64,000 nt of DNA, taken from NCBI RefSeq assembly GCF_004011695.2, contig NC_082424.1, positions 744,001-808,000 on the forward strand. Reading direction: 5' to 3'. Both the position numbers and the translations under genes were made by a program. This DNA comes from Ascochyta rabiei (lineage: Eukaryota > Ascomycota > Dothideomycetes > Pleosporales > Didymellaceae). Positions 1-64,000 of this stretch are shown piece after piece (within the stretch, counting starts at the first letter, position 1; each line of letters opens with the position of its first letter). The notes beneath the pieces are model-generated. The model saw only the letters and a list, made by a program, of their open reading frames with translations. It was not told the DNA's origin and ran no database searches.

Positions 1-171
1 TCGAAGCGAAAGACCAAAACCCATTCCCATAATGCACAATACTGTACCGCTCAAACGCCTAACTATGCAACGCTATGCTGTGCTCCAAACGCGGGTCTCT
101 GTTTGCACCCGGTCGTTGACCCTGTCTCGAAATCGCACCTCTTGGGAAATCATTAAGCGTGTATAACATTC

Positions 172-1387
172 TCAGTGTATGACGTTCTCTTCTTGGTCGA
201 AGACCACGCCCGTCTTTTCAGCGAACAGCTTCTGGATCGGGTAGGTGATGGCGTTCATGATGTTTTCGCGGTAGTCCAGCTTGACCAGGTGCTTCTCGAA
301 CCAGTAGTGGCGGATGAATTTGCCCTGGCAGTTGCTGATTTCGACGCCGGGGTAGCCGTTGGCCTCACCGCAGTCGAGCTCCTTGATGTTCTCCTCGTAG
401 TCGTAGCGGATGTACTCGCCAAACGCCGACTGCTCGTGGAACTTGGGCTGCTTCCACTGCGAGCAGTTGGGGTAGCGGACATCCTCGGGGCACTCGTGCC
501 ATGCCTTCAGGATGGGCATCACTTGCTTGTTATTCTGCACGATCATGAAGCCCGTGTTTGTGTAGGTGCGGTTGAAGCGGTCGGAGTTGAACTGCGGTTC
601 CTTGGGGTCCCATGGGTCTTTGGCCATGACGATGGAATGGTGAGGCTCGACTTTCCAGTAGTTCATCATCCACTCGATGGGGAGGTTCATGAAGCGGAAG
701 GTGGCGTCGGCATCGAGGAAGACGATGAACTTGTACTTCTTGATCAGATTGGCCAGCGCCGATGGCTTGATCCAGGTTGCGTGGCGGTCTTCGAATTCGC
801 TCGCGTGGACAAACTTGTAGTCGTAGCCGTGGATCTGGGCATAGGCGTAGTGGGCGAAGACACCGCCGGAGACGTGGTTGATGTTGCGCCACTCGTACTC
901 GCCCTTTTCGAACTTCTCAGTCGACTTCAGCGGCCTGGTGTCGAGATCCAGGATCAGGATGTCGTTGCCCATCTCCTTGGTGTAGCGCGGGTTCTCGGGG
1001 AGCATGATCTTGGTGCCATTGGGCTCGCGGATGAACGGCTCGGACGGCGATGTCCTCAACGGCTCGTACAGAATGCGCAGGATGTCGTTGATGTTTGGCG
1101 TTTTTGCGTCACTGAAGGTCCTGTTAGTCGTGGTCAGCAGTCATCCACTAGCGGGCGGATTCAACGCGGCCGGAGCAGTCAGGGGCCGACGGTTCTCCGT
1201 CGCAACAGGCTAGAAGGAAGTGCATGCAAACGTACATCTCAACGTGTGTCGAGCCAGAGCTGTGTGGGAACGGGATTCGCTCTGGACTGGACCAGGCCAA
1301 GAATCCGAAGACGAAGACGAGGACGAAGCCTGCGCTGCACGCGAGCGCAAACATGGGGCTGCGGGCGCCGGTCGATGGCAGCATCAT
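172..1387 (-). CDS. Type II membrane glycosyltransferase (DxD, nucleotide-sugar transferase fold)
   Basis: Two exons, 1387-1236 and 1120-172, give 366 residues. The intron (1121-1235) has donor GTACGT and acceptor AACAG, and the split codon restores frame as Met51. The start at 1387 is chosen because it supplies an N-terminal membrane anchor (about residues 12-32, FALACSAGFVLVFVFGFLAW), as expected of a Golgi type II enzyme. The catalytic part carries FLDADATF with D187-A-D189, a typical metal/nucleotide-sugar DxD site, followed by the TNTGFMIVQN stretch seen in fungal GT34-like galactosyl/mannosyl transferases. Donor sugar and acceptor cannot be read from the sequence, and GT34 membership is inference. 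The gene faces away from the window edge, and a tandem repeat sits about 90 bp upstream of the start codon. Confidence 0.8.
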
Positions 1388-1474
1388 GTTGAAGTCGTGC
1401 GTCCGGACTCCTCTTTGAACGGCAGGGGAACGACAGGAGGAGGGGGCGGCGATGACTGGGTGCGCAAGGGGGAG

Positions 1475-1592
1475 GCAGACAAGCAGTCAAGCAGACAAGC
1501 AGACAAGCAGTCAAGCAGACAAGCAGACAAGCAGTCAAGCAGACAAGCAGTCAAGCAGACAAGCAGACAAGCAGTCAAGCAGACAAGCAGTC
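1475..1592. repeat. Minisatellite, AGACAAGCAGTCAAGC-type unit
   Basis: A tandem array alternates AGACAAGC and AGTCAAGC words over about 118 bp. It lies 90-205 bp upstream of the glycosyltransferase start codon, so it is probably in its 5' UTR or promoter. Confidence 0.9.
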
Positions 1593-2629
1593 ATCCAACC
1601 GCCAACGGGCCCGGGGGGCTCAGCGCATTTTAAAGGACCCGTCGGCCGTCAGCCGTGCAGGAGCAGCGTGTCCGAGTCGGGGCGAAATTGCGCTTGGCGG
1701 AAGCCATCAGCCCTTTCGCGGCGTCGATGCACAACCCAGGGCCGGTTGTTAAGCTCCGTTCAGCAGCCCAGGTTACCTTGGCCGAGCGAAAGGGGCGAAT
1801 GAGACGGCGGGCTGAGCCCGGGCGCCCCTCAAGGCTCAAGGGCGACGTGGGTCTTGCATCTCACGGGAGCCGCCCAGCGCTGCCAAACCTCGTCAACGCA
1901 CGCACGCACGCACGCACGCACTTACTTTCCATGTGACTGCAGCAGTGCAGCGCCCGTCGGTCTGTCAGCACAAAAGGCAAGCGGCCCTGCAGCGCGTAGC
2001 CCTTGGACGGCGCCGCTGTTGGCACAACCGGACGCTTGCTGGCGGAGTGGCAAGGGTCCCAGTCCCAAGCGCGCCGTTCGAAAACTTGTTCTGACCAGGG
2101 TGGTTCGGGTGCAATTTCCCCGGATATTCTGCATTCTGCACCTCCTGAGTCCCTTCGGTGTGGGCGCATGGGCGCATCCTCAACAGTAAAACAGTAGCCC
2201 CATCAACACGGCTGCCCTCCAGAACATCTGCATAGTGCATACGAGCAACACAGATGAACGGCGTCGCTGTTCGCCGACACATGTCTTTGAGCCTCTTCAC
2301 TCCAGCAACCGGCCCTGCGCACCCCTTGCGTGCGGGTCGCAGTGCCCTTGCCGAAGAGCAAGGAAAGCAGGGGCATGACAGACATGATGTGCATCAACAG
2401 CAGCCGTGCTCGCCGTGCTCCGCTGAAGAGGGTCAGATGTACATGGCGCATGTGTCTAGGACAAGCGACATTCGCGCAAACCAAATCGGGTATTCTACGA
2501 AGGAGCTAGCACTTGGTGTTGCACCGCACACCATGCCAAACTAGACCTATACCGTGCAAGACCAAATACTAGCTCCTTCGTACATTCCCTCGCTCTTTCA
2601 TGTTCGTCACACCACCATCCATCAGTCTC
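1593..2629. other. Intergenic, no gene seen
   Basis: No reading frame with recognisable protein character was found on either strand. The stretch holds a short ACGC tetranucleotide run at 1896-1921 and a hairpin near 2496-2582, listed separately. Confidence 0.6.
2496..2582. repeat. Perfect 14-bp inverted repeat, potential hairpin
   Basis: TACGAAGGAGCTAG at 2496-2509 is matched by its exact reverse complement at 2569-2582. With a few mismatches the pairing extends inward (TTGGT 2513-2517 with ACCAA 2561-2565). It lies about 50 bp beyond the stop of the minus-strand F-box-like gene, so it could sit in that gene's 3' UTR or be a remnant of a small foldback element. Confidence 0.7.
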
Positions 2630-3709
2630 TCAAACTGACTCCTCGGGCCATCTCCCCATCAGTTCTGGTGCAAAGTTGACCATGTAGCAGACATCCTCCT
2701 CGTTCACCCTCCGCACTTCCAGCTCTTCAAGATTCCCCACAATGGCGTCAATACCATCCATGCCTTCCATTTCTTCGTCATCGACATCATCACTTTCACC
2801 AAGCTCTTCATCATCTAAAGCAGGCATGTGAAGGTACCCAGTCTTCTTGACCTCCACCTCCATCCCAGGCTCTGCCTCGTCCATGTCGAAGATCAGCTCG
2901 CCAAAACCCGAATCAGCTCTTTCGATCCTGACAAAATTTCCAACATCCATGGGCTCCTCATCGAAGAATTCCATGGGCGAGAATACATCAAGTTCCGACA
3001 GCGCAGAACCCAGCGATGACGGTGTCGAGCCGCCGTGCAAACACTCACGCTGGAGGTAGGCGGCGTCGTGCTCGTTGATACCAAAGGCTTGAAGGTGGGT
3101 AAGTGAGTAGTGACCAGTAAGCGGCCGCTCAAACGCCTCGCCTTGAACGGCGGTGAAAACCTCCAGCCTATCGCCAAACTCGCTTCGCAGATCATCAACA
3201 ACGCCGGCTGCGAACCAAGCATTCTCCAGTTCCACACGCACTTGCTTGGCGACGTCAAAGAGGAGCAGGGCGCGGAGAGCATGCGTGATAGGGTGCGTGT
3301 CGTGCAGGACCGAATCGTCGATGCGCGTCTGCAGAATCGGAGAAATCTTTGATGAAAACACAAGAGTGAGGACTTCCAGGTGGGTACCAGTACGGGTGAG
3401 GGCGACGATGGAGCGAGCCACTTCTCGAGTATCTGCCAGTTCGGGTCGGCCAATGCTTGTGCATAGAGTAAGCTGCCTGAGGTATGTTAGGTACCTGTCT
3501 GCCATCGGTGGCAGGATCGTGGCACCCTTTGAGTGGACAGCAGGAAGGGATACCGTGAAGGGATTGCGTTGGTAGTAGTATGATGCCGCTTCCTGGTGTA
3601 CAAGTGTGCATGTCCTCAGCACTGCAAGGCCATCTGTGCAAAGCTCGTCGTAGATGATGTTGCGCACCTCGGCGGGGAGATTGGTAAAACTGGTAAAGAT
3701 CGACATCAT
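2630..3709 (-). CDS. F-box/2EXR-like protein of unknown role
   Basis: A single exon encodes 359 residues from the first ATG (3709); the frame is open for 12 more codons upstream but has no ATG there. The N-terminus, FTNLPAEVRNIIYDEL, is the LPxEIRxxIY signature of the fungal F-box/2EXR-like family, proteins usually thought to be substrate adaptors or of unknown function. The middle is helical and leucine-rich. The last 100 residues are strongly acidic (runs of D/E around residues 295-345) and close with hydrophobic MVNFAPELMGRW. No other domain is recognisable. Partners and targets are unknown; only the N-terminal motif supports the call. Confidence 0.7.
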   Translation of the reverse strand: MMSIFTSFTNLPAEVRNIIYDELCTDGLAVLRTCTLVHQEAASYYYQRNPFTVSLPAVHSKGATILPPMADRYLTYLRQLTLCTSIGRPELADTREVARSIVALTRTGTHLEVLTLVFSSKISPILQTRIDDSVLHDTHPITHALRALLLFDVAKQVRVELENAWFAAGVVDDLRSEFGDRLEVFTAVQGEAFERPLTGHYSLTHLQAFGINEHDAAYLQRECLHGGSTPSSLGSALSELDVFSPMEFFDEEPMDVGNFVRIERADSGFGELIFDMDEAEPGMEVEVKKTGYLHMPALDDEELGESDDVDDEEMEGMDGIDAIVGNLEELEVRRVNEEDVCYMVNFAPELMGRWPEESV

Positions 3710-4922
3710 GATATCAGAATCCTGATGGTCTGGCAGTGCGCTCAAAGAGTTGGATCAAGTATCGATGGCGACAGTAACGATGAGCGGAGGAGGTGGATGA
3801 GGTAACGCGATGCTGTGTTCGTCAAGGCGAAACCGTCGACGCGTGATAATGAAGTGCGCCGAAGAAGGGAATCAAAATGATCTTCCAGACCGATGGGGCT
3901 GAGGTATTTGTAGTGGCAAGCGTGTTCAGAGATCAATCTTGAGCGCGCTCCGGTCAGATCAGTCGTGGAGAAAGGTGCTGCAAGATCATCCGTCGACTGC
4001 TACGGTACCGAGAAGCTGTGGGATATGCTACCGCTATGTACGCAGCCGAGAGTCCCAACACGCGAGGGTGCCAATAGGTGGAGGCTGCGAGTGCCTATAA
4101 GCGAACCGTAGATGGAGGACCATACACCCACTATGACTCAAGCGGTTGGCGCAGCACCCACACAGGCACCCAGAAAGGTCATGCGGGTACTCGTGACATG
4201 GCGTCCTAGTCGTAGGTTCTTGGAAGCTGGTGGTGGCTACGCGTCGTTGCCTTGCCTCAGGCAGGAGCTTGGGTGTGTGTAGACAGTTCGTCGAGCCAAT
4301 GACAATCGAAGAAAGATGTGCAAAGAGCCCTGAGAGATTGAATTGAATAGAACAGTCAAGTCCTCACTTGTATTGGGTGGGGTGTCTGCCTACGTATCCG
4401 GTCCGTCATGGTGTCACGTACAGCCAGGTCATTCGCGCGCTGTATCTTCTGAGCGTATACGAGGTTAGCATTCGAATCCGCAAATGGAGATGATTTGAGC
4501 CAACGCCTTTCATTAGTCGTGCTTTCCACCTCGAATGCTTCAGTGCAGACATCCACCTCGGATGTTCTCGATCTCTCCGCAAACGTCGTTGTGTTGCGGG
4601 AGGATCTGACCCATGTCACGGGCGGCCTCCTAGCCGTGACGCACAACCAACGTGGGAGTGAGGTGCTCGTGGATGAGCGTATCAAGGGAAGTACCGGTAA
4701 GTGTTGTTCGAGTGAGGTGTTGTGAGGACACGGGCGATGACGCCATCCAGGGTTCACCCCTCGGAAGGACAGGAAGGAGCGAGCTGCCCCTCCTCGGCGC
4801 GAAGAAAATGTTGACTCGCGCGACAGTGAATGCTGCAACGCGCTAGGCCTCTCTCTCGCACCTGCCATACTCGCAGTCTCCCCTGCCTTCTCTCTCGCAA
4901 CATCTCCCTCCCGTATCGCAAG
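3710..4922. other. Intergenic, no confident gene
   Basis: Lies between the divergent F-box-like and MTA phosphorylase genes, so both promoters should be here. An open frame on the minus strand (4356-4994) overlaps the MTA phosphorylase first exon and intron and looks non-coding. Confidence 0.5.
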
Positions 4923-5926
4923 ATGGCCGGCGTTCCCAGCAGCTACGATGGTGCGCACCTTCCCCGCCGCACCCCGCGTCAACAGCGTCAACACGACTAA
5001 CAGCAGAGACAGCGCCCGTCCACATCGCCGTAATTGGCGGCACTGGCATCCAGTCGCTGCCTGGCTTCAGGCTTGCTGCGACTCTGGACGTCGACACGCC
5101 GTGGGGCAAGCCGTCGTCGCCCATCAGCATCCTGCACCACCCCTCGCCCTCGACCGGCCAGGACGTGCCCATTGCCTTCCTCTCGCGTCACGGCCTCTCC
5201 CACGAGCTTGCCCCGCACGAGGTCAAGAACCAGGCCAACATCGCCGCTCTGCGACACCTCGGCGTGCGCACCATCATCGCCTTCTCCGCCGTCGGCTCGC
5301 TGCAGGAGGAGGTCCGCCCGCGCGACTTTGTAGTGCCCGACCAGATCATCGACCGCACCAAGGGCATCCGCCCCTTCACCTACTTCGAAAAGGGCATGGT
5401 TGGCCACGTGGGCTTCGGCGACCCCTTCGACTCCAAGCTGGCGGACCTTGTGCGCAAGTGCGGCCACAGCCTGGAGGGCGAGGGCGTCACGCTGCACGAC
5501 AAGGGCACCATCATCTGCATGGAGGGGCCGCAGTTCAGCACCCGTGCAGAGTCCAACATGTACCGCAGCTGGGGCGGCACCGTCATCAACATGTCTGCTC
5601 TGCCCGAGGCCAAGCTGGCGCGAGAGGCCGAGATTGCCTACCAGATGATCTGCATGGCGACCGACTACGACTGCTGGAGGGGCGCCGAGGGCGAGGACGT
5701 CAACGTCGAAATGGTCATGGGCCACATGAAGGCCAACGCGGACAACGCAAGGCGCTTTGTCGGTGCCGTCTTGAACGACCTGAGCAAGGAGGAGCATGCC
5801 GAGCTGGTGCAGGGCAAGCACCTTGAGAACCAGACAAGATTCGCAGGCTCCATGACCAAGAAGGAGGCTCGTGGGCAGGAAACTGAGAAGAAGCTGCAGT
5901 GGCTCTTCCCCGGCTACTTTGACTGA
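4923..5926 (+). CDS. MEU1: S-methyl-5'-thioadenosine phosphorylase
   Basis: Splits 5'-methylthioadenosine with phosphate into adenine and 5-methylthioribose-1-phosphate, in the cytosolic methionine salvage route that recycles the by-product of polyamine synthesis. A short first exon (4923-4950) starts MAGVPSSYD; the intron begins GTGCGC at 4951 and ends at a tandem acceptor near 5006, after the branch site GACTAAC. The second exon runs to 5926, giving about 314-316 residues, normal for the family. Visible signatures are IAVIGGTGI near the N-terminus, FLSRHG, GPQFSTRAESNMYR and the NMSALPEAKLAREAEI stretch, which together are typical of MTAP rather than of inosine/guanosine phosphorylases. The next genes on both sides are unrelated. 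Confidence 0.93.
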
Positions 5927-6761
5927 GCAGGCCACGAGCGCAAGACTGTCCTGCTAGCAAGTACCACGACATGCAACCATAGACTTGGGTCTCAACTACC
6001 CGCGAAAAGCATTACAAATCTCAAGTCCAATGCAGCTTGGCGCACACAGCAGCCTTGCTTCCGCCCAATTCACCCAGTCAACGCTGCACCCTCTTTGGGC
6101 AGGTCATGATCAACAGCTTTCCATCGAACAGCGAGTATCGACATCATCGAAATGCGGGAAGGAACATCGATAGGTACCCGCATCCATCGTCCAATGCATG
6201 ATGCGCCGCGGACTGATCTCTCAGACCAAACTCATTGCACCTTCCCGATTCGGCTAGCATGACACGCACCATCGATGAACCACCAAGCTCTGAACGTTGA
6301 CTAACACCAAAGCAACCAGAACTTGTTCAGTCAACGGCACATCATCGCACTTGCAGTCCTGTCGTGATCGCTGTCAAACTAGAAAGGTAACACAAACGTT
6401 GCGATGCATGCCACAACAACGACTTTGCGTAATACAAGTGACAAGTCGGCGAAGCAGATTCAGTATTGCGTGCATATGTGCCGAAGTTGATTGTGAGAAC
6501 CCTTGGACAACAGACCTTACCTTCCTTATCGCGCAGATCGACATACCTCCGGCGTCGCTAATTCCCGCGGGGAGGCAATCCACAGCATCCTTGTATGACG
6601 GGTAACGGCCGGCAGTCCCACACTACGTAGGTGCAGGTAGCCATAACGACCACATCTATAAGAACTCTTGTGGCGGTCGCAAGACGAGACTCCGCCCGAT
6701 TGTCTTCCAACCATCACGTGCCTTGTCCTTCCAACGGGCGACGTCCAATATCATCGGCATC
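5927..6761. other. Intergenic, nothing recognised
   Basis: Between MTA phosphorylase and the amidase, both on the plus strand. It must hold the 3' end of the first and the promoter of the second. No gene, repeat or RNA was recognised. Confidence 0.5.
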
Positions 6762-8577
6762 ATGGTCTCAGCTTGGTTCGTTGCGAGGGTTTCTGTGGCA
6801 TTTGCGCCCTTGGCCAGCGTCGTCGCTCAGTATGCTACACCTCCAGTGCTGCCTGAGCTCTTGGATGCAACTGGAGACGAACTTGTCTCTGGGCTAGAAG
6901 CCGGCGACTTCACGAGTCTGGATCTGGTTCAGGTGCGTAGCTCGTACATGGTCTTCATATCAGAAACTGACCAACCACAGGCCTACGTAGGACGTATACT
7001 CGAGGTCAACTCGACCCTTCATATGGTCACCGAGATCAACCCAGATGCCTGGAAGATAGCAAAGGAGCTGGATGAGGAGCGTGCGTGTGGCAAGATTCGA
7101 GGGTAAGTCAGAAACCACTGAGTGCTGAAGATCGATATTAACCCTCCGTACAGCCCTCTTCACGGACTTCCGATTCTCATCAAGAACAACATCGCCACTG
7201 CCGACGAGATGAACAACACCGCTGGCTCGTTTTCGTTACTTGGAGCCAAGGCTCCCCGCGATGCAACAGTTGCTGCCAAACTCCGTGCTGCAGGTGCGAT
7301 TCTTCTCGGCAAGACCAATCTGTCTCAATGGGCCAACTACCGCTCTGCAAACTCATCCAACGGATGGTCTGCCTACGGTGGCCAGACGTACGGTGCTTAC
7401 TATCCTGGTCAAGATCCCAGCGGCAGCAGCAGTGGAAGTGGTGTTTCAGCCAGTCTAGGCTTGGCGTTTGGCACTTTGGGCACAGAGACTGATGGCAGCA
7501 TCGTGTCACCAAGCGAGTTGAACAACGTTGTTGGCATCAAGCCTACAGTAAGAGCCGTCAGTATTGCAAAGTAGGACGGAGCTGATAGTGACTTAGGTCG
7601 GCCTGACTAGTAGAGCCCTGGTGATTCCCATCTCAGAACACCAGGACACCGTTGGACCGATAGCTCGTACCGTCAAAGACGCCGCTTACATCTTGCAAGC
7701 CATTGCGGGCCCGGACCAGTACGACAATTACACCTCCGCCATTCCGTGGGCTTCCCACTCTACCAATGCGACTGTCCCGAACTATGTCGCGGCTTGCAAG
7801 CTCGACGCTCTTGCTGGCAAGCGCATCGGTATCCCACGCAACGCCCTCGGTTCCCGCAATGTCATATCTGCGCCCATCTTCGATGCTTTTGACGCCGCTA
7901 TTGCCGTCCTGCGTGAGGCCGGCGCCATCGTCGTCGACAACACAAACTACACTGCCTACGCTGCCTATCTGAACTCCACAGCTGAGAACATTGTCCTTGC
8001 CGGCGACTTTGGCCCGAACCTTGCTGCCTATCTCGCGCAATTGACATACAATCCCACCGACGTCAATGATCTCGAGGAGGTACGCAACTTCACGCAAACC
8101 TTCCCTGCTGAGGAATACCCCAGCCGCGATACTGCGGTCTTCGACACCGCGCTTGCTCTGAACTTCACCAACACGAGCCCTCAGTTCTGGGCCGCCTACC
8201 AGGAGGATCTCTTTCTCGGCGGACCAGGCGGCATCCTCGGTGCGCTGGCAAACTACAATCTCGACGCTGTTGTGGTGCCCACGTTCACCGCATCATCCAT
8301 CTCCGCCATCATCGGCGCTCCCATCGTCACCGTTCCTCTCGGGGCCTATCCGTCCAACACGACCGTCATCCCGAACGCACGGGGAAATCTGAATGCCACC
8401 GCGCCCAACATTCCGTTCGGTATTGCGTTTGCGGGCAAGCACTGGAGTGAGGAGAGCCTGATTGGCTTCGCGTATGCGTACGAGCAGCGGACGCATGTCA
8501 GGACAAAAGTGAAGCCGTATGTCCAGCCCAGCATCGAGTTGGCTGGTGTTTTGGGAAACAAAACAAGCAAAGTCTAA
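6762..8577 (+). CDS. Secreted amidase-signature hydrolase
   Basis: Four exons (6762-6932, 6981-7102, 7154-7547, 7597-8577) encode 555 residues; the introns are 48, 51 and 49 bp with GTGCGT, GTAAGT and GTAAGA donors, and all phases agree. The Ser-cisSer-Lys triad is visible: Lys108 in LPILIKNN, Ser189 in SGSSSGSG, and nucleophile Ser213 in TETDGSIVSP, with the usual 24-residue gap between the two serines. The N-terminus (MVSAWFVARVSVAFAPLASVVAQ) resembles a signal peptide, and several N-x-S/T sites suit secretion. The family hydrolyses amide bonds (fatty amides, aryl amides, peptide amides or glutamine); the substrate here is unknown. It is adjacent to, and convergent with, a secreted pectate lyase. 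Confidence 0.9.
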
Positions 8578-8927
8578 CAGAGATGGGAGGTGGCACGTGA
8601 TATCACTCTTGGCATGATTGGACAAGTATTCGCTGCGGTATTTTGCTTAAAACAATGGATAAGATGTTAGTCCTGTGGAACGTACACCACGACAAGAGTG
8701 GTGAAATCTCACACTTCGACTGCGACGTGGGCTTGTGAAGTCGGAACGAAGCTATTGTGTTGCCGCATGTCACCAAGGCAGGCAAGGCAGGAAGACCTTG
8801 TACATGGGAACTGTGGGTGGAAGCCGAATTCAATATATACAGGTGCTTCAACCGTAGCAAACGGCGGCTATATACACACCAGACACCTTGCAAATCCATC
8901 ACCGCAACACTCCCCTCGGCGCGCCAC
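8578..8927. other. Convergent intergenic, 3' ends of amidase and pectate lyase
   Basis: About 350 bp between two convergent genes. No separate gene was seen. Confidence 0.5.
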
Positions 8928-9727
8928 CTAGCAGCTCTTCGTGAACCCGCTGGTCGTGCAGAGCGTTCCATCCGGCCCCGAACCAAGCTTGGTCGAGCTG
9001 CCACTGCCCTTGACGACGCCCTTGTAGCGATCGCAGCTCTTGTTGTTGCTCTGGCACGAGTCGATGATCTTGCAAGTATCGCCAAAGTTGGTATTGATGC
9101 CGCACAGCACGCCGCCGTCCCTTGCCGTCACGCCCTCGAGGATGATGTTGCGCGGGCCGCCATTTGCGGTGCAGTCGCCGCAGCTGCGGATCAGCTTACC
9201 GTAGTCTTCAGCGTAGAAGTCCTTGATGCTGACGGTGCCACGACCGTTGAACTGGAAGATCTTGTCGGCGGCGCCTAGGCCGCGGTTAGTCGTTTTGGGG
9301 CTGTTTGCCTGGCCTGGCTCGGTAACGTACCCTTTGCTCCTCCGCCGATGACGCGCGATGTCTTCCCTGCGGGCTGCTTGAATGTCGCCGCGTCTTCGCA
9401 CACGTCCTCCCACCATACGTTTTCGAGCGTGCAGGCGCCGCGGCAGTGGATGCCTTCGGCTTGCGCCTTGGACAGGATTACGTTCTTGATCGTGGCCCCG
9501 TCTTCGGCGATGAACATGGCGGCTGCTTCGTCGGTTTCCGTCTGGTCCTGGCACGTGTCTGGAGAGCGGCTGTAGCGTACCATCTTGCCGTCAAAGACGG
9601 TGCCGGCAGGGATGAGCTTCGCGGCTGGGAGGCCGGTTGATGAAGCAGGCGTGGGGAAAGCTGTTGCAGTTGGGGCCGCAAGCGCGGTGCCTAGAAAAAG
9701 AGCAACGGCTGCGAGTGTGGCCTTCAT
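8928..9727 (-). CDS. Secreted pectate lyase, family PL3
   Basis: Cleaves de-esterified pectin in plant cell walls by calcium-dependent beta-elimination. Exons 9727-9331 and 9274-8928 give 247 residues, the usual size for PL3; the 56-bp intron (donor GTACGT, branch ACTAAC, acceptor CTAG) is phase 1 and restores the frame as Gly. The N-terminus is a clear signal peptide (MKATLAAVALFLGTALAAP). Family marks are the many cysteines, the GTVFDGKMVRY start of the parallel beta-helix, the stretch NVWWEDVCEDAATF, and the IRSCGDC and TARDGG segments. A TATA box lies about 80 bp upstream of the start codon. Likely host- or substrate-induced, which is inference from the family. Confidence 0.94.
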
Positions 9728-9804
9728 TGCAAAGATGGACTGGCTTGAGGTGGGACGGTAGTGAGGTTGACCATGTAAAGGATCTCAGTGTTGCCTGGTA
9801 GTAA

Positions 9805-9812
9805 TATATATA
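9805..9812 (-). promoter_or_regulatory. TATA box of the pectate lyase gene
   Basis: TATATATA is placed about 78 bp upstream of the minus-strand start codon at 9727, a normal position for a fungal core promoter. Confidence 0.55.
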
Positions 9813-11812
9813 CCATTCACCATAATACATCTACACACTCATGATATCGTTCACCTGGCTAGTATCTGATGGAGTCATGGAGATCCAGCTTGCCATTCGT
9901 GGAACCGATGCGGTCTTCGATATTGCCTCAGTTCCTCCAATGGGGGCCTTCGATGTTACTTGCAATTGCCCCATGGGGCAAACCTACATTGCGTCTCAGT
10001 GTCGTGGAACTCGTACAAGTCAAAACAATTGTCGGCCGGCGCTCTGCATGCATTGTGATATTCCTCCAATAGAGAGATTATACAGTACGAAGCTAGGATC
10101 TGTCAACCCCAGATTTAGAGAGGAGCACTGCGACCCTGATCGGATCTGACAATGCGGCTGGCCGATTCGGGCAAAAGTGCAATCAACACTCAACGCATAA
10201 TTGGCCAGCAAAGCGTAGGCCAAGAGAAGAGAACGTCGCAGACTGGTCAACAACACTATACAAGACAAATCGAAGCAATTTATCGTGGCTGCTTCCAAGA
10301 CGGACCCCGCAAAGATTTTCCGGGGTTGACGCTGTGGGTGCAGGGAAGCTTGGGGAGGCGCATGTCTTTTCCCCGCTGAATCGAGTCGGTACTGACGATG
10401 GCTGGCGGTCTGGACTGTTTATCAAGATTGACGTCTGCTGCAGGCACTTCCTGGTCGTAGAGCAGCTTCTTCCAGAACAGAAACCTAAGCTCGTTGCGTG
10501 TTGCTGCGGTACAAGTAAACGCCACTCGCGCGCCGGAATGTAAAAGTCAAAAGAGGGAGAAAGCGTGTCTTGGTGAAGTGCGGTTGGTTGTAGAGAAGGC
10601 CGGGGATTATGCAGCGGCCCCTGATAGGATGCGGTTGGTCGGTTAGTCAGCCGCTCTTTCTCCTTCACACAGCTTCCGTCCATCTTCGTCAACACTGCAT
10701 CGATGCACACCAAGATCTGTGCCCCTATCGCGTATTGATTCTCGCAACACGATGTTCAACGTCACTGTCTCTGTTCTGGACCATCCTTCAGCATTCGGAG
10801 CCCTCGTTTTCGCAAAGGTTTTGGCGCCCTAGCACCTCGCTGCTCCTTCGTGGTAATACAGAATGCGGAGGTAGGAGAAGGGTGGGTACGCCGATGAGCG
10901 CGACTTTGCGGATGTACTGTACTTGCTCTGAAGACATGGTGTAGATGGAACTTTGGTGAGATACTGTGAGATGCTTTGTCACTGTGTAGCCTCTACTGAC
11001 TTCTTTACATCGTTCACTTTTATGGCTTCCATCTTCCATCACGAGCATCTTTACACATTTTCCCAATGTGGTAACACACTAAACTTGCGTCGTACTCGAG
11101 GTGGAGGCCCATCTACCCCAAACCACCGACTCGGCTTTAACGGAGTTACGCCAGCTACACACTCAACGACTATGATATCGTACACTCGTGCGCGTCGGGC
11201 TTGTTGTTGCTCCGCCGAGTATCACGGCCTACTTTACGCGAAGTGGTGTTTGACCCTCTCGGAGAGCAGCGGAGTCATGCAAGGATAACCATGAAAGGTT
11301 CTGTATCGGGATCCCTGCCGGTTCCACGACAAGAAGGTAATGCTTGCGACGTGCTTCATGGATGCCTCAGCCAAGGACTTCGGTTTGTGTTGTGTTTGAC
11401 AGATCGCTTAAGCACGCTGATGCGCTTGCGTGGATCTTCGTGTTGTTGAGGCGAAGTATGACGGACGTAGTGGATGCAAGTGGGGCTAGTATGAGATAAG
11501 GATGAACACCATGACGTCGCGAAAATCTTGCACTTTTTCGTTTCTTGAGCGTTTCAGGGTCTTTGAGGGAGCCCTAGTAAGATGTCGACGGTGTGAGTAT
11601 TGGACGCAAAGGGAGGGTGAAGACATTGTTTGAACAGTTGTAAATGTGTGAAATTGTGAAAATCTAGCGTGATGCAACGCTTTCTATCGCTAAAGTTCAT
11701 GACTTTTCCAAACGCCTGTCGCCGTCTATGCCTCGTATCTGAATATTAGGTGGTATATCTCTCCCAAGTATAGGTTATCCAAACCTCAATCGCTCAATCG
11801 CTAACGAAACAT
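9813..11812. other. Long intergenic stretch without a recognised gene
   Basis: About 2 kb between the pectate lyase promoter and the 3' end of mannitol dehydrogenase. The open frames here (for example 10183-10713 on the minus strand) have no recognisable motif or plausible start context. No repeat was seen. Confidence 0.5.
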
Positions 11813-13552
11813 TTATGCGGTCTTCTCGAGGGTCTTCATAGCACCCTCGCGCTCAAGGCTGTTGTACGCGTTGGTGAGCTCTTCAACAAAGCGCTTGTCG
11901 TTGCGGAGATCGTCACCAAAGAGGTCGCCGATGCTGAGCAGCTTCATTGGGTTGCCTTCGCCACGGGCAATAGCCTGCAGCTCGTCGTTCCTGGGGTCGA
12001 ACGAGAGGCTGAAATCTTTGCCCTGCTCGTCAACGCCGCGAAGGTAGCGGAACCAGGCGGCAGCGCAGAGTGTAAGGCGGCGAAGGGGCCCTCCAGCAAT
12101 GATCTGCTCGGCAATCGAGGGCATGATGAACTGAGGCAGCTTGCCGGAACCACCCAGGCAAATGCGGGTGATCTCATCCTTGAGAGTGGGGTTGGAGAAG
12201 CGGCCGATCAGGGTCTGGATGTACTGGTCGACGTCGACGCCGGGGATTGTGGGAAGCAGAGGCTTAACCTCCTCGTTCATCATGTTGAAAATGTACTTGC
12301 CGAAGATGGGATGGCCAATCGTCTCGTGGATGTACTGGAATCCGCCGAGGTATCCTGCGTATCCCATAGCGGAGTGAGAGGCGTTGAGCAGGCGGAGCTT
12401 GATAAGTTCGAACTGTTCAACGTCCTTGACATCCTTGACAACCTGGACGCCAACCTTCTCGAAGGCTGGGCGGCCGTCGGCGAACTTGTCCTCAACAACC
12501 CACTGCATGAAAGGCTCAGTGACGACAGGCCACGCGTCCTCCACACCGAACTCGTCGCGGAGGTTGTGGACATCCTCCTCAACAGTCCTAGGGGTGATGC
12601 GGTCGACCATGGAGTTGGGGAAAGCACCGTTCTGAGCAAGCCATGCGGCGACATCGGGATCGCGGTGCTTAGCGAAAGTGAGAAGCATGTCGCGGGTGAT
12701 GTGGCCGTTCTTCTGCATGTTGTCGCAAGACAGGACTGTGAAGGGCTTCAGTCCAGCTTCGTAACGACGCGCCAGCGCAGCGTAAACGAAACCGAAGAAG
12801 GTGCGAGGAGGGGACGCGCCAGCCAGGTCGGCTGCGATGTCGGGGTGCTCAGTTTCCAACTCGTGAGTGTTCTCGTTGTAGAAGTAACCGCTCTCTGTAA
12901 TGGTCATGGAGACAATGTGGGTGTCCTCGTGAGCCATCTTGGCGATGACAGCCTCCGCGTTGTCGGGAGCAAAGAGGTAGTCTGTGATACTGCCGATGAC
13001 GCGAGCCTTGCTGCCGGGTGCGGAGCGCTCAATGACGGTGTAGAGGTTGTCCTGGGGAGCCAGAGCGTTCCTCATCTCGGCATCGAAAGGCTGGAGACCG
13101 ACACCGCAGATTGCCCAGTCCTTGAGACGGAGCTGCTCAAGAAGGCTGTCGACGTAAACTGCCAGATGGGCTCGGTGGAAACCACCGACACCAACGTGGA
13201 CGATTCCGTGCTTGACATTGGTGCGGTCATAGGTGGGCACGGTTGCGTTCTGCAACTCGGACAGGTTGGCGTTGTTCAGCCTGAGCGACTGTGTCTCTGT
13301 GGTGTGAGGCATGGCAGCAGCAGCTTGAGAGTAGTTGCGGGATTGAGAAATTGCTGGTGTGGCAGTGTGCTGCTTTGACTGTGTGTTCTGTGCGGCAGAG
13401 ACTTGGGCTGCGGATGTTGTGTTTGTAGAGTGTGAGCGTGCTGCAATGGATCGGGGAAAAGGTCTGAGGGAGGATCGCAGGCTTGAAGTAGATTGCTTCT
13501 GTGCAAAGGCGACGGCAAATTTTGCCTGCTTTGTGAGATTGAGAGGAGCCAT
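11813..13552 (-). CDS. Mannitol 2-dehydrogenase with N-terminal extension
   Basis: Interconverts D-mannitol and D-fructose with NAD(P), part of fungal mannitol storage and stress metabolism. A single exon gives 579 residues. The polyol-specific long-chain dehydrogenase marks are the dinucleotide-binding HVGVGGFHRAH (residues 119-129) and the catalytic Lys385, Asn390 and His393 in KLRLLNASH (K-x4-N-x2-H). Other fungal enzymes are about 500 residues; here roughly 80 extra residues rich in Ser, Arg, Gln and Ala precede Met81 (MPHTTETQS, codon at 13310-13312), where the usual protein seems to begin. The extension has the look of a mitochondrial presequence. Either start may be used; the longer one is reported because the frame is intact. 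Confidence 0.92.
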   Translation of the reverse strand: MAPLNLTKQAKFAVAFAQKQSTSSLRSSLRPFPRSIAARSHSTNTTSAAQVSAAQNTQSKQHTATPAISQSRNYSQAAAAMPHTTETQSLRLNNANLSELQNATVPTYDRTNVKHGIVHVGVGGFHRAHLAVYVDSLLEQLRLKDWAICGVGLQPFDAEMRNALAPQDNLYTVIERSAPGSKARVIGSITDYLFAPDNAEAVIAKMAHEDTHIVSMTITESGYFYNENTHELETEHPDIAADLAGASPPRTFFGFVYAALARRYEAGLKPFTVLSCDNMQKNGHITRDMLLTFAKHRDPDVAAWLAQNGAFPNSMVDRITPRTVEEDVHNLRDEFGVEDAWPVVTEPFMQWVVEDKFADGRPAFEKVGVQVVKDVKDVEQFELIKLRLLNASHSAMGYAGYLGGFQYIHETIGHPIFGKYIFNMMNEEVKPLLPTIPGVDVDQYIQTLIGRFSNPTLKDEITRICLGGSGKLPQFIMPSIAEQIIAGGPLRRLTLCAAAWFRYLRGVDEQGKDFSLSFDPRNDELQAIARGEGNPMKLLSIGDLFGDDLRNDKRFVEELTNAYNSLEREGAMKTLEKTA

Positions 13553-16500
13553 GGTGAAAAGATTATACGTTGACCGCTCTAAAGTCGACGGGTCTGCTCA
13601 GGTTTTGTCTTTTTCTGAGGGGCCCTAGTGGGTCCGGTGTGCGGTTGTGGATGGTTGACCAAGGTATGATGTATTTTGACGGAACGTGTGGAGAAGACCT
13701 GGAACACGGGTGGCTTTAGTTTCGCATTGACAATTTTCGCCGACACAGAAGGTGCTTGGCAATGGCGACCAGACTGGCGGTCAACAAATTCGGAAGTTTG
13801 GATATAGGGGCAGGCCCAGGTGACCTGTTTCCATGGTTCAGATCAGCTAAATTTGGACCAGAAGCCAGTTGTGAACGCACAACGGTGGTACTCCGACCCA
13901 ATTTCACCCACGTGGAGGACAAATTCATTACCAATCTCTCATTTCAGCTGGTGCTTTTTCCAGAGATGACGACTCCTCCCTCCGAGCTCTGTCCGTTCAA
14001 GAAAGGGGCCGAAGGCCTCTGCGGGTCTGGAGTCGTAGAACGTCCATAGCGCAAGCATCACAGCGCCGCCACACTGAGCAGGCCGGTACCCCGGTGCATA
14101 CAGTTTGGGTGGGGAACTGGGAGGCGTATCCGTCGCGCAAATCTAACCCCATGCAAGGGAAGGTTCAAAAAATTTCAGCCTCGAAAGGAATCCGTCGATA
14201 GTATGTTATCGTGGGAATTTCATTGGGCGACGAGGCATTTGACAGCAATCGGACAGTCTCGCCGAGCAAGGTAGAGGCTCCTGGCGCGTGGCGGTTAGCT
14301 CCACTCAGGAACATCGCTACCATGCATGGTTAATCTTGCCCGCAGCCGGCAGCGGAGCCGTGGGGGCTGGATCCATGATAAGAATTTTCGAGAAAAGGCT
14401 AAAACGCACGGATGTATGTGTGTTGCAGCGCAGAGCACATCACAGTTCGATTCGAGCGGTGTCCGTAGGTTTGTTGGAAGGTTCCCGGAGAGGGATTGTC
14501 GAACATCAGGTCACTTATGGCGCCATTCTGTTGGCACAGTATTCAGATGCCCTTGCTGTTGAAAGTTGCCGAAGGGAGTACATCGATGCCAAGCAGGTGA
14601 TACAAGCAGGAACACGTCTCAACGCACGCCTCAGAATCTGCGTTAGATCAAAGTCGTATCTACCGATTGCGGAATGTCCTTGTCGCTATGGAATGCCTTA
14701 AATCGTACCCCACGCGGCTGGAGTAGCTGATGCGTCTGGATCCTTTCAACGTCTCACCTAAGCAACTGAAGTCGTGGTGTTGAATAATCTGGAACGCACT
14801 GATCGATCAAGGTACCCTGGACATCATACCTAGCGGCGAACGTTGCGCCCGCACTGCACCATGTCGGAACGAGGTTGCCAAATGTGGGGCTCATCGTCGC
14901 TTGAAGACCAGCTTCTCCGCTGGCGCAGATTTTGCCACAGGTCAAGTCCCACTTTCCGCAGACCCAAGTAACTGGGATCGTCGCGTTGCCGGCTCCAGGC
15001 TGTGATCGTGAGTGTGTCGTCCCTCGCGGGGTAACCTAAATACGAGCCGTGCCGAAAATCTGACACTGGGTTGCAAAGCGAGTACAGTTTCTCGGCCTTC
15101 CTTCATACGTGCCTGACTATTGGCCTGGCGTCTGGGTTACTCTTGCTGAATCTGGCATAACAGAACTCGATAGCAAGGTCTTCAAACATAGCAATTACGT
15201 ACTCGCGCCTTGCGTAAATCCTCCATCGTTGGCTCTGTGGTAGGAAATATCCGATGTGCCCTTATCTGCTTGTATCGGGGGTACGTCTTCTTGCCAGGCA
15301 TGACTCGGTAAATTTGCTCTTGACAAGAACATCTGTCTCCGCATTTCGTTGGCGGCGGAGAAGGTAGTCGAAACAACATACCGTCGAATGAGGCAAGCCG
15401 CCACAAGTAGGGCCTAGAACAGTACACGGACAGTGGGGGAAGGAATGCCAACCCTTGCAGAGCCTCGAGAGCCTTGCCCCAGACCGTAGCCGCTCGGGCA
15501 CTTGCATGGTGCAGGAAGAAGTGGAGCAGCTGTAGTGGCGATTTTGCGTATTTCATGTATCGCGTGCATCTGTCCGACAGTACAACCGTTGTGCTCCTGT
15601 GCTCTTGTGATAGCTTGTTACACAACAAAGTTTGTACCCTGTGAATCGACTTGATACTCGTGCAGCCGTCGGATAGTCAAGGTGTCGTGGAGCTCTGGTT
15701 AAGTCGTGGAGCAGTGGCCCATAGCTTCGAAATGTTGCAACCGACCGAAGATTGCATGCTGCGACATGGTTGCGGGAAGTGAGCGATTGCCAAACGCATG
15801 GCATGCACAGCTGTGGCCCACGTCTTGACCGCCACGATATGTTGTTTTTCTGCAATGTTATCAGCGCTGCGTGCTTCATTGTTGTCATGGGAATTGAGGG
15901 TGGGGTGTAGATCCAGGCAGAATGCGCTCGCCAGGCCACAATGGACTGGTTCTGCTTGTGCAGACATAACGATCTGCTGTAAGATTAGTGAGAAGGGACA
16001 GATCCAAACAGCACATGAATGTTTATGTGTGCGTGGGCGAGACGCGTTGCGGTTTTCGTCCAACAACCTGATTGATCGACGTGTCAGTGGTCCAAGCGTC
16101 AGCGCTAGCTACCATGTACGTCGGCAGGAGCTGCCCAACCTGACCACGTTCACTTCACAGAGGGTTAATATCTTTTTACTTCTGCATCTTTTGAGCCTTT
16201 TGAAATTCCCCTTTTTTTCTGTGAGTATCTTCGAGCTCGCTGCACTAGTCCCTCTGGCATCTTTTTGCAACAAACTCGAACACTATGGTTGCTACGACGG
16301 CTCTTGATTTTTGTGTTATTAGCCTCAGGGTAGCATGAAATCCCGTGATTGTTATCACTATGTGCAGGTTCTGCTGTTTGGGACAGGCGAAGGCACCTTC
16401 CATCATCATGCCCGCATTTCTACGCTCCACATCTCCAATACATTCATAGTAACAAGGCCATAGAGATGACGCCCGGCCCTTATGCAGCCTTTAAGTCTTA

Positions 16501-16612
16501 CAGGTGAGGGCTATTAGTATGTCTTGCGCATGATACTTCAATCACTCTCCGTTTGCTCACTTTCCTGTGCACAGTCAATTTTATCCTCGCACAAGCAAGC
16601 AAGGTTCTGTGA
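13553..16612. other. Intergenic, nothing recognised
   Basis: Holds the promoter of mannitol dehydrogenase at its left end. No gene, RNA or transposon was recognised in the remaining 3 kb; base composition is ordinary and not AT-skewed. Confidence 0.5.
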
Positions 16613-16648
16613 CTCCTCCTCCTCCTCCTCCTCCTCCTCCTCCTCCTC
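16613..16648. repeat. (TCC)n microsatellite
   Basis: Twelve perfect TCC/CTC trinucleotides. Confidence 0.95.
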
Positions 16649-17289
16649 AGCACTTCATGTCCAGTTTCGCCTTATGTCAAGTCAAAGAATTACTAGACCC
16701 AATACATATCTCACTTTTGGAGATACCGGTAGGGCTGAGAATCGTGTTATACAAGTCGCTGATCTACTGTTAGGCATGGTAACGATATTCGCACTTTCAG
16801 TTGACTACGTCCACGACATCAGCTCAGAGACAGATAAGGATACCACAGGCTTTGTTCTGTTCGTGATCGGGCATTATTGCATGGACTGGCAAAGACATTC
16901 GGCCTTCAGATCCCTAATCACTCTCAGAGCAGTTTCCGCAGCGTGTACATGCAGGATTCCAATGATACAACGCACTGATTATTTCAGTCTCTGGAAGTGC
17001 TCAAAGCGCTCCAGAAGTGTAGTTTATGCTTACGTTCACCGCTGACGTACTAACCATGCTCCAACCTCCAACGCTTGCTTTGACTATGTGCATTGTCCGA
17101 ATGTTGTTGCATGTGCTAACCATGTTCATGTTTGGTGGAAGCGGTCTTGTATCTTCTTCTTGCGAGAAAGTTTTTGAGTGCTCTGCTCGTCAGGCTGATA
17201 CTGTAGATGGTGATTCATCTCCAACTGCTACTACTATAAACACACCCTTGTCTAAAGTCTTTCACTCACATAATCAAACATCATCAGTA

Positions 17290-18300
17290 AAGGTCCCAAC
17301 GGGTATTCACCATCGACAAAGCCGACATCAAGATCCTACTTAATCAAATCTCAACGGTAAAGAACCCAATACAGCAGCAAGTGCAGCTCAAGACGCGCGC
17401 GCAGCGCTAAAAGGAGGCAGAAACTGCTGGCAAGGCCGAAGACAACCGTCAGGAAAAGCATGCGACGCGGAACTGGAATCGCTCGCAGAAGGAGCTCACG
17501 AAACGCTCGATTGGGCGGCAGCGCACTTTGCTATGCCCTCTGGCGTTAAGGCTCTGGCCAAGTTGTTATCGGCCCACCTAAGACTCTACCGGCTGGATAC
17601 TTCTCTCCGTTCACTCGTCCCCTTAGCTCTCTCGACCCGTCGGACCTCGTCTGATACAGATACCAGCTGTCAGTATGTCCCCTCCAAGTCCAAATCAAGG
17701 CATTGGCTGTGTTGAGTTCGACCTCAGGAACATCAGCGGAGCCTTGGTGGTTTTCAAGCTCCAGCCCGCAACGTCATTAGTGAGAAAGCGTGGTACGGCG
17801 GCCTCCAGGCGTATCAACACCTCAGGAACCAGAATGAACAGACATCACCGCTCACCATCCAGCGCGGCTCAACCGAGAATGTTGACGTTGCGATGATCTC
17901 GAATGATGTGGAGGGCAGTCACCAAGGCTGCGCGGCGTTTGGTGTTGGATGACCAGAGCCGTCGTTATTGTTTCTTTGTTCTGTATCGAGCTCACAACGA
18001 CGTTTGAGAACTTTCCTCTGTGGTTTATCAACGATTCTGGAACAGTCCTGTCACGCCTGTGAGGATTGCGTTTCTCTGATTTTGAACACGTCAGTCCTAT
18101 CGAGGTCACTTCCTGGAACGATAGCATTTCATTCTCAACCTAGGAGTGAGTAGCTGATTGCAGGTCCAAAAGTTCATCCGCAATCCTCCGATACTGATGT
18201 TTGAGCTGCAGTTACAGCGAAACCATGATAAAGAAGACAGCTTCATGAAAGCAGCATTTGATCAGGCCAGCTTCAAGGGAGACTCACTCTAGCGAATTAC
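17290..18300 (+). pseudogene. Decayed protein-coding gene, family unknown
   Basis: Several adjoining plus-strand stretches read like real protein but are broken by stops and frame changes: near 17305-17395 (FTIDKADIKILLNQIST, then a stop), 17575-17650 (VVIGPPKTLPAGYFSPFTRPL), 17749-17951 (GFQAPARNVISEKAWYGGLQ onward to a stop) and 18163-18291 (QVQKFIRNPPILMFELQLQ). They follow one another in order on the same strand, which suggests one gene decaying by indels and point changes rather than by AT-biased mutation. No family could be named. It lies in an otherwise empty 6.4-kb gap. Confidence 0.4.
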
Positions 18301-19972
18301 AACGCAAGCTTGGGTAATGTTAAAGCATACATTGTGAGCCGCTTGATCACCATCAAGATCATGCACTAATCACTGCAAAGGTGTCGTCACCTCTTCGTTA
18401 GAACACTTTGTAGACATAATAGATCCCTGAGACTGCCTCCCATTCCTCTCACTGTCCGATCTACACTTTGATAACTTGCTCATGGTGCTGAACCCCAGGG
18501 TCGATGTGCTGCTCTTTCACGACGCCCGTCTTGATGAGACCCATGTATAGAAGTTGAAACGCCGACAAGAGGTCATCAAGTACATCGGTAGTGTTTTAGT
18601 CCGTCGTTTATTCACTGATCGAAATCCACGACGAACCTGAAGCCGTCTTGGATCGTAGAGTGAGCAGATGACGGAAAATGTCTACCGAAGCCCTTCCAGC
18701 ACGTACCGAATCGCAACAGACATCACTGCGATAAACCCTTTTCTTGCTCAAGAAGGTATTTCTCTACATCACAAGAGTCCCTTTCTCGCCTGTCCCAGCT
18801 ACTCTCTCCGCCAAGCCCACGTGCCCCCTCTCACTCGCTCACCCTGATCCTGCGGGAAACCGGCACCATGCCACGCCACGCCTCACCAATTACACACTCT
18901 TTTTCTTGTTTTCGCTCCACAATGGTACGGTCACCGCGACGTCAAGCTCTCGCCCAAGATCTTCGCAACGCTTCATACGCCCAGCAATGCCGATGTCTTG
19001 CGTTTTGCTTGACGCTGGTGGGGCCAAGTGATGGTGTGTTGCAGTAGTGGCCGTGGAGCGCATGAGGCTTGAAGGATCTATAGCGGATCGATGCGTGTGG
19101 AGTGATCTGCGATGGATGAAGTGCGCCAAGACAGAGTGACGGTGGTGGAGCGGAGGTCTCAGTGGCCGAGCGCAGCTGAATAGCTGGGTTTAGAGAAAGG
19201 CATGATAGCGTTTAAAGTTTGACTGAATCTGTTCGCTCTTGCGAACTGCGTTGCAAGCTTCGTCGCAGCTAGGCGGGTGCAGCAGGTGTAGTCCTCTCAA
19301 GCCGATTCTACGATCGGGCATATCGGTCTTCGCAGTTCAACGATCATCGCTTCATCTTGCGCCTCCACAGATGCGATGACCCGCGTTCAAAGAGGCTCAC
19401 TTCAGCGTCAGCCAAGTCTGATCGACTCGTTCTGTGGGTAGTGTGGATACAACCCATATCACCTCAAGCCACCCAATCACTGTACACGTTCTGATGTCAG
19501 GAAAGAAGATATGCGAGTTGACAGGTAGAAATCCAACCACATGGGAAGGAGATCTGAGGTTGCATCACTGTACAGGGTGTAGCAGTTTCCAGTACACACG
19601 AAGTGACTCGTTTGTTGCAACGGTTCGGACAAAACTGTAGCAAACCTGATATTGTGATGACGGGTTGAAAGTGTACAGGAAATTTCCACGTGAACTTCTG
19701 CAATCGGACTTTCAGTCAATGTAAGAGTAGTGTTTATCGTAATGTGACTGGAGGTTGAAGAGGGCATCAATCACATAAAAATCCATGAGGATGGAGAAAG
19801 GTGTAGAGAACATCATGTATTTAGCACATCAGACCGCTAATTGCTACTCGCCACGCTTGTATCACTACAGGGAAGAAATCTATATCATGCCGCAAAACGA
19901 GCGAGTATCGCTGAAAGAAAGAGGGTATTCGTAAACCAGTAGACAATTTTGGAACTGCAGAAGACCAAACGC
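18301..19972. other. Intergenic, nothing recognised
   Basis: Between the decayed gene and the 3' end of the phosphate transporter. The few short open frames show no motif. Confidence 0.45.
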
Positions 19973-21814
19973 TTACTTGAAGTGAGGGGCGTTGAGGACA
20001 ATACCCATGGCCAGGCCACCGATGGTGCCAGCAATAGGGATAGTCATGATCCACGAGAAAACAAGGAGACCAACTCGCTGCCAGTTGACAGCCTTGATGG
20101 TACCGTTGCAGAGACCGACACCGACAGTAGCACCGGTGATGCACATGGATGTCGAGACGGGGAGGGAGTATTGCGAGAAGATGAGGACGGTAAGCGCGGC
20201 GCCCATCTCCATGGAGCAACCTCTGCTAGGCGAGTGGTAGGTGATCTTGTTACCCATGACCTTCATGATGTTGTATCCGTAAGTGACGAGACCCAGAGAC
20301 AAAGTGGCGGAGAGAACAGCAAGCTGCCAGATAGGGACAGGGGCCTTGGACTTGGAGGCGCTACCAGTGTTCCAGGCAGAGTAGATGACAGCCCACGGAC
20401 CGACAGCGTTACCGATATCGTTGGCGCCGTGAGCGAAGGAAGCAGTGCAAGCAGTAAGAACTTGGACGAACGAGTATGTGTGCTCGACCTCGTTGGCGTA
20501 CTTGGGGGCGTGGGAGTAGACACGCTCCATGCGCCTGCCCTCAGGAGTACCGTGGATACCAGTCTGGGCTGCGTGGATGTCGTAGTTGGCACCGTAGAGA
20601 GCACCAACAACGATCATGGCAGGAATGCGCTTGAGAGTGATGATCATGTTCTTCTTCTCGTAGATCTCACCAGTCTCGATCTGGTTCTGGTGGAGGTAGC
20701 GCATAGCCCAGCCGAGAAGGCCGCTCTTGGTCCTGAGCCTGGCGTGGAAGCGGTCCTGACCCTGCTGCATAAGCTCCTTGTAACTGAGCTGACGGTCCTC
20801 GGTGACAACAAGACCCTTCTCATGGTCGGCAGGAGTGATTTCGTCGGAGGAGCTGTCGGACTTCTTGAGCTCAGGCTTGACCTCTTCGTCGTGGTGCTGG
20901 ACAACAGCGTAGTCGGGGACGCGAGCAGCCTCGGCACCCTCAGGGGAGGGGCGGCGGAAAAGGAGAGGGCCCATGAACATGTGGTACCAGCGGACGGTGT
21001 GATCCCTCTTGACGACGCGGGCGTGGAGGTAGGGGACGAAGATGAGGAAGGAAAGAAGGGCGAGGCCAACACCGCAGCTGACAGTGACGGTAGCGACATA
21101 CCACGCAGGCTTCTTGTTAAGACCGAGGTTGGGAGATCCCTTGTAGACGATCGAGAGGGTGCAGACGGTACCGGCGATGAGGAAGAAGAAGGGCGCGGTC
21201 CAGATAGCCCAGGGCACGGGGTTCTTGCGGAGGTGAACAGTCGTCTTGATGAGCATGAAGATGATGGCACCAAAGCAGGCGGAGGCAGCAGGAGCCATTC
21301 CAAGACCAGCGAAGATAGCACCAAGACCCTTGCCCTTGTTCCATCCCCACTGGACCTTACTAGCACCAGCGACGGCAACACCGACACCAGCAACGGATGA
21401 GATGAGCGAGTACGAGGACGAGACGTGAGCGGAGTGCCTTGTGCACCACATGACCCAGATAGAGGCACCGGCCAGAGCGCAAGTAAAGGCAAGCATCTGA
21501 ACACCGGCGTCACCCTTGAAGGCATCGGGAGGGATGATTCCGTTCTTGATGGTCTCAGCAGTACGGGCACCAACCGTGATGGCGCCAACCATCTCGAAGA
21601 TGGTACCCAGGATCATGGCCTGGCGGTAGGTGACGGAGCGGGACGAGACCGAAGTAGCCCAAGCGTTGGCAACATCGTCTGGAGTGGGAGTCAGTCACTG
21701 CTGGCGTGGTAGGCGTTGGCGAGACTACTTACTAGCACCGTTGTTGTAGGCATCGAGCAGGGCAAAGAAGGTGCCGATGGCGAAGACATAGTTGTACTGT
21801 GTGAGGCGCGGCAT
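19973..21814 (-). CDS. pho-4: PiT-family phosphate transporter (Na+/H+:phosphate symporter)
   Basis: High-affinity phosphate uptake at the plasma membrane, as in Neurospora PHO-4 and yeast Pho89. Exon 1 (21814-21733) and exon 2 (21678-19973) give 595 residues; the 54-bp intron has donor GTAAGT and acceptor CCAG, and its split codon rebuilds the first family signature GANDVANAWATSV. The second copy of the signature, FAHGANDIGNAVGPWA, lies in the C-terminal half, as expected of the inverted-repeat fold. There are about ten to twelve hydrophobic spans, with a large charged cytoplasmic loop in the middle (about residues 260-370, rich in E, K and S). The promoter carries CACGTG and CACGTT boxes that match phosphate-starvation control. 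Confidence 0.95.
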
Positions 21815-21916
21815 GGTGACGGTGAGTGTCTGCAGGCACGCAGGTGTGTGCTGTAGTACTGAGCTGGAGTGAAGACTGCTGGCTGGAGAAGTGAACCAGG
21901 GGAGTCTGTGAGACTC

Positions 21917-21922
21917 TATATA
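21917..21922 (-). promoter_or_regulatory. TATA box of the phosphate transporter gene
   Basis: TATATA about 100 bp upstream of the minus-strand start codon (21814). Confidence 0.5.
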
Positions 21923-22129
21923 TGCAGGCAATGTCTCTGCTGCGGCTTAGGCTGCTCGTGTAGGCGCTGCTCGTGGTACCGCCTGCTGCAATACCCTAGT
22001 GATCCAGCCCTGGTCGGAACACGGGCTAGAGACGCATTTTGGAGCAGCCATCAGCAGTCAATCCGCCGTGTCTGCTGTTTGCACACGCTCGGCCAGTCAC
22101 AGTGCGAGCCTGGAGAGTGAAAGAGCGCA

Positions 22130-22135
22130 CACGTT
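22130..22135. promoter_or_regulatory. CACGTT box, candidate Pho4/NUC-1 site
   Basis: CACGTT lies 316 bp upstream of the transporter start. In yeast this is the weaker class of Pho4 target. Occupancy here is inferred from position and gene function only. Confidence 0.4.
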
Positions 22136-22376
22136 CTTACGCAGTATGTTCTCATTGGCGGGGGCTGTCCGCTCGGGATCGCTGCGCCTTGGCACAGAGA
22201 CAGCCTACTCCACAGGCACTAGCGTCGAGGTGTCAAGCTTCGGAGTGGAATCTTGAGCATCTCGAGCTCGAAATCAGGCACTTGGACCGAAGCTGAGGCT
22301 CGGCGCCCAGCGAAGAGGCGTTGGAGAAGGAATTAGCAGACTTGGCGATGCCCGATGTCGACGACCAATCAGCTCA

Positions 22377-22386
22377 CCCACGTGGG
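22377..22386. promoter_or_regulatory. CCCACGTGGG E-box, candidate Pho4/NUC-1 site
   Basis: A 10-bp palindrome around CACGTG with GG flanks, the strong class of Pho4 target, about 565 bp upstream of the phosphate transporter start codon. Confidence 0.5.
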
Positions 22387-25137
22387 CTCAAGTCCTACTT
22401 CAACTCATCGTTCCCCTCCACGCAGCGTGCTCGCAACGGCTTGCTGTGCCCCGGTTTTGTGATTGCTTTGTTTTACCTTCCAGAAGCGCGTTGCAGCGCT
22501 AACATCAGGCCTTGGCGCACCAGGATCGATTTGCGATGAGCTGCGGACAGCATCCGCAGTATTGGAAGAAGCGAATGAGAAATGCGCCGTCAAGAAAAAA
22601 TTCAATGCGACCCTCGTGGCCACATTGAATTGCCACGGGACTCGCCGACGCTGACTTTGCTGCCAGTCCTACCGAGGTGTCAGATCAACCAACAGCAGCC
22701 ATGTATCCGCCCACCTGGTCCCCATCGCAGATCCGCAGCACGGATAGGGCACAAGAGCGTGTTGAATTCGATATCTCTGGTACTAGATCCTGGCGTCAGG
22801 GGGGACATGGATATCATCAGCCCAGGATTCATCGCCAGAACATCCCGTGGTAATGGTTCTGAACAGGGACAACAGTCGGCGTGCGCGCCTGTACCCGCCT
22901 GATGGCCATGCAAGTAACCTGCAAGTTTCGTCGATTATGGACAGAGCAATGCAACCAGGCACACTCGCCGCACCTCTCCATCAATCTTTGCAATGCCGCA
23001 AACGATCATGACGAGAGTTTTCGCCACGCGTTGCGGCCTCCTCGAGGGAGGCGCAGGTAGATCCATGATTTTCACGCCATGAGCGCAACGTAGACGATGG
23101 TCTGACTTGGCGCATCATGATCCAGAGGAACTCAACTCGGTCTACGCCGACGGAGCGCGTGTTGGATCCTGTAAAGCCACCAAAGCTGGTGTCAATCTCC
23201 GCATTCAGCTCAAGCTGTGGGGCCGAGTGCCATCGAAGCCATTGCTCAGGATCTGATGCAGCACGCCTCGACCGGGGAGCAGCGAACCGCGTGGGATCGA
23301 AGAGTTGTAAGAACACGTGTGTCGACAGGTCGATCCTCTGAGTGGTTATCTTTGCCGCGCACTCAGTATGATTTCTCCAGCGGCAAGGCTGGGTTGTTTA
23401 CACAGCTTGTACGAGGGCAGGGGTGGTTCTCATTAGTTACTGGCTATGAGCCTGACCTAGAATAAGCTGTGTGCGTCTCTGGCAGGCTGCCTTGCTAGAG
23501 ACGCCTTGGTGTTCACGCCAGCAAGGCAGCCTTCCCTTACACGGCATCGAGGTGGACATGTGGTTCGCATTGTGCAACGATAAGCTGACTGTCTCTTACA
23601 GGCTCACCGGGGAATGCTGTTACTGCGAACGGGTAGTTGATTGGTGAAAGCACGCAAACGGTGATGGAGCGCACCGAAAAGCTGGTCAAGAACGCTAAAT
23701 CCTAAGCCGTCTTAGCTTCGACTTGTCTAGCGACACTCCCAACTCGCAACGCCTCCAGACTGCAACCACACATGGCAACAGACATACACAACAAACAACA
23801 TATCACGTGAGCTATAAGTATCGATATCGACGGCGCTCCTGATGCATGTCGTCAACACAAGCTCTCATCCCCAAATCCTCCTGTCTTGACCAATCTTGAG
23901 CCCAAGACTGCACAATGCCGACTTCCGTCTTCGTCCTCCACTACACCTGCAGCCCACAGCTCAATCTTGGCCTCACTCCCAAGCTTCAATGCTCAGTCTT
24001 GGGGATCTCTTTGAGAATCTACTGTTAAGCGTGGGTCCTTGCTGGCTCCCGCCTTACGTCCAGCCGCTGCGCGGATCCTGTATTCCCATCATACAGGGTC
24101 CAGCAAGGCGCCCGGCCCTAATGACAGCCAAACCATGATGATGCAGTATAGCAGTGTTGAAAAAGGTCTCTGCCGTCAGCAGGAAATGCAGAGCGACGGT
24201 GCGATATCATGGTTTGCTGACCTTCGTGTGTTGCGTAGAGCTCAGGAACAAATTCTCACCGTGCGTATCGACAGACATGCCACCTTGTTGTAACGACCTC
24301 GCCACCCCGAACCAATCGACCACCCTAAGCTCTTAGAACGCTGCACCTCTGCGTTTCCCCGCGCCACACGCGCCAAAGGTTTTCCATCCACATCTGCGCT
24401 CAGGCCAAGCCTCTCCAACGAGCAGCCGATCAGTCGAAAACCCGCACATCTACACCGTCTTCTGTGACGCGGGTAAGCAAACTTGACTCTTACAGCAAGA
24501 CGACCATCCTGCGTGGACACGACCTCCATTCGATCGCGATCGGGACACACCTCCCGCGTCACGTGAGCGATGCAAGATTGGTGTTTACAGAAAGCAACAG
24601 CAGTAGCAGCAACAACCGCTGATGCCATACCCACTACCGCACAGCCTTGCAATAGCTAGCAACCAGTTTCGATGCAAGCAAAGGGGTGTTGAGTTGAGAC
24701 ATTACAGAGTAGCCTTTAGCTTTGCTTCTGCATAATGCAGCTGCTCTGTAGTAAAGTGGGGAAGTAAGAGTGGGCTGGTAGCGGTGTGCAGTAGACAGAC
24801 GGTAAGTGTAGTCTTGGATGTACTGTGCTACCCACCCATTTGAGCGACGTGAAAAAAGAAGAAGAAAAAAAAAAGGAAAAGGAAAAGGAAAACAGGGGAT
24901 GCGATACAATGCAACAAGAGACAAGGAAGAGATTCCTTTCCTTCCTCTTTCATGTAAAGTAAGCACGTAAACTCAATAGCTGATTAGTGTACCCTCACTC
25001 TTATTATCCTTCTTTGTCTTGACTGGCTGCGAAGCTAATTCGCACACACTACTGTGGTTGTGTAGCTTGGTTAGCAGGGAGTAGCATCTACACTACAGGC
25101 ACGAGGATTAGCAGCAGCGATAAAAAAGATGGAGTAT
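22387..25137. other. Long intergenic stretch without a recognised gene
   Basis: No convincing coding sequence in 2.7 kb. It holds a 13-bp inverted repeat (23484-23496 with 23520-23532) and a purine-rich run at 24850-24892. Confidence 0.5.
23472..23532. repeat. Compact set of inverted repeats
   Basis: AGGCTGCCTTGCT (23484-23496) pairs with its exact complement at 23520-23532, and GCGTCTCT (23472-23479) pairs with AGAGACGC (23496-23503). The two stems compete for overlapping bases, so a switchable RNA fold is possible. No conservation can be judged from one sequence. Confidence 0.55.
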
Positions 25138-25186
25138 CGTGTAGTGTTGTGTAGTGTTGTAGTATTGTGTAGTATTGTGTTGTGTA
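25138..25186. repeat. GTGTAGTGTT-type short tandem repeat
   Basis: Imperfect repeats of TGTAGTGTTG and TGTAGTATTG, about 600 bp beyond the stop of the gene at 25743. Confidence 0.8.
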
Positions 25187-25424
25187 TACATGGCAGCGAG
25201 ATATCAAAGAAAGTGTACTATTGTTGATGAAAACAACTATTCAACCCCACAACGCCGGATATTATGCCCTGAACGGAAATGCGTCAATGCGAAGATAGCG
25301 GCTGGAGGTGGGTCCTGTCGTCTATGGTATATCAAAGGACAAATGAGATGATGCTGTATGTAGAATGAGGATTGCGGAACGCTTCAAGTAGATAGGGGGA
25401 CGTGAGAGGTCGTGTTGTGTCGTT

Positions 25425-25690
25425 TGAGTGTGTCGTTTGAGTATGTTGTAGAGTATGTTGTAGAGTATGTTGTAGAGTATGTTGTAGAGTATGTTGTAGA
25501 GTATGTTGTAGAGTATGTTGCAGAGTATGTTGTAGAGTATGTCGTTTGAGTGTGTTATAGAGTATTTCATTCGAGTGTTGTAGAGTATGTCATTCGAGTG
25601 TTGTAGAGTAAGTCATTCGAGTGTGTTGTAGAGTATGTCATTCGAGTGCTGTAGAGTAAGTCATTCGAGTGTTGTAGAGTATGTCGCCGA
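25425..25690. repeat. 12-bp minisatellite GTTGTAGAGTAT
   Basis: About nine near-perfect copies at 25441-25550 fade into variants with TCATTCGAGT words up to 25690. It lies directly downstream of the minus-strand gene ending at 25743, probably within its 3' UTR. Confidence 0.9.
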
Positions 25691-25742
25691 GTGTGTGGTT
25701 CAAATGTGTCGTGGCATGTCGTGATTTGTCGTAGAGCATGTC

Positions 25743-27122
25743 TCAGTAGGCGGCCGTCTTGGAGCGGAAGAGCGTCTTCATCAACGACGGCTCCTTCTCC
25801 TTGCGTCGGCTGCTGCCCTCTTTGACTGTCTTGCTGCGACGCGTGTCGGACGTCTTGCTGGTGTGCGCGCTGCGCTCGGAGCGTACGTCTGAGCGTGCGC
25901 GGTGCGATTTGGATCGCTCGCTCTTGTCGTCTCTGATCTTGGCGCTGCGGCGCGACTTGATGTCGTCTTCGTCGAGTACACCGGCGTCGACAAGCTGGCG
26001 TGTGGCGCCTGGTGTGATGAACTCGCCGTCGACGCTGCAGCCGGAACTCGCGGCTTCGACGTCTGCAATGCCGCGACGCCAGAGATCGATGCGGCTCAGC
26101 TCCTTGGTCTCGAGCTCATCGAGCTGGTAGGGCTCCTCCACGGCGCGCGCCTGCATGGGGATGGGCATCTGGACTGGGCCGCCCACAATGGCCATCTCTT
26201 CGTCCTTCTGTTGCTGGATCCTCTTGATGATCTTGTAGCCACCGAGCGCGACAATGGTGACGCCCACGGCGACACCACCGGCGATCATAAACTGCGGGCT
26301 CAGGAGCAGGGCGGCAACAGCAGGGAAGCTGCCCTTGAGGGTCATGAGCACGCCAGGGCCCATCTTGCTGACAATGGCGCTGATCTCGGCGAGGGTGAGC
26401 GACACGGCGGCGAGGGCATCCGGGTTCTTCTGCAGGTTCTCGATCATGGCGGTTGCCGAGTACTGCAAGCAGTTGGCCTCGTCGAGGAGCATTGTGATCT
26501 TGGACGCCTTCTCTTTCAGGTCGCCGTCGTCGTACTTCTTGTCGGGCAGTGGTGGGGGGATGTCGCCGTAAGCTAGATCCATGTCGATGTAGGGTTCCGA
26601 ATGGGAGCGCTGGGTCTGCCGCCGCGAGGAGGGGATCTGGTCCGAGTTCCGCCGAGCAAGCTCCTTCATGTGGCCTTCGCGGGCACCTCCAGCAAGGTCA
26701 TCCTCGAAGCGGTGGCGGCTGCGCGGGCTGTCGTTTGCGTAGAAGCTGTCGGTGTAGCCACGCTCTAATGTCGGGCGGCCATCCGGGCGGGGAGAGGTGT
26801 GGTGATGTGACTTGGAGCGGTGAGTGGCCTTGGAGTGCGAGGACCTGCGCGAGGATGCGCGTGACTGAACGTCGTCTTCGATGCGCAGGGCCTCGACGCC
26901 CTTGGTCAAGGCCAGCTTCTCGCGCACAGCAGCATCGCGCTCGGCCTTGATCTCGGCCTTGCGCTCGCGGTAGGCGGCTTTGGCCTCCTTGAAGACGCTG
27001 ACAATGTGCTTGCTCTGTGCGGCGTTAGTGGGGCTCCTATCTTATCGGCGAGGTAGTGCACCCACGCTGCTCACGACCTTGCCCGACTTGTTGATGACGG
27101 TGATGGTTTCTCCGACGCCCAT
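25743..27122 (-). CDS. Fungal membrane-associated protein of unknown function
   Basis: Exon 1 (27122-27075) and exon 2 (27014-25743) give 439 residues. The 60-bp intron (GTGAGC donor, CACAG acceptor) is phase 0 and joins MGVGETITVINKSGKV to SKHIVSVFKEAKAAYRERKA. In order it has a short conserved-looking N-terminus, a Lys/Glu-rich helix, a Ser/Arg/His-rich disordered region (about residues 70-165), a helical segment, one or two hydrophobic spans (LLLSPQFMIAGGVAVGVTIV near residue 255), then a long Arg/Ser/Lys-rich disordered tail. No known domain is recognised. The basic low-complexity tail and single anchor suggest an organelle or cell-cortex scaffold, which is only a guess. Confidence 0.75.
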
Positions 27123-27160
27123 GGCGGCTGGATGCGGTGACGGTTGCGCTGCAGGGTCGG

Positions 27161-27252
27161 GACGATGCGGTGCTGCGGCGTCAGGACAATGTGGTACTGC
27201 GGCGTGCACGATGTGGTGCTGCGGCGTCTGGACGATGTGGTGCAACGGCGGC
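27161..27252. repeat. About 24-bp GC-rich tandem repeat
   Basis: Four diverged copies of GACGATGTGGTGCTGCGGCG, starting about 40 bp upstream of the start codon at 27122, so within the promoter or 5' UTR of the unknown membrane protein. Confidence 0.8.
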
Positions 27253-28895
27253 GCGCGCAGTACTTGATCTACCCAAGGACGAGGCGGTCAGGAATCATCA
27301 ATGCTTCGGAGACGGGAAGGGAAGCCTTGCTCGTGCGCTCCACAGCTCCACATGGAAGCCAAAGGGTCGGTAGGACAAGAGCAGTCTTTATTCAGCCTTC
27401 ACGATGGAGCAGGGGCGGGGGCACGAGGAGTGAGGCGTCTGGCAGATTGTGACAGACAGCCAGTAGGAGGAGGGGCAGACAGCGAGACCAGACGAGGGAG
27501 GCCGAGATGGTTCCAGCCACGGCGCACTCTATCGTGACTGTGCGACGTCTCGCGCAGGCATTCGTTCGTCTGTGGCAGATGAAGCCGGGGATGACGGGCG
27601 CCTCAGCGTGGTTTGTTGGCGTGTCGCCAGCTCACAGGCACATCCACGCTCGCCTCCATTTAGCCTGGCCGACTATGCGGCCAGCGTAACGCTGCGAATC
27701 GCAGGCGGTAGCGAGCACGCGGCTGCAGCCCTGGCAAACGTGTCGCGCGCGGGGTTGGTGGACAGGGTGGCTGCTCACGCACGCTGATGACAATGTGCAG
27801 CCAACTCGGATATTGCGCGTGCGACGGTGCTGTCGTTGCTGCCCAAGATACAAGATGGCGTCAGGAGGTACTTTCGGTGAGTGCTGGCACAGATCGGCCC
27901 ATGGTTTACAGGAGGGGTGGCTGGGGAGGTTAGGGCGCGCTGCACGCTCGACGAGGGAGAGCGAGAGCGTGCAAGGAGGTACGCGTATGCATTCATGCGT
28001 GATGGCCGAAGGCTTGCTGCTGTCTGATGATTCCAACATCTCCAAGATATCAACACTGGGCCTCGGCCGGGAAGGTGCACTGATTCATCAGTCAATGATC
28101 AATCAGAAACAGCTGATCAGCAATCAGCGCGGTTCCGAGAGAAGCACCGTGTTGCATTTCCTCATCCAAAGGGTGGGCAGGACGACCAGGGTCTCCAGCA
28201 ACAAGCTGCATACGATCAAGCAACAGCTGCGTACGACCAGGTCCAGTAACAGCTGCGTACGACCAGGTCCAGCAACAAGCTGTATACGATCAAGCAACAG
28301 CTGCGTACGACCAGGTCCAGTAACAAGCTGTATACGATCAAGCAACAGCTGCGTACGACCAGGTCCAGTAACAAGCTGCATACGATCAAGCAACAGCTGC
28401 GTACGACCAGGTCCGGCAACGAACCGCATACGATCAGGTCCAGCAACAGCAACAAGCTGCATGCGCGGCGGCCCGCAAGTCTGCGGCAGCCTCCCGCACA
28501 AAAGCGACCAATGTCCGCGAGATACGAGCAAGAGACATGTTGACGAGATGGGTGTGAAGCGTTCAGTACAAGCCCATGGAGCAGCAGCTACCGAACATGT
28601 CCTCTGCAGGCTGCACACGTGTTGAAGTGGCCCACCGTCTGTGTCTCTTCAAACGGGCAGCCAAGGCCAAAGCAACGCCGTGCCAGAGCTGAGTACAACG
28701 TTTGTGGTGTGCGCTGGCCAAACAAGCAACGAGGAGGCACGCACGATAAAGAAACAGGCACCCTGCGACGTCCTGTTGCGCGCGGTCGACGCAGTTTGAG
28801 CTTGCACAGCACAGCATAGCATAGCAGAGCTGCTGAGGGATCACACCATCCAAGGGACCTCGCTCGCCATTCCCAGTGAGCGGTGAGATGTGGCC
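27253..28895. other. Divergent intergenic region with a 48-bp minisatellite
   Basis: Lies between the divergent membrane protein and DUG2 genes, so both promoters are expected. No further gene was recognised. Confidence 0.5.
28202..28462. repeat. 48-bp minisatellite
   Basis: About five copies of a 48-bp unit made of two related halves (CAACAGCTGCGTACGACCAG and TAACAAGCTGTATACGATCA). The halves recombine, and some copies carry only one half. Confidence 0.9.
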
Positions 28896-31800
28896 ATGTC
28901 CGAGCATCATGGCTCAAGCTCTCCTGAAGAGACGTGGAGCGAGCACGAGTCTGCGTCCATCACCTCCTTGGACGATGGCGACCGCGTTGCTCCAGCCTAC
29001 CCACACCTGAAAGAAGCGTCACCAGCGTCACCAGCGTCACTGCCATCACGGCCACTGCCATTACCAGAGCCACTACCATCACCACGGCCACTACCATCAC
29101 CACGGCCACTACCATCACCACGGCCACTACCATCACCACGGCCACTACCATCACCACGGCCACTACCATCACCACGGCCACTACCATCACCACAGCCACC
29201 ACAGCCACCACAGCCACTGCCGTCACTGCACAAGCACGTCTCGCCCATCTTCGACTTCGCGCTGCTGTCGGCGTGCAGCGGCCAAGGGAGGGCTGTCAGC
29301 ATGTGTCAGTACGGGCGGCCCATGATGTCGCAGGACACGGCAGGCAGCGCAAAGCGCACAATGGGCTTACGAGGTGAGTGGAGAGGAGCGGTGCGGTGCG
29401 GTGGAGAGGCAGCTGTCGGCGCTTCTTAGTGTGGTGGGGGTCCACGCGATTGGACCCTGGGGAACGCCGTCATGGCAGCTGCAAGTCCCACGCCTGCACA
29501 AGAGGACGCAGAGTGCACCACCACTCGATTGCAGCGGAGCCTGGCTGACCATGCCCGTGACAGGACTGCCGACCAGCCATGAAAGGAGCACGTCCGAGTC
29601 AAGCGCAGTGGACAGGGACCGCCACAGGGACGGCGACGGGGAGGGCGACGGGGACAGCGACAGGGACAGCCGTGCGCCGGCGCTGTCGCATCGCATGAAG
29701 CACGACAAGTCGATTCTCGCCCTGGCCGTGTCGGCGCAGTACATCTTCGCAGGCACGCAGGGGGGCGAGATACTGGTATGCTGAACGACATGGAATGCAG
29801 CCATCACGTGCTCCCACACTCACACCACGCAGGTCTACAGCCTCGACACGTACGAGCGCCGGCGCGTCATCCACGCCCACAGGGGCAGCGTGCTCGGCCT
29901 GTGTCTGTCGCACGACCAGCAGCTGCTCTTCTCGAGCGCCACCGACCCCATTGTCAACGTACGTAGTCCCCGTAGTCCCCGCAGTCCCCGCAGTCCCCGT
30001 AGTCCCCGTAGTCACTGTAGTCCCCATAGTCCCTGTAGTCCCCGTAGTCCCCATAATCCCCGTAGTCTCTTGCTCAACTGCTGCATACACGTGCTCACCC
30101 CTGCCCAGGTCTGGTGCACCTCGGACTTCCGCCATCTCTACGCCCTCTGGTCGCCCTACGACATCGGCGACATCTTCTGCGTCGCCTACTCGTCCCTCCA
30201 CCGCACCGTCTACCTCGGCGCCCAGAACACGAGCATACAGTGGTACGACCTCAAGGAGAAGGACACCCGCCCACGGCCCACCACCGCCTCGCACCCCTCG
30301 CAGCGCAAGAACAGGTTCTTCGACTCCCTCGGCCCCGGCGGCGCCCAGACACCCAAGCCCGTCGGCGCAGACGCCAGGCCACGCGACGCTGTAGGCGGCC
30401 AGGAGCTGCAGATTGACAGCCAGGACATCCGCCAGTTCGCCCACTATGGCTACGTGCATTGCATGCTGCTCGGCAAGGGCATACTGCCAGAGGCGCCGTC
30501 TGAACAAGTCCTGGTCTCGGGGGGCGGCGACGGGCGCATCCTGCTCTGGCGAATCGACCCGGCGCGAGGCGGCCTCCTCTCCAACATCTGCGCGCTAGAA
30601 GACGGCAGAGAAGAGGGCGAGTCGATACTGTCGCTCGCCCGCGAGGGCTCCTTCCTCTACAGCGGCCGCTTCGACGGCGAGGTCAACGTCTGGGATCTCG
30701 AGACACGCCAGCTGGTCAGGAGCTTAAAGGCGAACACGGGAGACGTCCACACCTTGACACTGGGCGCGGGCGTGCTGTTCGCCGGCGGCAAGTCTGGCGT
30801 GGTGCACAAGTTCAACGAGCACTACGAGACCATGTCGACATTCAAGGCCCACACCGGATTGATCCTTGCGTCTGCATACACCACCTACAACGACAAGCCA
30901 ACGCTGGTCACCGGTGGCAACGACAACACCATCGTCATCTGGGAGGTGCGGGACTGTGCAGAGCCCGCAGCCGCTGCAAAGCGAAGCAACAACGGTGGGT
31001 ACACGTTCGCTGTCGCTGCTGGCCGAGCTAACGTCTGCAGATCTCATGGTCGAATCTCTCAGTCAGTTCGTCAACTTCCGCACCGTCTCGTCGCTGCCCA
31101 AGTACCGTGCAGATTGCCGGAGGGGTGCTTCCTACCTGCGCTCCGTGTTCCAGAACTTCGGTGCCGTCACGGAGATGATCAACACAAGCGAGCCGTACAA
31201 CCCTATCGTGTTTGCAAAGTTCAGAGGCAACCCTGCAACAGCGGCATCGCGCAAGAAGATCCTCTTCTACGGACACTACGATGTCATACCTGCGGAGAAC
31301 GAGCACGGCAAGTGGAAGCACGATCCCTTTGCACTCACCGGCGAGGGCGGCTATCTGTACGGGCGAGGCGTCTCTGACAACAAGGGACCCCTCATGGCTG
31401 CCATCTACGCCGCGCATGAGCTGGCCAACGAGCAGAGTCTAGATGCTGACATCATCTTCCTCATCGAGGGCGAGGAAGAGAGCGGCTCCCGCGGATTTGA
31501 GAAGGCGGTGCAAGCGAGGAAAGATCTGATTGGCGACGTCGACTGGATTCTGTTGGCCAACAGCTACTGGCTCGACGACCACGTCCCCTGCATCACCTAC
31601 GGCTTGCGAGGCGTCATCCACGCCACAGTCCAAGTCGAGAGCGAGCACCCGGATCTGCACAGCGGAGTCGACGGCAGCGCGCTACTCGATGAGCCGCTCA
31701 AGGATCTCGTTATGCTGCTGTCCAAGCTGACGGCTCGCCACGGCAAAGTCCAAATCCCCGGCTTCTACGACCCCATCTTGCCTCTAGCGGAAGGCGAGAA

Positions 31801-32533
31801 GGAGCTCTACACCGAGATCACACAAACGCTTCTTCGCAGCAATCCCGACCTCGGCGACCCAGAGGAACTGGCGCAGTCGCTGATGCGCAGATGGCGCGAA
31901 GCCTCCCTCACAATCCATCGTTTCCAGACTTCCGGTCCTGAAAACTCCACCATCATCCCCCGCTTGGCAAAAGCAGCGCTCTCTATGCGTCTTGTGCCCA
32001 ACCAAGAAGCCTCCGAAGTAGCATCGGCGCTCCAGTCCTTCCTTGCTGATGAATTCAAAGGCCTAGACAGCAAGAACAGGCTGTCCGTGACTATCGACCA
32101 CCAAGCAGAGCCGTGGCTTGGCGACTACACGAACGAGATCTTCCAGACCCTGGAGCGAGCCATCACCGACGTCTGGGCAACGACTCTCACCCCGCGCCGT
32201 CCATCGACCGCAAACGGGCTTACCCAGCACTCCCCCCTCATCCCTACGAAATCGTCGCCCGCGACCAGCAACACGCTGGCCAACGGCTCGGACTCGGACC
32301 TCTCGCAGCCCGAGTCGTCGCCCACCAAGATCAAACCCCTGTTCATCAGAGAGGGTGGTAGCATCCCCAGCATCCGCTTCCTCGAGAAGGAATTCAGCGC
32401 CCCCGCAGCACAGCTACCGTGCGGCCAGGCGAGCGACAGCGCGCACTTGGACAACGAGCGGCTGCGGCTGGTCAACTTGTTCAACAGCAAGAAGATCTTC
32501 AAGCGCGTCTTCTGGGAGCTGCCGCGGAAATAA
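28896..32533 (+). CDS. DUG2: DUG2: WD40/M20 peptidase-like subunit of glutathione degradation
   Basis: With DUG3 (and DUG1 downstream) this protein degrades glutathione in the cytosol. Proposed exons are 28896-29373, 29564-29775, 29833-29958, 30109-30994 and 31041-32533, 1064 residues in phase. Exons 2-4 form an N-terminal WD40 region (KHDKSILALAVSAQYIFAGT, later LVSGGGDGRILLWR, LVTGGNDNTIVIWE); exon 5 is an M20 metallopeptidase with FYGHYDVIP (His646, Asp648), GRGVSDNKG (Asp680) and EGEEESGS (710-717). The exon 1/exon 2 junction is the weakest point: donor GTGAGT at 29374 is good, but acceptors at 29563, 29485 and 29608 all keep frame; 29563 has a CTGAC branch site nearby. Exon 1 is low-complexity and carries an 18-bp coding repeat. 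Residue numbers depend on this choice. Confidence 0.9.
29058..29195 (+). repeat. 18-bp coding minisatellite (SPRPLP repeat) in DUG2 exon 1
   Basis: Seven or so copies of CCATCACCACGGCCACTA translate as SPRPLP in the DUG2 frame and trail into PQPPQP. Copy number is probably polymorphic. Confidence 0.85.
29959..30108 (+). repeat. DUG2 intron built of a 9-bp minisatellite
   Basis: The intron between WD40 exons has donor GTACGT and acceptor CCCAG, but about 105 of its 150 bp are CGTAGTCCC-like 9-mers (29961-30067). Its length is a multiple of three and the exon frame runs through it without a stop. Confidence 0.85.
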
Positions 32534-33000
32534 TTAGACTAGACTATCTTTATATTACCTGTGTGAATAGAATAGTATATAGTATACTAAGCTCAGACTC
32601 CTTGAATTAAACATACCTACTTCCTTACTACTACTAACCTAATAGCTAAGATAGTATAAGTATATCTACTACCTCTCTCCTTACTACGCGTGCTTAGTAG
32701 CTATATATATAGTTGAGAGCTTACTAATTACAAAGCATAAACAGACTAGACTAGACTAGACTAGACTAGACCCTCTCTACATTACCTATATAAACAGAAC
32801 AGAACACAGTACACTAAACTCGGATTTCTTAAATTAAACACACCTATTCCCTTACTACTAAGCTAACAGTAAAAAAATACTTGGCATATAAAATACTCTA
32901 CAGTACCTCTCTCTACCACCTCTCTCCTTACCACGCGTGCGTAGTAGCTACACGCATCGTCGAGAGCTTGCTAATCGCGAATCGGCAGCGTGAAGACTAT
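32534..33000. repeat. Diverged tandem duplication with RIP-like substitutions
   Basis: Two copies of a roughly 215-240-bp unit (about 32536-32749 and 32760-32998), separated by a CTAGA microsatellite (32743-32768). Both contain ATTAAACA..CCTA, CCTCTCTCCTTAC and ACGCGTGC..AGTAGCTA landmarks in order, and differ mainly by C/T and G/A changes. It starts right after the DUG2 stop codon. Confidence 0.75.
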
Positions 33001-33782
33001 GCAAACCGAAGAATAAGCAGCTGTTTTTCGACGATGCACTTTTTCTTGTGCTTGGCTTCTTGCGGTACGTCCTAGCAGCTGCAGTGTAGCAAGGGGAGCT
33101 TACTGCGTGGCAGCGTGATTGTGCGATGACGACGAAACAACTGCTTGTTCTTTGCTAGTTTGTTTGCGTGGAGTTGGGTTTGAGTGTGTGTGTGCAGTCA
33201 TCTGCTCTGCGATTTGATAGTGCCGTGCTATGCATTGCATTGCCAGTTCCGCAGCTGTATAACTGGTGTCTAGCTGCTTTGCTGCATGTATGTCTTTCCC
33301 ATCATCTCATCTCATCTCGTCTCGTCTCGTTCATTCATTCATCCACTCCCCGCCTCCCTCCAGCGAGCGATGCCGCTTTCACTCACAGTGCAAACGCACC
33401 CGGGTGTGAAGCGGCCTGGTCGCAGTGAAAGAGCCTCCGCATGGCGGTGTTTGCTCGTGCTCTTTCTTACCTGGGCAGGGAGGTGGAGGAGGGGGAGAGG
33501 GCTCTTTCACTGCGGTGCTTTGCCGTATATGATTTCCCTTTGAGGTGCTGCTTCTTTTCTGTCCCTACACCTGGTGCCTGCGTTCTCAACTTGGCTTTTT
33601 CACTCTTGGACTACTACCGCGCGAGCTATACCATCGACAGCGGTTTGGACCTCGTTGCTACGAGTGTGTATCTCGTCTTGCTTTCGGTGCTAGAGCTACT
33701 TGTAGCCATCGGCGTAAGTTTCTGTGGCGGGTTCAAGGCGCAGCAGTTGACTGACCTGGCTACAGTGCTTCTCCTATATACG
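33001..33782 (+). promoter_or_regulatory. Presumed promoter and 5' UTR of the exonuclease-like gene, with a 5' UTR intron
   Basis: GTAAGT at 33714 and CTACAG ending at 33765, with TTGACTGAC between, look like a 52-bp intron ending 17 bp before the start codon. If unspliced, the main frame is open back to an ATG at 33441, but the extra residues look like chance. Confidence 0.45.
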
Positions 33783-35339
33783 ATGGCTCCGTCGTGGGCA
33801 AAGCTGGTAGACACAAACCGCATGCCAACACCCCAAGAGCGTCTGAACGCCCTCGCGGGGTTCTACAGCAAGCAGACCAACAACAAAATCTTGTTGGAAG
33901 CGCTGGGGGCACACAAAAACATCGCGCCCAACATGCCTGCCATCGCCGCGCCGCTTGTCGAACACATGGTCACCATCTGTGTGGACACGGAGTCATCCAC
34001 CAACAACACGGATCTCCTGACCGAGCTCGGCCTCACCCAGCTGAAGCGGAGCGATGCGAGGACCGTGGCGTCGAGTCCTGGGTCTCACGGCGTCAAGATC
34101 ATGGAGCTGCTTCGCTTCTTCCATTTCCGCGTCGTCGAGCATGCGCACCTCTTGTCCGACCGAAAGGACTCGAGGGGTCCGCTCGGAAACCGGTTCGGAC
34201 ACACGCGCTTCACGACCTTCAAGGAGCTGCGTGTCGTCCTGCAGCACATCTTCAACCAGCCGATCGAGTCCAACGATCCGGCGCTGAAGGGATGCATGCG
34301 TCCCGTCGTCCTCGTCGGCCATGCACTGAGGCACGATGAGGAGAACGGCAAGAAGGCGGGATTGGACTACGACTTCGCCGCCAACAGCACAATCGTGGCC
34401 AAGGTTGATACCCAGCCTTTGGCCCGCGAGCTAGGTGTTTGGGTGCCGCATCATACCATGCGCACCAACGAGATCGGCCTGCGGGTGCTCATCGAGGAGC
34501 GCGCCATGTTCAAGCACACCGACGACCATACGGCGTGCAACGATGCGGCCAGGACGATGATATGCGCCATCTGGATGATGGTGCCTGCCAGTCTCAAGCA
34601 GAAGCAGCCGCGTACGATGCAAGAGGCGGCTGATCACATCGAAGCGCGGAGCAAGGACACCTCGCCGAACCCCTACGGGACTGTAGACTGCTGTACTCGC
34701 TGCGGTCGCCGCAACCACCTGATCAACGACTGCACAGTTGACGTCTCCTGCGCGGCCTGCACCAAGTTCGACCTTGGTCCTGGCCGGGACGACAGCATCA
34801 AGAGCCACATCGAGACGTACTGTCCACACGTGGCCAAGTTCAAGGCCTGGGCGCGTCGCTACCGAGACGCATACCTCAAGAACCGCGCGACCGGCAGGTC
34901 ACTCAGCGACGAGGTGTTGGCTGGACCAGGAGCAGAGGCTCATCCGTGGTCGACGTGGAGAGGTCCGCGGGATGTCATGTGGCCGCTGAAAGACCTTCCT
35001 GACGTCTTGGTGGGCATGGCTTTGAATACTGAGCGACCCCCGTTCGTCTTCAACATGCAGGTGGCTCTTGGAGGTCTTCCGGTTCCTTCTACAGGCGAGT
35101 GGGTTAGGGATGCGTCGGTGGCAGGCATGTCGAGCTCTGTCCCTCCAGCTACACACATCCGGGGACCGTCAATCTCTGCCAGCAGTACGGAGAATTCTGC
35201 TCCAGCTCGGCGGGTGACGATCATGTCAGAGCAGCATGGACGCGGTGGTACTCGTAGTCGTGGTGGTCGCGGCGATCGCAGTCGCGGTCGAGGTGCTACA
35301 GGTACCTCTGAGCCGAGCAGCTGGGGTTTTGGCGGGTAG
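33783..35339 (+). CDS. DEDDh exonuclease-like protein (Gfd2/YDR514C type) with zinc knuckle and RGG tail
   Basis: A single coding exon of 518 residues. The start at 33783 (MAPSWAKLVD) is preferred because a well-formed 5' UTR intron ends just upstream. The DEDDh nuclease set is visible: Asp68-x-Glu70 in CVDTES, Asp185 in VGHALRHDE, then His249 and Asp254 in DDHTACND, as in the Gfd2/YDR514C RNase H-like family. Next comes one CCHC zinc knuckle, Cys304-x2-Cys307-x4-His312-x4-Cys317, and the C-terminus is an RGG/RG box (487-504). This order suggests a 3'-5' exonuclease acting on RNA or single-stranded nucleic acid. All four acidic residues and the histidine are present, so catalysis is plausible but unproven. 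No operon-like partner is adjacent. Confidence 0.8.
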   Translation: MAPSWAKLVDTNRMPTPQERLNALAGFYSKQTNNKILLEALGAHKNIAPNMPAIAAPLVEHMVTICVDTESSTNNTDLLTELGLTQLKRSDARTVASSPGSHGVKIMELLRFFHFRVVEHAHLLSDRKDSRGPLGNRFGHTRFTTFKELRVVLQHIFNQPIESNDPALKGCMRPVVLVGHALRHDEENGKKAGLDYDFAANSTIVAKVDTQPLARELGVWVPHHTMRTNEIGLRVLIEERAMFKHTDDHTACNDAARTMICAIWMMVPASLKQKQPRTMQEAADHIEARSKDTSPNPYGTVDCCTRCGRRNHLINDCTVDVSCAACTKFDLGPGRDDSIKSHIETYCPHVAKFKAWARRYRDAYLKNRATGRSLSDEVLAGPGAEAHPWSTWRGPRDVMWPLKDLPDVLVGMALNTERPPFVFNMQVALGGLPVPSTGEWVRDASVAGMSSSVPPATHIRGPSISASSTENSAPARRVTIMSEQHGRGGTRSRGGRGDRSRGRGATGTSEPSSWGFGG

Positions 35340-35821
35340 AGACATACTGGTGTCGGCGTGAGGATCTTGTTTCTCTCCTTTGTGCGTTCCCAGCATCAGC
35401 GATAGGCGTTCTCTGGATTTGTGGTTCCCGGCAAGCCCACCGATACCCTTTTCTCACAATGAAGACATCAATCAGCGTTCTTTGGTATTTTGTTCAGATT
35501 GTAATCAAACCGACTTCCTTACAACACTTGATTACGTTCTGTAACGTTCTTCGGCATTATGTGACTATCTCTAAGACTTGCCTTTGACTTACACCAAACC
35601 TCTCGTGCGAACATGTAGCCATGTCGAAATAGTTGGAGCAGTCCAACTTGTATTGCAAATGTCAAAGTCGTTGTTACAAATAGCAAAGAATGCGCGCTGT
35701 TGTAATGTAGACAAAATCGAGATACTCACCCTGCCCCATCACTCTCGAACGCCCAGACTACACCAACAACGTGCACATTGCACAGTGCAGTTGTCATTTC
35801 TGCGAGTAAGTCGAGAGTTGC
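35340..35821. other. Intergenic, nothing recognised
   Basis: Between the exonuclease-like gene and the monooxygenase relic. No gene seen. Confidence 0.45.
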
Positions 35822-36040
35822 GGAGAGAGACCAATCGCCGACTTGGAGCTCTGGCTGAGAGAAGAGGCGGCGGATGGATTCACTGTCTGCTTTCCTTTCT
35901 TACCTGAAGGGTTGAATAACATCACGCAGAAGCTGATACCAGAGCTGCAGCGACGAGGGCTGTTCAGAGAAGACTACGAAGGGACGACGTTGAGGGAACA
36001 CCTTGGGCTTCCGAGGCCGCGCAATCAGTTTTTTGGTTAA
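35822..36040 (+). pseudogene. C-terminal relic of an NtaA/SnaA-type flavin monooxygenase
   Basis: The frame reads GERPIADLELWLREEAADGF, continues through FPFLPEGLNN and PELQRRGLFREDYEGTTLRE, and ends LGLPRPRNQFFG-stop. This matches the C-terminus of the luciferase-like FMN-dependent monooxygenases of the nitrilotriacetate/DszA group, which are about 450 residues long. Only about 70 residues remain; the upstream 480 bp shows no continuation of the barrel. It is most likely the leftover of a deletion, abutting a minisatellite on its right side. Confidence 0.65.
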
Positions 36041-36062
36041 TAGCAACAGCAACATTGAAGCT

Positions 36063-36267
36063 TGTGTTGTGTGTTGTGATGTTGTGTGTTGTGATGTTGT
36101 GTGTTGTGATGTTGTGTTGTGTGTTGTAATGTTGTGTGTTGTGATGTTGTGTGTTGTGATGTTGTGTGTTGTGATGTTGTGTGTTGTGATGTTGTGTGTT
36201 GTGATGTTGTGTGTTGTGATGTCGTGTGTCGTGTTGTGTGTTGTGATGTCGTGTGTCGTGTTGTGAG
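36063..36267. repeat. 15-bp minisatellite GTTGTGTGTTGTGAT
   Basis: About thirteen copies with small variants, starting some 20 bp after the stop of the monooxygenase relic and ending about 225 bp before the next gene. Confidence 0.92.
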
Positions 36268-36490
36268 ATGGTGAGGGTGTGGAGTTGGACGCGGCTTAGT
36301 CATGAAAATGGGCCGCGGAGGAGACGGGATGCGTCATTGGCAGACGGCAGGCGCAATCATGCGAGGCGCCCAACACCATGTTGCTCTCCCAACAGAAGAT
36401 TGCGCTCTATGAGTCTGCCTCTTGCATGTGACCACGGCTGAAGCCACAAAAGCGTGCGTCCAGCGTTGCAGAGTCGACGCCACCGCCATC

Positions 36491-38090
36491 ATGATAGGCA
36501 CCTCGATACCGCAGTACATTTTCATCCGGCTGTGCATCTTTGCGCTGCGGTCGATCACGCCTCTGAGCATCTTCTATGTCTCCTTTAGTCTTGCCGAGCA
36601 GCCCACGTCTGCTGGCGGGAGATGGCTCCTCGCCTGGAGCGTCGTGGAAGCGGCCTTCTGGCTGTTCGTCTACATTCCCCGCAAGCGCGCGCTCCAAGCC
36701 TCGGCGCAACACCCCCCGCTGCTCGACAAGGAGGAGAGGAAGGCCCTGTTCTGGAAGTGCTGGGACAACATCCCGTACCCCGACCACTACCTCAGCAGGT
36801 GGTTCTTGGGCGCCAGGCCAGGCGAGGTGCGCAGGGAGAACGTGAAGGAGTTCTTCGAATGGGCGCTCATGAACAGAGGCACGGAGAACGAGGACGAGCT
36901 GGTGCGGCGCGCACGAGAAGAGCCGGAGGCCAAGACGGAGGAGGAGCAGGAGCTGGACGAGTACGCCGACGGCATCGAGGCCATGCTGGGCCGGCCGATG
37001 GCGCCTGGCCGCGGTCCTGCAAAGAGCCTGCGCTTGACCCTGGACGAGATCAACATGCGCCACAGGCCGGCGGCGTGGTACTTGGTATGCTAGCAGAGCC
37101 AGTGCGTAGGCCGTTGCGACCGACTGACCACCGCAGATTGTCATGCTCGTCGACACGGTGGCGGCGGCCCTGCTGTGGTACACGGGCTTCGTCCTGCATC
37201 GCGCCCCGCTCCGCTCCGCTTTCGCCATCTTCCCGCCCCGCCCCGCCTCCCTCTGCACCCGACAGCTCTCCGCCGCGCCTGACCTGAGCTACTGGTACCG
37301 GCCGCACACCTCCCAGACGCGCCTGCCTATTCTGTTCATCCACGGCATTGGCATCGGTCTCATCCCCTACATCCAGTGGCTTGCTGAGGTCAACCAGCAG
37401 GACCCAGCGACCGCCGACGGCGAGATTGGCATCATCGCGGTAGAGCTGATGCCCATCAGCTTCCGTATCACAGGCCCCATCATTGGGCCTGACGAGATGT
37501 GCCGACAGATCGACCTGATCTTGGAGCGCCACGGCTTCGACAAGGTGGTGCTGGCCAGCCACTCGTATGGATCGGTCGTCAGCACACACCTGCTGAGGAA
37601 CGCAGCCACCGCTGCCAAGATTGGCCCAGTCCTGTTTGTTGACCCCGTCACCTTCCTCCTGCATCTCCCAGACGTAGCCTACAACTTCACTGCACGACGG
37701 CCACGCGGCGCAAACGAGCACCAGCTCTGGTACTTTGCCTCCACCGACATGATGGTCGCGCACACCCTCGCCCGACACTTTTTCTGGGCTCACAACATCC
37801 TCTGGAAAGACGACCTGCGCGGCCGCGACGTGACGGTCAGCCTGGGCGGTCGCGACCTGATTGTCGACACCCCGACCGTTGGCAAGTACGTCTCGGGCGT
37901 TGATCTGAAGAGCGAGGACCGTGCGTGGAAGGATGCAGAGTGGAAAGGCCAAGGGGTGGAGACAATCTGGTGGCCCACAGCAGACCACGCGCAGGTGTTT
38001 GAGAAACAACAAGGACGGATGAAGCTGGCGCACGTCCTGCGAGAGTATGCCAAGCGCAAGGAGCAGGTGGACGAGGGCGACCTGTCTTGA
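36491..38090 (+). CDS. Membrane-anchored alpha/beta hydrolase
   Basis: Exons 36491-37084 and 37137-38090 give 515 residues; the 52-bp intron (GTATGC donor, ACTGAC branch, CGCAG acceptor) is phase 0. The first ATG at 36491 opens a hydrophobic N-terminus (IFIRLCIFALRSITPLSIFY) with a second span (WLLAWSVVEAAFWLFVYIP), so the protein is probably membrane-bound. The hydrolase fold lies in exon 2: HGIGIGL (oxyanion region), nucleophile Ser341 in ASHSYGS, Asp367 in VDPVTF as a possible acid, and His482 in TADHAQ. A Glu-rich stretch (RAREEPEAKTEEEQE) separates the two parts. Substrate unknown; a lipid ester is possible from the membrane context, which is inference. Confidence 0.85.
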
Positions 38091-38163
38091 GTTTCCCATT
38101 TATTCTCACCCCCTCTGTTTGTCGCATTACCTCATCACGATTGTTTATTCCACCTCGCTAGCC

Positions 38164-38465
38164 GTGTTGTGGTGTTGTGGTGTTGTGGTGTTGTGGTGTT
38201 GTGGTGTTGTGGTGTTGTGGTGTTGTGGTGTTGTGGTGTTGTGGTGTTGTGGTGTTGTGGTGTTGTGGTGTTGTGGTGTTGTGGTGTTGTAGTGTTGTGG
38301 TGTTGTGGTGTTGTAGTGTTGTGGTGTTGTGGTGTTGTAGTGTTGTGGTGTTGTGGTGTTGTAGTGTTGTGGTGTTGTGGTGTTGTAGTGTTGTGGTGTT
38401 GTAGTGTTGTAGTGTTGTGGTGTTGTAGTGTTGTAGTGTCCTGCTGTTGTAGTGTCGTGTTGTGC
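38164..38465. repeat. 8-bp minisatellite TTGTGGTG with higher-order structure
   Basis: About 37 units. The first half is nearly pure GTTGTGGT; from 38287 on, a GTTGTAGT variant appears about every third unit, making a 24-bp higher-order repeat. It lies 75 bp after the alpha/beta hydrolase stop, so probably in its 3' UTR, and 200 bp before the next gene. Confidence 0.93.
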
Positions 38466-38670
38466 TGTCCTGCTGTCCTGCTGTTGCGCATGCGGGGTCC
38501 CGTAGCTCAAGTGAGACGAGCGGATCCCCGAGCGGCCCCGCCTAGCCATACATGCTAGTTGGGACGATAGGTAAACTAGCAGAGCTGCACATAAATTGGT
38601 TGGTCAACTACAACCTCCCTAACCGTAGACCAACAGTCGTCAACACCAATCTCACACACAGACTCACAAC

Positions 38671-39909
38671 ATGCCAAACGGAAACTGGATCCTCGGCGAC
38701 CTCTTCGAGAAAGAATACGGCCATCGCGGCAGCATCCAAAAACTATGGGAATCCCGCTGGAAGATGCCATGCCAGCGGTCCGTCTATCCATTCCACGATG
38801 GCAGCTTTTCAGACTTTGAGCCCATCTTCCAGCATCTGATCGCCGCCAACATCAACGACCCGTACTCGGACGACTACACCAACGCTTTCCTCCCAACAGC
38901 CCGGGACCTCGTGAAGAAAGCCCAGGACCTGTCCAAACTAGGCGCAAGCTCCAAAGTCGAGCACAAGGAGGAGGCGAAGACCCTGTACTTCCGCGCCAAC
39001 GCCGTGTTCCGCCTCGCCCGCTTCCCCTACATCGGCACCGACCTGAAAAGAGCTGTGTTCGAAGAGCAGAAAGAAGCGTACATGCAAGGCACACAGCTAT
39101 GGGACGTGCCAGTGGAACAAGTCATCGTTCCACACACGCACGCAGCCAACAACGACGCAGACAACATCCCCCTCTACATCCGCAAACCCAAAGGCTCCGG
39201 TCCCTTCCCCACCATCCTGCTCATCACCGGCCTGGATGGGCACCGTCCAGACAACACAGAGCGCACGGAAGAACACCTCCGCCGGGGGTGGGCAACCGTA
39301 GTCTGCGACATCCCCGGCACCACCATCGACTGTCCCGCCAACAAGCGCGACCCACTGTCCCCCGACCGCCTCTTCAGCAGCATCCTAGACCACATCGATC
39401 AAGCCCCTCACCTCGATGCCCGGCGCGTCGTGGCGTGGGGTCTCAGCGCGGGCGGCTACTACGCAATCCGCCTGGCGCACACGCACCGCGGCCGGCTCAT
39501 CGCCAGCGTCGGCCACGGCGCAGGAACGCACCACTACATCGGTGCAGAGTGGCTGGCGCAGGTAGGGAAGCACGAGTACCCGTTCGGGCTGGAAGAAGCC
39601 TATGTACAGAAATACGGCTACAGTGATTTCGACGAGCTGAAGGCACGGTGCCAGGATGATTTCAGCCTGATTAGCGGGAAACAAGAGGGGGTGGCGGTCG
39701 TGGGGCAGGGATGGCCGAGTTGCAGGCTGTTGCTGATCAATGGTACGCTGGATGGGTGTATGCCGGTGGAGGATAGCATGTTGCTGGCCGAGTATGGGAC
39801 GCCGAAGGAGATGCGCTTCATCAGGGACAGACTGCACATGGGGTATCCCGAGGCGAACGGCGTTGTGTATCCGTGGCTGGAGGAGGTCATGGGGTCGAAG
39901 GCGAGCTAG
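38671..39909 (+). CDS. ayg1: Ayg1-like polyketide-chain-shortening hydrolase
   Basis: A single exon of 412 residues, close to the usual length of Ayg1/Yg1. These serine hydrolases shorten a heptaketide naphthopyrone (or related polyketide) to 1,3,6,8-tetrahydroxynaphthalene in DHN-melanin formation. Family marks are the N-terminal helical cap (NWILGDLFEKEYGHRGS, SVYPFHDGSFSDFEPIF, NINDPYSDDYT), LLITGLDGHRPDNTERTEE, and the triad Ser259 in WGLSAGG, Asp361 in GTLDGCM and His389 in DRLHMGY. No polyketide synthase or reductase lies within the window, so its role in melanin here is inference; related fungal hydrolases also act in other pathways. Confidence 0.85.
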   Translation: MPNGNWILGDLFEKEYGHRGSIQKLWESRWKMPCQRSVYPFHDGSFSDFEPIFQHLIAANINDPYSDDYTNAFLPTARDLVKKAQDLSKLGASSKVEHKEEAKTLYFRANAVFRLARFPYIGTDLKRAVFEEQKEAYMQGTQLWDVPVEQVIVPHTHAANNDADNIPLYIRKPKGSGPFPTILLITGLDGHRPDNTERTEEHLRRGWATVVCDIPGTTIDCPANKRDPLSPDRLFSSILDHIDQAPHLDARRVVAWGLSAGGYYAIRLAHTHRGRLIASVGHGAGTHHYIGAEWLAQVGKHEYPFGLEEAYVQKYGYSDFDELKARCQDDFSLISGKQEGVAVVGQGWPSCRLLLINGTLDGCMPVEDSMLLAEYGTPKEMRFIRDRLHMGYPEANGVVYPWLEEVMGSKAS

Positions 39910-40697
39910 AGAGAGAGATAGAGGGAGAGAGAGAAGTTGTGTTTTGAGTTCCCAATATCACGTCTCGAGTATACACTCCACCTGCAGCGATTCCTTCGAC
40001 TTTCAATCAATGCGTGTATTCTCCAATCACAACAAGACGTTCAGCACTCGCTCTGCGAAAATTCCACAACCCAACAACCCCAGCTCCCAGCTAGCCAACC
40101 CAAACCTGAGAATATGCCTAATGAAACAGCAACAAAAAGCCGGTCCAGCCCACTTCACTGCATTCCATCTATCCAACCAACCCGCCAAGTGATCCGCAAC
40201 CAGATAAAAAATAAAATCTCGCGCTCTACATCCAACGTCCCACCCTAGAATAAGCTCCAGACCCCGAACAGCCCATGTACGCCCCAAACACAACACGATA
40301 GTGAGCGCTCGCTCCGCAACGATCCCAGAAGCCAGCAAGTCCTCTCTAAAACAAGCTAGACGTTCCAGCTACTCACTGCAGACCTCACGACGCGTTTGGC
40401 ATACCAGAACAAAGGACTCTAGCACGAGCAAGAGCATTGTGGCAATCGAGTCTGATTCTGGTATCTACCGAGTTTTGGTCGGCTGGTGCCTTTGTACTCT
40501 CTCTCACGCCGAAACTGTGGAGGTACTGATTGGTTCGTATGGTAGACGGAAACATATCCGGGGTTTGAGAAACCACAGTGTGCGGGGTTCAGTTGGTAAG
40601 AGATGGATGGCAGCCTACTCCAAGAAGACCTGTGGCTCGCCCGTCTCAACACAACACGCAAGACATAAGGAGGTATGCTACAACACGCGCTTGCAAC
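39910..40697. other. Convergent intergenic, nothing recognised
   Basis: Between the 3' ends of the Ayg1-like and PNPOx-like genes. It has a short GAGA run after the Ayg1-like stop (39908-39932) and no recognisable gene. Confidence 0.5.
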
Positions 40698-41516
40698 CTA
40701 CCACACCCGCACCACCCTCCTGAACTCTCCCAGCTTATCCGGGGCAACGACGCCCACCGCCAACACGCCCCCAATAAAGATCCCCAGCAACAGCACCAAC
40801 ACCACCACCACCACCACTTGCGCATCCACCCCCTTCGACCCAGCCCGCCCCCACGCCTTGGGCCCACCAGGCGCATAATCACCCTTCCACTTCTTCAGCG
40901 GCGCAACACCATTCTTCTCCGCAAACTCGACGCCGCGCTTCATACCCGGCATACCATCGATACTGCGCGCGCTCTTCCACGCCCAATAGCGATCCATGCT
41001 CTCCTTCTGATCGCCACCTCGAAACTTGACCTCCTTCTTCTCAAAGAAGTCATTAAGAATCGGCCTGTGCGCAACGAAATCATAGCACGGGACGCTAAAC
41101 CCGCAAGACGTGGCGCACTGATGCACATGGACGAGAACGATGCTGCGAGATCCCGGTATGGTTTTAACTTTGTGCTGGGCAACGAAAGATTTGTACGCTG
41201 GCGTGCCGTTTTCCAGGGCCCGGCCGTGGCCCCAGATGCGCACGATTTGCGGCGGGCCCTCGAATGCCATGAACATGATGCAGATGCGGCCGTTGCCCGG
41301 CTCGTGCAGGTGCGCGTGCGTCTCTACGCCGGAGCCGGTGAGGTCGAGGAACCAGAATTGCGTGGGGGAGACGACGCCGAAGAAGTCGGTGCCGCCTTTG
41401 GGGGAGATGTTGACGTGGCCGGAGGAGGAGAGGGGCGCGGTGCCCACGAGCAGCATTTGTTGCTTTTGGATCCATGGGATGAGGCTCGTGGGGATGGTCT
41501 CGTAGTAGACGCCCAT
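40698..41516 (-). CDS. PNPOx-like (FMN-binding split-barrel) protein with C-terminal membrane anchor
   Basis: A single exon of 272 residues from ATG 41516. The N-terminal half has the pyridoxamine-phosphate-oxidase-like split barrel pattern (MLLVGTAPLSSSGHVNISPKG, FFGVVSPTQFWFLDLTGSG, GRICIMFMAFEGPPQIVRIWG), as in widespread fungal proteins annotated this way. The core FMN barrel is followed by a Lys/Gly-rich stretch and a hydrophobic segment near residues 234-256 (VVVVVVLVLLLGIFIGGVLA), suggesting tail anchoring in a membrane. True PNP oxidase activity is unlikely. Flavin or F420-like cofactor use is a family-based inference. Confidence 0.8.
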   Translation of the reverse strand: MGVYYETIPTSLIPWIQKQQMLLVGTAPLSSSGHVNISPKGGTDFFGVVSPTQFWFLDLTGSGVETHAHLHEPGNGRICIMFMAFEGPPQIVRIWGHGRALENGTPAYKSFVAQHKVKTIPGSRSIVLVHVHQCATSCGFSVPCYDFVAHRPILNDFFEKKEVKFRGGDQKESMDRYWAWKSARSIDGMPGMKRGVEFAEKNGVAPLKKWKGDYAPGGPKAWGRAGSKGVDAQVVVVVVLVLLLGIFIGGVLAVGVVAPDKLGEFRRVVRVW

Positions 41517-42188
41517 GATGGCGGTGGAGGTGTGAGGACGAGCGGTGCTCGTCGAGACGCGGGATTGAGGGACGGACTAGCAGATGCTGTAAAGCCTGGG
41601 ACTCATAGATAAGCACCAAGTCTGTCCAGTGTCGTGATTCAAACTAGGTGGTCGTCCGCGGCCGATATTGCAGGACTGGCCTTGATGTATACGCAGTGCA
41701 CGTCGATCTCACGAATTCACCTGCGCAACAGAACAGGATCGAGACGGATCTACAAGCAATGTGGGGTTTGGACCTGCTTCCCGACGGTCAACAGTGCGTG
41801 GGGTCGACGTTGGGGATGCTGGGGTCAGCCAAGGTGTGCCGGCAGACGCTGATTGGCTGTAAGAGTGATCCACGAGTTCGATTGCTGACGAGCTTCAAAC
41901 GCGCAATGAACGGGAATATCACATAAGCTGCAAACCAAGTACGCCAAGCTTGCTTGGGCAGGCGTGGATCTAGAGGTTTGGTAGGGGCCTTACAGCAGTC
42001 CAAACTCAGCTCTTGAAAGGAAAATCACGACGCACCAACTTGTAGAGCACGGTACCTCCACAATACACGCGACAGGGAAGAGGAGCCTTATCAAGCTACA
42101 TTCAGTGCGCATCGCAAGCAGGAAGGCGGTTCCAGAGTTCTTCCTCGCCAATTCAAACGGTACAAATGGAGACGATCACTGTGTATTC
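41517..42188. other. Intergenic, nothing recognised
   Basis: Promoter side of the PNPOx-like gene and 3' side of the Zn2Cys6 regulator. No gene seen. Confidence 0.5.
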
Positions 42189-44690
42189 CTAACTGCTAGC
42201 GTGGTCGTTTCCATACCCAACGCCCACTTCACCAGGAAAGCTAGCCCAGAAGTCTTGCGTAGCATTCATCATGATCTCTTCCATGTCGGCATTGCTCAGA
42301 TCGAACCCTTCGAAACTGAACGTATCGTCGGCCTCCAGCGGCAGAATCGCGTTCGACGCGTTCCACGAGTAGGCATTGCTGTAGCTGTTTGGTGTGGGCG
42401 TTGATGTGGGCCGCGTGACCAGTGGCTCGGATGCCAGTGTGACGCTGAGGAATTTGTTCTACCATCGGTTAGCAGCTGAATGGAGAGGTGGTGCGGCTAC
42501 GTACTTCGTGCGGCGGCGGGGAGATGACCGTCTGCACAATGGTAGTGTCAGGGCCCTTGTTCGACTCGGCTGGCTTCTGCACTGGCGAAGGCTGGAGGGC
42601 ACCGTAGTCGATCATGGCGCGCCGCAGTGCCTTGCGCTCTTCGGCCGAGGCTGGCGCATCCTGGCCAAGCACGGAGCGATAGTACGCTTGCATGCGCTTG
42701 ATGGTTTCGAACTGGTCTATGGTTAGCGTAGGAGGATGGCGGGGTTGTAAAACTGACCCAAGTCTCAGCCATGGGCCACTGTGTTTTCATGTCTTTCAAA
42801 AAGGTGCAGCCTCGTATGACCCTTTCACGCGCCTTCTCCACGATCCGAGGATCATCTTCGGCGCTGGGGAAGTTGAAGGAGTACAGCATGACACCCACAG
42901 CGGTGTATATGGTAAAGCCAATCCAGGGCACGAGACCGCGGAGAAAGAAGACACCGAATGTGCGCATCTCTTCGAGCATCTCCAGCACCATGGTGGCCTC
43001 CTTGAACAACTCCCTGCGCGACGTCTTCTGCCAGCTCTTCCACATGTCGGTGTGGTCGTTGTACGAGTTGGGCGTCTCTTCGCCCACGGCGCCGTTCTGA
43101 TGGGGGCCCAGGACGGGCAGGTAGGCGCGGTGCAGGAACATGTAGCTCATGAAGTAGATGCTGTGCGTGTAGCAATAGGCCTGGCCCTGCTCGACGGCGT
43201 TGTGGCTGTGCAAGGAGAAGAGGTCGTAGCGCAAGCGGTGGGGCAGGGCGTTCTTCCAACGCTCGAGCTCGTAGATGAGGTGCTGGAACTGCGACGAAGG
43301 CGACCAGGGCAGCTCCGTCTTGAAGTCATCGGTACAGGCCCAGCGCGCAACCTTGCCCCAGATGTTGGCGACGCGCAAACTGTAGCCGATGATGCCGATG
43401 TCGCCGAGGGGCAGGGCCATGGGCGGCATGCGCACAGTGCCGTCGAGGTGCGGGGTGCACGTGGGCTCGCCGAAGACAAAAGCTTCGCGCTCGCAGGGGA
43501 GCTGAATCGCCATGTCGGTGGCGTTAAGCGAGCGCTTGCGGCCCTTGCCGCCGCTGAGCAGCGAGTCCATGAGGAAGCAGGTCCAGGCAGTGCGGCGGCG
43601 CACCTCGGCCTCGATGAACTCTTCGCGCGTGGGCATGCGGTTCCGGGGCGTCTTCAGCTCCTGCGTCAGGTCCATGACCTCGACGAGGCGGATAGCCATG
43701 CCCAGGTAGATCCATGCGCGGCGTCCGTTGCCTGCGCCCCAGTCGTGGCCCGTCAGCATGAGCAGCGCCTGGACGCGGCTGATGCTGGGCGTCTCGAGGT
43801 CGGCCTGCAGCAGCTGGCGGGCGCGGGCGGCGTAGGCATTGCTGGCCTCGGTCTGTGTGGTGAAGCCGGCGGGGGGGGCTTTGACGAAGCTGGGCGTGTT
43901 AGCTACACTACGTAGCAAGAGATGTAAGACGAGAGATGTAAGACGAGAGCTACAGGATGAGAGCTACAGGATGAGAGCTACAGGACGAGATCTACAAGAC
44001 GAGAGCTACAAGACGAGAGCTACAAGACGAGAGCTACAAGACGAGAGATACAAGACGAGAGATACAAGACCGGAGCTACAAGACGAGATTTACAAGACGA
44101 GATCTGCAAGACGATAGCTACAAGACGAGAGCTACAAGACAAGTAGAGCGTCCACCAGAACAAATAGACGTCAGCAGAACATACCGAACAGCCAGGGCAA
44201 GCACGGCCCAGGCAAGATACAGGTCGAGGGTGCGGTCGCGGATCCTCAGCAGCAGCGTGGGCGTGTGGTGGAAGCTCCACTTGTACGAGCAACGCAGGTA
44301 GCTGTTCTTGACCTCGTCCGTCAACAGGTCAAAGGGGTCTAGCCCGTCGAGCACCGCAGATGCCGCTCGCGGGGACAGCGGCGCGCCGGCATGGGTGGGA
44401 CTCGGCACATGCGCGTCATGGCGGTAGAGGGGGGTTGCGCCTGCTGCGCCTGCTGCGCCTACTGAGCCTGCTGAGCCTGCTGAGGCGCCCGGTGGAGTCC
44501 CACCGCCTGGCGTTTCTTCAGAGGCCCGCGGGCGTTTGGGTCGTCGGTGGATGGCGGACGTCCCTGGCGCTGGGAACTCGCACAGCGCTGCCCGTCCGGA
44601 CTGCCGGCATCGCTCGCACGGCGGCGCGTCGTCGTGCAGGCACTTTTGCTTCGCGCTGCGGCACGACACGCAGGCCACGGGATTCCTCAT
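42189..44690 (-). CDS. Zn2Cys6 transcription factor with fungal-specific regulatory domain
   Basis: A DNA-binding nuclear regulator; targets unknown. Four exons (44690-44185, 43889-42758, 42711-42505, 42458-42189) encode 704 residues with matching phases; introns are 295, 46 and 46 bp. The Zn2Cys6 cluster is at the extreme N-terminus: Cys7, Cys10, Cys17, Cys25, Cys28 and Cys37. A Pro/Gly/Ala-rich linker follows, then the fungal-specific transcription factor domain (PF04082 type) with RRAWIYLGMAIRLVEVMDL and EVRRRTAWTCFLMDSLLSGG. The C-terminus is acidic and aromatic (ADDTFSFEGFDLSNADMEE), a plausible activation domain. The exon 3 acceptor used is the second of two nearby AGs, because only it keeps frame. 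The first intron holds a 14-bp minisatellite. Confidence 0.92.
43916..44143. repeat. 14-bp minisatellite GAGAGCTACAAGAC inside an intron
   Basis: About sixteen copies with CAGGAT, CAAGAC and GTAAGAC variants fill most of the first intron (43890-44184) of the Zn2Cys6 regulator. Confidence 0.9.
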
Positions 44691-45220
44691 CGAGGCACAA
44701 CAAGAGCGATCGGCGGCGGCGGCTTCGCGTGGGTGGAGGGTGTTGATGCCCTTGACGCCCCCTGCCGCTCGCTCTGCCGCCGCGGCTTGCTCGCGCTAAC
44801 GATTCCCGCCGCTGCTGCGCCGCCGTCTCTATCTCGACCTCACCCCGGCCACCCTCATGTCGATAGCTCGTCACGCATATACCTCGAACAGGAGAGGAAC
44901 GTGTGTAGACATCAGAGACAGCCATGTTCAACCAGCAATGATGATTTGTATTCCCTTGCTTCACTTTTCTCGCCCTATTCTGACTCCTGCAGTCGTCTCG
45001 TAAAGAGCTGGCTTGTCACCATCAACGGGTCTGATGATGTGTGTGAGTTTGTAGTTTGAGGTGGAAAGTCTTGAAAAGCCCTGAGCGGGCCGGGGTGCTG
45101 GCTGGACACGAAGCACCAGTGATTGTCGATTTGTGTGTCTTTGTTGACGAGACAGACGGCACATTGTCCAGGCTGGACCTCAGAGGTACCTGGAATGTCG
45201 GGGTGGTAGGGGGGAGAGGG
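44691..45220. other. Upstream region of the Zn2Cys6 gene
   Basis: Expected to hold the promoter. No separate gene recognised. Confidence 0.45.
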
Positions 45221-45621
45221 GGAGGAGAATGAGGTGTGGAAGGGGAGGAGAATGAGGTGTGGGAGGGGAGGAGAATGAGGTGTGGGAGGGGAGGAGAATG
45301 AGGTGTGGGAGGGGAGGAGAATGAGGTGTGGGAGGGGAGGAGAATGAGGTGTGGGAGGGGAGGAGAATGAGGTGTGGGAGGGGAGGAGAATGAGGTGTGG
45401 GAGGGGAGGAGAATGAGGTGTGGGAGGGGAGGAGAATGAGGTGTGGGAGGGGAGGAGAATGAGGTGTGGGAGGGGAGGAGAATGAGGTGTGGGAGGGGAG
45501 GAGAATGAGGTGTGGGAGGGGAGGAGAATGAGGTGTGGGAGGGGAGGAGAATGAGGTGTGGAAGGGGAGGAGAATGAGGTATGGGAGGGGAGGAGAATGA
45601 GGTGTGGGAGGGGAGGAGGAT
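45221..45621. repeat. 23-bp minisatellite (unit starts AGGAGAATGAGGTGTGG)
   Basis: About seventeen near-identical purine-rich copies (G/A on the plus strand), only two or three of which have base changes. It ends 81 bp before the left LTR of the transposon block. Confidence 0.95.
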
Positions 45622-45702
45622 GAAGGTGAGAGAGAGTACGGCCACAGCAGACCCTGTTCATCCCATGGGGCGACTTTCTCCTCGATAACCTTGCAACATT
45701 AT

Positions 45703-45957
45703 TGTCAGGACTTCTGCTAAGGTAAGATGGTAACCTACTAGTATGTGTCACAACCTACTAGCAGATTCCATTAAACCTAGTAGAACCTTCCTTTACTAGC
45801 CTTTACTTTTACTTGCAGAGAGCACAGGCCTTACTACTATAAGTAGGCCTCTCTCTCTACCCTCTTATAGCTCGCTATCTACTATTTTGTTTACTCCTCT
45901 TTTAAATCTATTAGTTTACTAGATTGCTACTTTTATGCTTATAAAGTCTGCCTTATA
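45703..45957 (+). repeat. Left LTR of Gypsy-A
   Basis: 255 bp, directly repeated at 62327-62581. Differences between the two are transitions as far as I can align by eye, and they are distributed unevenly (see findings). Confidence 0.93.
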
Positions 45958-47833
45958 TAATAGCAGACCTAACAGCTAAAAATTTTTAGCTTTCTCTTAG
46001 GCTTCTGCCTTTGTTAAGCTAGTAGTTAGCTACTACTACTTAAGGTTACACTAAAGTTTTAGTCTAGTAAGCTATCTCTTTACTAAGTATTAGCCTAATT
46101 TAGATTTCTTTTCTTAGTCTCTACCCTAACTAGCGCAGGTAGTAAGTGCCTGTTTTTAAGTATAAATCAGCCTTCCCTATACGTCTTCTAAGTACAGATT
46201 ACCTATCTTTAATATTTAGTAGGCTAAATTATTACTTTTTTTTAGGCTCTAGAGTACTAGCCTTTTGTTTTACCCTCTAACTAACTAGCGCCTTTTAAGT
46301 AGTCTAGCGCCTCCCTTTAGCACCTTTTAAGTAGTCTAGTGCCTATTTTTTTTAATCTACTAGCGCCTTCTAAGAGGTCTAGCGCCCCTAAGTATCCCCT
46401 ACCCCTTTATTTTAAGAAATACTTACTTTTTTGTCTTTTACTAATATATAGCTCTTTTACTAGAATTTGTCTTTTACTTATATATAGTACTTTTACTACT
46501 AAATATCTAGGCCCTACTACTACTTAAAGGTACTAGGTGCTCTGCTTTTCCTCTAACTACCTACTACTACTACACTTACCTTTATAGATATAACTCTTTA
46601 ACTTCTACTAATATCTTTACATACTACAGCTATATTACTAACTAATAAGGATAATATTAAGCCTAACTCTATGCTACCCCCCTAGCCTTCTTCTACTTCT
46701 ATAAAGAAGACTTCTTATAATAAGTCTTGCCTATACTACCTAGAAACCCCTATAGATCCTAAGTCCTTTAATTACTAGAGTAGTAGTGCTATTTCTAATT
46801 GTATATAAGACTTTAGCTATAAGACATATAAAAAAGCTACTATTCTAGGAACCTTTGTTATATGCAGCAGCCTATCTGCTTTATCTACTAATTAACTAAA
46901 GTCTTAGACACAGAAAGACAAGTAAGCTACTGTTAAAACAGAGGATACTATTATAGAAATCTACTAGCCTACTCCCTACTCCCCTTAGGGACAGGCTTCC
47001 CTATAAAAACTTACTAGCGCTACTCTAGGGCTATAGGAAGAATCTACTTACACTAGCTAGTAGGACACCTCTACCCTAGCTCTATAGTTTTGCTATAAGG
47101 ACTCTTTATGCGCTATATCCTCTTAGGTTCCTTTAAATAATAGTCTCTCCTAACAGTTTTAGCACCTTTCTACTACTATAGTTAAACACTTTCTAGTTAA
47201 ATACTTTAGCCTAGGTAACTAACCTTTAGAGTTCCTTATTACGCTACTTACAGATTTTAACTTCTAGTCCCTTAATCCTCTTATTTAGAATCTAGGGCTG
47301 CCTCTACTGTCTAACAACTATCTAGATAGGTATTTTATACACCTTACCTACAGATAATACTCTATACTCTCTGCCTTCCTTCTAGGACTTCTTAGTAAGG
47401 TTAATAGCAGTCTACATGCGCTATCCTAGCAACTAAATAATAAGTAACTTAAGCTAGATTAGGCTAAGCACTTTTACTCCTAACTAATTAACTGTAATAA
47501 TTAGACAGCCTCTTAACTAAACAACTTATAAGCTAAGTTTACTTAGCATTAGTAGTAATCTACTTAACTTACTTAGTATTACTAATAGCTTAAGCTAAAA
47601 GCTAATTAAGGCTTAGCATAGGAATATCTAGGAGGCTAGGCTAATAACACTACTAACTAACCCCCCTCCTGCTTTAGACACCTCCTTTACTTAGCTTAGT
47701 AGTCTTCTAATATTCCTAAGCCTAAAATACTAGGCTTAGCAGGAACCTATACTAGCATACTATTATAGTTACAGCTTTATAATAACGCACCTACTATAAT
47801 AGACTAATTCTGTACCCCTCTAATATAGGTTAA

Positions 47834-48035
47834 TGTTAGGCGCTAGGCCTAGGGGTACCTCTGCTAGTCTTGGCGAGCTACTATAGGGCTAGCCAGCCCA
47901 GACTATATAAAGGTGTTAGAGGTTATTACTAATACTCTAGTAATTAGTCTTATTACTACACACGACGTACCTTAATACACCTACTATCCTCTTTAACCCT
48001 ATCCTCTCTTGTAATTGCTTTGTATACTCTTTATA
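47834..48035 (+). repeat. Left LTR of Gypsy-B
   Basis: 202 bp, starts TGTTAGGCGC. About a dozen differences from the right copy, nearly all transitions. Confidence 0.93.
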
Positions 48036-51000
48036 TTCTAATTACTCTTATATTATAATTAAAGATAGACCTAAGCTACTATAAGTCTTAAACTAAATAA
48101 TCTAGGCTTACTGTCTTTAGAGAGGGACTAAGACAATCTACCTGTAGGAGAGCTGGTAGAGCGTAAGGTAACACCTCCCTCTGTAGATAAGGAGATACCT
48201 TAACAGACACTAAGTGTCTATAGTGCCTTAAGAGGATCTATAGGCCCTCTAGGTAGTACACCTTACCCTAGAATTCACATCTATAGGGCAGCTTTAGCTA
48301 GAGAAGGCTAGAATAGCCTAGAAGTAGGTAATTAATAACAGGAGTTAGAAAACTTACGTAAATAGTTATAAGAGACAAAAGACTGTAAGGAACTTTCCTC
48401 TTTCTATAAACTTAGACGCAAATACAACAAAGGAGATCTAGTAATAATCCTATCCTTCTAAAAAGTACTAGAAGGGGTAGAGAAACTATAATCTTCCCTA
48501 TTTATAAACCTTCTATAACCTAAACCTCTATAGAAGTATATAAAGCGCAACTGCGCTAAATATAACTATTAGGACAGAGATTATAAGGGATACTTCCTCT
48601 AATCCCTAGTTAATTTCCTTATAGAGGAATAAAAGATCAACTTTAGCATAAGGTACCTCTTAGAGAACCTAAAGACGTTATAGTAGGCCTACTGCATAAC
48701 TAACTACTATAATTAGCTAACCTAGGAACTAATGTAGTAAGAGCTAAAAAGAATTATACTAGATACTCTAGGAACACTAGCTAAACGTAAGCAAGCAGTG
48801 TATAAATCCTTAAAGCAATATAAGCAGTAGAAATCTTAGTCCCCTACAGATCTGTTAGATTTTATGCGTCTACTATAGAAGGAACTAGGCAACTTATATA
48901 CGCTAGAGCTTTAAGTCCTAGAATATGTTACTACACTGCTCCCTAGCATATAAAAGGACTTATTCCTTATCCTCTATAATTAAAGAGACACAATCCTAAG
49001 GGTAGAGGAACAAGCTAACATTATTAACTAGAGACTAGGTTAGCATAGCTAACAGCTACCTAAGAAGACTCTAGCTAAGGGTAAGACAACTAATAAAGGA
49101 CTACAGAAGCGCTAATTTAGTAACTCTAGGTTAGAGGGGAATATAAAAACCCTAAAAAAGTTGTTTAAGTCTAAGAAGTTCTGTAAGGAGCTAGTAAAGG
49201 GTAAAAAGGGCTAAGACAGGTTATATAAGACCTAAAACGCGTGCCTTAAGTACAGAGAAACTAGTTACTACTACCCTAACTGCCTAAAGCTAAAGTTAAA
49301 CTAGAAAGACCCTACTCTAGATAAGTTAGGAAAAGACAAGGGACCTAAGAGCTAATTTCCTCTCTTATAGCCTATATTAAATTGTCTAAGAAGAAGAAGA
49401 AGAATATCTCTCTCTATAAGGCAGTATACCTAGAATATATATACCTGCTTATAGTTAAAGCATCTATAGGCAACACAGAGAATGTAGAAGCCTTAATAGA
49501 TAGAGGGTTACAACTAAACTTAATTTTAGTTCTCCTAGCAAAGGAGTAGGATCTAGAGGTTACACTATTAAATAAAATAGTAGCTAAAGGTGTAGGCGGA
49601 GCAGAATTGCCTATCTACAGAGTAACTACAGCAGAAGTATCTATTATCAACTCCTGTAGAAGACAGGAGGTCTAACAGATACCTTTTGTAGTTACAGACC
49701 TACAAAGATACAAGATATACCTTAGATTACCCTAGATTAACTAGATAAACCCTAAGCTAAGCTATTTAAGCTAGCGTATACTCTTCTAAGGGAAGAAGTA
49801 TAGGGACTCTCCTAAACTAGAGAAAATAGTGTTAGAAGATACTAAAGAGTTTAAACACACTATAAGAAGTCCCTTAGTAGACGTTTATATGTGTATAATA
49901 AACTTAGTAGATATATATAACCTAATATCTGCTAAAAAGGGCCTAATTCTAGAAGTATATTGCAAATATGCGTACTTAGGATTAGAGGATAATGCTTAGG
50001 TCCTACTAGAGCATAGAGAGCATAACCTAGCAATTAATATTGTAGAAGGAGCTACTTCCCTCTACTAACTATTATAGGGACTATCTACAACAGAATTAGA
50101 GATACTTAGAAAGTATCTAGTAGAATATCTATAATGTGGCTAGATACAACACTTAAGGTCGCTAGTAGGGGCGCCTATTCTCTTTTTAAAGAAGAAAGAC
50201 AGTAACCTACAACTATGTGAAGACTATAGAGGTCTAAACAAGATAACAGTTAAAAACTGCTATCTATTACCACTAATTACAGAGTTACTAGAATAACTAG
50301 CGCAAGCTAAGTTCTATACTAAACTAGATATACATAAGGTATATTACTATATCTAAATTAAGGAAAGGGATAAGTAGAAGACTACGTTTTAAACTAGGTA
50401 TAGATATTTTAAGTATATAGTAATGCTGTTTAGACTTATAAATGCTTCTGCCTAATTTTAGGCCTATATAAACAAGGCACTAATAGGATTAGTTAATGTA
50501 ACTTATATTATATATCTAGATAACATATTAGTATACTCTAAGATAGAGGAAGACCACGTTAGACACGTTAAGGAGGTCTTAGAGAGGCTTTGTAAAGCAA
50601 ACCTCTATATACGCTTAGACAAGTGTAAATAGCACTATTAACACACAGAGTACCTTAGGTACATAGTCTTGCCTAAAGGGGTAAGTATTAACCTAGACAG
50701 GGTTAAAACAATCTAAGAATAGCTAATTCTGCGCACAGTTTGTAATATCTAAGTATTTATAGGCTTTATAAACTACTATTAGAGATTTATTATAGGGTTT
50801 TCTAAATTAGCCTTACTATTAACCTAATTAACCTAGAAAGGGCTAAATTCGGCTAAATCTGGTTGAGCAATAAGGAAAGAGGAGAGTTAGCCTCTTAAGC
50901 TAAGTAAAGAATCCCTATAAGCTTTCTAGAATATAAAGGATTTGTTTATTAACGTACCTATCTTAGTTTATTTTGTACCTAGGAGACAGACTAGGATTAA

Positions 51001-53049
51001 AGTAGATGCCTCTAGAGGCGCTATCTCAGGAATTCTTAGTTAACTAGTCCCTAGGGAGGGGAAGCCAGCCTAATAGAGGCCTGTAGACTTCTATTTAAAG
51101 AAGTTAATCTAAGCAGAGTACAACTATAATACTTATAACCAGGAACTTCTTGTAATTGTCTAGAGCCTACAGCATTAGCGAAGATACTTAGACAGTACCT
51201 TCTTTAAGATCTTAACAGATTACTAAAACCTAAAGTAGTTTATAGAGACAAAGGTTCTTAGCTATTAGTAAGTAAGGGTATACTTAGTGTTATCTAAGTT
51301 TAACTTTATAATTACTTATTACCTAGGGTCTATAAACCCTGCAGATAGACCCTTACAGCGTCCTAATTATATAAGAGAGGCGTAAGACCCCTTATAAAAG
51401 TACAATAAGGCTTTTATACAACTGCATTAGGAGATCCTAACTAGAAGGAACCCTAATACTCCCCTAGTAGTAGCTATAACCCTTTGTTTGTCTATAAAAG
51501 GAAGAAAGGATATAAGGGATCTTAAAAGAGAAGAATTAAGAGAGAACAGTTAGATAGAGCTAATAACAGACTTAGATAACACAGACAAACTCTCTAGCAC
51601 TAAAAAAGAGTTAAGCAACGTTAAAATAGGATAAAATAACCTAGAAAAAGACAATATAGCTAAGGAGAGGCGTATCTTACTTATAAGGCTAAAAGATAAA
51701 GTGTAAGTTATTAAAGAATGTTATAATAACCTAATGTTAGAACACTTTAGAGCATAAAGGACCTTAGAGAAGATTTAGCGCAGATACACCTAGAGGGGCA
51801 TTAATAAGGATGTATCTAACTACTGCTATAACTGCTTAGTATGTAGAAGATTAACTACTGCCTAACACAAACTGTACAGGTTATTATAACCTTTACTAGT
51901 ACTAAGCTAACTATAGGAGGATGTAATAATAGAATTTATTACAGAACTACCCTCTAGTAAGGTGGCTAGGCTAGTGTATAACTCTATACTAGTAGTAGTG
52001 TACAAATTAACTAAAATATTACACTACATACTAGCTAGGGCTAATTAGGATAGAAAAGATCTAGCGCACACCTAGATTAGAGAAATTATCTGCTTACACA
52101 GCGCGCCAGCACAAATTATCTTAGATTAGGGGCTGCTAATAAACTTAAAGACGTAGGAAACCTTTAACTACTATTTAAACTTAAGACAAGTCTTAACGTT
52201 AGCCTATTATCCCTAGACAGATAGCTAAACAGAAAGGTAAAATTCGACTCTTAAACAGTACTTACGTTGCTATTATACTCTAGAATAAGATAATTAGGCC
52301 CTATAGATTTTAATTGCAGAATTTGCGTATAATAATAGTATTTACGCATCTATAAATATAACACCTTTTTAAGCCTGTTACAGTATAGATATAAGGAGTA
52401 TAGATTAGCCTACTTTAGTATTAAAAGGTAGAGAATCTCCCCTTGTAAAGGAATTGGCTGCTAGAGTTATTGCCTTATAGGCTACTTACAAAGCAAATAT
52501 AGAAAAGTTAAACAAGTATTAAAAGAAACACTTAGATAAGAAACGACTACTAGCACCCTTTAAAGTAGGCAACAAAGTACTAGTTTCTAGTAAGAATATT
52601 AGGACAGTACGCCTAAAAAAGAAGCTAGACTAGAAATACCTAGGACCTAGGACTATTATAGCCTAGATTAGTCCTAGTGTATACAGAGTAGACCTGCTAG
52701 GAACAAAAGGGATCTATCTAGTATTCTATGCGTTACTACTAGACCTATACACACTAAGAAGTTAACTCCTAATTATATAGGAATAAATATAAGAACCTAT
52801 AGTTAAAGGGGAAGAGAAGGTGTAGGATGTAGAAAAAGTCCTTAATAGAAGGCAACTAGACAACAGACAGTAGGAATACCTTATTAAGTAGGACAGATTT
52901 CCTAACTTAGAAAATTCCTAGGAAATTAGCATATATCTTTCTAAAGAAGTGCTAAAATAATACTAGAAAACTATAAAGTAACTGCTTAGACTGCGTAATA
53001 AGACGTTAAGGTTAAAGTCTAAAAAAGGGGGGACTAAAAAGGCTAAATA

Positions 53050-53970
53050 CCTTACTTAATTATAATTCTTCCCTACAGGGGTTTTTTAATTAATAAGTGT
53101 TTAATAGTTTACGCTAAGGGAAAACATAACCCTACCTTACCCTAAGAAATACAGACTAGCTAAAGTAGATATCTTTTAGCCTATTATAGCTATTTCTAAT
53201 ATAAGGAGATAAAGAAAGTTACACGCTATATTATACAGTTATAATTACAAGTAAATATAAGAGAAATAGTATAGAAGAACACCTTCCTAGTATTATTTAG
53301 ACTATCTAAGAGTGTAATACACCTAATTGCTATATTAGCCTAAAACTGTCTACTAACTACAAACTTAGGTATTATTAATCTAAACCTTCTATTATAGGGA
53401 ACATCTATTAACTATAACCTCTACTATAGGTATAAGTAGCAGCCTTATAACTACTACAAGGCTTCTTAGCAGTGGCAGCAGCAGCAGCAGCGTCGGCGGC
53501 GGCCTATTCAGCAGCCTCCTGCTCCTCTTGTTCCTCCTAGAGTTAACTAAGGGTCTTTCTAGTGCCAGCAATCTAGTACTTTAACTAAAAGAAGTTAGAT
53601 ATTGTTAAAATAGGTTAAAACGTGCTATGATACCTTCTTGCAGGGGGTAATAGGCGCATCTAGATTAGACTCGCTACTGCTCTCCTCTAACAGCTTCTTT
53701 CGCTTTATCTTAGCCTTAACAGCGCTAGCCTTAGATTAGTTGCGCTTCTTAACGTAGATGCTAGATAAGGTTAACTTACGTGTGTAAGTGTTGCTATTAT
53801 AGAGTATAAGTAGCTCTTCCTACAGAAAATAGTTCCTATAAAGGTTAGATTATGCTATAATAAGCTAAAACGTGTTAGAATATACTCTTAAATTATACCT
53901 AGCAACAAGCTAGCCTAGTTAACAATAGACTTACCTATTATAGTCTTTTTGTTAATAGACATAGGCGTAG
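53050..53970. other. Unassigned segment inside Gypsy-B
   Basis: Lies between the chromodomain end and the Tc1/mariner element, with no recognisable coding remnant. It holds a GC-rich CAG/CGG patch at 53474-53520 that stands out from its AT-rich surroundings. Confidence 0.5.
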
Positions 53971-53972
53971 TA

Positions 53973-55321
53973 CAGTCGCGCGTTAAAAGTTAGTTCTGCG
54001 CTAGCGTCCCTCTAACGCGTTAACCCAGCCACCTATACTTTTTAACCACCTACAACTTTACTACTACTACTCTGTTTTCCTTACTTTCTTAACTATTAGA
54101 TGTAGAAACGCTGTTACTTAAATTCTATAGAGCGGGATTAGGTAATTAGGTGGCTACACGCAGGTGCAGGTACCTATAAAGTTACTAGTTACTTTAGCTA
54201 TTATAAGCGTACTATCTAAAATCTTTATAAACGTTTTAACACTACAGGAACTATATACAATAGACCTTGCTTAGGTAGACCTAAGATACTATCTAATACG
54301 CAGAAGAAGCTTCTACACTGCACAATATAAAGAAATCCCTAGATTACCTACTCTAAGCTTACTAAAGTTACCTAGATTACTCTACCTAACAACACTACTA
54401 CCTATAAGCCTAGCAAGTTAACTATCTATTACGCACTTAAGTAATACTATGTAACCTGTTAGAGGAGTAAAAAGAGGCCTAAACTTACTTGTAGGCATGC
54501 TCTCTATCGTCTCTAGTTTGCTTAAGAGTATTAGACGTTCAATTAGCGTTAGCACATAGTTAAGTTCAGTAATAAGTGCTCTGTTTAGAAGGGCTCTAGC
54601 CATAAACAGCAGTAGGTGTTTTGCTATCCTAATAAGAGATAGAAGCTAAGGATAATTACTAGGATCTCTACTAGTTGTCTACCTGCTTAGATAGTATAGG
54701 GAGCTATATGGCTAGATGCACAGGGTAGACTACAGTAGAGTCTACTTATTATTATAGAGAGGGACCCTAATGCTCTACATAGTAGCTATACCAGTAAAAG
54801 TTACATTAAAATACTTAAGTAAGGTCTCTTACCTTACTATTGTAAGTCTTAGCTTTTTATATAGGATAATGTACGTATATACACCTCCTACGCTATATAG
54901 ACGTTTATAGTAGATTATAACATTACAACTCTTCTATAGCTAGCTTACTTACCTAATCTTAACCTAATTAAGCACCTCTAGTAGTGCCTTAAATAGATAA
55001 TGTATAAGCTCTACCTACAGTTTAACAACTATAGTAAGGTAGAAGAGCATTAGGATAAGTTTTATAAGGCATTAAAGGAGTGCTAGCGTTATATCCTAAA
55101 CTTACTTATTAAGAAACTTATTAGTAGTATGCTAGCACGCCTAAGTGCCTGTAGGAAGGTAAAAGGCTAGTAAATAAAATACTAGTATAGAACAGTACAA
55201 CCTTAAAATTTAGAGCGTTTTAACTATATGTAGCTATCTTAATTGCCTTACAAAGTAGGGTGGTGGGCGTGGTAATAATGCGGGGATTTGCTTAGTGGAA
55301 CTAACTTTTAACGTAGTACTG
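53973..55321 (+). mobile_element. Tc1/mariner DNA transposon nested in Gypsy-B, RIP-degraded
   Basis: The 1349-bp element has terminal inverted repeats (CAGT, then CGTTAAAAGTTAGTTC, at the left; the complement GAACTAACTTTTAACG, then ACTG, at the right) and TA target duplications at 53971-53972 and 55322-55323. The plus strand holds a Tc1/mariner transposase remnant: the QDNA-type catalytic block now reads stop-DNVRIYTSYA near 54862, then NLNLIKHL near 54955 where the family has the DLNPIE block, then the C-terminal LARLSACRKVKG near 55135. Stops replace Trp/Gln codons throughout, so it is inactive. Confidence 0.85.
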
Positions 55322-55323
55322 TA

Positions 55324-56274
55324 GTAGCAGGTGTTATAGGGGTAGTCTTAACTCTAGCAGTATTAACAATAGCAGCACAAGCAGCAGTAACTAGGCAGCG
55401 ACTAGAGTGAAGGCGCGCTATGTTGCTAGAAAGCCTTAAATAGCTGTTAGCGTACTTATTAGGGCCCTAAACGTGTTAAAAGATACTAAAACAAGCTAAA
55501 AGGAGACAAAACACGTACTAATAGGCAATTCTTATTACTATTATAACACTCTCTGTAGTAGTAGGCCTAGGTGTCCCTATAACGTAGGCTACCCTATAAA
55601 GCTAGGTTAGCAGAGAAACTACAGTCCCTATAGATATTACTATTAGCAATGTAGTAGAGATATAGCATACAGCACCGCTTAGCAGTCCTACTATTCTTAG
55701 TAATATTAATCTTGCAGTAAGCAGGCATTAATATAACAGCTATAGTAAATAGTAGTTAGTAACAGTTAGTAACAGTTAGTAGTAGGTGGTAGCAGTTAGG
55801 AACAGTCTAAAAAGGTTACTAGGGCGTGTTGTGCGGTGCTATCTGCTAAAACATATTAGAACGTGCTAGAAAGACCTAAAAAATCCCTTAGCTATCCTTA
55901 CAAAAGTGCTAGACAGAATAGGTTAGTACTTACTAAAATAAAGTAGGATATAGTAGTAACTAATAAAACTAGGGGTATAGATAGCTTATATGCTGCTAGC
56001 TACCTAGTTAGAGCTTTAGCCTGTGTAGGCAGCTGCCTAGACCCTAGAGGTAAAGTAAGAGGTAAGAGAGGATTTCTGTTTAACCTTTACTAGGTAAAGG
56101 CAGAATTAGGATTAAGCCCTATCTAGCCTTACAAGGCGTCTAAAACGCCTAAACCTAGTTAGAATTGGCTATAACAGGACAGACAGAGTAAACACATCTA
56201 AATCTAGGCTAAAATAATACAGTATTGCTAATTATACTATTGTTTAAGCCAAATAATCTAGAGAAGGGAGGTAT
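55324..56274. other. Unassigned segment between Tc1/mariner and the right LTR of Gypsy-B
   Basis: AT-rich with no recognisable coding remnant. It ends with the polypurine tract next to the LTR. Together with 53050-53970 it makes Gypsy-B about 1-2 kb longer than a usual Gypsy element. Confidence 0.5.
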
Positions 56275-56476
56275 TGTTAGGCGCTGGGCCTAGAGGTACC
56301 TCTGCTAGTCTTAGCGAGCTACTATAGGGCTAGCCAGCCCAGACTATATAAAGGTGTTAGAGGTTATTGCTAATACTCTAGCAATTAGTCTTGTTACTAC
56401 ACACTACGTACCTTAATACACCTGCTATCCTCTTTAACCCTATCCTCTCTTATGATCGCTTTGTACACTCTTTACA
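56275..56476 (+). repeat. Right LTR of Gypsy-B
   Basis: 202 bp, same length as the left copy, preceded by a polypurine tract and followed by the GTTAA target duplication. Confidence 0.93.
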
Positions 56477-59400
56477 GTTAAGGCGCCTTCTACATACACA
56501 CTACTAGAGAGCACTACCCTAGTTACTCTAACTTCTACTCTAGCTAGCGCTTATTAATTCCTCTAATCCTTAGACTAGTATAATAACTAACTAGACAAGG
56601 CTATAAAGAAACTGTTCGATTTTATAAGCCCTAAAGATAACTTTAATAATTAGTTGTTTAACTGCTTACACTTTATACGTGCTAATAGTTAGAAATATTA
56701 ACATCCTATAGACTAGGCTAATTTCTTCTTAATCTACACTAAAGAACCTGCCTACACTCTTCTACAGGATCCCTCTAGTTTTACCTACTACTACTCTAAC
56801 CCTATAGATTGCATCTATTATCTATAGGAAGTTTATAGAGATAAGGATATCTGTAGTTTAGCTAAATACGCCTTTAACCTGTTTACATTCCTATAATACC
56901 CTAGCCTAGAAATTACTAATATTGCTATAGCGTTTTTAGTCTTCTACACTAAGATAGAATATTTTACTTAGCAACTTAACTAGATACTAGAAACATATTA
57001 CTATTAGCTGCAGACTAGACTTCCTAATTTTATATAATAATAGATAGCTAATATAGCCTATAATAAATTACTGTCTAGGCTACATAACTACTATAACTAG
57101 CTTAATACCTTCTTCTGCAACTACGCTTATATTCCTTCTAAGGTTAATAATAAGGATATCCTAGGAGATAGGCAGAATTGTTTTAGTCCTTGCAACTGTT
57201 AGGCTACTTGCAAAAACACTACTACTATCTCCCTAGGGTCGCCTACTGTTCTTTAACCTACACTAAGCTAAAAGAACAAGGATACCTACTAGTGTTAACC
57301 TAAAGAGACTAGTTTTATAACTAATATATTTATATATTTTAACTATAGAACTAAGGGTTATAAAGTAAATTAATGCCCTACTCCTCCTAAGCCTAAGACC
57401 TACGCTGCACTAGCAGCTGCACCTAAGGACTTTACTATAAACTAACATATCTCTATAGACTAATTTCTACTATTAGATAGTAAAGACAACAAATTTAACT
57501 TCTTAGACAAATACGTCTCTAATTTAGAAAACTAGGTACCTTAGATAATAGTTACTACCTAAGGACTGTTTCCTAATAAGTGTGCTCTTTTAACCCTTTT
57601 ATACCCTACTTAGACACTACTAAGGCTAGCTTAATTATTTGTTAGGTTAATACTACCTAGACAACTACTAAGAAACCTATTTAGACAGGCAGCTAATTAG
57701 CTTTCTAGGCTTCCTTAGGCTGTAATAAAAACGCCCCTTACAGTGTCTGCACACTAGCAGACAATAGCACTAACGCCAGCTTTATCTCTAACACCTTCTT
57801 AAAGAAAACAGGCGCCCTTTAGCTTATTTCTCTAATAATACCTATTATCTGTTAGGGATACAACAGCAAACCTATAAAAACTATTACACATTAAGTAGGG
57901 TTTTACCTTAAAATTAACTTACACCTTAAGTGTACTAGCGCCTATATTATAAATAATTATAATTCTTTTTACCTAATCCTTAGATTTAGGTAGAAGGCTA
58001 TTTATAACCCTACTATTTCCTAGCAAAACTACTCTATTACCTTTATAGATAAGTATTGTTTACAGCACTATAACTTAACTACTTAAACCCCTACCCTACT
58101 TTGCAAAGGTTCCCTGCTAGATGCTAAGCCCCTACTACTATTAAAACCTAGTTCTAGCAACTACTACAAAGGGCAATCTACTTAACCTAAATCTATACTT
58201 TCTAGATTACTTTATACTTATATAGTATAAAAAACATATAATATCTATATTATATTAGCTTCTGCAGTAAGGCTATATAAGAAACGTACTAATTACTTCC
58301 TTATCTTACTATAAAGACTTTAAGCTATAACTACTAAATACGCTTTAGCAGATGCTAATTTTAATAAATTCTTCTAACTAAGCTAGGACCTGCCCCTTTC
58401 TAACTTACTTACCCCTAAAGAACTAAAGGAATACACTAACTTTATTCTAACATTAAATAGGGAAGCTGCTAAAACTCTCCCTAACTATAGTAACTTTAAC
58501 TATAAAATAAAGCTTAAACTAGGTACAAACCCTCCTAATTATTGCCTTTAACCTTTCTCTAGATAGTAAATAGAAGCTATTAAATACTATATTAAGGAAA
58601 ATAAGGTATAAGGTTTTATTAAACGCTGCAACTCCCCTGCTTAAAATAACCTGCTAATTATTACTAAACCTAGAGGAGGCCTGCAAGTCTGTGTGGATTA
58701 CTAGGAGCTTAACAACGCTACTATGAAGGACTAATATCCTATTCTATTTTTCTGCAAAACTATAGCATAACTTAACTAGGCAACTATATTTTTAAAATTT
58801 AATATTATCTATACCTTTTATAGAATTTAGATAAAGCCTAGCTTAGAATAGCTTATAGCATTCTCTATATAGAAAGGTATATACTAGTACAGAGTTATAC
58901 CCTTTAGACTATATAACACCCTAGCAACTTTTTAGTAGGTAATTAATAACTTATTATTTAAATATCTTAATTAATTCTGCATAGTATATTCAGATAACGT
59001 CTTAGTCTTTTCTAACTCCCTAGCTAAACACAAGGAACATGTTAAGAAAGCTCTTAGCAGACTTAAAGATTAAGGATTTTACATAGATCTAAAGAAATCT
59101 AAATTCTGTAAGGAATATGTTAAGTTTCTAAGTATAATTATTACTAATAACAGCGTACAAATAGACCCTAATAAAATTAAAGCTATCTAAGATTAGGAGA
59201 TGCCTAAAACAGTACCTAACATTCTCTCCTTTCTAGGTTTTACTAGATTCTATTAACATTTTATTAAAGGGTACTTATTAATTACTCTCCTCTTAACACA
59301 AGCTGTTAAATCTACTGTTGTTTCTAGACCTTCTAAGAAAGATCCCTTAGTAATCTAATATTCTGTCTAGTACTAAGACTTTAAGCCTACCTAAGCCTAT

Positions 59401-62326
59401 AAAGACGCCTTTTATGCCTTAAAAAGCGCCTTCTAACTAGATATTATACTCTAACACTTTAATCCTATGCAGCTAGTTATTATCTGTACTAATTCCTCTA
59501 GCTAGGCTATAGGAGGAATTATAAAGTAACAGAATTAAAAAGGTAACCTGTAACCTATTACGTTCTTCTTAAAAAAATACTTATCTATAGAATGTAATTA
59601 TAACATCTATAATATAGAACTTATAGTTATTATTTAAGCCTTTAAAGAATAGAAACTAGAACTTATAGGCTCCTCTTATATAATATAGGTAATAATAGAT
59701 TATAAGAACCTAGAAACCTTTATAAAGACTAAGAAGCTTAACTAACACTAAGCTTAATAGTTACTATTTTTCTTTTAGTTTAATTTTAAAATAATATACG
59801 CACCTAGACCTATAAATAGTAAAGTAGATATATTAAGCTAACGTCCTTAGGACATCTCTAGGGATAAATAAGATATATAGTTATTAGATATACACTAAAT
59901 TATCCTAGGACTACGTAACCTAGACCTAGGAGTTATGCCTATAATACAAGCTACTCTACAAGCTCTCTCCCTTACTACTAGCAGATAACCTAAATTTATC
60001 TTACTAGAAGTTTAGGTAATAACAACGTTCTGCGCTACTTAGACACCCTTAGCAGAGCCTAATAACTTAGAAGATAACTTTAACCTAATAGACAACGTTT
60101 ATAGTATATTACTACTAGATTTACTACTATATCTAGAAGATCTCTAATCTACTAAAGATATACTTACTAACGTATATACAGCTAATACAGCTACATAGAA
60201 AATCTTTTCTACCCTAGATAAAAATAACTACAAACTAAGCTCCTAGTTCTGCAAAAACAGCTACTACATCTTCCTAGCTAACTGTTACACTATTAGTAAA
60301 GGCTCCTCTAGATACCTATTCCTAGATAAGACTTAGCTCTATATACCCCCTAACGTACAATTATAACACTAGATATTTAACTTATACTATAACTACAAGA
60401 TTACAGGCTATAAAGGTCCTAAAGCTACTTTGTATTAAATAATTAGGCGCTACTATTAGCCTAGTATGCCTTAGTCTATTAAGAAATATTACTAAGCTTA
60501 CGTAGTATATAAATATATAAGGCCTTTCTAGGAAGCCTATAACAGTTTCCTTAAACCCCTACTAATCTCTAATACTAGGTAGTTAGATATCTCTGTAGAC
60601 TATATTTAAGATTTACTAGCTTTATCTCTTAACAGCTAATTATACACAAACCTGCTTGTTATAGTAGATTATCTTACTAAGTAGTAATACTTCTTCCTGT
60701 TAGTTAGCTACTCTTTAAAGGAATTTGCTTACTACTTTATAGAAATTTTTTGCCTCTATAGACTCCTACGTACTATTATATCTAATTAAGGTACTTCCTT
60801 TATAAACAAATTCTAAAAATAGGTTTATAAACGCCTTTAAATCTTAGCTAAGCTATTAACATCTTTTTACTTACAAACTAATAGTTAAACTAAATAAGCT
60901 AATTAAAGCCTTAAAATCTATTTATAAAAGTACGTTACCTACATATAAAATAATTAGGCTTTATAGCTGTATCTTGCTAAGTTTTAAGCTAATAACACTA
61001 TTAATATATCTACTAGACTTATACCTTTCTTTATAGATCTTAGGTATTATCCTTATAGTAGTATACACCCTAGTAAAGACTATACATAAATAGAACTATT
61101 ATTAAAAGAAGCTAAAGGCTAAATCTTACGCACTAATAAGTTACTCTGCACCTACGCTAACCTTCTAGAATATCTAAAGATTTAGCTTACCTAGGCATAA
61201 TAAGAATAATAAGCCTAAGCTAATGCTTATTGCTAACAGACTCTAAAATATGTAGTTAGTAACCTAGTTTAGGTTTCTACATGCAACTAGAATACTACCT
61301 AGCCTTTAAAAAAACTAGACTATAAGTATGCTAGGCTATACTTAGTTACTTATATTATATATAATAGAGCTATATATAAACTAGACCTACCTATAGATAT
61401 AATATTAAAAGGCGTATTTCTAGTATTTTACCCTAACTTGCTCTAGGAAACAAGCTAAGACAATCTACTAGATTAAGCACTACCTAAACTAACACCCACA
61501 GAGGTTACTAATAGCTAGAGTTTAGTCTCTTAAGAATAGTATATTAACTTATTTCTTAATTATAGAAAGTAATGTAGTATATAGGAATACCTTATTAAAT
61601 AGTCTAATAACCCTAAACCTACCTAAAAACCTACTAAGCAACATCTTAACTACTATAACGCTTTCTTATTTTACTATAACAATCCTAACAAACTAGTTCT
61701 ACTAGCACTCTAAATACTAATAGACTAGGAGCCTTGCCTAGAAGACACCTTTAACAATAGCTAGTTCAGCAATCTTAATAAATCTAGTTAAAATAAGATA
61801 GGCTAATAAAAGTAGATATATTACTTAATAGAATTTTAGGCTACTTTTAATAGGCTCCTTTATAGGTTAAAAACACGCCTAAAGACACGCTAAACATAAT
61901 CTAGACCTACTTAAGCTTACCCTTAGGCTGCTACAGTTTAGCAATTAACTATTAATAAAGGTTAACCTTAAAGTTAAGGATAAATCTAGCTCTAACAAAT
62001 TAATAAATCTCTTTACACTACTCCCTTATATAAGCTCTAAATAGAAAGAAGTATAGTTTTTGTGTTATAGGGTTTATACAGTAGAAAAAATCTTAGAGGT
62101 TATTTTTTTATATAAGGATTTAGGGAGACCTGTATAACACTACTAAAGGCATATACCTTAATTACACTCTAACTACTAATAGGTTCTTATATAGGATTTC
62201 TATATCCCCTTTTCCTTTATTTTTCTTTTACTCTTACTTAAAAAAAAAAATTAGTATTAGACTCTTATAGTTACTTATACACAGACTTTAGCTTAAGAGA
62301 CTTTGCTATTTATAAGAAGGGGCACG

Positions 62327-62581
62327 TGTTAGGACTTCTGCTAAGGTAAGATAGTAACCTACTAGTATATGTTACAACCTACTAGCAGATTCTATTAAAC
62401 CTAGTAGAACCTTCCTTTACTAGCCTTTACTTTTACTTGCAGAGAGCACAGGCCTTACTACTATAAGTAGGCCTCTCTCTCTGCCCTCTTATAGCTTGCT
62501 GTCTGCTATTTTGTTCACTCCTCTTTTGAATCTATTAGTTCACCAGATCGCTACTTTTATGCTTGTGAAGTCTGCCTTACA
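62327..62581 (+). repeat. Right LTR of Gypsy-A
   Basis: 255 bp, begins TGTTAGGACTTCTGC and ends CCTTACA, followed by the ATTAT target duplication. Confidence 0.93.
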
Positions 62582-62586
62582 ATTAT

Positions 62587-62924
62587 GTTCCTTGGCCCTC
62601 CCAAGGATCTTCACTACGTCAATATCGACACTGAGGGCAAGGTCGTGTGATCGCGGTCTACAGTTGCCTGATTCTATATGGAAATCTCAGTATCCTCCCG
62701 CAAAAACGCCCGTGACTTTGACCTTAATCAACGCAATTTCCTTACCCGTTGGACGCCCACGCAGTGATTACTGATCCTGTGACGTTGCGACTTCCTTAAT
62801 ATGACTTCCTCAAACATTTGAAGCCTCTACACCTTCGCTTGACAAGCGCATTAGACGTTGCGATTTCCTCGCTCGGCCCAGCTGTCAACAATAGCACCTA
62901 TAGAAACCTTTTAAGGTCTTATTG
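62587..62924. other. Right flank of the transposon block
   Basis: Base composition returns to normal at once after the target duplication. No gene recognised. Confidence 0.5.
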
Positions 62925-63120
62925 TCTTCTTCTTCTTCTTCTTCTTCTTCTTCTTCTTCTTCTTCTTCTTCTTCTTCTTCTTCTTCTTCTTCTTCTTCTT
63001 CTTCTTCTTTTTCTTCTTCTTCTTCTTCTTCTTCTTCTTCTTCTTCTTCTTCTTCTTCTTCTTCTTCTTCTTCTTCTTCTTCTTCTTCTTCTTCTTCTTC
63101 TTCTTCTTCTTCTTCTTCTT
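62925..63120. repeat. (TTC)n microsatellite, about 65 copies
   Basis: A near-perfect CTT/TTC run of 196 bp with one interruption (TTTTTC near 63008), followed by three copies of CACTTA. Confidence 0.97.
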
Positions 63121-64000
63121 CACACTTACACTTACACTTACTTAAGTTATACTGTCTCTTAGGATAAGCACTCTTGTCTAAGCCCTATTGTACAGCATAA
63201 TGATCAAACATTTACCTAGTCTGCTTAAGGGCTTATCTGCAAAACGCTAGCAACTAACCCCTAAGCTACACACAGATGATGGCATACAGAGAACTATTAA
63301 GGCATCTCTTTAAACTCTTATTAATGTGTGTCACTCTCCCTTTCAGTAAGTGTCACAAGCTGACACGTAAACAGGACAAAGCGAGACAAATTAAGCTTAA
63401 CTTTGTGCAATACAAGCGTTGCACACCTCCAGCTAGGTGTCGCTACCTCGTCTTCTATACCACTTAATAACAAACGCACTTAGCTGGGTGCAACCTCATC
63501 AACACCTATCCTGATCGAAGACGATGATATCGACGACGAATTTGGAGACATTTCCGCCGCTGAGTTGGACCCCTTAGGTGACAACTAGGACGACGTCCGA
63601 GTGGACACTAACGAAGATGGTGATGACGATGATTGCTACAACGCCCCGGTAACAATGTCGAGGAGACGTGGCTCTGCTGAGTCTGGTAGCACGGTCGATG
63701 CCCTTGAAGCTGCATGCGTTTTGATGGGAGAGGACAGAGGTTTCCACGTGGAACCAGGCAGCTGTAGACTACGATTAGTCAACTATGAAGCTTTTTGCCT
63801 GCTGTCAATAATTTTACTATTTTTGCTGAAGGCTTCCTAAGGTGTCGACAAACTCTCAAATCACATTGCATTTAGAGCTGCTGGAAATGCATGTCAACCA
63901 ATTACTTTGTCCTGAATGCGACGATATGGCGATTGGGCTCATGCTGTCGCATAACTAAAAGATACTCCTCCACCGATCGTTCAAAGCTGCACTGCATTGA
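63121..64000. other. Window end, no confident gene
   Basis: Apart from the acidic frame at 63508-63840, nothing was recognised. Confidence 0.45.
63508..63840 (+). pseudogene. Interrupted acidic reading frame
   Basis: A plus-strand frame reads LIEDDDIDDEFGDISAAELD, hits a TAG at 63586-63588 and continues VDTNEDGDDDDCYNAPVTMS to a stop at 63838. The continuity of protein-like, Asp-rich sequence across the stop suggests a broken gene or gene fragment. Family unknown. Confidence 0.3.

What the first reader, a model, noticed from the sequence alone, without database searches (positions are those of the whole stretch)
45703..62581. Three-level nested transposon with all target duplications preserved
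Outer Gypsy-A (255-bp LTRs, ATTAT), inner Gypsy-B (202-bp LTRs, GTTAA) and Tc1/mariner (TA, 1349 bp) are nested like dolls. LTR pairs have equal lengths and all three target duplications are exact, so the order of insertion is fixed: Gypsy-A first, then Gypsy-B, then the DNA transposon.
Basis: seen in the sequence. Interest (0 to 1): 0.75.

Follow-up and report, generated by a model that had tools for sequence, protein, structure and literature searches.

The report
Nested fungal transposons scarred by RIP
Three mobile elements sit one inside the other in a fungal genome, all crippled by the fungus's own repeat-mutating defence, and the mutation pattern suggests that this defence fades near the ends of each element.

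Summary
Gypsy-A (45703-62581, 255-bp LTRs, ATTAT) holds Gypsy-B (47834-56476, 202-bp LTRs, GTTAA), which holds a 1349-bp Tc1-like transposon (53973-55321, TA). All three duplications are exact. Both inner target sites are uninterrupted elsewhere in the genome (19 of 19 other A copies examined; 20 of 20 B copies sampled), so the order A, B, Tc1 holds. The nest is ordinary for an AT-rich Didymellaceae genome (probably Ascochyta rabiei, inferred).

[quoted passage not shown] All 17 differences between the A LTRs are C-to-T type, 15 at CpA, so LTR divergence does not date the insertion. They are also mirror-polar: each LTR is spared at its outer end and mutated at its inner end. In 22 LTR pairs of both families, within 80 bp of an LTR end, the inner copy is the mutated one at 211 sites against 41 (21 pairs, 1 tie; 0 of 20,000 label shuffles as large). 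Most Tc1 copies show the same. RIP seems to fade within about 80-100 bp of the end of homology. Nine paper searches on this turned up no description of it; the library is open-access only.

The parts
45698..45702 (.). target duplication of Gypsy-A, left copy (ATTAT)
45703..45957 (+). Gypsy-A 5' LTR, 255 bp; outer (left) end spared by RIP, inner end mutated
45958..47828 (+). Gypsy-A internal part left of the B insertion, RIP-mutated (TA/AT 2.7)
   Evidence: indices computed on 45958-47830
47829..47833 (.). target duplication of Gypsy-B, left copy (GTTAA)
   Evidence: GTTAA in 18 of 19 uninterrupted A copies, ATTAA in 1
47834..48035 (+). Gypsy-B 5' LTR, 202 bp
48036..53970 (+). Gypsy-B internal part left of the Tc1 insertion; coding remnants broken by stops
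50462..50629 (+). piece of Gypsy-B reverse transcriptase (PF00078)
   Evidence: E 1.8e-9
50930..51040 (+). piece of Gypsy-B RNase H (PF17919)
   Evidence: E 3.5e-5, 24.2 bits against a cut-off of 29.8
53971..53972 (.). TA target duplication of the Tc1-like element, left copy
53973..55321 (+). Tc1-like DNA transposon, 1349 bp, CAGT...ACTG, TIRs of about 24 bp
55322..55323 (.). TA target duplication of the Tc1-like element, right copy
55324..56274 (+). Gypsy-B internal part right of the Tc1 insertion; purine-rich tract before the 3' LTR
56275..56476 (+). Gypsy-B 3' LTR, 202 bp
56477..56481 (.). target duplication of Gypsy-B, right copy (GTTAA)
56482..62326 (+). Gypsy-A internal part right of the B insertion, with coding remnants; purine-rich tract before the 3' LTR
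58975..59070 (+). piece of Gypsy-A reverse transcriptase
   Evidence: PF00078 E 0.002, below the curated cut-off
62327..62581 (+). Gypsy-A 3' LTR, 255 bp; inner (left) end mutated, outer (right) end spared by RIP
62582..62586 (.). target duplication of Gypsy-A, right copy (ATTAT)

Best explanation
A Ty3/Gypsy LTR retrotransposon (A) inserted into unique DNA beside a minisatellite; a second Gypsy element (B) then inserted into A, and a Tc1-like DNA transposon into B (shown by nesting, duplications and uninterrupted sites elsewhere). All three are multi-copy families, and RIP mutated them by C-to-T changes, mostly at CpA (shown). RIP is triggered by pairing of homologous copies; its efficiency falls within about 80-100 bp of the point where homology ends (pattern shown, mechanism inferred). 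The two LTRs of an element are identical at insertion (general knowledge). The outer end of each LTR lies at the end of homology with other full copies and is spared; the inner end lies within homology and is mutated. This gives the mirror image. Pairing of the two LTRs of one element with each other would give no such polarity, so the mutating partner must usually be another full-length copy (inference).
For: Nest, duplications, uninterrupted sites. RIP: GC 0.30-0.38 in the internal parts against 0.56 in the 45-kb left flank; TA/AT 2.0-2.75 against 0.67; (CA+TG)/(AC+GT) 0.33-0.77 against 1.22 (the usual thresholds >0.89 and <1.03 are quoted in PMC4188875, passage). A LTRs: 17 differences, 15 at CpA, 2 at CpG, none of another kind. 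Polarity by thirds: A 93 against 17, 9 of 9 pairs; B 124 against 26, 12 of 13 pairs. Within 80 bp: 211 against 41 over 22 pairs, 21 inner > outer, 1 tie, 0 of 20,000 label shuffles as large; CpA only 146 against 29, other transitions 65 against 12. Tc1: outer 100 bp less mutated than the stretch 200-300 bp inside in 17 of 20 left and 19 of 20 right ends. Window itself: A 14 against 0, B 7 against 2; Tc1 unmutated share 0.32 against 0.17 left, 0.42 against 0.18 right. Sparing holds at ends with AT-rich flanks (139 against 33) and with other flanks (72 against 8). The LTRs (255 and 202 bp) are shorter than the 400 bp that PMC4188875 gives as the size recognised in Neurospora (passage), which fits pairing of whole elements.
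Against: B pair C2:1180 shows no polarity (4 against 4; 3 against 4 by thirds). The window's B alone is only 7 against 2. The middle third of B leans to the 5' LTR (26 against 12), so not all asymmetry is an edge effect. Two Tc1 copies (L155, L157) are mutated to their ends, and L149 goes the other way on its left end. The Tc1 measure counts raw dinucleotides and could partly reflect ancestral composition. Sparing is stronger beside GC-richer flanks, so neighbouring chromatin may contribute. At the inner junctions no clear sparing of the host element is seen (sums mine): A side of the B junction, 0-99 bp 14 of 22 sites mutated against 13.6 expected from other copies, 100-299 bp 30 of 43 against 23.1; B side of the Tc1 junction 7 of 12 against 7.1 left and 8 of 17 against 9.5 right. 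So whether A and B were mutated before or after the next insertion is undecided. The 80-bp cut was chosen after seeing the profile; the thirds, used first, agree.
Confidence: 0.8

Rival explanations
1. The outer LTR ends are spared because flanking non-repeat chromatin shields them, not because homology ends there.
For: Sparing is stronger where the 60-bp flank has GC of 0.40 or more (72 against 8) than below (139 against 33). The unmutated share of Tc1 ends correlates with flank GC (Spearman 0.42, p 0.06 left; 0.49, p 0.03 right).
Against: Sparing remains strong at ends with AT-rich flanks (139 against 33) and is seen, weakly, in the window's B, whose flanks are Gypsy-A (7 against 2).
Confidence: 0.2
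2. The block is a composite that was copied as a unit, so the order of insertion did not play out at this locus.
For: None found.
Against: None of 19 other A copies examined has B at this place and none of 20 other B copies sampled has Tc1 at this place. A has its own exact duplication at its outer flanks. Ten partial A matches and 19 further B matches were not examined.
Confidence: 0.02
3. LTR differences reflect ordinary age (neutral divergence) rather than RIP.
For: LTR identity of 93-94% would fit an old insertion.
Against: A: 17 of 17 differences are C/T-type, 15 at CpA. B: of 13 differences 10 at CpA, 1 at CpG, 1 transition elsewhere, 1 transversion.
Confidence: 0.02
4. An assembly artefact joined unrelated repeats.
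For: Reads could not be examined here.
Against: Exact duplications at three levels, uninterrupted counterparts elsewhere, and continuity in a 1.27-Mb contig.
Confidence: 0.02

Closest known systems
LTR retrotransposons in AT-rich isochores of Dothideomycetes (Ascochyta rabiei ArME14, PMC7341154, passages)
   Same: Gene-sparse AT-rich blocks (average about 6.2 kb) and many LTR elements; genome 40.9 Mb; contigs of 3,373,759 and 1,223,093 bp there against 3,374,210 and 1,223,078 bp here.
   Different: The passages shown describe neither this nest nor LTR polarity.
Tc1/mariner DNA transposons
   Same: TA duplication, inverted CAGT...ACTG ends, DDE_3 matches in two sister copies.
   Different: The two TIRs differ at bases 5-8; the same left end recurs exactly in 8 of 12 and the right end in 12 of 12 copies shown.
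Repeat-induced point mutation (RIP) as in Neurospora crassa
   Same: C-to-T, mostly at CpA, in repeated DNA.
   Different: Here a graded loss over the last 80-100 bp of the element is measured in natural LTR pairs. PMC4858203 (section 11 read) says mutations are confined to shared homology and notes one construct whose first ~130 bp escape. [quoted passage not shown]
crapaud LTR retrotransposon of Podospora anserina (PMC10787394, passages)
   Same: RIP-affected LTR family; warns against dating by LTR divergence.
   Different: Its LTR differences between subfamilies lie in U3; the passages shown do not mention outer/inner polarity within pairs.

Membership tests
Ty3/Gypsy LTR retrotransposon (Gypsy-B) | Paired LTRs with 5-bp target duplication | tested here: met
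Ty3/Gypsy LTR retrotransposon (Gypsy-B) | Reverse transcriptase then RNase H in pol | tested here: met
   RT at 50462-50629, RNase H at 50930-51040 (E 3.5e-5, below its curated cut-off)
Ty3/Gypsy LTR retrotransposon (Gypsy-B) | Integrase downstream of RT/RNase H (the Gypsy order) | tested here: inconclusive
   Pieces 51917-52045 and 52523-52630 look like it by eye, but no Pfam match
Ty3/Gypsy LTR retrotransposon (Gypsy-A) | Paired LTRs with 5-bp target duplication | tested here: met
Ty3/Gypsy LTR retrotransposon (Gypsy-A) | Gypsy-type reverse transcriptase | tested here: inconclusive
   58975-59070 PF00078 E 0.002, 18.3 bits against a cut-off of 29.6; neighbouring pieces resemble Gypsy pol by eye
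Tc1/mariner | TA target duplication and terminal inverted repeats | tested here: met
   of 12 copies shown, 9 have TA beside CAGT on the left and after ACTG on the right, 1 more begins TAGT, 2 have a divergent left end
Tc1/mariner | DDE_3-type transposase | tested here: met
   PF13358 at C5:127832-127993 (over the cut-off) and C8:334890-335117 (27.1 bits, under it), inside family copies; no match in 4 short pieces of the window's own copy
RIP | C-to-T at CpA in repeats, TA enriched, CA/TG depleted | tested here: met
RIP | RID-type methyltransferase in the host | tested here: inconclusive
   DNA_methylase PF00145 matches at three loci; not assigned to RID or DIM-2
RIP | Occurs in the sexual cycle | not testable with these tools
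   needs crosses

The most novel reading that the evidence does not exclude
LTR pairs of RIP-affected fungi carry a built-in, self-controlled record of how RIP senses the end of homology: mutation fades over the last ~80-100 bp, so each LTR is spared on its outer side. This lets the reach of homology recognition, and which copies paired, be read from any assembled genome without crosses.
Probability: 0.6. Interest if true: 0.6.

Novelty: new member of a known kind. Interest (0 to 1): 0.38.

Why it matters
The nest is ordinary. The RIP pattern in it is useful: LTR divergence cannot date insertions here, RIP appears to spare the ends of repeats, and LTR pairs offer a way to measure the length scale of recombination-independent homology recognition from natural sequence. 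It also tells annotators to expect element ends to survive RIP better than interiors.

Tried and rejected
Dating RIP against nesting by the target bases: GTTAA is the state in 18 of 19 uninterrupted A copies and TA in 18 of 20 B copies, TG in 2, so neither target was clearly made by RIP. An idea that RIP-made TA sites attract the Tc1 element has no support here. Sparing of the host element at the inner junctions: inconclusive. Pfam on 20 stop-free pieces of the nest found few domains; stop-free pieces from five other A copies (fetched, listed) were not searched. A first look at A empty sites was spoiled by unturned minus-strand loci and redone. LTR pairs dropped because an LTR was not at the predicted place or aligned poorly: 2 of 10 for A, 8 of 20 for B; one further A pair was set aside for length and was included. 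Two of the 12 first Tc1 loci (L021, L028) were left out for length; three copies used there (L149, L155, L157) have ends that are off by 2-10 bases. An earlier count said 22 full-length Tc1 copies; the right count is 16 of 30.

Literature: ten paper searches were answered, nine on RIP edges or LTR polarity (one search returned none) and one on the host. Of the papers listed I looked at passages of eight for this question (searches cover PMC10787394, PMC12543289, PMC4858203, PMC11969663, PMC7296669, PMC2621366, PMC9970103, PMC4188875, PMC7882544: nine papers in all, of which one section of PMC4858203 was read whole). The rest were seen as listings only. None of what I saw describes outer/inner LTR polarity; this is no proof of novelty.
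Full report
Observation. The window lies in a 40.9-Mb fungal assembly of 23 contigs (window = C20:744001-808000). A has 255-bp LTRs (238/255 identical), B 202-bp LTRs (189/202), and the DNA transposon is 1349 bp with CAGT...ACTG ends.

Order. In 19 of 19 other A copies examined, out of 29 other matches (10 partial or diverged ones not examined), the B target is uninterrupted, reading GTTAA in 18 and ATTAA in 1. In 20 of 20 other B copies sampled, out of 39 other matches listed (134 candidates, 40 scored), the Tc1 target is uninterrupted, TA in 18 and TG in 2. Both inner insertions look private to this locus, and the order A, B, Tc1 follows.

Identity. B carries stop-free pieces matching reverse transcriptase (PF00078, 1.8e-9) and RNase H (PF17919, 3.5e-5). 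A carries one weak RT piece (0.002, below the cut-off) and neighbouring pieces that look like Gypsy pol by eye. Two other copies of the DNA transposon contain DDE_3 matches, one over and one under the cut-off. Purine-rich tracts stand before both 3' LTRs; calling them polypurine tracts is from general knowledge, and no primer-binding site was tested.

Host. A gene in the flank is closest among named records to Ascochyta clinopodiicola (83%); Neodidymelliopsis, Stagonosporopsis, Macroventuria, Boeremia and Didymella follow. Contig sizes are close to those of A. rabiei ArME14 (3,373,759 and 1,223,093 bp there; 3,374,210 and 1,223,078 bp here). The species is inferred, not named by a tool. PF00145 methyltransferase domains lie at three loci, unassigned.

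RIP. The segments between 45703 and 62581 have GC of 0.30-0.42 and TA/AT of 2.0-2.75; the 45-kb left flank has 0.56 and 0.67 (whose segment borders for B and Tc1 are off by up to 5 bp). All 17 differences between the A LTRs are C/T-type, 15 at CpA and 2 at CpG. Of 13 between the B LTRs, 10 are at CpA, 1 at CpG, 1 a transition in another context and 1 a transversion. LTR divergence therefore measures RIP rather than time.

Polarity. In the window's A, the 5' LTR is unmutated at the differing positions 4-67 where the 3' LTR is mutated, and the reverse holds at positions 157-254 with one exception at 171. Other pairs were fetched to test this. A: window plus 8 of 10 fetched, outer thirds 93 against 17, 9 of 9 pairs. 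B: window plus 12 of 20 fetched, 124 against 26, 12 of 13 pairs. Middle thirds (5' mutated against 3' mutated): A 18 against 24, B 26 against 12. In 20-bp bins the excess is clear to 80 bp and weak at 81-100 bp (A 21 against 15, B 20 against 14). Within 80 bp: 211 against 41, 21 of 22 pairs, 1 tie; none of 20,000 label shuffles is as large (largest difference 80 against 170 observed). The direction of each change is assumed to be C to T or G to A.

Third family. In 20 Tc1 copies the outer 100 bp keep more CA/TG than the stretch 200-300 bp inside: left 0.49 against 0.33 (17 of 20), right 0.51 against 0.26 (19 of 20). Two copies are mutated throughout. This measure is cruder than LTR pairs because ancestral composition is not controlled.

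Meaning. LTRs are identical at insertion (general knowledge), so the polarity arose afterwards. It fits RIP driven by pairing of full-length copies, fading near the end of homology. Flank chromatin may add to it: sparing is 72 against 8 beside flanks with GC of 0.40 or more and 139 against 33 beside AT-richer ones. Each level of the nest shows some sparing at its own ends (A 14 against 0, B 7 against 2; Tc1), which suggests that each was mutated as its own homology unit, though B alone is weak. The host element shows no clear sparing at the inner junctions, so the order of RIP and of the inner insertions is undecided.

Literature. Searches and the passages seen gave no account of outer/inner LTR polarity. 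PMC2621366 has rDNA repeats mutated mostly centrally and evenly except near the ends, and another family with slightly more at the ends. PMC4858203 notes one construct whose first ~130 bp escape. Verdict: an ordinary, well-preserved nest that exposes a measurable edge effect of RIP.

Noticed in passing
32600-33100: A small RIP-like patch (32600-32799: GC 0.34, TA 40 against CA+TG 9) with what looks by eye like a roughly 200-bp local duplication whose first unit is more mutated than the second; the search found no other match in the genome.
   Followed up: partly
45219-45628: A 23-bp minisatellite (17.8 copies, 98% matches) ends 69 bp left of the A duplication; the search found no other match in the genome, though it skips simple repeats.
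   Followed up: partly
62925-63121: A long TCT/CTT microsatellite (65.7 copies) begins 338 bp right of the nest.
   Followed up: no
53973-55321: The two TIRs of the Tc1 element differ at bases 5-8 (CGCG against ACTA), two of the four by transversion, so not by RIP alone; the left end recurs exactly in 8 of 12 and the right end in 12 of 12 copies shown.
   Followed up: no
L058 (C4:53386-53767): A 71%-identical relative of the A internal region, possibly a sister family.
   Followed up: no
G000 C1:757443, C1:1693664, C10:970672: Three loci with DNA methylase domains, candidates for the host's RIP and DNA methylation enzymes.
   Followed up: no
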